From contig JAJEDQ010000143.1 of the NCBI GenBank assembly GCA_022821445.1, positions 1 through 34,040 of the forward strand: DNA of 34,040 nucleotides. The letters run 5' to 3'. This stretch comes from Acidimicrobiia bacterium. GTDB lineage: Bacteria > Actinomycetota > Acidimicrobiia > Acidimicrobiales > Bin134. The notes under the pieces were generated by a model that was given only the letters and a program-made list of their open reading frames with translations, had not been told where the DNA came from and made no database searches. This document shows positions 1 to 34,040 of the stretch, in pieces (the first letter of the stretch is position 1; every line of letters starts with the position of its first letter). The translations under genes and the position numbers were made by a program.

Positions 1-371
1 CACCAGCCTCGAATGCGCAGACAACCGCGGCCGCGGCGCACCCCTCCGAGCCTTCGCTGCACTACCGTCGTCCACTGAGCCTCCGTTCGCAGTCCGGGAT
101 CCAACAGACCCCACACCGCCACGGAGGCTCAACCCATCAAAGCACCAGAACCGTCAACAAGATCCATGGACATTACACCTAGGCATCGACCTCCCTCGCG
201 GCGTTGCTCCTCCTTGCCGTACGCTGCGGGTATGGCTGCGTCGGTGCGCCTTGCAAGGAACGCCGCTGCCGTCGCTAACCACCCAGCCAATTCACAGACG
301 GACCACTAGTCCAATTCAAGTCGGACCCCTGCTCAGACAAGCTGTCACTGGTCGTCGATATTGTACTCAGC

Positions 372-1565
372 ATGGCAAGTGAGGCTGTGACCAGGCATTT
401 TGAGGTCGCTTTGCAGATTCCGGAGACTGACCCGGCGGGTATGTCGGAGACGCAACGGCGAGACGCTCTGTCCTCGGTGCGACGCGCTGAGGCCCGGCTG
501 GCTGGGTGGAAAGTACGCCTCTTCAACGCCGAGCGCGATCAGCTTGGCCAGGGTGCTGCGGAGATGGCGGCGCGGGACGAACTCCAGGTTTCCAAGCGGG
601 AGGCCAAGCGCGAGGTGGACACCGCGGCCAGTTTGACTGGGTTGGCTGAGACATGGAAGGCGCTGGAGTCGGGCGAGATCCCGCAGAGGCACGCTTGGCT
701 GATCGCCAAGGCTTCATCGGAGGGACCCATTGATGAAGCTGTGCTGGCCGAGGCAGCCAAGCATGAACCCTACGACCAATTTACCCGCACCGTGCGCCAA
801 GAACAGCGGGAGCACTCCGAGGACGACGGGCAGTCAATCCTCGACAAGCAGCGCAAGAACCGCACCGGCCGGTTCTTTGAGAGCCGGGAAGACGGGATGT
901 TCGTTCTATCCGGCGAGTTCGATCCGATTATCGGGAACCGGCTCGCCCTGGCCATTTCTGACAAGGAGCGGGAGTTGTGGCGTGAAGAAGACTCCAAGAG
1001 GCGCCGCACCCCACAACAGCGAATGGCCGACGCCTTGGCCGAGTTGATCTTGGAGCCGAAGTCGGGCCAGCGGCCACGAACGGCACTGCTGGTAATTGCC
1101 GACTACGACGTAGTCCACCAGGAGTTGGTCAATGCCCGACTTTGCGATGGAACACCCATTCCGATGGGCGAGCTGCGCCGGCTGGCCTGCGACGCCGACA
1201 TCCTGCCCGGCGTATTCCGGGCTAAGACCCAGAAGCTCTGGCTGGGTCGCAAGCGGCGAGTTGCCACCGAGGCCCAGCGAGCGGCCTTGGCGTTGCGAGA
1301 TAAGGGGTGCATCGGCTGCGACGCCAACCCCGCATGGTGCCAGGCCCACCACATTCAGCCCTGGTCCTGGGGAGGGCCGACCAACCTCGACAATTTGGTG
1401 TTGGTCTGTGCCCGCTGTCATCACAACATCCACGACGACGGCTGGCAGGTCATCAAGGGCCACGATTCGGGGCGCTTTGAGCTTCACCAACCACCGGACC
1501 CCTTCCCTGATGCGGGCGTGGATACTCATAGGCCACCCCAGCGCAACCCCGTGCTACTTAGCTGA
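372..1565 (+). CDS. DUF222/13E12-type HNH endonuclease domain protein
   Basis: 397-aa ORF; C-terminal HNH signature CIGCDANPAWCQAHHIQPWSWGGPTNLDNLVLVCARCHHNIHDDGW; N-terminal helical DUF222-like region. Confidence 0.85.
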   Translation: MASEAVTRHFEVALQIPETDPAGMSETQRRDALSSVRRAEARLAGWKVRLFNAERDQLGQGAAEMAARDELQVSKREAKREVDTAASLTGLAETWKALESGEIPQRHAWLIAKASSEGPIDEAVLAEAAKHEPYDQFTRTVRQEQREHSEDDGQSILDKQRKNRTGRFFESREDGMFVLSGEFDPIIGNRLALAISDKERELWREEDSKRRRTPQQRMADALAELILEPKSGQRPRTALLVIADYDVVHQELVNARLCDGTPIPMGELRRLACDADILPGVFRAKTQKLWLGRKRRVATEAQRAALALRDKGCIGCDANPAWCQAHHIQPWSWGGPTNLDNLVLVCARCHHNIHDDGWQVIKGHDSGRFELHQPPDPFPDAGVDTHRPPQRNPVLLS

Positions 1566-1785
1566 GCACCGCCCGACCACCGGGCAGACCGGCAATGCCC
1601 GCGGCCACATCTCTTGCGACTCTTTGCCAGGAATCCAAAGACGACCAAACCGGAATTCGCACCTTGACAACTGAATGGGAATTGGAATCCCCGAGCGGGC
1701 GGCTCAGGCGTCTAGCTTCTGCGACCTTACGTCAGGAGGTGCCAGCATCGCTGGGACGGTTGCTCCAGCGTCCAGTTCTGCGGCC

Positions 1786-3246
1786 CTACACCAGGTTTTC
1801 TACGAAGCCTTCTAGTTGGCGGAGGTTGCGGACTTCGAAGACTCCGTCGCAGTGGACGCCGTATTCGGAGACGATGGAGTCGCCGGTGTCCCAGTAGGCG
1901 CCGGGCTCGGGGTTGAGCCAGAAGACTTTGCGGGCCCGATGCTCGATCTCTTTGAGGATCCAGGCCTGGGAGGCGTGGTAGTTATTGCGGGCGTCGCCCA
2001 GGATCATCACCGTGGTCTTGGGGCCAACGTCTTTCCCGTAGCGCTCCCAGAACACCTCGAAGGCGTGGCCGTAGTCGGAGTGGCCGTCTACCCACACCAC
2101 GTCGGCCTCGGCGTTCACCCGATGGACAGCCTCGCCGATGTCGTCCACCCCCTCGAAGAAGCTGGTCACCTCGTCGAGGCCGTCGATGAACACGAATGAG
2201 CGCACCTTGGAGAACTGGTTGCTGATGGCGTACACCAGATGGAGGGTGAACCGGGCGAAGGCGGCCACCGAGCCGCTCACGTCGGCCACCACCATGATCT
2301 CGGGCTTGGCCGGGCGGGGATAGCGGAACTTGGGCTCGGCGGGCACGCCCCCGTAGGAGAGCGAGTGACGCATGGTGTTGCGGAAGTCCAGCGGGCCCTT
2401 GCGGCCGTGGCGCCGCTTGCGGGCCAGCCGCACGGCCAGCTTGCGGGTGAGCGGGTAGATGGCCCGGCGCAGGGCCATCATCTCCTCCCGGCTGGCGTGC
2501 ATGAAGTCCACGTCTTCGGGCAGGGGTTTGCGGAGCGTCTTGGCCATGGCCTCCACTCCCCGATCAGCCACCAGCCGGCGGCGGATCTCGGCCTCAACCT
2601 CCTTGCGGAGCTGGTCGACTCGGGCCTCGAACTCGTCACGCTCCAGCCGCTCCTCCAGCGGAGTGAGGTCGCCGGGGGCGTCTTGGCGGGCTTGGTCCAT
2701 CAAGCGCTCCAGAACCCCGTCGAGGTCGAGGTTTCGCAGCGTGCGATACAGGTAGTAGGTGCCTCCTACCGGCCGGCCGGGCTCCATGCCGGCGTAGCGC
2801 TGCACCGCTTGGCGGGCGATGGCCCGCATCAGGGCGTCGTCGCCCCGCATCAGGGCTTGGAACAGCATCTCGGCCAGCTGCTCGGCCGACATGGCCTCGC
2901 CGCCGCCCCCGCCCTGGCGGCGCTGCTGGCCGTCCATGCCGTCGACGAAGTCGGACAAGTCCATGCCTTCGGGCCACTCGCCATCGATGAGGTCGTACTC
3001 GGCCCCCCGCAGCGAGAAGTACACCTCGAATACCGTCTCGAAGGCCCGCCAGTGGGCATGGTTCTTCACCAGGGTGGCGGCCAACGCGTACTTGAACGCG
3101 TCCCGGTCCTCGATGGGGATGTGCTGGATGGCCTCCATGGCGTCCAGGTTCTCGGTGAGGCTGACCGGCAGCCCCGCGGCCCGCAGCTCGGAGATGAACC
3201 CGGCCAGAAGCGCCAGCAGCGGCGAAGTGGCGGGCTCGACCTTCAC
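1786..3246 (-). CDS. VWA domain-containing protein (CoxE-like)
   Basis: MVVADVSGSV MIDAS-like motif, C-terminal VWA-like region; directly downstream of a MoxR ATPase. Confidence 0.85.
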   Translation of the reverse strand: MKVEPATSPLLALLAGFISELRAAGLPVSLTENLDAMEAIQHIPIEDRDAFKYALAATLVKNHAHWRAFETVFEVYFSLRGAEYDLIDGEWPEGMDLSDFVDGMDGQQRRQGGGGGEAMSAEQLAEMLFQALMRGDDALMRAIARQAVQRYAGMEPGRPVGGTYYLYRTLRNLDLDGVLERLMDQARQDAPGDLTPLEERLERDEFEARVDQLRKEVEAEIRRRLVADRGVEAMAKTLRKPLPEDVDFMHASREEMMALRRAIYPLTRKLAVRLARKRRHGRKGPLDFRNTMRHSLSYGGVPAEPKFRYPRPAKPEIMVVADVSGSVAAFARFTLHLVYAISNQFSKVRSFVFIDGLDEVTSFFEGVDDIGEAVHRVNAEADVVWVDGHSDYGHAFEVFWERYGKDVGPKTTVMILGDARNNYHASQAWILKEIEHRARKVFWLNPEPGAYWDTGDSIVSEYGVHCDGVFEVRNLRQLEGFVENLV

Positions 3247-3315
3247 GACGAGCTCAACTCAGGGGCGTCGGGAGTTTGCCGGCGGAGCCTGTGGCCTTGC
3301 GTCTGACCAGGAGGA

Positions 3316-4230
3316 TCACGAGGATGCGACCGGGGCGGCAAACTCCTCGTCGGAGGAGGCGAACTCCTTGAGCGCCTTTTCGATGTCGCTGCGGTACTTG
3401 AGCAGGATGTTCACCGTCTCGGCCGCGGTGTCGGCGTCGACGTGCTCCACTCCCAGCAGTACCAGAGTGCGGGCCCAGTCCAGGGTCTCGGACACCGATG
3501 GGGCCTTCTTCAGCTCGATCTGGCGAACCGAGCGCACGATGCGGGCCACCTGGTCGGCCAGGCTCTCGCCCACGCCGGGCACCTTGGCCAGCACGATCTC
3601 CTTCTCCCGGTCGAGATCGGGATAGTCGATGTGCAGGAACAGGCACCGCCGCTTGAGGGCCTCCGACAGCTCCCGGGTGTTGTTGGAGGTGAGGAACACC
3701 AGCGGGATCTGGCTGGCCGCCACCGTGCCCAACTCGGGGATGGACACCTGGTAGTCGGACAGGATCTCCAGCAGCAGCGCCTCGGTCTCGATCTCTACCC
3801 GGTCGACCTCGTCGATGAGCAGCACCACCGGCTCGGCGGCGCGGATGGCCTCCAACAGCGGTCGGGTGAGCAGGAACTCCTCAGAGAACAGGTCGTCCTC
3901 GATCTGCTGCCACATGCCCTCGCCCTCGGGATCCTCTCCCTGGCGCTCGGCCTGGATGCGCAGGAGCTGCTTCTTGTAGTTCCACTCATACAGAGCCTTG
4001 GACTCGTCGATACCCTCGTAGCACTGGAGGCGGATGAGCCGGGCGCCAGTGGCCTCGGCCACGCTCTTGGCCAACTGGGTCTTACCGGTGCCCGCGGGAC
4101 CCTCCACCAGCACCGGCTTCTGCAATCGCTCGGCCAGATAAACCACCCCGGCGATGCCCTCATCGGCCAGATACTGCACATCGCCCAGGCCCTTGCGCAC
4201 CGAGTCGACGTCAGCGAAGGAGAAGCTCAT
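3316..4230 (-). CDS. MoxR-family AAA ATPase
   Basis: Walker A GPAGTGKT, Walker B VVLLIDEVDR, sensor FLTSNNTREL. Confidence 0.92.
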   Translation of the reverse strand: MSFSFADVDSVRKGLGDVQYLADEGIAGVVYLAERLQKPVLVEGPAGTGKTQLAKSVAEATGARLIRLQCYEGIDESKALYEWNYKKQLLRIQAERQGEDPEGEGMWQQIEDDLFSEEFLLTRPLLEAIRAAEPVVLLIDEVDRVEIETEALLLEILSDYQVSIPELGTVAASQIPLVFLTSNNTRELSEALKRRCLFLHIDYPDLDREKEIVLAKVPGVGESLADQVARIVRSVRQIELKKAPSVSETLDWARTLVLLGVEHVDADTAAETVNILLKYRSDIEKALKEFASSDEEFAAPVASS

Positions 4231-4278
4231 GGCTGAAGGCTACGTCTCGCTCGTTCAAGCCCCGAAATCAGTAAGGGC

Positions 4279-5535
4279 CTAGCCCCGAATTTGGCCCTCG
4301 CCCCGGACCACATACTTGGTGGTGGTGAGCTGGCGCAGCCCCATCGGGCCCCGAGCGTGAAGCTTCTGGGTGCTGATGCCGATCTCCGCGCCGAAGCCGA
4401 ACTCTTCGCCGTCCACAAACCGGGTGGAGGCGTTGACCAGCACCGCGGCGGCGTCCACCTCGGTGCAGAACCGGTCGGCAGCCTCTAGATCGGCGGTGAT
4501 GATGGCCTCGCTGTGACCGCTGCCGGTGTCGTTCACATGGGCGATGGCCTCGTCCAAGCTGTCCACCACCTTCACCGACAGCTTCAGGTCCAAGAACTCA
4601 GTGAAGTAGTCGGCCTCGGTGGCTTCGCCGATGCGATCCGGCCCCAAGATGGCCCGGGCGACCTCGTCGCCTACCAGCTCGACACCGGCCAGGTCGTCGG
4701 CCAGCGGGGGCAGCAGCTCGGCGGCCACCGCCCGGTGAACCACCAGAGACTCGGCCGCATTGCACACCGAGGGGCGCTGGGTCTTGGCGTTGACCACGAT
4801 GCTACGAGCCATGTCCAAGTCGGCCGAGGCGTCCACGTACACGTGGCAGTTGCCGTCGCCGTCGATCACATAGGGCACGGTGGCGTTTTCCAGAATGGAG
4901 GCGATCAGTCCGGGACCGCCTCGGGGGATGAGGCAGTCGATGCTGTCCCGCAGCTGCATGAACTCGGCCGCCGCGGAATGGCTGGTATCGCTCACCAGCA
5001 CCAGGGCATCGCTGGGCAACCCGGCCTTCTCGTACGCGTCCCGCATCACCCCGGCGATGGCCAGGTTGGATCCCAGGGCGCTGGACGATCCCCGCAAGAA
5101 GGCGGCATTGCCCGACTTGAGGCACAGGCCAGCGGCATCGCTGGTCACGTTGGGGCGGCTCTCGTACACGATGGCCACCACCCCCAGCGGCACCCGAACC
5201 TGGCTGATCCTCAGGCCGGAGGACACTACCCAGCCACCCACGATCTCCCCTACCGGTTCGGCGAGGCCGGCGACCTTGCGCAAGCCGCTGGCCATTCCCT
5301 CCAACCGGGAGTCTGTCAGCCGAAGCCGGTCCACAAGCGTGGCGCTCATCCCCGACGCGGTGGCCGCCTCCACGTCGGCCTGGTTGGCCTCCAACAGATC
5401 GTCTCGGGCCTGCTCCAGCTGGTCGGCGGCCAAAAGCAGGGCGTGGTTTTTGGTATCGGAATCGGCAGTGGCCAAGACCCGGGCTGCGGCCTTGGCCCGG
5501 TCGGCCAACTCGGCCATGGGTATATCGGCGCTCAC
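4279..5535 (-). CDS. proA: Glutamate-5-semialdehyde dehydrogenase (gamma-glutamyl phosphate reductase); start is GTG 5535 or ATG 5517
   Basis: VPLGVVAIVYESRPNVTSDAAGLCLKSGNAAFLRGSS and FGFGAEIGISTQKLHARGPMGLRQLTTTKYVVRGEGQIRG. Confidence 0.95.
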   Translation of the reverse strand: MSADIPMAELADRAKAAARVLATADSDTKNHALLLAADQLEQARDDLLEANQADVEAATASGMSATLVDRLRLTDSRLEGMASGLRKVAGLAEPVGEIVGGWVVSSGLRISQVRVPLGVVAIVYESRPNVTSDAAGLCLKSGNAAFLRGSSSALGSNLAIAGVMRDAYEKAGLPSDALVLVSDTSHSAAAEFMQLRDSIDCLIPRGGPGLIASILENATVPYVIDGDGNCHVYVDASADLDMARSIVVNAKTQRPSVCNAAESLVVHRAVAAELLPPLADDLAGVELVGDEVARAILGPDRIGEATEADYFTEFLDLKLSVKVVDSLDEAIAHVNDTGSGHSEAIITADLEAADRFCTEVDAAAVLVNASTRFVDGEEFGFGAEIGISTQKLHARGPMGLRQLTTTKYVVRGEGQIRG

Positions 5536-5666
5536 GGCGCGAGCGTACCCGACTGCACCCGCTGCTCCGGTAGCGTGTTTTGGCATTCCACCGGTTGAAC
5601 AACGACTCAACGGCCCGAACAACGCCCCGCGGTCTGGCAGCAGAGGGGCGATCCAGAGGCAAGACG

Positions 5667-7421
5667 ATGGCTGACACACCAGCCTCCGAGCGCCCCAGCG
5701 GCAAGGGAGCGAGGCCCCACCCGTCTGATGCCGACAACACCGACGCCCCGCGCCCCAGCAGCAAGGGAGCAGCCCTGGTGGGTGCGGGGATTTTCCTGTC
5801 CCGCGTTTCGGGTATCGGCCGGGAGGTGGCGGTGGCCGCGTTCATCGGCGCGGGCCGAATCGGCGATGCCTACCGAGCCGCTTTGACCATTCCCCGCCTG
5901 CTGCAAAACCTGCTGGGCGAGGGAGTGCTGTCGGCCTCCTTCATCCCCATCTACTCGCAGTTGGTGGAGCAGGGGCGGCGCAAGGACGCGGGGCGTCTGG
6001 CCGGAGCAGTATTCGGGCTGTTGGCCGTGGTCACCGGGCTATTGGTGCTGGCCGGGTGGATGTTGGCCGAGCCGGTGGTGTCACTGTTGTTGTGGCGGCT
6101 GTCCGACGACACCGCTGATCTGACCGTCGAACTGGTACGGGTGATGTTCGCCGGGATCGGGTTCATCGTGCTGGCCGCGTGGACCCTGGGGGTGCTGAGC
6201 GCCCACCGCCGGTTCTTCTTGTCCTTTGCCGCCCCGGTGATCTGGAACGCCGCCCAGGTGGCGTTCATGGTGGGGGCTTGGCTCGTGTGGCACGACGTGG
6301 ACCCCTCCACCCGGGCCTCCGACGTGGCCAAGATGGCGGCTTGGGGGGTCGTGGTGGGCGGCGCCCTTCAATTCTTGGTGCAGGTACCGCTGGTGCTGCG
6401 GCTCGTCCCGTCGCTTCGGCTCAGCCTGAACTGGCGGCACCCCGATGTGCGCACGGTGCTCAGCCGGTTCGGGCCGGCGTTCATCGGCCGGGGGGTGGTG
6501 CAGGTGTCGGCCTACGTGGACTTGATCCTGGCCGGGCTGCTCGCGGGCGGGACCATCGCTGCGTTGGGGTTCGCCCAGGTGATCTACTTCCTGCCCATCA
6601 GCCTGTTCGCCATGAGCGTGGCGGCCAGCGACCTGCCGGAGATGGCCCGGGAGCAAGGCGACCCCGAAGCACTGGTGCGACGGCTCCAAGCCGGCCTCGA
6701 CCGGATCGGGTTCTACGTTCTGTATTCGGCGGTGGCGTTCATCACCCTGGGCGGGTTGATCGTGGGGGCGCTGCTGGAGCGGGGGCAGTTCAACAGCGAA
6801 CAGACCGTGCAGGTGTGGTGGATCCTGGCCGCTTACTCCTTGGGGCTGGTGGCCTCGGCGTCGTCTCGCCTGCTTCAGAACGCCTGCTTCGCGGCAGGCG
6901 ATGCCAAAGGACCAGCCCGGGTGGCGGTGGTGCGAGTGGTGCTGGCCGCCGGGGTCGGGATTCTGCTCATGTTCAGCTTCGACTCCTATGGGGTGGTCAA
7001 CGGCAGCGTGGAACGGCTGGGCGACTTCCATGTGCTGTCACCGCTGTCGGACGCCGAGCGGGCCGAGGGCGCCGTGCGGCTGGGAGCGGTGGGCCTGGCC
7101 CTGGGCAGCACGGTGGCAGCCTGGGTGGAGTACGGCATCCTGCGCCATCGGATCCGCTATCTGCTGCGCCGCCGCCAGCCGGTGCGGGGTCCGATGAGAC
7201 GCCTGGCGGTTGCCGCTCTGTCGGCCGCGGTGCTGGGCGGAGTGCTGGCCTGGGGCTTTGAGCCCCTGCCGCTGTTGGTGGCCGCGCCGGTGGCTTTGCT
7301 GGTGACCGGAGGGGTGTATGTGATCCTCGGGCGGGGCTCCGGGGTGGCCGCGGCTGAGGAAGCCGCCACCCTGATGGAGCAGGCCATAGCCCGGATCAGG
7401 GCTGCATTTGTCAGGCGGTAA
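5667..7421 (+). CDS. murJ: Lipid II flippase MurJ/MviN family
   Basis: Multi-TM protein; FLSRVSGIGREVAVAAFIGAGRIGDAYRAALTIPRLLQNLLGEGVLSASFIPIYSQ. Confidence 0.93.
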   Translation: MADTPASERPSGKGARPHPSDADNTDAPRPSSKGAALVGAGIFLSRVSGIGREVAVAAFIGAGRIGDAYRAALTIPRLLQNLLGEGVLSASFIPIYSQLVEQGRRKDAGRLAGAVFGLLAVVTGLLVLAGWMLAEPVVSLLLWRLSDDTADLTVELVRVMFAGIGFIVLAAWTLGVLSAHRRFFLSFAAPVIWNAAQVAFMVGAWLVWHDVDPSTRASDVAKMAAWGVVVGGALQFLVQVPLVLRLVPSLRLSLNWRHPDVRTVLSRFGPAFIGRGVVQVSAYVDLILAGLLAGGTIAALGFAQVIYFLPISLFAMSVAASDLPEMAREQGDPEALVRRLQAGLDRIGFYVLYSAVAFITLGGLIVGALLERGQFNSEQTVQVWWILAAYSLGLVASASSRLLQNACFAAGDAKGPARVAVVRVVLAAGVGILLMFSFDSYGVVNGSVERLGDFHVLSPLSDAERAEGAVRLGAVGLALGSTVAAWVEYGILRHRIRYLLRRRQPVRGPMRRLAVAALSAAVLGGVLAWGFEPLPLLVAAPVALLVTGGVYVILGRGSGVAAAEEAATLMEQAIARIRAAFVRR

Positions 7422-7431
7422 CCAGGGCCGA

Positions 7432-9887
<2,456 letters not shown>

Positions 9888-9917
9888 TCAAGCGGCCGAC
9901 AGCCGCAAGGAGGGCGA

Positions 9918-10169
9918 TCAGCCGGGAATGACGTCGACGAGCTTGCGGCGCCGCCGACGGCCGAACTTGACCCGCCCGTCAGCAGTGGCAAACAGGGTGT
10001 CATCGCGGCCGCGCTGAACGTTCTCACCGGGATGGATGCGGGTGCCCCGCTGACGCACGATGATCGAGCCGGCGGTCACCTCCGTGCCGTCGAACACCTT
10101 CACCCCGAGGCGCTTGGGGTTGGAGTCGCGGCCGTTCCGGGTTGAGCCGCCGCCTTTTGTCTTGGACAT
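9918..10169 (-). CDS. rpmA: 50S ribosomal protein L27
   Basis: [61 protein letters not shown]. Confidence 0.97.
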
Positions 10170-10180
10170 CGTTCGCTCCT

Positions 10181-10486
10181 CTACGCCTGGATCGCCGTGA
10201 TCTGAATGCGGGACTTGCTCTGGCGGTGGCCCCACCGCCGACGCTGGTTGCTCTTGTTCTTGTAAGTGAAACCGTTGATCTTGCGGTCTTTTACCGAGTC
10301 CACCACTGTGGCGGTGACCTTGGCCTTGCCGAGCTGATCGGGGGCGGCGGTCACCGAGTCGCCGTCCACCAACAACAGTGGGATCAGCTCGACCTCAGCG
10401 CCGGGCTCGCCCAGCAGCTCCACATCGAGGATCTGGCCCTCTTCAACCTTGTACTGCTTTCCGCCGGTGCGGATGAAGGCATACAC
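10181..10486 (-). CDS. rplU: 50S ribosomal protein L21
   Basis: [18 protein letters not shown]...KRKSNQRRR-like C-terminus ([24 protein letters not shown]). Confidence 0.97.
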
Positions 10487-10496
10487 CTGTTCAAGG

Positions 10497-12152
10497 CTAC
10501 CTGTCTCGACGGGTTCTTACTAGCTGTCGGTCGAGCTCCAGGCCCCGCCCCTCGCAGGTGGGGCAGACCGAAGAGCACGACTCCAACAGGCCCTCGCCAA
10601 TGCGCTTTCGGGTCATCTCCACCAAGCCCAATTCGGAGATGTCCAGCACCTGGGTGCGGGTCTTGTCCCAAGCCAGGGACTCCCGGAAAACCTTCATGAG
10701 CTCTTCGCGGTTGCCCCGCTTCTCCATGTCCACGAAGTCGATCACGATGATCCCGCCGATGTCGCGCAACCGAAGCTGCCGGGGAATCTCCTGAGCCGCC
10801 TCCAGGTTGTTGCGGAACACGGTCTCCTCCAGGTTGGAGTCGCCGACGTTCTTGCCGGTGTTCACGTCGATGACGGTGAGCGCTTCAGTGCTCTCGATGA
10901 TCAGCGATCCGCCGCCCGGGAGCCACACCTTCTTATCCAAAGCCTTGACGAACTGCTCGTGTACGTGATGGCGCTCCAACAAGCTGAGATACTCGCTCTC
11001 GGCGTCGTAGTACTCGAGCCGCTCCTCCAGTTCGGGGGCCACGCTGGACACGTAGTCGTGTACCTCGTCGAACAGGCGGCGATCATCGATGTGGACCGAC
11101 CGGAAGTCCTGATTGAACTCCTCCCGGATGACCCGAACCGCCATCTCGGGCTCCCGGTAGAGCAGCCCGGGCACCTTCGCCTTCTTGGTCAGGGCCTCGA
11201 TCTCCTCCCATTGCGACACCAGCCGCTTAACGTCGCGCTCCAGTTCCTCAGCGGTGATCTTCTCGGCGGCGGTGCGCACGATGATCCCGTGCTCTTCCGG
11301 CTTGCACCGGTCGAGCACCTTTCGCAGCCGCTTGCGCTCCTTGTCGGGAAGCCGCTTGGAGATACCGTAGGTCTTGGAGTTGGGCACCAGCACCACGAAC
11401 CGGCCGGGCAGCGACACCTCCTGGGTCAGCCGGGCCCCCTTGTGGGCGATGGGGTTCTTGGTGACCTGGCACATGATGGTCTGGCGGGCCTCCAAGAGGT
11501 TCTCGATTCGGGGCGAACCGTTCGAGGTCTCCACATCGTCGGGGTCGAACACCACATCACCCCGGTACAACACCGCATTCTTGGGAGTTCCGATGTCCAC
11601 GAAGGCGGCCTCCATGCCGGGCAGCACGTTTTGGACCCGTCCCAGGTAGATGTTGCCGTGGATCTCCCCGACGTCGTCGGCCGGACGGGAGACGTAGTGC
11701 TCGATCAGCGCCCGGCCCTCCAACACCGCGATCTGGGTGACTTCCGGGCGGACCTGGACCAGCATCATGTAGCGGCCCACCGGACGGCCCTTGCGACGGC
11801 GGCCCCGACGGCGCTCCAGAGTCTTCTCGTCCAGCTCTACCGGACCGTCCGACACCCGGTGCTCCACCGGCTGCACCGGACGGCTGCCTCCTCCGCGGCC
11901 CCGCCCGCCTCGACGGCGACGGCGCTTGCGACCCGATCCGGAACCGCCCCCGCCCGAGCCCGAACCCCCACCTGAGCCCGAACCCCCGCCCGAGCCCGAT
12001 CCATTCCCGCTCGGCGCGGGTCGGGAATCGCCAATCTTGGGACGGCTGTCAGAAGGCGGTGGAGCGGGGCGAGTATCGCCGATCTTTGGCTTACCGCCAG
12101 AAGAAGCAGGCGCGGGGCGAGTATCGCCGATCTTTGGGCGACTTTCGGTCAT
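10497..12152 (-). CDS. Ribonuclease E/G family protein with repetitive N-terminal extension
   Basis: GNIYLGRVQNVLPGMEAAFVDIG, LTVIDVNTG, DIGGIIVIDFVDM, CPTCEGRG. Confidence 0.95.
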   Translation of the reverse strand: MTESRPKIGDTRPAPASSGGKPKIGDTRPAPPPSDSRPKIGDSRPAPSGNGSGSGGGSGSGGGSGSGGGGSGSGRKRRRRRGGRGRGGGSRPVQPVEHRVSDGPVELDEKTLERRRGRRRKGRPVGRYMMLVQVRPEVTQIAVLEGRALIEHYVSRPADDVGEIHGNIYLGRVQNVLPGMEAAFVDIGTPKNAVLYRGDVVFDPDDVETSNGSPRIENLLEARQTIMCQVTKNPIAHKGARLTQEVSLPGRFVVLVPNSKTYGISKRLPDKERKRLRKVLDRCKPEEHGIIVRTAAEKITAEELERDVKRLVSQWEEIEALTKKAKVPGLLYREPEMAVRVIREEFNQDFRSVHIDDRRLFDEVHDYVSSVAPELEERLEYYDAESEYLSLLERHHVHEQFVKALDKKVWLPGGGSLIIESTEALTVIDVNTGKNVGDSNLEETVFRNNLEAAQEIPRQLRLRDIGGIIVIDFVDMEKRGNREELMKVFRESLAWDKTRTQVLDISELGLVEMTRKRIGEGLLESCSSVCPTCEGRGLELDRQLVRTRRDR

Positions 12153-12167
12153 CTCTGTAGTCCTTTC

Positions 12168-12899
12168 TCATTGCACACCAACCGGGGTGTGCTGAGCAGG
12201 GGCTGCGCCGACCATTAGCGGCTCTAGGCGGGCGCCATCCTGCTCAATCCATTGACGAGTGCGCTGAATCAGCACCGGGCGGTACTGCGGTTCAAAAACA
12301 GTCAAGAGCTCCGACGGCCGAGCTGCCCGCGGCTGGGTGCCCAGAGTGGCCAAAAGGCGAACCCCCCGACTCGTCGATTCACCGACCTCCAATGCCCGTA
12401 TCTGAGGGGCGAGGTCGTCGGTGATCTGCTGTCCCTTGCGTTCTCGCGTAATCACTATCGTAGCCGCACCGCGCACCCGATCTACCCATTCGGCGAGATC
12501 CTCGGCGGTCACGTCGATCAGCTCGATGTCCCAATCGCAGATGGTCACCGCTTGCTGCAACGACACCGCGCCGGGCAATAGCACCGATCCCCCAGTGGCG
12601 GCGATCCCGTCGGGCAACACGCTGACCAGGGCATCCAGCACGTCTGGCACCGCGACATCGGCGCACTTGAAGTCGACGTCCAGATACTCGTCCTCCGACT
12701 CATAGCCGGTGGCCAACGCCAATCCGAAGTGCAGCTTGGCCCGGGGCGAGAACCCCTCGGTCTGAGCCACCGGCAGCCCAGTTCGCCGCAGTGAGCGCTC
12801 CCAGATCCGGGCCACATCCCGATGGCTGGTGAACCGGATACGCCCGGCTTTGCTGTACCGCAGCCGAATCCGAGTGCGCGGCGCCTGATTCGGGTTCAC
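12168..12899 (-). CDS. TIGR03936 family radical SAM-associated protein (DUF2344)
   Basis: RIRLRYSKAGRIRFTSHRDVARIWERSLRRTGLPVAQTEGFSPRAKLHFGLALATGYES; 4-bp overlap with upstream radical SAM gene. Confidence 0.88.
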   Translation of the reverse strand: MNPNQAPRTRIRLRYSKAGRIRFTSHRDVARIWERSLRRTGLPVAQTEGFSPRAKLHFGLALATGYESEDEYLDVDFKCADVAVPDVLDALVSVLPDGIAATGGSVLLPGAVSLQQAVTICDWDIELIDVTAEDLAEWVDRVRGAATIVITRERKGQQITDDLAPQIRALEVGESTSRGVRLLATLGTQPRAARPSELLTVFEPQYRPVLIQRTRQWIEQDGARLEPLMVGAAPAQHTPVGVQ

Positions 12900-14854
12900 G
12901 ATGTGGCCCTCTCACCAACGCCGGAAAGCTGCACCTCCACCGCCCGGGGGGGCTGGTAGCCAGTGGGAACTTGACCGGTCCCCTGGCTGCCCCCGGCCGG
13001 CGGCACCGCAGAGGCCACAATGTGCTCGATGCTGTAGCCGGTGCAGGCCCCGCAGTCATAGCACGGTGTCCACCGGCAGTCCTCCAAGCCCACTTCGTTG
13101 AGGGCATCCCGCCAGTCCTGCCACAAGAAATCCTTGTGCAAACCCGCCGACAGGTGATCCCAGGGCAGAACCTCGTCCTCGGTGCGGTGCCGATGCACAT
13201 ACCAGTCCACCGACAGGCCGTGTCGGTCCATGGCCTGCGTCCAGCGGTCGTAGTCGAAGTGCTCAGACCACTCCTGGAACGTGCCCCCCTGTCGCCACAC
13301 CTCCTCGATGACCCGGCCGATGCGGCGGTCGCCGCGGCTGGCGATGCCCTCCACCAGGCTGGCCTTGGGATCGTGCCACTTCATCTGCACCCCCCGGTTC
13401 CGCTTGATGTCGTCGCGCAGCAAGAAGATCTTGCGTTGGAGCTCGGCCACCGTGTTCTGGCCGAACCACTGGAAGGGGGTGAACGGCTTGGGCACGAACC
13501 CGCCCAGCGACACCGTCACCGAGGGGTTCTTGGTGTGGGCCCGGCCCAACTCGACGCAGTTGCGAGCCAGCTCTCCGATGGCCAGTGTGTCCACGTCGGT
13601 CTCGGTGGGAAGCCCGGTGAGGAAGTAGAGCTTCATGCGCCGCCAGCCCTGGGAGAAGGCTGATTCCACCGCTCCGTAGAGATCCCGCTCGTCGATGAGC
13701 TTGTTGATCACCTGGCGCATCCGCCACGACCCGGCCTCGGGAGCGAAGGTCAAGCCGGTGCGCCGGGCCCGCTGGATCTGAGCGGCCAGCCCGACGGTGA
13801 AGGCGTCCACCCGCAGGCTGGGCAGCGACACCGACACCTCACCGGCACCGCAGTCCATGGTGGCCGATACCACCTCGGTGATCCCGCTGAAATCGGCGGT
13901 GGACAGCGAGGTGAGCGCCACCTCGTCATAGCCGGAGCGGGCCAGTCCGTCGGCCACCATGGTGCGGACCTGCTCGGCGGGCCGCTCCCGCACCGGACGG
14001 GTGATCATCCCCGCCTGACAGAACCGGCATCCCCGGGTGCAGCCTCGGAACACCTCCACGTTGAGCCGATCGTGAACCACCTCGGTGAGCGGCACCAGCT
14101 GCCGCTTGGGGTAGGGCCAGGCGGCCAGATCGGCCACGGTGCGCTTCTCCACCACCGCAGGCACATCGGCGAACCGAGGCGTGATCGACACCAGTGCGGG
14201 GCCGTCGTAGACCACGTCGTAGAGCGACGGCACGTATACGCCCTCCACCGCGGCCAGAGCCCGCAGCACCGACTGGCGAGACCTCTTGCCCGCCCGCTTC
14301 CAGTCTCTGACCGCGGCGTTGATCTCTGTGACCACTTCCTCGCCATCGCCCAGCACGAAGAAGTCGACGAAATCGGCCAGTGGCTCGGGGTTGTAGGTGC
14401 AATGCCCGCCCGCGCCGATCAGCAGGTCGTCATCGGCCCGCTGATCGGCCCGCACCGGGGCTCCGGCCAGGTTGATGCAGTTGAGCAGGTTGGTATACAC
14501 CAGCTCGGCCGACAGGTTGAACGCCAGCACGTCGAATTCCCCGGCCCGGCGATGGGTGTCCACCGAGAACAGCGGCAGGCCCGCCGCCCGCATCTCGGCC
14601 TCCATATCCACCCAGGGGGCGTAGGCCCGCTCAGCCACCGCGTCGTCCCGTTCGTTGAGTATCTCGTAGAGAATCTGGAGGCCCTGATTGGGCAGTCCTA
14701 TCTCGTAGGTGTCGGGGTAGGCCAGAAGCCATGCCACCTTGGACGGATGGTGCTCCGGTTCCACCATGCCGCCTTCGCCGCCGATGTAGCGCGCCGGCTT
14801 CGACACCTCGGGCAGTACTAGCTCCAATTCAGACCAAAGGGACATCAGTACCAA
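12896..14854 (-). CDS. TIGR03960 family B12-binding/radical SAM protein
   Basis: FRGCTRGCRFCQAGMITRPVRERP radical SAM CxxxCxxC motif; N-terminal B12-binding-like region; context. Confidence 0.9.
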   Translation of the reverse strand: MVLMSLWSELELVLPEVSKPARYIGGEGGMVEPEHHPSKVAWLLAYPDTYEIGLPNQGLQILYEILNERDDAVAERAYAPWVDMEAEMRAAGLPLFSVDTHRRAGEFDVLAFNLSAELVYTNLLNCINLAGAPVRADQRADDDLLIGAGGHCTYNPEPLADFVDFFVLGDGEEVVTEINAAVRDWKRAGKRSRQSVLRALAAVEGVYVPSLYDVVYDGPALVSITPRFADVPAVVEKRTVADLAAWPYPKRQLVPLTEVVHDRLNVEVFRGCTRGCRFCQAGMITRPVRERPAEQVRTMVADGLARSGYDEVALTSLSTADFSGITEVVSATMDCGAGEVSVSLPSLRVDAFTVGLAAQIQRARRTGLTFAPEAGSWRMRQVINKLIDERDLYGAVESAFSQGWRRMKLYFLTGLPTETDVDTLAIGELARNCVELGRAHTKNPSVTVSLGGFVPKPFTPFQWFGQNTVAELQRKIFLLRDDIKRNRGVQMKWHDPKASLVEGIASRGDRRIGRVIEEVWRQGGTFQEWSEHFDYDRWTQAMDRHGLSVDWYVHRHRTEDEVLPWDHLSAGLHKDFLWQDWRDALNEVGLEDCRWTPCYDCGACTGYSIEHIVASAVPPAGGSQGTGQVPTGYQPPRAVEVQLSGVGERATS

Positions 14855-14925
14855 TCTACCGCCGGCCCTCTGCCGGCCAGAACCAGTTCAGACGAATCGC
14901 CGCATGGCCACCGGGCCGGATCACC

Positions 14926-16086
14926 TTAGGTAAACCGCCGCATGCGGACGTTGAGCACCAAGCCAAGACTAATCAGGGTGGCAATGGCCGAAGAACCCCC
15001 GTAAGACACCAAAGGAAGCGGAATTCCGGTGATGGGGGTGATGCCCAGCGTCATGCCCACCGCCTCGAACATCTGGAACAGGATCATGGCGAAGATCCCC
15101 GAGCAGATGAGCGCGCCAAACCGGTCTTTGGCCAACCGGGCGGCCTGGAGTATCCGCAGCAGCAAGAGGGCATAGAGCCCCAAGGTGGTGGCCGAGCCGA
15201 CAAACCCGAACTCCTCGCCGATCACGGTGAATATGAAGTCGGTGTGCTGCTGGGGCACCAATCCGCTGAGCGTCTGGGAGCCCTCGCCGTAGCCCTTGCC
15301 GCCCACCCCGCCGTTGCCGATGGCGATCTGGGCCTGGCGCTGCTGGAAGCCGGCCTCGGTGATGCCGGTGGTGGGATCGACGAAGGTTCGGAGCCGGTTG
15401 GTCTGATATTCCTCCAGCATGTTGGAGTTCACCATCAGGGCCACCACAGTGACGGCGATCAGGGCGATGCCGAGCACTTGGCGAAAGCGGATGCCGCCGA
15501 TGAGCAGCAACACAAACCCGATGAACACGTAGATGAGCGCGGTGCCCACATCGGGCTGGAGCAGAACCAAGAGGCCGGGCCAAGCCACGATACCCACGGC
15601 AAAGAACACCCGGGGCGCGGTCATGTGGTCCTCGTATCGAGACAAGAAGGCCGCCACCGCCACGATCAAGGCGAGCTTCTGGAACTCGGAGGGCTGTAGC
15701 TGGAAGTCACCGAACCGGTACCACGATCGAGCGCCGTTAACCTCCTCGCCCAGGGGGCTCAATACCACAATCAGAGCCAAGAGCCCGGCCCCATAGATGG
15801 CCATGGCGAATTTGGACAGCTCCTGATACGGGAACCACGCCGCGAACACCATGAACAACGCGCCAGCCACCGCGAACAGCGTCTGGCGCTCCAAGAAGAA
15901 GGAGTCGAAGTTCTCCGGGTCACGGCCCCGGGTGGTGCTGTAGATGGCCGCGATCCCGATGGCGGCCAGACCAGCCGCGGCCAGTACCAGCAGCACATCG
16001 ATGTGCATCCACAGTGCGTATGGGCGGCTCCGCGGGTTCATCTCCCGCTCCCGCAGGCGGCGCTCCTCCAAGGAGATAACTGCCAT
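14926..16086 (-). CDS. rodA: SEDS protein, rod shape-determining glycosyltransferase RodA
   Basis: Multi-TM; NGARSWYRFGDFQLQPSEFQKLALI, GNGGVGGKGYGEGSQT, GIPLPLVSYGGSSAIATLISLGL; next to PBP2. Confidence 0.94.
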   Translation of the reverse strand: MAVISLEERRLREREMNPRSRPYALWMHIDVLLVLAAAGLAAIGIAAIYSTTRGRDPENFDSFFLERQTLFAVAGALFMVFAAWFPYQELSKFAMAIYGAGLLALIVVLSPLGEEVNGARSWYRFGDFQLQPSEFQKLALIVAVAAFLSRYEDHMTAPRVFFAVGIVAWPGLLVLLQPDVGTALIYVFIGFVLLLIGGIRFRQVLGIALIAVTVVALMVNSNMLEEYQTNRLRTFVDPTTGITEAGFQQRQAQIAIGNGGVGGKGYGEGSQTLSGLVPQQHTDFIFTVIGEEFGFVGSATTLGLYALLLLRILQAARLAKDRFGALICSGIFAMILFQMFEAVGMTLGITPITGIPLPLVSYGGSSAIATLISLGLVLNVRMRRFT

Positions 16087-18116
16087 CAGGCCGCGCCCCC
16101 CGATTCGGCAGGGTCAACTTCCTCTTCGGCCTCGTCTTCACCGATCGTTCCGCCCAGCTCGGCGAGATCGTCGATGGTACGCACCGCCGGAACCGAGTTG
16201 GTGGCGATTGGCTCCAGAACCCGGCGAACGGCGGGGGCAGCCACCGATGCCCCGAATCCCGACTCCTCCATGATTGCCACCACCACATACTCGGGATTCG
16301 GATTGGGGCCAAAAGCTACAAACAGCGAGTTGTCCGCTTGGCCTACTACCTCGGCCGTGCCCGTCTTCCCCGCCACCGGCCACTCCTCATGGGGGAAGCC
16401 GAAGAAAGCCGAGTGGGCGGTGCCTTCCAGTTCTGCGGTAACCCCGAGCAGCCCTTCGAGGATCGGCACTCGGATGGCGCCCGGCAGATATATCTGGCTG
16501 ATCACCCGGTCGGCGAACGCCTGCGCCACCTCCCCGGTAACCGGGTTCTCCACCCGGTCCACCATCTTGGGGGCATACAGCGTGCCGCCATTGGCGAATG
16601 CGGCGTAGCCGTTGGCCAACTGCAACGGGGTGGCCCCCAGCACGCCTTGACCGATGGCCAAAACGATGGAATCGCCGGTTCGCCAGGGCTCTCCTGCGGC
16701 CTCGGCCGCCGACGGGGAGGGCACCCTGCCCGCGCCCTCGCCGGGCAGCGCGATGCCCGACGGCGCTCCGAAGCCGAATAGCTGGGCAGTCCGCTGGATT
16801 CCCTCCCGATCGAAGCGGTCGGCCCGGTCCATGGTGTCGCCCAAGTAGTAGAAGTACACGTCGGATGACACGATGATGGCCCGGATCAGATCAACTGGCC
16901 CGTAGATGGCCTCTTCGGCATTGCGGAAGGTACAAGAGGCGATCACGTCCTCCTCGCAAGACGGCACCACGTACGTGCCGGTGTCCTCGTAGAGGGTGCG
17001 AACATCCAGCACGCCCCGAGGGCCGATCACCTCGCTGTTCATCGCGGCATAGGCGGTGAACAGCTTGAATGTTGACCCCGGTGGATAGATGCCGGCCAAG
17101 GCCCGGTTGTGGAGCGGTTGGTGGTTGGCCGGGTCTTGGAGTTGAGCCCACCGGGACTCGGAGAAGCCGCTCACGAACTCGCTGGGCGAGTACGTGGGAA
17201 ATGACGCCATGGCCAAGACCTCGGCGCCGTTGGGGTCCAACACCACCAAGGCGCCCCCGGGCGCCTTGAACGGAGGATCATTGGGGTCATCGGTCTCCTG
17301 CTGGCGAGCCTCGGCGAGGCCGGCCAAGAGCTCCTTCTCGGCCAGCGCCTGAACGTCGATGTCCAAAGTGAGGTGGACGTCGGCCCCGGCAACGGGATCA
17401 ACCTGCTCAAGCACCTGCACCGGATCGCCCACATTGTCCACTTCCAGCCTCTTGAAGCCGGGCGAGCCCCGGAGTACCGACTCGAAGGATGACTCGATTC
17501 CGGTCTGGCCGATCTCGTCATTGCGCCGATAGGTCTTGGGATCATCGGCAACCAACTCGTATTGCTCCTCGCTGAGCAAGGAGACGTAGCCGAGAATGTG
17601 AGCGGCCAGGTCGCCGTACGGGTAAGTGCGGACGCTGCGGACAACGGTGCCCACGCCGGGGAACTCGTCGGCCCGCTCAGCCAGAACGATCTCGAAGTTC
17701 TCGGTAACGTCGTCGGCCACCGGCACGGAGTCGAGAGGGCCATATCGGGGATCGTCGAGAGCGTCGTTGATTTCAAATACCTTGGTGAGGCGTCCGGCTT
17801 GGCTGATTTCGGTGGCCAGGCGCAACACCAGCTCTTCTTGCCCCTCCCCGTCGAATTCGGTGTCATAGGTGAACCGGTCCACCGTCACTACCAGCGACTC
17901 CCGGTTGTCCACCAGCACGTTGCCGTTCCGGTCGAAGACGCGCCCCCGGGGAGCGGGCTCATAGATCACCCTTACGGTGTTGGACTGGGCCTGGGCCTCA
18001 AACTCCTCAGAGCTCAATACCTGAAGGAACCACAGGCGGGCCACCAGCGCACCGAAGGCCAGCAGGGCCAATAAGGCCAAAAAGCTCAGCCTCAAGCGAA
18101 GCGACTCGGGGCTCAA
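16086..18116 (-). CDS. mrdA: Penicillin-binding protein 2
   Basis: SxxK in GIYPPGSTFKLFTAYAA, KTG in VAGKTGTAEV, N-terminal TM and dimerisation region. Confidence 0.95.
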   Translation of the reverse strand: MSPESLRLRLSFLALLALLAFGALVARLWFLQVLSSEEFEAQAQSNTVRVIYEPAPRGRVFDRNGNVLVDNRESLVVTVDRFTYDTEFDGEGQEELVLRLATEISQAGRLTKVFEINDALDDPRYGPLDSVPVADDVTENFEIVLAERADEFPGVGTVVRSVRTYPYGDLAAHILGYVSLLSEEQYELVADDPKTYRRNDEIGQTGIESSFESVLRGSPGFKRLEVDNVGDPVQVLEQVDPVAGADVHLTLDIDVQALAEKELLAGLAEARQQETDDPNDPPFKAPGGALVVLDPNGAEVLAMASFPTYSPSEFVSGFSESRWAQLQDPANHQPLHNRALAGIYPPGSTFKLFTAYAAMNSEVIGPRGVLDVRTLYEDTGTYVVPSCEEDVIASCTFRNAEEAIYGPVDLIRAIIVSSDVYFYYLGDTMDRADRFDREGIQRTAQLFGFGAPSGIALPGEGAGRVPSPSAAEAAGEPWRTGDSIVLAIGQGVLGATPLQLANGYAAFANGGTLYAPKMVDRVENPVTGEVAQAFADRVISQIYLPGAIRVPILEGLLGVTAELEGTAHSAFFGFPHEEWPVAGKTGTAEVVGQADNSLFVAFGPNPNPEYVVVAIMEESGFGASVAAPAVRRVLEPIATNSVPAVRTIDDLAELGGTIGEDEAEEEVDPAESGGAA

Positions 18117-18619
18117 CGCTCTTCACCTAGCATCCTGGGCCACGACCAGTGCCACAAGCCCAGCAACGGCAAGCTCAGCACCAAGTTGTAGGCCGCAGCC
18201 ACGCCCATAACCGTGTAGAGGCGGTCGGTGTAGAGATTCGCCTCGCCCAACAACTCCCCGAGCACGGCGTACACCAACAGCCCGCCCGCGGTGGCCGCCG
18301 CGGTGACCAGGACGTTGATCCACCAAGCGCTGCGGAAGATCCGCTCTTCCAACAGGCCCACTGCGTAGCCCCAGACGGTGTAGATGAGCGCAGACAGCCC
18401 GAACAGCGTGGGGAGATAGAGATCGATGCCCAACCCGATGGCGAATCCGGCGATCGCTCCCCGCTCTGGTCCGCCGACCAGTCCGGCGGTGACTGCTATG
18501 GCCAGAGGCACCTCGGGAGCAACCCCGAGCACCCGAAGATCGGAGAACAGCGCCAAATGGAACACGAGCGCCGTCAACAAGAACAACCCGCTGCGAACAT
18601 ACGCGCCGGCCAAGGTCAT
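18113..18619 (-). CDS. mreD: Rod shape-determining protein MreD; start ATG 18619 lies in the mreD-proximal copy of a 41-bp duplication
   Basis: Small multi-TM protein between mreC and mrdA. Confidence 0.88.
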   Translation of the reverse strand: MTLAGAYVRSGLFLLTALVFHLALFSDLRVLGVAPEVPLAIAVTAGLVGGPERGAIAGFAIGLGIDLYLPTLFGLSALIYTVWGYAVGLLEERIFRSAWWINVLVTAAATAGGLLVYAVLGELLGEANLYTDRLYTVMGVAAAYNLVLSLPLLGLWHWSWPRMLGEER

Positions 18620-18671
18620 GAGCCGGCCCTCAACCCGCTGCGAACATACGCGCCGGCCAAGGTCATGAGCC
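18584..18671. repeat. Exact 41-bp direct repeat (18584-18624 and 18631-18671, period 47) across the mreC/mreD junction
   Basis: CAACCCGCTGCGAACATACGCGCCGGCCAAGGTCATGAGCC present twice. Confidence 0.97.
18616..18666 (-). other. 16-codon relay mini-ORF MTLAGAYVRSGLRAGS* between mreC and mreD
   Basis: Starts at an ATGA overlapping the mreC stop, ends in an ATGA overlapping the mreD start; preceded by GGAGGAAGG. Confidence 0.6.
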
Positions 18672-19511
18672 TTCCTCCAGCGGGTCGTAGAGCAGCACGG
18701 TTACGAAGCTCAAGCTGTCGGTGTTTGCGGAGGGCGCCACGGTAAGGAGTTGAAGCAGTCGCGCTTCGTCGAAGTCGATATCGGTAACGGTGCCGATGGG
18801 AATTCCCGGGGGATAGCGGCTGCGATCCACGCCGCTGGTGACCACCTCATCCCCAATATCCACCTCGGTATCGATTTCCAGCCCCTTCGTCACCATTAGA
18901 GGCTCGCCCTGACCGCCCCCCGAGGCCAGGGCCACATCTTCGGTGCCCACTACCAGCACCCCGACCTCGAAGCCGGGGTCGGTGAGCAGCGTGACCCGGG
19001 AATGCCCTAGGCCCGGATCGCCGTCGATCCTCCCGATCAGACCGCCCCTGGTAACCACCGGCATCCCGTTGCGGATCCCGTCTTCAGCCCCGCGGTTGAT
19101 CTGCACCGAGTACCGGTCGAAGTTCCCCACGTTGGCGGTGAGCACCTCGCCCACCACGTTGGGGATGTCCTGCACGTAGGGCAGACCCAGCACATCGAGC
19201 AGCGACTCCAGGCGGATGACCGCGTCGGAATCCAAGATCTGCTGGCCCTCGAGCTTTTGCAGCTCTTGGCGCAGTACCTCGTTCTCGGATTCCAATTCGT
19301 CGTAGCCGGTGACTCCGGCCCAGGCATCGCCCACTGGTTCGAACACCCGGTCAGCCCCCGACCGCAGCGGTGAGATCAGATCGGAGAGGGTTTCCTCGGT
19401 TCGCTGGAGGGGCTCGAAGTCACGGGCGTCCAGGGTGAGCAGCGTCGCGGAGGTGAGCAGCAGGAAGATGAGCGTGAATCGCGACCGCCCTGTGCGGGTG
19501 CCCGTTGCCAC
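18663..19511 (-). CDS. mreC: Rod shape-determining protein MreC
   Basis: N-terminal TM, coiled coil, beta domain GRIDGDPGLGHSRVTLLTDPGFEVGVLV. Confidence 0.93.
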   Translation of the reverse strand: MATGTRTGRSRFTLIFLLLTSATLLTLDARDFEPLQRTEETLSDLISPLRSGADRVFEPVGDAWAGVTGYDELESENEVLRQELQKLEGQQILDSDAVIRLESLLDVLGLPYVQDIPNVVGEVLTANVGNFDRYSVQINRGAEDGIRNGMPVVTRGGLIGRIDGDPGLGHSRVTLLTDPGFEVGVLVVGTEDVALASGGGQGEPLMVTKGLEIDTEVDIGDEVVTSGVDRSRYPPGIPIGTVTDIDFDEARLLQLLTVAPSANTDSLSFVTVLLYDPLEEGS

Positions 19512-19528
19512 GGGGCCGAACCGAGCGA

Positions 19529-20572
19529 TCAGTCGTACGACGACGAGAAGAGGAGCCCCTCAAGCGCGTCGAACTCCTCCAGCGATTGGCCCGAGCCTAT
19601 GGCAACCGCGTGGAGGGGGTTGGGCGCCAACCGGACCGGCATTCCCGTCTCTTCCTCGATCCGAGGGGGCAGGCCGTTCAGCAGGGCCCCGCCGCCGGCC
19701 AGAACGATCCCCGCCTCCATGATGTCGGCGGCCAACTCGGGCGGAGTCTCATCCAGCGTCACCTTGACCGCGTCGACGATGGAGCGCACTACCTCGGAGA
19801 TGGCCTCGCGGATCTCAGCGGTGGAGGTCACCACTGTCTTGGGCAGCCCGGTGATCATGTCTTGGCCCCGGACCTCGGCATAGCGGTTGTCGCTGTCCGC
19901 CCACGCCGTGCCCAACACCATCTTCACTTCTTCGGCCGTTCGGCTGCCGATAGTGAGGCTGTGCTCCTTCTTCAGGTAGGCGATGATGTCCTCGTCCATC
20001 CGATCGCCGCCCATGCGGATCGACTGACCGGTGACCACTCCGCCCAGCGAGATCATGGCCACCTCGGTGGTGCCGCCGCCGATGTCCACGATCATGCTGC
20101 CCGAGGCCTCTTGAACCGGCAGACCGGCACCGATGGCCGCGGCCATGGGCTCTTCGATGATGTAGACCGGCTTCTTCGCTCCGGCGGAGATCGCTGCCTC
20201 CTGCACGGCCCGCTGCTCCACAGGAGTGATGCCAGAGGGAACGCAGATCACCATTCGGGGTCGGATGAACCTCCCCGGAGACACTCTCTGGATGAAGTAC
20301 CGCAGCATCTTCTCGCAAATATCGAAGTTGGCGATGACCCCGTCTTTGAGCGGGCGGATGGCCTGGATGTGAGCAGGAGTGCGCCCCAGCATCCGCTTGG
20401 CCTCAGAGCCCACCGCCAGAGGCGCGCCCTCGTTGGTGACAGCCACAACCGAGGGCTCGTTGATCAAGATGCCCTCGCCGCGGACATATACCAGCGTGTT
20501 GGCGGTGCCCAGGTCGATTGCGACATCGCGGCCAACCAGACCGCTACTGGAAGAGAACCGCCGCTTAACCAT
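19529..20572 (-). CDS. mreB: Rod shape-determining protein MreB
   Basis: DVAIDLGTANTLVYVRGEGILINEPSVVA, VDIGGGTTEVAMISLGGVV, AGGGALLNGL. Confidence 0.97.
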   Translation of the reverse strand: MVKRRFSSSSGLVGRDVAIDLGTANTLVYVRGEGILINEPSVVAVTNEGAPLAVGSEAKRMLGRTPAHIQAIRPLKDGVIANFDICEKMLRYFIQRVSPGRFIRPRMVICVPSGITPVEQRAVQEAAISAGAKKPVYIIEEPMAAAIGAGLPVQEASGSMIVDIGGGTTEVAMISLGGVVTGQSIRMGGDRMDEDIIAYLKKEHSLTIGSRTAEEVKMVLGTAWADSDNRYAEVRGQDMITGLPKTVVTSTAEIREAISEVVRSIVDAVKVTLDETPPELAADIMEAGIVLAGGGALLNGLPPRIEEETGMPVRLAPNPLHAVAIGSGQSLEEFDALEGLLFSSSYD

Positions 20573-20600
20573 GGGGCAAGGTTAGAACAGCCGATCCCGG

Positions 20601-20649
20601 TTCGCACACCGGCACAGGCGCGAGCCGGGAAGCAATTCGCACACCGGCA
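20601..20649. repeat. 14-bp direct repeat TTCGCACACCGGCA (20601-20614 and 20636-20649, period 35) in the mreB 5' region
   Basis: Exact match read in sequence. Confidence 0.85.
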
Positions 20650-20666
20650 AACGCGCGGGCGCGTTT
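20649..20666 (-). terminator. Tight hairpin AAACGCG-loop-CGCGTTT at the ndk stop codon; possible weak terminator
   Basis: Perfect 7-bp stem with 4-nt loop starting at the ndk TGA; no U-tract beyond the stem's own TTT. Confidence 0.3.
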
Positions 20667-21073
20667 CACATTTCGGGGAAGAAGATGGCGATTTCCCGCT
20701 CAGCGGAGGCATTGCTGTCGGAGCCGTGGGCGAGGTTCTCGGTGACCTCCAGCCCATAGTCGCCCCGGATGGTGCCGGGGGGAGATTCCAGGGGGTTGGT
20801 GGCCCCCATCATGGAGCGGACGACGGCATAGACGTCCTCAGGCCCCTCGACCACCAGAGCCACCGACGGTGAGCGGCCAATGAATGCCACCAAGTCGGGA
20901 TAGAACGGACGGTCCACATGCTCGGCGTAATGGCGGGCGGCCAGATCGGCGTCGATGGTGACCATGCGCATGGCCGCGATCCGCAACCCCCGGGCCTCGA
21001 ACCGGGACACGATGGCACCCACCAGACCACGCTCCACCGCATCGGGTTTGCACAAGACCAGCGTCCGAGTCAC
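20666..21073 (-). CDS. ndk: Nucleoside diphosphate kinase
   Basis: MTRTLVLCKPDAVERGLVG...NLAHGSDSNASAEREIAIFF (catalytic His). Confidence 0.97.
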   Translation of the reverse strand: MTRTLVLCKPDAVERGLVGAIVSRFEARGLRIAAMRMVTIDADLAARHYAEHVDRPFYPDLVAFIGRSPSVALVVEGPEDVYAVVRSMMGATNPLESPPGTIRGDYGLEVTENLAHGSDSNASAEREIAIFFPEM

Positions 21074-21121
21074 CGGAGGAGCCCCTTTGAATGCGCCGCG
21101 ACGTTCATCACCGGCTGCACC

Positions 21122-22471
21122 CTACTGATCTTGTGATGCCATGTGAAGGCGGGCCGCACCCGCGGTGTAGAGGGAACCGGCGATGACCACCGCGTCTTCC
21201 TCGGTGGACAGGGCCAGCGCCCGGTCTACCGCCTCATTCACAGTGTCGGCCACCTCGGCTTCGATCCCCCGATTTCGGGCCGCGGCGGCCAGATCGGCAG
21301 CGGGCCGGGCCCTCGGCCAATCAGGAGCGCAGCACACCACCAGATCGCAGCGGGCACCGGAGTCGTCGATGGCCGCCAGCATGGCATCGGGGTCCTTGTC
21401 GCTCATCATGCCCACCACCCACGTGACTGCGCCCAACACCGTGAACTGGTCGGCCAGCGTGTCCGCCGCCGCCGCCAGACCGTCGGGATTGTGGGCCCCG
21501 TCGATTACCACCAAGGGCTGGCGGGCCACCACCTCGAACCGGGCCGGCACCCTCACATCGCCCAAGGCGTCCAAGAGCGGCTCATCCAGCGCCTGACCCA
21601 CCAGGGCTTCGAACCCGGCGATGGCCAGCGCCGCGTTCTGTCCCTGGTGGGCGCCGAACAGGCTGACGTAAACCTGCTCGTAACGGCTATGGGGGGTGCG
21701 CAACGACACCAGTCGCCCGCCCACCGCCGGCTCATTCACCAGCAACTCGAATTGCTGGCCGGCCGCCAGCAATTCTCCGGGGTTCTCCTGGGCGGCAATT
21801 GCCACCAACTCGGGGGCCATGGGCCCCAGCACCGCGGTGGCGCCAGGATGGATGATGCCTGCCTTCTCTCCCATCACCTCCCGCTCCCAGCCGGGGCGGC
21901 CGTCGGTGTGGTCGCGTCCGATGTTGGTGATCACCGCCACCTGGCTGTTCACCACGTTGGTGGCGTCGTAGCGGCCCAGCTTCCCCACCTCCACCACCGC
22001 CAAGTCCACGGCCACGTCAGCGAACCAGCGCAGGGCCGCCGATGTGACCAGCTCAAACCACGAGGGCACAGAGCCAGCCCGCTCCGCGACCAGATGGCGC
22101 TCCACCAGCCGCAAGTGCCCGAGAAGATCGGCCAACTCGGAATCGCCGATGGGGTCGCCGCCCACGGCCATGCGCTCGTTGATGCGCTCGACATGGGGGC
22201 TGGTGTAGGCGCCGACGGTCATCCCCCACGCCCCGGCCAGCGCGGCGATGAGCGCGGCTACCGAGCCCTTCCCGTTTGTACCGGTTATGTGGACTGCCGG
22301 GTAGTCGGCTTGGGGGTCACCCAGCGCCTCGAGCAGTTGGCGCATCGGGGCCAGCGACAGGCCGTCGGTATCACCGGCCGTAGCTTCCAGATTGACGTGG
22401 CTGTCCAGCCACGCCTGGAGGTCAGCTAGCTTGGCGCCGGGACCGGTCGGTTGAACGGGCCTTGGCCGCAT
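21122..22471 (-). CDS. folC: Folylpolyglutamate synthase/dihydrofolate synthase
   Basis: [52 protein letters not shown]. Confidence 0.94.
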
Positions 22472-23693
22472 TGAGCAACTGGGGGGTTTCCTCGCCGCGG
22501 ACGGTTGCCGCGCTGACCACGCACTGAACCACGTCGTCGCGGCTGGGCAGCTCGTACATCACGTCGAGCAGCACCTCTTCCAAGATCGCCCGCAGCCCCC
22601 GGGCCCCGGTATTGCGGCTGAGGGCCAAATCGGCTACCTCGGCCAGCGCATCGTCGCTTATCACCAGCTCAACGTTCTCGAACTCGAAGAACTTGCAATA
22701 CTGCTTCACCAGAGCGTTCTTGGGCTCCACCAGGATCCGCACCAGCATGTCCCGCTCCAGATGCGAGACCACCCCGACCACCGGCAGGCGGCCGATGAAC
22801 TCGGGGATGAGGCCGAACTTGATCAGATCCTCGGGCTGGACTTGGTTGAAGAGCTGACCGTGGTCGCGCTCGGCATCAGAGCGGATCTCGGCCCCGAAGC
22901 CGACACCGACATTTCCCACCCGGTTTTCGATGATCTGTTCCAAACCGGCAAATGCCCCACCGACGATGAACAGCACGTTGGTGGTGTCGATCTGGATGAA
23001 CTCCTGATGGGGATGCTTGCGCCCACCCTGGGGCGGCACCGATGCAGTGGTGCCCTCCAGAATCTTCAGCAAGGCCTGCTGGACGCCCTCTCCGGAGACG
23101 TCCCGGGTGATCGACGGGTTCTCGCTCTTGCGGGAGATCTTGTCGATCTCATCGATGTAGATGATGCCGGTCTCCGCCTTCTTGACGTCGTAGTCCGCAG
23201 CCTGAATCAGCTTGAGCAGGATGTTCTCCACGTCCTCGCCCACATACCCGGCTTCGGTCAGCGCGGTGGCATCCGCAATGGCGAACGGCACGTTCAGCAT
23301 CCGGGCCAGAGTCTGAGCCATCAGCGTCTTGCCGCATCCCGTGGGTCCGAGCAGCAAGATGTTCGACTTGGACAGCTCCACCTCAGGGTCAGAAGAGCCC
23401 ATCTGGACCCGCTTGTAGTGGTTGTACACCGCCACCGACAAGATCCGTTTAGCGTGCTCTTGGCCGATGATGTAGTCGTTCAAGAAGGAGTAGATCTCCT
23501 GGGGCTTGGGCAACTCCTTGAATCCGACGTCGGCGCCTTCGGCCAACTCCTCCTCAATGATCTCGTTGCAGAGGTCGATGCACTCATCGCATATGTAGAC
23601 GCCGGGGCCGGCGATCATCTTCTTGACCTGCTTCTGGGTCTTGCCGCAGAAGCTGCACTTCAAGAGTTCGCCGCCCTCTCCGAACTTGGCCAC
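22422..23693 (-). CDS. clpX: ATP-dependent Clp protease ATP-binding subunit ClpX
   Basis: Zinc-binding [45 protein letters not shown]. Confidence 0.98.
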
Positions 23694-23707
23694 AGTTCCT
23701 GTCCCCC

Positions 23708-24340
23708 CTACCGGATGGCCGTTATGGGGCCGGCGGTCTCGACGGCGTCACGCGACGAGATGACCTCGTCGATTAGCCCGTATTCCTTGGCGTCCTCGGC
23801 CGTCATCACGTAGTCGCGGTCGGTGTCCTGCTTGACCTTCTCGAGATCCTGGCCGGTATGACGGGCCAGGAGCTGCTCAAGCTGGTCTTTGAGCCGCTGG
23901 ATCTCCCGCGAGGCGATCTCGATATCGGAAACCTGCCCGGACGCCCCGGCGTAGGGCTGGTGGATCAGCATCCGGGAGTGGGGCAGCGCCAGGCGCTTGC
24001 CGGGGGCGCCCGCGGCCAAGAGCACCGCGGCCGCCGAGGCCGCTTGCCCGAAGCAGATGGTGGTGATGTCTGGCTTCAGGTACTGCATGGTGTCGTAGAT
24101 GGCGAACATGGCGTTGATGTCGCCACCCGGACTGTTGATGTAGAGGTTGATGTCTTTGTCGGGGTTCTCCGACTCCAAGTGCAGAAGCTGGGCGCAGATG
24201 AGGTTGGCCACCGTGTCGTCGATCGGAGTGCCCAAGAAGATGATGTTCTCCTTGAGCAAGCGGGAATAGAGGTCGAACGAGCGCTCACCCCGGTTGGTCT
24301 GCTCGACCACGACTGGCACCATGTAGTTCTGAGGTCTCAT
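23708..24340 (-). CDS. clpP: ATP-dependent Clp protease proteolytic subunit
   Basis: [61 protein letters not shown]. Confidence 0.97.
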
Positions 24341-25704
24341 GTGGTTTGGCTCTCGATGGTGTTGGGGGGAAGGTCAGACTCGCTGTCGGGGTTCAGGCTA
24401 GACCGCTGAATGGGGTTTCCGTCGGGATCTTTTATCTCAACCCGCTCCAAAACCCATTCCCGGGTCCTGCGCATCTTCGCGTCTAATCGTACCCCCTTGA
24501 GACTGCTTTCATCGTCAGCGAATACCGATGACTTGAGTTCGTCCACGGTCTGGCCCACCTGGGCGGCCAGCATGGCCAGCTCGAAATCCACGTCCTCATC
24601 GGTGGCTTCAATGGACTCCGCGGCAGCCACCGCCCGCAGAGCCAGATCGGTTTTCGCCTCCAAGAGGGCGGGTTCGCGCAGCGCTTCGGCCATCTCCTCG
24701 GCGGTCTGGCCAATGGCCTCCAAATAGGCGTCCACCTCGATTCCCTGGCTGCCCAGGCGCATCTGGAGGGTCCGCAGGCGATGCTGGACTTCGGCGTCCA
24801 CTAGGGCGTCGGGTATGTCGTCGGTCACCAGTTCGGCGAGCTGTTCTCCCACCTGGGTGGCCAAGGAAGTCAAGGCGTTGGCCCGCTTGGCCCGAGCGAT
24901 GTTGTCGCTGACGTCGGTCCGCAGTTCTTCAGCGGTGTCGAACTCCGAGGCCTCTTGGGCGAATTCGTCGTCGAAGTCGGGCAGAACCGTCTCCTGCACC
25001 TCTTTGACCAGGATGCGGAACCTCAACAGCCCGTCTTCATCGGGATCGGGATGCTGGGCGTTGAACTCCAAGATTTCGCCGGCTTTGGAGCCGCGGAGCT
25101 GTTCGTCGATCTCCGGCACCACGGCGCCTTGGCCCACCTCGTAGGCGTAGTCGTCCACGGTGAGGCCCTCGACCTCCTCGCCGTTGTAGGTCCCGTAGAT
25201 GTCCATGGTCACGGTGTCGCCGTCTATTGCCGGGCGGGTGACCGGAGCCAGCTCCCCGAACTGCCTGCGGAGCTGGTCCACCTGCTGGCCGATCTCCTCG
25301 TCGGTTGGCACCGGGCTGGGCACCTCGGCTTTCAGCTGGTCGTATCCGGTGATGGATATCAGGGGACGCACCTCGACCACTGCGTCAAAGCTGACCGGTC
25401 CCTCCTCAGCCCCGCCAGTGATGTCGATCTCCGGCGGGGAGATCACGTCTACGTCGTGGTCGTTCACCGCCTGGGCGTAATACTCGGGAACGGCGCCGCT
25501 GAGGGCCTCTCCCCGGGCCGCCTGAGGACCCAGCCGGGCCTCCAACACCCGGCGGGGGGCTTTGCCGGGGCGGAACCCAGGCAAGCGCACTTGGCGAGCG
25601 AGTTTGCGGAAGGCCTCGTCGAGCTTCTGCTCGAATTCCTCGGCATCGATGTCCACCGACACCTTGACCCGGTTGTCGTCCAAGACCTCGACTGTGCTCC
25701 TCAC
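24337..25704 (-). CDS. tig: Trigger factor
   Basis: [21 protein letters not shown]; operon with clpP and clpX. Confidence 0.94.
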
Positions 25705-25790
25705 AGGTGTGGCAGTTTACCGGCGACCCCTCGAATCCTCGTGTCGTAGCCGGTTGCCGCAACGGGTGGATATCATGAACGGCCAGCCCT

Positions 25791-25861
25791 GCGGGTGTAG
25801 TTCAGTGGTAGAACCCCAGCCTTCCAAGCTGATGACGCGAGTTCGATTCTCGTCACCCGCT
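25791..25861 (+). tRNA. tRNA-Gly (anticodon TCC)
   Basis: Cloverleaf: acceptor GCGGGTG/CACCCGC, D-arm GTTCAGTGGTAGAAC, anticodon loop CTTCCAA, T-arm GCGAG TTCGATT CTCGT; no encoded CCA. Confidence 0.93.
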
Positions 25862-27247
25862 CTTTTCGAAATCCCATCTTTCCCGGGCAACCCCCACGAT
25901 CTTGTCTGCTACCCAGGCGGACCCCGTGCGATTGATGTGGACTCCGTCTTCTTGCCGCACCCGCACCGGGTCGCCTCCCTGTGGCGGAGAGAGGCTCTCC
26001 TGGTAGGGGCCGTCGCCGCCGAACAGATCCCAGACGTCCACCATGGTCACACTGGGACGTACCAGGGTCACTGGCCATGAGATCTCGTTGATCAGTGGAT
26101 TTCCGATGCTGAACGGCTCGGGCCGGGCCGGGGGAAGGCCAACCCACACCACATGGCGGTGGGAGGCAGCAAGGGTGTCGAAGGTGATGTGCATACGCCA
26201 GGTCCACTCAGACCGCCATGCGTCGGACCCTGGGATCAGCACCAACCCATCGGCTGACTGCATGGCCTGCCAGTCGTTTCCCCCCATGATCAGCACGACC
26301 AGCTCGGGGTCGTCCTCAGCCACGATTTCTAGGAACTCCGCCGGCCAATTGAAGAAATCGGGCCGGGCCAGTCCGGTGCCGTTGCGGGAGTCCACCGTCA
26401 CATCGAGCAACCCGCCGCCAACCGCGCCGGCCAAGGCGTGGCCGGGGTAGAAGGCCTGGCTGTCGCCCGCCACGTACACCCGCAAGGGATCTTCGGGGGT
26501 GATGGTGCGGATCCTTGGAGGCGGGAGCACCACGGGGTCGTTCGAGGGAAGAGGCGGCAGGGGCTGACCCTCGTCGTCGAAGCCGAGCTGGAGACCGGGA
26601 GAGGCTCCGGTCGGCTCCGGCTCTCCATTCGGGATGTCGCCATTCGTGGGCGTCGGGCGCCCGTCTGGGTCTGAGATGACAACCGGAGTCGGGCGCCCGT
26701 CTGGATCGGGACCTCCAGCTAGACCCGGTGCCCCAGATTGATCGGTGGGGCCGGGGTCTTTCTCTGTCTCGGGAACCGAGGGCTGGTCGTTCTGCGTCGG
26801 CGACTCCGTTTGCGCCGGGGCGGTAGTAGCCGCGGGCGCCGTAGAAGTGGATGTCGGAGGCGCAAGGGTTGCCGTCGGCGCCGCAACCGACGACGACCTC
26901 CGCTCCCGAGCCAGGTTGGCGGCCACCGCCTGGATGCTGTCCACCTTTTCGCCGGCGTCGGCGCCTACTCCCCGGATGTCGGTGATGAGGTCGTAGGGCC
27001 GGTTCAACGCCAAGAAGTTGGCCACCCGGTCGACTCCTTCGGCCACGTCCAACCATCGGTCTCGGCTATCGCCCAGCGGCTGGCGCTCGGCGATCTCCAC
27101 CAGCTTGCCGCTCACCAAGAACACCGCCAGCAGCAGGCACCCCACAACTCCTGCTGTCAGCCTCGTCACGCTGGAGGCGCCGCTTCCTAGTCCGGGGCCA
27201 CCCATGTCAGTGCCGGTAGCAGCGATGTCGGAGCGGGAAGTACTCAT
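25853..27247 (-). CDS. DUF459-type SGNH/GDSL hydrolase-like protein, membrane-anchored
   Basis: N-terminal TM, Pro/Thr-rich linker, VYVAGDSQAFYPG, VVLIMGGNDWQ, DGVHINRTGSAWVADKI. Confidence 0.85.
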   Translation of the reverse strand: MSTSRSDIAATGTDMGGPGLGSGASSVTRLTAGVVGCLLLAVFLVSGKLVEIAERQPLGDSRDRWLDVAEGVDRVANFLALNRPYDLITDIRGVGADAGEKVDSIQAVAANLARERRSSSVAAPTATLAPPTSTSTAPAATTAPAQTESPTQNDQPSVPETEKDPGPTDQSGAPGLAGGPDPDGRPTPVVISDPDGRPTPTNGDIPNGEPEPTGASPGLQLGFDDEGQPLPPLPSNDPVVLPPPRIRTITPEDPLRVYVAGDSQAFYPGHALAGAVGGGLLDVTVDSRNGTGLARPDFFNWPAEFLEIVAEDDPELVVLIMGGNDWQAMQSADGLVLIPGSDAWRSEWTWRMHITFDTLAASHRHVVWVGLPPARPEPFSIGNPLINEISWPVTLVRPSVTMVDVWDLFGGDGPYQESLSPPQGGDPVRVRQEDGVHINRTGSAWVADKIVGVARERWDFEKSG

Positions 27248-27248
27248 G

Positions 27249-28694
27249 TCAGAACTGGAAGTAGATGTAGTCGGCCACCCCTTGGGGGCCGAGGGCGACA
27301 ACCACCATGATCCACGCCGAGAAACCCACCGCGGTCAAGCCGAGCGGAGTTCTCTCCAGTGCCTCCGATCCCTTCTCGGTCCAAGACCGGGGGAAGAACT
27401 GAGCGGAGAGGGCAGCCATGATGGCCAGGGCCACCAGTGGGTTCAGCAACTCAGGGCCGGTGCCCCACCCGGTGAACAGCCGTACAAGCACGTCGCCGGC
27501 GCGGCCCAGCGTCTCGCTGTTGAACAGCACCCAGCCCAGGCATACGAAATGGAAGACCCAGAACCGCCGCACCCACAGCCGCGTGGTGTCCGACGGGGTC
27601 CAGCGCCAGCCCAACAGATCCAGTTCTCGCGGTTTTGGGCCATGGCCGGTGCCCCTCCTCCACCGCTCCACCACCAAGCCCGCCCCGTGGTAGACGCCCC
27701 AGATGATGAACACCCCGGCCGCGCCGTGCCACAGGCCCCCCAGAGCCATGGTGATGAGCAGGTTCCGGTAAGTGGCTAGGCGCCCCCGGCGGTTGCCCCC
27801 CAGAGGGATGTAGAGATAATCCCGCAGCCAGTGGGACAGCGTCATGTGCCACCTCCGCCAGAAATCTTGAATGGAGTCGGACACATAGGGGACATCGAAG
27901 TTCTGGGGGAAGCGGAACCCCATCAACAGAGCCACGCCGATGGCCATGTCGGTGTAGCCGGAGAAGTCGGCGTAGATCTGCACGGCATAGCCGTAGATCC
28001 CGGCAAGTACGTCTAGGGCGCCGTGCTCGCCGGGGGATTCAAAGGCATCTTTCACTACCGCTCGAGCCAAGAAGTCGGCAATAACCACCTTCTTGAACAT
28101 GCCCCGGCCGATGAGCCTGACGGCGTGGGCTACCTCCGCCCGGTTGGGGCGGGCTTCGGAGCGCAGCTGGGGCATGAACTCGGTGGCCCGCACGATCGGG
28201 CCGGCTACCAGCTGGGGGAAGAACGACAAGTAGACCGCGAAGTCGAGCAGCATCGCCTCCTCGGTGCGGCCCCGGTGAACGTCCACTACGTAGCTGATGG
28301 CCTGGAAGGTGAAGAACGACACCCCCACCGGCAGCACGATGTCGAGGGCGGGGCTGGAGATTCCCAGGTTGCGGTCGAGGCTGTCGGTGAAGAAGTCGTA
28401 GTACTTGAAGAAGGCCAGAACCCCGAGCGACAGCGTCACCCCGCCAGCCACCGCAAGCTTGCGAAACCGTTCGCTGTTGGCACGCACGTTGATCGCGGCA
28501 GCAATCGCATTTCCCAAGGTCATGCCCACCAGCAGCAGCACGAAGCGGGCGTCCCAAGAGGCGTAGAACCAGTATGAGGCCCCCAGCAGAAACAGCTTCC
28601 ACGGCACCGGCCACCGCCTCAGTACCCACGCCACCGGCAGCACCACAGCAAAGAACGCAGCAAAGCTGAAAGTGGGAAAAAGCACCCTCGCCAA
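27249..28694 (-). CDS. MBOAT family O-acyltransferase (AlgI/PatA-like)
   Basis: Multi-TM; LVAGPIVRATEFMPQL, FPQNFDVPYVSDSIQDFWRRWHMTLSHWLRDYLYIPLGGNRRG, GLWHGAAGVFIIWGVYHG. Confidence 0.94.
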   Translation of the reverse strand: MARVLFPTFSFAAFFAVVLPVAWVLRRWPVPWKLFLLGASYWFYASWDARFVLLLVGMTLGNAIAAAINVRANSERFRKLAVAGGVTLSLGVLAFFKYYDFFTDSLDRNLGISSPALDIVLPVGVSFFTFQAISYVVDVHRGRTEEAMLLDFAVYLSFFPQLVAGPIVRATEFMPQLRSEARPNRAEVAHAVRLIGRGMFKKVVIADFLARAVVKDAFESPGEHGALDVLAGIYGYAVQIYADFSGYTDMAIGVALLMGFRFPQNFDVPYVSDSIQDFWRRWHMTLSHWLRDYLYIPLGGNRRGRLATYRNLLITMALGGLWHGAAGVFIIWGVYHGAGLVVERWRRGTGHGPKPRELDLLGWRWTPSDTTRLWVRRFWVFHFVCLGWVLFNSETLGRAGDVLVRLFTGWGTGPELLNPLVALAIMAALSAQFFPRSWTEKGSEALERTPLGLTAVGFSAWIMVVVALGPQGVADYIYFQF

Positions 28695-28839
28695 CCTATA
28701 GCCAGCTAATGCCGGGCTACACAGCGCCCCCGACGGTCAACAATCCCCGCCAGTTGCAGGAGAAGCCCCCGCGGCAGGATTCGAGGGCTTGTCGTTCAAC
28801 CTGGTCAGCCGCATGAGTGTTGTAGTTCTGTGTCGGTGT

Positions 28840-28859
28840 CCCCGTTTCGATGAACGGGG
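28840..28859. repeat. Perfect inverted repeat CCCCGTT-TCGATG-AACGGGG upstream of the MBOAT gene
   Basis: 7-bp stem, 6-nt loop; a CCCCCGGGGG palindrome lies about 10 bp further right. Confidence 0.6.
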
Positions 28860-29013
28860 GTTCTATAGCCCCCCGGGGGAAACGCCAAAATTGCCGGCGG
28901 TAAGCACCGGGTGCGCCCCAGGCCAGGTTCTCGACTTCGCACTCTTCACCGATTTCGCACCGGCCAGCTACGGCGTGTGAGACGCCGACGACCCCGAGGG
29001 GCCCCATGATCGC

Positions 29014-29616
29014 TCAGGCGTCTTTTCTGACGGTCGTCATCCCGGCCACCAGTCGGGCCACAGCGATGGCTATGTAGAATTGCCCGGCCATGGCCTCCAG
29101 CGTTACCAGCGTCCTGCCGCTCGACGCCGCCGGCGTGAGGTCGCCGAACCCGAGCGTGGTCAGAGCGACGAAGCTGAAATAGACGGCCGATTCGGGGGTG
29201 AGCACCTCGCCCGACGACAAGAACGCACTGTCGGCGATGCGGTCGATCAGTAAGTAGAGGCTGGCGAATGAATACCCGATCAGAAGGTAGGCGCACGCCG
29301 ACGCCGCAATCGAAGTGGTGTCGGGCAAGGGCCGCGACAGCACCTGCCTGGAGATGGTGACAACGGCCACGACGCCTATGGCCATCACTACGGCCGGACC
29401 GATGCGGGCGTCGTCGGGGCCTGCCACGACAAGCTCAATCGCAGTGGCACCCCCCAGGCCGGCCAACAGCGCCCACGCCTTGGCCCGATCCACGGCGAGC
29501 GCAGACGACTCGATCAGCGTCCCGGTGATGAGCCCGAGCCCCACGATGCCCGAAGCCGCGGTCAAGGCATCGACACCTGTGGCCGACAGCCCCACCATGG
29601 CCATGCACAAAGCCAA
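29014..29616 (-). CDS. Ion channel (two-TM pore / Ion_trans_2-like potassium channel); N-terminus interrupted upstream
   Basis: Pore motif YFSFVALTTLGFGDLTP followed by a TM helix; in-frame TAG at 29635-29637. Confidence 0.75.
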   Translation of the reverse strand: MALCMAMVGLSATGVDALTAASGIVGLGLITGTLIESSALAVDRAKAWALLAGLGGATAIELVVAGPDDARIGPAVVMAIGVVAVVTISRQVLSRPLPDTTSIAASACAYLLIGYSFASLYLLIDRIADSAFLSSGEVLTPESAVYFSFVALTTLGFGDLTPAASSGRTLVTLEAMAGQFYIAIAVARLVAGMTTVRKDA

Positions 29617-29739
29617 AATGACTTCATACCGCTCCTAGCCGAGGATGCGGGCAATTCGACGAAGTGGAACCATGAACATTCCCTCAAACTAGCGGTGCGA
29701 ACCGCTCTGGTATGACCGGTGGGTCTGGGTGTCGCTCCA

Positions 29740-29901
29740 GTTGTGGCGGAAGGCCACCCTTGCAATGATTCGTCCGCCTGGCCGATCGATCAGGAGGTCG
29801 ATTTCCCTGACCCCAGCATCACGGTCGTGGCTGAAGCGGAGCGGTTCGTCAAGTGCCGCTGTCTGATGGCGCAATTCGTTGACGGCGTAGGTTTCATGCA
29901 G
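29740..29901 (-). pseudogene. C-terminal fragment of a DUF4143/AAA ATP-binding protein
   Basis: LHETYAVNELRHQTAALDEPLRFSHDRDAGVREIDLLIDRPGGRIIARVAF resembles the DUF4143 C-terminal region; no start or remainder of the gene present. Confidence 0.55.
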
Positions 29902-29968
29902 CGGTCAGCGGCTCGGTTCGCCGGCCTCGCCGAGGCCATACAATGAGGAATTGGAGTTAGGGAGGGCG

Positions 29969-31561
29969 ATGACCGAGGTTCCTGTTTGCATCATCGGCTG
30001 CGGGCCGATCGGGCTTACCGGGGCGCTGTTGCTGTCGCGCCACGGCGTGCCATCGCTTCTAGTGGAGCGGCGAAGCGAGCTCAACACCCATCCCCGATCC
30101 CGCTTCGTCGACACCAACACCATGGAGCTGTTCCGCGAGTTCGGCATCGACAAGGCGGTGGAGGCCACGGGACTCGGGCCCGCGTGGACCGCCTACAACC
30201 GTTGGTCCGACAGCCTGGCCTCCGAGCCGTACGCCAACATCCCGAGTCCCACCTTCTACAGCGTTTCGGGGCCGAACAGCCCGTGCATCCCGGTGATGAC
30301 GGTGCAGGACGAGGTGGAGGCCGCGCTGATGACCCGAGTCGCCGCCGACCCGATGATCACGGTCCGGTTCGACACCGAGGCCATAGATGTGACCCAGACC
30401 GATGGCGCCACCCATCTCTGGCTGCGCGACACCAACACCGATGAGCGCCAGCCGGTGACAGCGCAATACACCATCGGCGCCGACGGGCCCGGCAGCCAAA
30501 CACGCCAGGTGATAGGCACCCACCTGGAGGCCGAGCCACGGCCGGTGTACTCCCAGGATGTGATCTTCCACGCCGATCTCGAGGCGTATGTGGGGGATCG
30601 CAAGGGGTCGCTGCTCTACACCACAACCCCCGAGGGCCTCGTCATCTTCCAGCCCCTCGACGGGCGCCGGCGGTGGCGCTGCCAGGTGGTTGTGGGCGAT
30701 GAGGACCTGATCTCCGAGGAGGCGGTCAGCCGGCGGATCAAGGTGGCTCTCGGCACCGATGACGATGTGGAGTTCTCCATCCTCAGCATGCGCATGTGGC
30801 AGCCGACTCCGGGATGTGTGACCCGGTTCTCCTCAGGGCGCATCTTCTTGGCCGGCGACGCCGCGCACGTCTCTGTTCCCACCGGGGGGATGGGCAACAA
30901 CACCGGGTTCGCCGGCATCCGGAACCTGGCGTGGAAGCTGGCCTACGTGGTGCGGGGTCTGGCGCCCGAGTCGATCCTCGAGACCTACGAAGCCGAGCAT
31001 CGGCCCATCGCGGTCGAGCGGATCGCCTTCGGGGTCAGCACCACCGATCACATGGCAGCGATGATGCTCGGCCACCGGCGAGGCGACGACGTCTCCGGGC
31101 ACATCCAGGCCACCCACCAGTACGCCGACTACGACCACCTCCTGCTCGGCTTCGAGATGTCGTCGGAGCTCATCGCGCCGAACCCCGAGCCCGCCCCGCA
31201 CCTCGACGATTCGAGCGGCGACTTCACCCCACTGGTCCGGTCGGGCCGCCGCGCCCCCCATGTGTGGGTCGATGCCGGCCAGGCCGAGTCGGTGCTGGAC
31301 TGGTTCGGAACCTCCTATGTGCTGCTGCTCGGCTCGGAGTGCTCCCGCCCCGCATGGGAGGCCGCCGTCGCGGAGTTGCCACCACAAGGCGTGCCGGTCG
31401 CGGTGCGCCAGCTCCCGGCTGGTACCCCCACCAGCCTGTACGAAGCCGACTCCCTAGTCCTGGTTAGGCCCGACGGGATCATCGCCTGCTGCCAAAAGGA
31501 CCTCGGCGGCCCTCCCGACCTGTCGGAGTTCTCGAACTACCTGCCTGATCGCGACAGCTGA
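29969..31561 (+). CDS. FAD-dependent monooxygenase (class A, PHBH fold)
   Basis: VCIIGCGPIGLTGALLLSRHGVPSLLVER; GRIFLAGDAAHVSVPTGGMGNNTGFAGIRNLAWKL; SD GGAGGG just upstream. Confidence 0.93.
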   Translation: MTEVPVCIIGCGPIGLTGALLLSRHGVPSLLVERRSELNTHPRSRFVDTNTMELFREFGIDKAVEATGLGPAWTAYNRWSDSLASEPYANIPSPTFYSVSGPNSPCIPVMTVQDEVEAALMTRVAADPMITVRFDTEAIDVTQTDGATHLWLRDTNTDERQPVTAQYTIGADGPGSQTRQVIGTHLEAEPRPVYSQDVIFHADLEAYVGDRKGSLLYTTTPEGLVIFQPLDGRRRWRCQVVVGDEDLISEEAVSRRIKVALGTDDDVEFSILSMRMWQPTPGCVTRFSSGRIFLAGDAAHVSVPTGGMGNNTGFAGIRNLAWKLAYVVRGLAPESILETYEAEHRPIAVERIAFGVSTTDHMAAMMLGHRRGDDVSGHIQATHQYADYDHLLLGFEMSSELIAPNPEPAPHLDDSSGDFTPLVRSGRRAPHVWVDAGQAESVLDWFGTSYVLLLGSECSRPAWEAAVAELPPQGVPVAVRQLPAGTPTSLYEADSLVLVRPDGIIACCQKDLGGPPDLSEFSNYLPDRDS

Positions 31562-31601
31562 TATTGCTCTCGTGCTTTCGACGAGGCGGTAGGTCCAGGT
31601 A

Positions 31602-31622
31602 CTGGGCGGGTGCCCAGTTTTT
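31602..31622 (+). terminator. Rho-independent terminator after the FAD monooxygenase
   Basis: CTGGGC-GGGT-GCCCAG followed by TTTTT, about 40 nt past the stop codon. Confidence 0.85.
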
Positions 31623-31644
31623 CTCCGTCCCGAGTGGACCACTA

Positions 31645-31851
31645 GTGACTTCAGACCAGCTCCTGATTAGCGAAGCCCAGATGCGTCGACTGCGCAGCAA
31701 CCTCGAGACCATTCATAACCATTTCAAGACCCTATACGGGGTTCAGGATGGCGCTGACTACGCCATTGAGATCGAGTTCAAAATCACTGCCGCCAACAAG
31801 CTGGCCATCAAGCAGGCCCGGCCACAAGGCACCATCACCGACAACGACTAG
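31645..31851 (+). pseudogene. C-terminal fragment of a PEP/pyruvate-binding (PPDK N-domain-like) protein
   Basis: LRSNLETIHNHFKTLYGVQDGADYAIEIEFKITAANKLAIKQARP resembles the end of the PEP/pyruvate-binding domain; upstream part missing. Confidence 0.55.
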
Positions 31852-31966
31852 TGCTCTGTCCGTGGGTTCGATGTGATGGGAAACCCGGGGCACGATGACA
31901 ATGCGGTTGCCCGCCGAAGCCATGACATGTCGTGAGTTCTCGCACTGCGGCAGAGCTGCCGACGCG

Positions 31967-32581
31967 TCAAATGCCTGTCTCTTTGCTGGCAGCGCCGTGG
32001 CGACGGGATCGCTCAATATCGTCGTGCGCCGTTTGCAGTCTCTCGATGCGATCGTCATCGGGTCCGAGCAATCCGGCGATTAGATCCGTCATCTCTTCGA
32101 GCTCGATCGAGCGTGCTTCGAACATCTCGCCGAGGTCGAACCAGTCCTTGCGCCGGCCAAAGAACGCTTTGAACAGCGCTAGGTCTTTGCAGCACAGGAA
32201 CGGCATGTTCTCGCCCAGGAATGGACGCCTGACGACTCGCGTTGCCACGTCGCGGTGAAACGGGTCGTTTGTCAAGAACACATCGACAGCGATGCTGTCG
32301 CACGACAGCCGCGCTTGGCCGTGTGCCCGCAGATCGGCTGTCTCCTGCTCAGATGCGATGACGTCATCGGGCAGCGCCGCCAATGCGACGTGGGCCGACT
32401 CCGCTTCTACGAAAATGTTCAGATCGACATCTTGGGTTGAGCGCGGTTCTGGAATGCACCATGCCAACGCAAGCGCGCCGCCGAACGCGTATGGCAGCCC
32501 AGAAGCTTCAAGCGATCGGTGCAGGCTGGCGATCAGACCGAGGATGTCAGGTGCGAGGAGGCGATCCGACTGTTCGCTCAC
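31967..32581 (-). CDS. Nucleotidyltransferase, AbiEii/AbiGii-like family
   Basis: YAFGGALALAWCIPEPRSTQDVDLNIFVE (G-G...D-x-D motif); 204 aa. Confidence 0.75.
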   Translation of the reverse strand: MSEQSDRLLAPDILGLIASLHRSLEASGLPYAFGGALALAWCIPEPRSTQDVDLNIFVEAESAHVALAALPDDVIASEQETADLRAHGQARLSCDSIAVDVFLTNDPFHRDVATRVVRRPFLGENMPFLCCKDLALFKAFFGRRKDWFDLGEMFEARSIELEEMTDLIAGLLGPDDDRIERLQTAHDDIERSRRHGAASKETGI

Positions 32582-32744
32582 GGAGGCTCCTGAAGGGCGG
32601 ATAGGTCAGCTGAAGGTGGTGATGCCGGGGAAGATGCATCGCCAGCACAAGCAAACTGGCCAATTCGGCGCCTCGCTCCTCGTCGGTCATTTCGCGCGGC
32701 GGGTACTCCCTCGGCGGAAGCAGTCGAGGCCTGCGAGGCGACAT
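32547..32744 (-). CDS. Small hypothetical ORF overlapping the nucleotidyltransferase start; possible partner
   Basis: 65-aa ORF (alternative start 32690) overlapping the downstream start by 35 bp; no recognised domain. Confidence 0.35.
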   Translation of the reverse strand: MSPRRPRLLPPREYPPREMTDEERGAELASLLVLAMHLPRHHHLQLTYPPFRSLRERTVGSPPRT

Positions 32745-32910
32745 GCGCCCAGTTTGGCACGCAATAGGCTCATGCTGCCTTGTGGCGTCGCGGTTGCTGC
32801 CGTGCTCCCGCCGAACGGCTGGTACCGGCTGACGCTCGAACCCGACGGTCGGCTGGTGCTGCGCGCCGCCTGACCCCTCGGCGTTTCGTGGCCGCCTGCC
32901 GGCGAGCGAG

Positions 32911-33153
32911 TTGCTGATCGACATCGGCACTTCCCTCATAGCTGTGAACCAGCGGCATAAGCCCGAAGACTCAGCGTTCACAGTCGACTACCGCATCGCC
33001 GAGCAGATGGCCCTGCACTTGCCCGACGACGCGATCAAAGTAGCCGCCTCAGGCATCGGAGTCGAAGGCGGAACCACAGTAGCCGCAGTGCGCGACGCTG
33101 GATACGACGCAGTGCTTGGCGGTTCCGCCTGTGCTGCCGTCGCCCACGACTGA
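32911..33153 (+). pseudogene. C-terminal fragment of indole-3-glycerol phosphate synthase
   Basis: LIDIGTSLIAVNQRHKPEDSAFTVDYRIAEQMALHLPDDAIKVAASGIGVEGGTTVAAVRDAGYDAVLGGSA resembles IGPS strands 6-8; N-terminal two thirds absent. Confidence 0.55.
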
Positions 33154-33347
33154 CATCCCACTCTCTGAAAGAGCACACGAGGGCTGCTTCCCCCGCCCAT
33201 CGGCCCCGGCCTGGCAGATGCGGCCGTCATCACCACCGGTCCCTGCGCCTACCACCGCCGCGGAGGCTGCGAAGCACTGCTACAGCTGCGGCCGTCAGCT
33301 CTGGATGTCTTTGAGCGGCAGCCTGGGCAACAGGAATCTCCAATACA

Positions 33348-33376
33348 TTGACCTGGGTAAGGGCGTCTTCTAAAAT
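33348..33376 (+). promoter_or_regulatory. Sigma70-type promoter TTGACC-N17-TAAAAT
   Basis: -35 at 33348-33353, -10 at 33371-33376, 17-nt spacer. Confidence 0.65.
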
Positions 33377-33413
33377 AACTGATCGCACTCTTGTAACTAA
33401 GGTGCCTAGATGC

Positions 33414-33419
33414 AAGGAG
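33414..33419 (+). promoter_or_regulatory. Shine-Dalgarno AAGGAG
   Basis: 10 nt before ATG 33430; no comparable SD before ATG 33456. Confidence 0.7.
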
Positions 33420-33429
33420 CCTGACACTG

Positions 33430-33456
33430 ATGTGGTCCCCCCCCTTAGCGCCGTGA
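33430..33456 (+). other. Leader mini-ORF MWSPPLAP* containing a C8 tract; its TGA overlaps the next ATG (TGATG)
   Basis: ATG TGG TCC CCC CCC TTA GCG CCG TGA, preceded by a strong SD. Confidence 0.55.
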
Positions 33457-34040
33457 TGGCGCGCAAGCGCCTGTGTGCGCTGTTGGCCTTGGTGGCGTTG
33501 CTCTCGGGAGCGTTTCTGCTTGACGCTCGGTTGCCGGCAGAAGCCCGCGCCGACAGCGACCCCGCACCGGCGGCGTGCGATACGGCTGACGCCGTCAGCA
33601 AGGCGCGCGCCGCGTTCGACTGGCACGACCGCCATGGCACGCTGACGCCGATGTTCTGGCGCATCCTGAACACGCTCGGCGCCGAGAACCTGCCCGCCAA
33701 GCCCGCCGAGGTGGCCGACGACACCATCACCGCAACAGATGTGGAAACGTTCAGCAACGGCAAGGCGTGGGCAGGGTGGCAGCCGATAGTCGACGCGCTC
33801 AAATGCACCGAAAAAGCCGCCGAAGACACCGACGATGGTACCGGCACAGACGACGACACCGGTGGCCAGGACAGCCAAGACACCGGCCAGGACTCGCAGC
33901 AGCAGAGCCAGCAGAGCCAGCAGAGCCAGCAGGACTCGCAGCAGCAGAGCCAGCAGGACTCGCAGCAGCAGAGCCAGCAGGACTCGCAGCAGCAGAGCCA
34001 GCAGGACTCGCAGCAGCAGAGCCAGCAGGACTCGCAGCAG
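33456..34040 (+). CDS. Secreted Asp/Ser/Gln-repeat protein, partial (open at window end)
   Basis: MARKRLCALLALVALLSGAFLLDARLPAEARA signal peptide, then CDTADAVSKARAAFDWHDRHGTLTPMFWRILNTLGAENLPAKPAEVADDTITATDVETFSNGKAWAGWQPIVDALKC, acidic linker, DSQQQSQQ repeats; 195 codons open to the last base. Confidence 0.75.
   Translation, partial: MARKRLCALLALVALLSGAFLLDARLPAEARADSDPAPAACDTADAVSKARAAFDWHDRHGTLTPMFWRILNTLGAENLPAKPAEVADDTITATDVETFSNGKAWAGWQPIVDALKCTEKAAEDTDDGTGTDDDTGGQDSQDTGQDSQQQSQQSQQSQQDSQQQSQQDSQQQSQQDSQQQSQQDSQQQSQQDSQQ
33933..34040 (+). repeat. 24-bp tandem repeat GACTCGCAGCAGCAGAGCCAGCAG, 4.5 copies to the window end
   Basis: Units start at 33933, 33957, 33981, 34005 and 34029 (half unit), identical in sequence; a 42-bp variant precedes at 33891-33932. 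Confidence 0.97.

Follow-up and report, generated by a model that had tools for sequence, protein, structure and literature searches.

The window, the whole stretch of DNA that was analysed, is the entire contig G000:C47 (34,040 bases) from a 3.41 Mb draft assembly of an Acidimicrobiia bacterium in 256 contigs. Its longest homopolymer is a run of eight cytosines that begins at +7 from ATG 33430 and lies behind a Shine-Dalgarno (SD) sequence, which places a homopolymer inside the translated 5′ region of a gene for a secreted protein (Table 1). An earlier note on this DNA had assumed a canonical promoter upstream. We found one, and it was the sole promoter-like site between 33150 and 34040, where shuffled sequences gave a mean of 0.0. 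Upstream of the promoter, from 32911 to 33153, is a short frame which by eye we take to be a C-terminal remnant of indole-3-glycerol-phosphate synthase (TrpC). The 3′ end of the secreted ORF is unseen since the ORF is still open at the contig end, and the C-terminal half of the protein was not found when sought in the window's own genome assembly.

Table 1. Features around the C8 tract, in window coordinates.
Feature	Position	Strand	Remark
Sigma-70-like promoter TTGACC-17-TAAAAT	33348..33376	+	10/12 match to consensus
Shine-Dalgarno AAGGAG	33414..33419	+	10 nt to ATG 33430, 12 nt to GTG 33432
Primary start ATG	33430..33432	+	C6 or C9 joins it to the secreted ORF; position kept in orthologues
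Alternative start GTG	33432..33434	+	Other frame, overlaps ATG within ATGTG; in the ORF frame at C8 and C11
C8 tract, proposed slippage site	33437..33444	+	Orthologues have C13 and C15 here
Leader MWSPPLAP then stop, read at C8	33430..33456	+	TGA 33454-33456 shares its A with ATG 33456
Signal peptide MARKRLCALLALVALLSGAFLLDARLPAEARA	33456..33551	+	Own ATG without SD; read by eye
77-aa helical domain CDTADAV...WAGW..ALKC	33576..33806	+	Common to orthologues and large Calx-beta-like surface proteins
DSQQQSQQ-type repeats	33891..34040	+	Run off the contig end; read from sequence

The protein consists of an N-terminal signal peptide (recognised by eye), a 77-aa domain and Q/S-rich repeats. The predicted structure of the domain has four helices with a pLDDT of 91. 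This model found no fold match in the PDB, and a Pfam search with the window ORF and its G414 orthologue returned no match near the cut-off. The domain recurs in large surface proteins across the order, which we take to be Calx-beta-like from our own reading of their repeats. Among relatives the dN/dS of the domain was 0.11 to 0.42, so the protein is not a decaying pseudogene; at the level of the sequence these values show that purifying selection acts on the domain. The closest relative is in G012:C26 (JAJDYE010000029.1), an Acidimicrobiia MAG of the window's genus with 85% identity over the matched stretch and 84% over the domain, on a contig that ends just before the domain. When the leader was sought at DNA level in all 22 genomes of the genus, only the window itself and the edge of the domain in G012 came up, the remaining matches being at chance level. 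The exact locus with its leader is carried by no second genome, G012:C26 being cut at the contig edge. The public genome contigs searched for relatives gave the same G012 record alone, cut at its edge, and the viral contigs searched gave no relative of the gene.

The earlier note had assigned the AAGGAG sequence to ATG 33430, and held that at C8 this frame stops after eight codons, that C9 would join it to the secreted ORF, and that the leader TGA overlaps the ATG of the ORF as TGATG. All of these coordinates hold and the frame readings were borne out, with C6 joining the frames as C9 does. From ATG 33430 the ORF is ON at C6 and C9 and the leader stops at C7, C8, C10 and C11; at C7 or C10 it terminates 10 nt early. 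When the two are fused the product would carry the peptide MWSPPLSAVMAR. Single-base changes in the tract therefore move the downstream ORF in or out of frame, as in phase variation, and at 33454-33458 the leader stop overlaps the downstream start, as in a coupled leader. What the account of the start sites had missed is GTG 33432, whose frame at C8 is that of the ORF. Because this start leads directly into the ORF, the C8 form may be weakly expressed and not fully off.

Two orthologues with 5′ ends were found, both in another family. In G176:C91 (L071) the arrangement is CAGGAG-N10-ATGAATA-C13 and the signal peptide is in frame (ON). In G414:C84 (L227) it is TAGGAG-N10-ATGAG-C15 and the signal peptide is out of frame (OFF), with an intact coding frame of about 550 aa behind the tract. 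Both conserve AGGAG-N10-ATG and neither has a counterpart of GTG 33432. When the orthologues are aligned, the SD, its spacing, CTGATG and the C run are kept and the remaining leader and flanks diverge. Because SD-N10-ATG-poly-C is retained while the leader diverges, the tract has long belonged to the gene and varies in length. Its length is C8 in the window and C13 and C15 in the orthologues, a comparison made outside the window's own species. The frame of the leader is not conserved either, being fused in G176 (C13) and in G414 (C15) belonging to a 51-codon leader that passes the second start. In all three genes the frame one base short of ON ends on the second start codon (TGATG in the window, ATGA and GTGA in the orthologues), a recurrence that we roughly estimate at 5% by chance.

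Slipped-strand phase variation, a coupled leader and a homopolymer error were the three readings that the earlier note had offered, and these comparisons support phase variation best: C13 and C15 stand in the orthologues, and tracts vary in length directly at the same locus for other genes of the genus. A fixed C9 was not seen in the relatives, where C13 and C15 follow the same SD-N10-ATG. We also looked for homologues that start at the second ATG with an SD of their own and lack a C tract, and the orthologues are not built in this way. The gene is common to two families at high identity (G176:C65, 79% over most of the domain), and its neighbours seem different, which suggests that the gene may have moved horizontally together with its tract.

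Long runs of C or G are scarce in this genome. From a first-order Markov model of the window one would expect about 4.7 runs of at least 8 per 34 kb, yet the whole genome holds 23 in 3.41 Mb, which is a strong depletion. Poly-C and poly-G runs are generally under-represented according to a survey of 99 genomes (PMC2831843). Across the genus, ATG followed within 2 to 11 nt by C8 or longer occurred 95 times against 34 in a reversed control (summed columns). For C10 or longer after ATG the counts were 54 against 22 in the window's genus, 44 against 19 in f35 and 19 against 10 in f59. Family f56 showed no enrichment, with 24 in both, and because of this the raw pattern is only a moderate signal. 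Matches that were antisense or within genes (for example L077, L085 and L087) were left out as switches, and tracts at contig ends (L113 and the clearly doubtful C49 of L237) were left out as possible artefacts. The genomes compared are mostly drafts, in which long tracts can be mis-assembled.

Tracts at or near the start were found in other genes of these genomes. Among paralogues of the domain, G414:C38 has C15 and is ON and G414:C44 has C9 and is OFF, while G355:C29 and G119:C18 have C11 and C12 at the start. Two large surface proteins that bear the domain, L210 (G176:C18) and L212 (G280:C16), have G12 ahead of the signal peptide. In both of these, the upstream ATG frame meets a TGA directly past the G12 tract. 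Of two further secreted proteins with the same domain, L169 (G414:C87) and L154 (G415:C141), one has C15 just past the signal peptide and the other C6 in that place. Secreted fibronectin-III proteins begin with ATGA-C14 or similar, and are ON in G012:C9 and OFF in G012:C41 and G003:C35. The window's genome also contains an ATGA-C14 (L122, G000:C140) whose upstream region is like that of the G012 fibronectin-III proteins. No long frame follows this tract within its short contig.

A family of tyrosine recombinases (Pfam Phage_integrase) begins with ATGAATCA-Cn or ATGAAGCA-Cn. Its tract-bearing loci are L231 (G019:C31), L230 (G010:C39), L232 (G012:C15), L114 (G012:C31), L126 (G003:C10), L228 (G019:C6) and L229 (G005:C106). 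Tracts in this family range from C8 to C18, with ON and OFF alleles across genomes at the same locus. At the locus that we call A the tract is C16 and ON in G012, C12 and OFF in G019, and C18 and OFF in G010, the flanks in G019 and G010 being 100% identical over 408 + 1000 bp. At locus B′ it is C16 and ON in G003:C37 versus C8 and OFF in G019:C6. Since B′ is C8 in one genome and C16 in another, tracts of this kind occur naturally in a short C8 state. Judging from these alleles, the recombinases of this family are apparently phase-variable. By our own tally 6 of the 19 scored tract loci are ON and 13 are OFF; the ON share is about one third, as random frames would give.

Eco57I-type methylases are a classic phase-variable target. 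One of them in the window's genome (L238, G000:C200:8500-11478) is split into two frames by a G13 run. Another large ORF (L239, G000:C256:28500-33500), presumably methylase-like by eye, contains a G16 run.

On this evidence we consider it highly probable that a secreted Q/S-repeat protein of the surface or extracellular space is switched at the translational level by slipped-strand phase variation of the C8 tract. The tract in the window would then most likely be the short version of an on/off frame switch whose length varies. Ribosomes would load at AAGGAG and initiate at ATG 33430. At C9 (or C6) leader and signal peptide would form one reading frame and the gene would be ON. With C8 the leader would end after eight codons at the TGA that overlaps the signal-peptide ATG. 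The two remaining sources of expression, re-initiation at TGATG and the weaker start GTG 33432 that overlaps ATG 33430, would keep it low. The lowest level would go with C7 or C10, where translation from ATG 33430 would terminate 10 nt too early. The overlap of leader stop and second start may be a built-in low state, and complete silencing may never occur, since GTG 33432 and ATG 33456 could each express the gene at C8. Slippage during replication would shift cells among these tract lengths. We infer such switching at the window locus in living cells from the tract and its relatives, and the ranking of the three expression states is likewise predicted. The benefit would presumably lie in presenting varied surface proteins to a host, to phage or to grazers.

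The overlapping stop and start also fit a fixed translationally coupled leader, in which ribosomes re-initiate at ATG 33456 and the C run simply encodes proline codons with no switch. The leader has an SD and ATG 33456 has none, and the overlap geometry appears again in one frame of both orthologues (ATGA and GTGA). However, coupling has no need of C13 to C15, the leader is fused in one orthologue and runs for 51 codons past the second start in the other, and similar tracts vary in length elsewhere. We therefore regard a fixed coupled leader as very unlikely; coupling may instead operate within the switch as its weak state. Actinobacteria of high GC content commonly use GTG starts, and GTG 33432, served by the same SD at 12 nt and in the ORF frame at C8, could be the start of an ordinary gene that is on as it stands, with the ATG frame irrelevant. 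This, too, is improbable, and slightly more so than coupling: both orthologues conserve an ATG at 10 nt and lack the GTG, the overlapping ATG is closer to the SD optimum and should compete, and the length-variable tract in relatives is left unexplained. Homopolymers are error-prone under some technologies and the assembly is a draft of 256 contigs, so the true tract might be C9 and the gene an ordinary fused ORF. We give such an error hardly any weight, as C8 is short for a short-read error and G019:C6 provides a second C8 state within the genus. Nor would an error at this single locus account for the relatives: the variation among orthologues (C13 and C15), and with it the phase-variation reading, would stand even if the tract were really C9.

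The shortness of the tract counts against an active switch, as does the finding of the exact locus with its leader in a single genome. Shorter tracts slip less, and the orthologues have C13 and C15 where the window has just C8, so an ancestral phase-variable tract may have been stabilised by contraction to C8 in the window's lineage and the switch may now be dead or frozen. We think this unlikely, though a good deal less so than the preceding alternatives. Short and long alleles coexist at one locus in G019:C6 (C8) versus G003:C37 (C16), and the Pgl system of Streptomyces switches with G8 (PMC4365076). The confidences given to these readings overlap, because a frozen switch is a sub-case of the main explanation.

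Slipped-strand translational phase variation is an established mechanism, Actinomycetota included. In Haemophilus influenzae, work attributed to Dixon and colleagues in 2007 reportedly describes lic2A, a lic-type locus with alternative start codons. Such loci resemble the window in having a repeat near the start codon, alternative starts and possibly graded expression; they differ in that the repeats are tetranucleotides, the genes are for lipooligosaccharide and they are not homologous. Within the Actinomycetota, a G tract separates the secretion signal from the pilin in the sortase-dependent pili of Bifidobacterium breve, where reference and population lengths of the tract differ and mixtures of lengths were measured (PMC9187656). 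As is proposed for the window, a homopolymer sets the frame and hence the expression of a surface protein in a member of the Actinomycetota. The B. breve tract lies between the signal and the mature pilin, whereas that of the window lies before the signal peptide and beside the start codon; the pilin is also unrelated to the window protein, and length mixtures were measured there while switching at the window is inferred. In Streptomyces coelicolor the G tract of pglX was found shortened from G8 to G7 in strains with inactive Pgl, and this phage defence switches at 10^-2 to 10^-4 (PMC4365076). Because the G8 to G7 change accompanies Pgl inactivity, eight bases can suffice in an actinomycete. 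The eight-base G tract of pglX lies inside a methyltransferase gene, whereas the tract of the window is next to the start codon of a secreted protein.

The phasomes of Campylobacter, Helicobacter and Neisseria comprise many genes per genome whose expression is toggled by hypermutable homopolymers or repeats (PMC6321876, PMC2823697, PMC5084427). These are unrelated lineages, in contrast to the uncultured GC-rich Acidimicrobiia studied here. In the open-access literature searched, to the extent that its text was available, we found no description of homopolymeric phase variation in Acidimicrobiia, and the lineage and its tract repertoire appear undescribed there.

We tentatively suggest, as a possibility that we hold with less than even confidence, that these genomes carry a genome-wide phasome of poly-C tracts at start codons that would jointly control eukaryotic-like surface proteins, tyrosine recombinases and DNA methylases. 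The switch at the window locus would then have three built-in levels: high when fused, low when coupled, and off. If this is true, phase-variable recombinases would layer genome rearrangement on frame switching. Animal pathogens are the best-known setting of homopolymer phase variation, and a conserved family of start-codon tracts that vary in length would extend it to Acidimicrobiia. It would also yield a set of surface proteins, recombinases and methylases as candidates for switching, which could be scored directly in metagenome reads that already exist.
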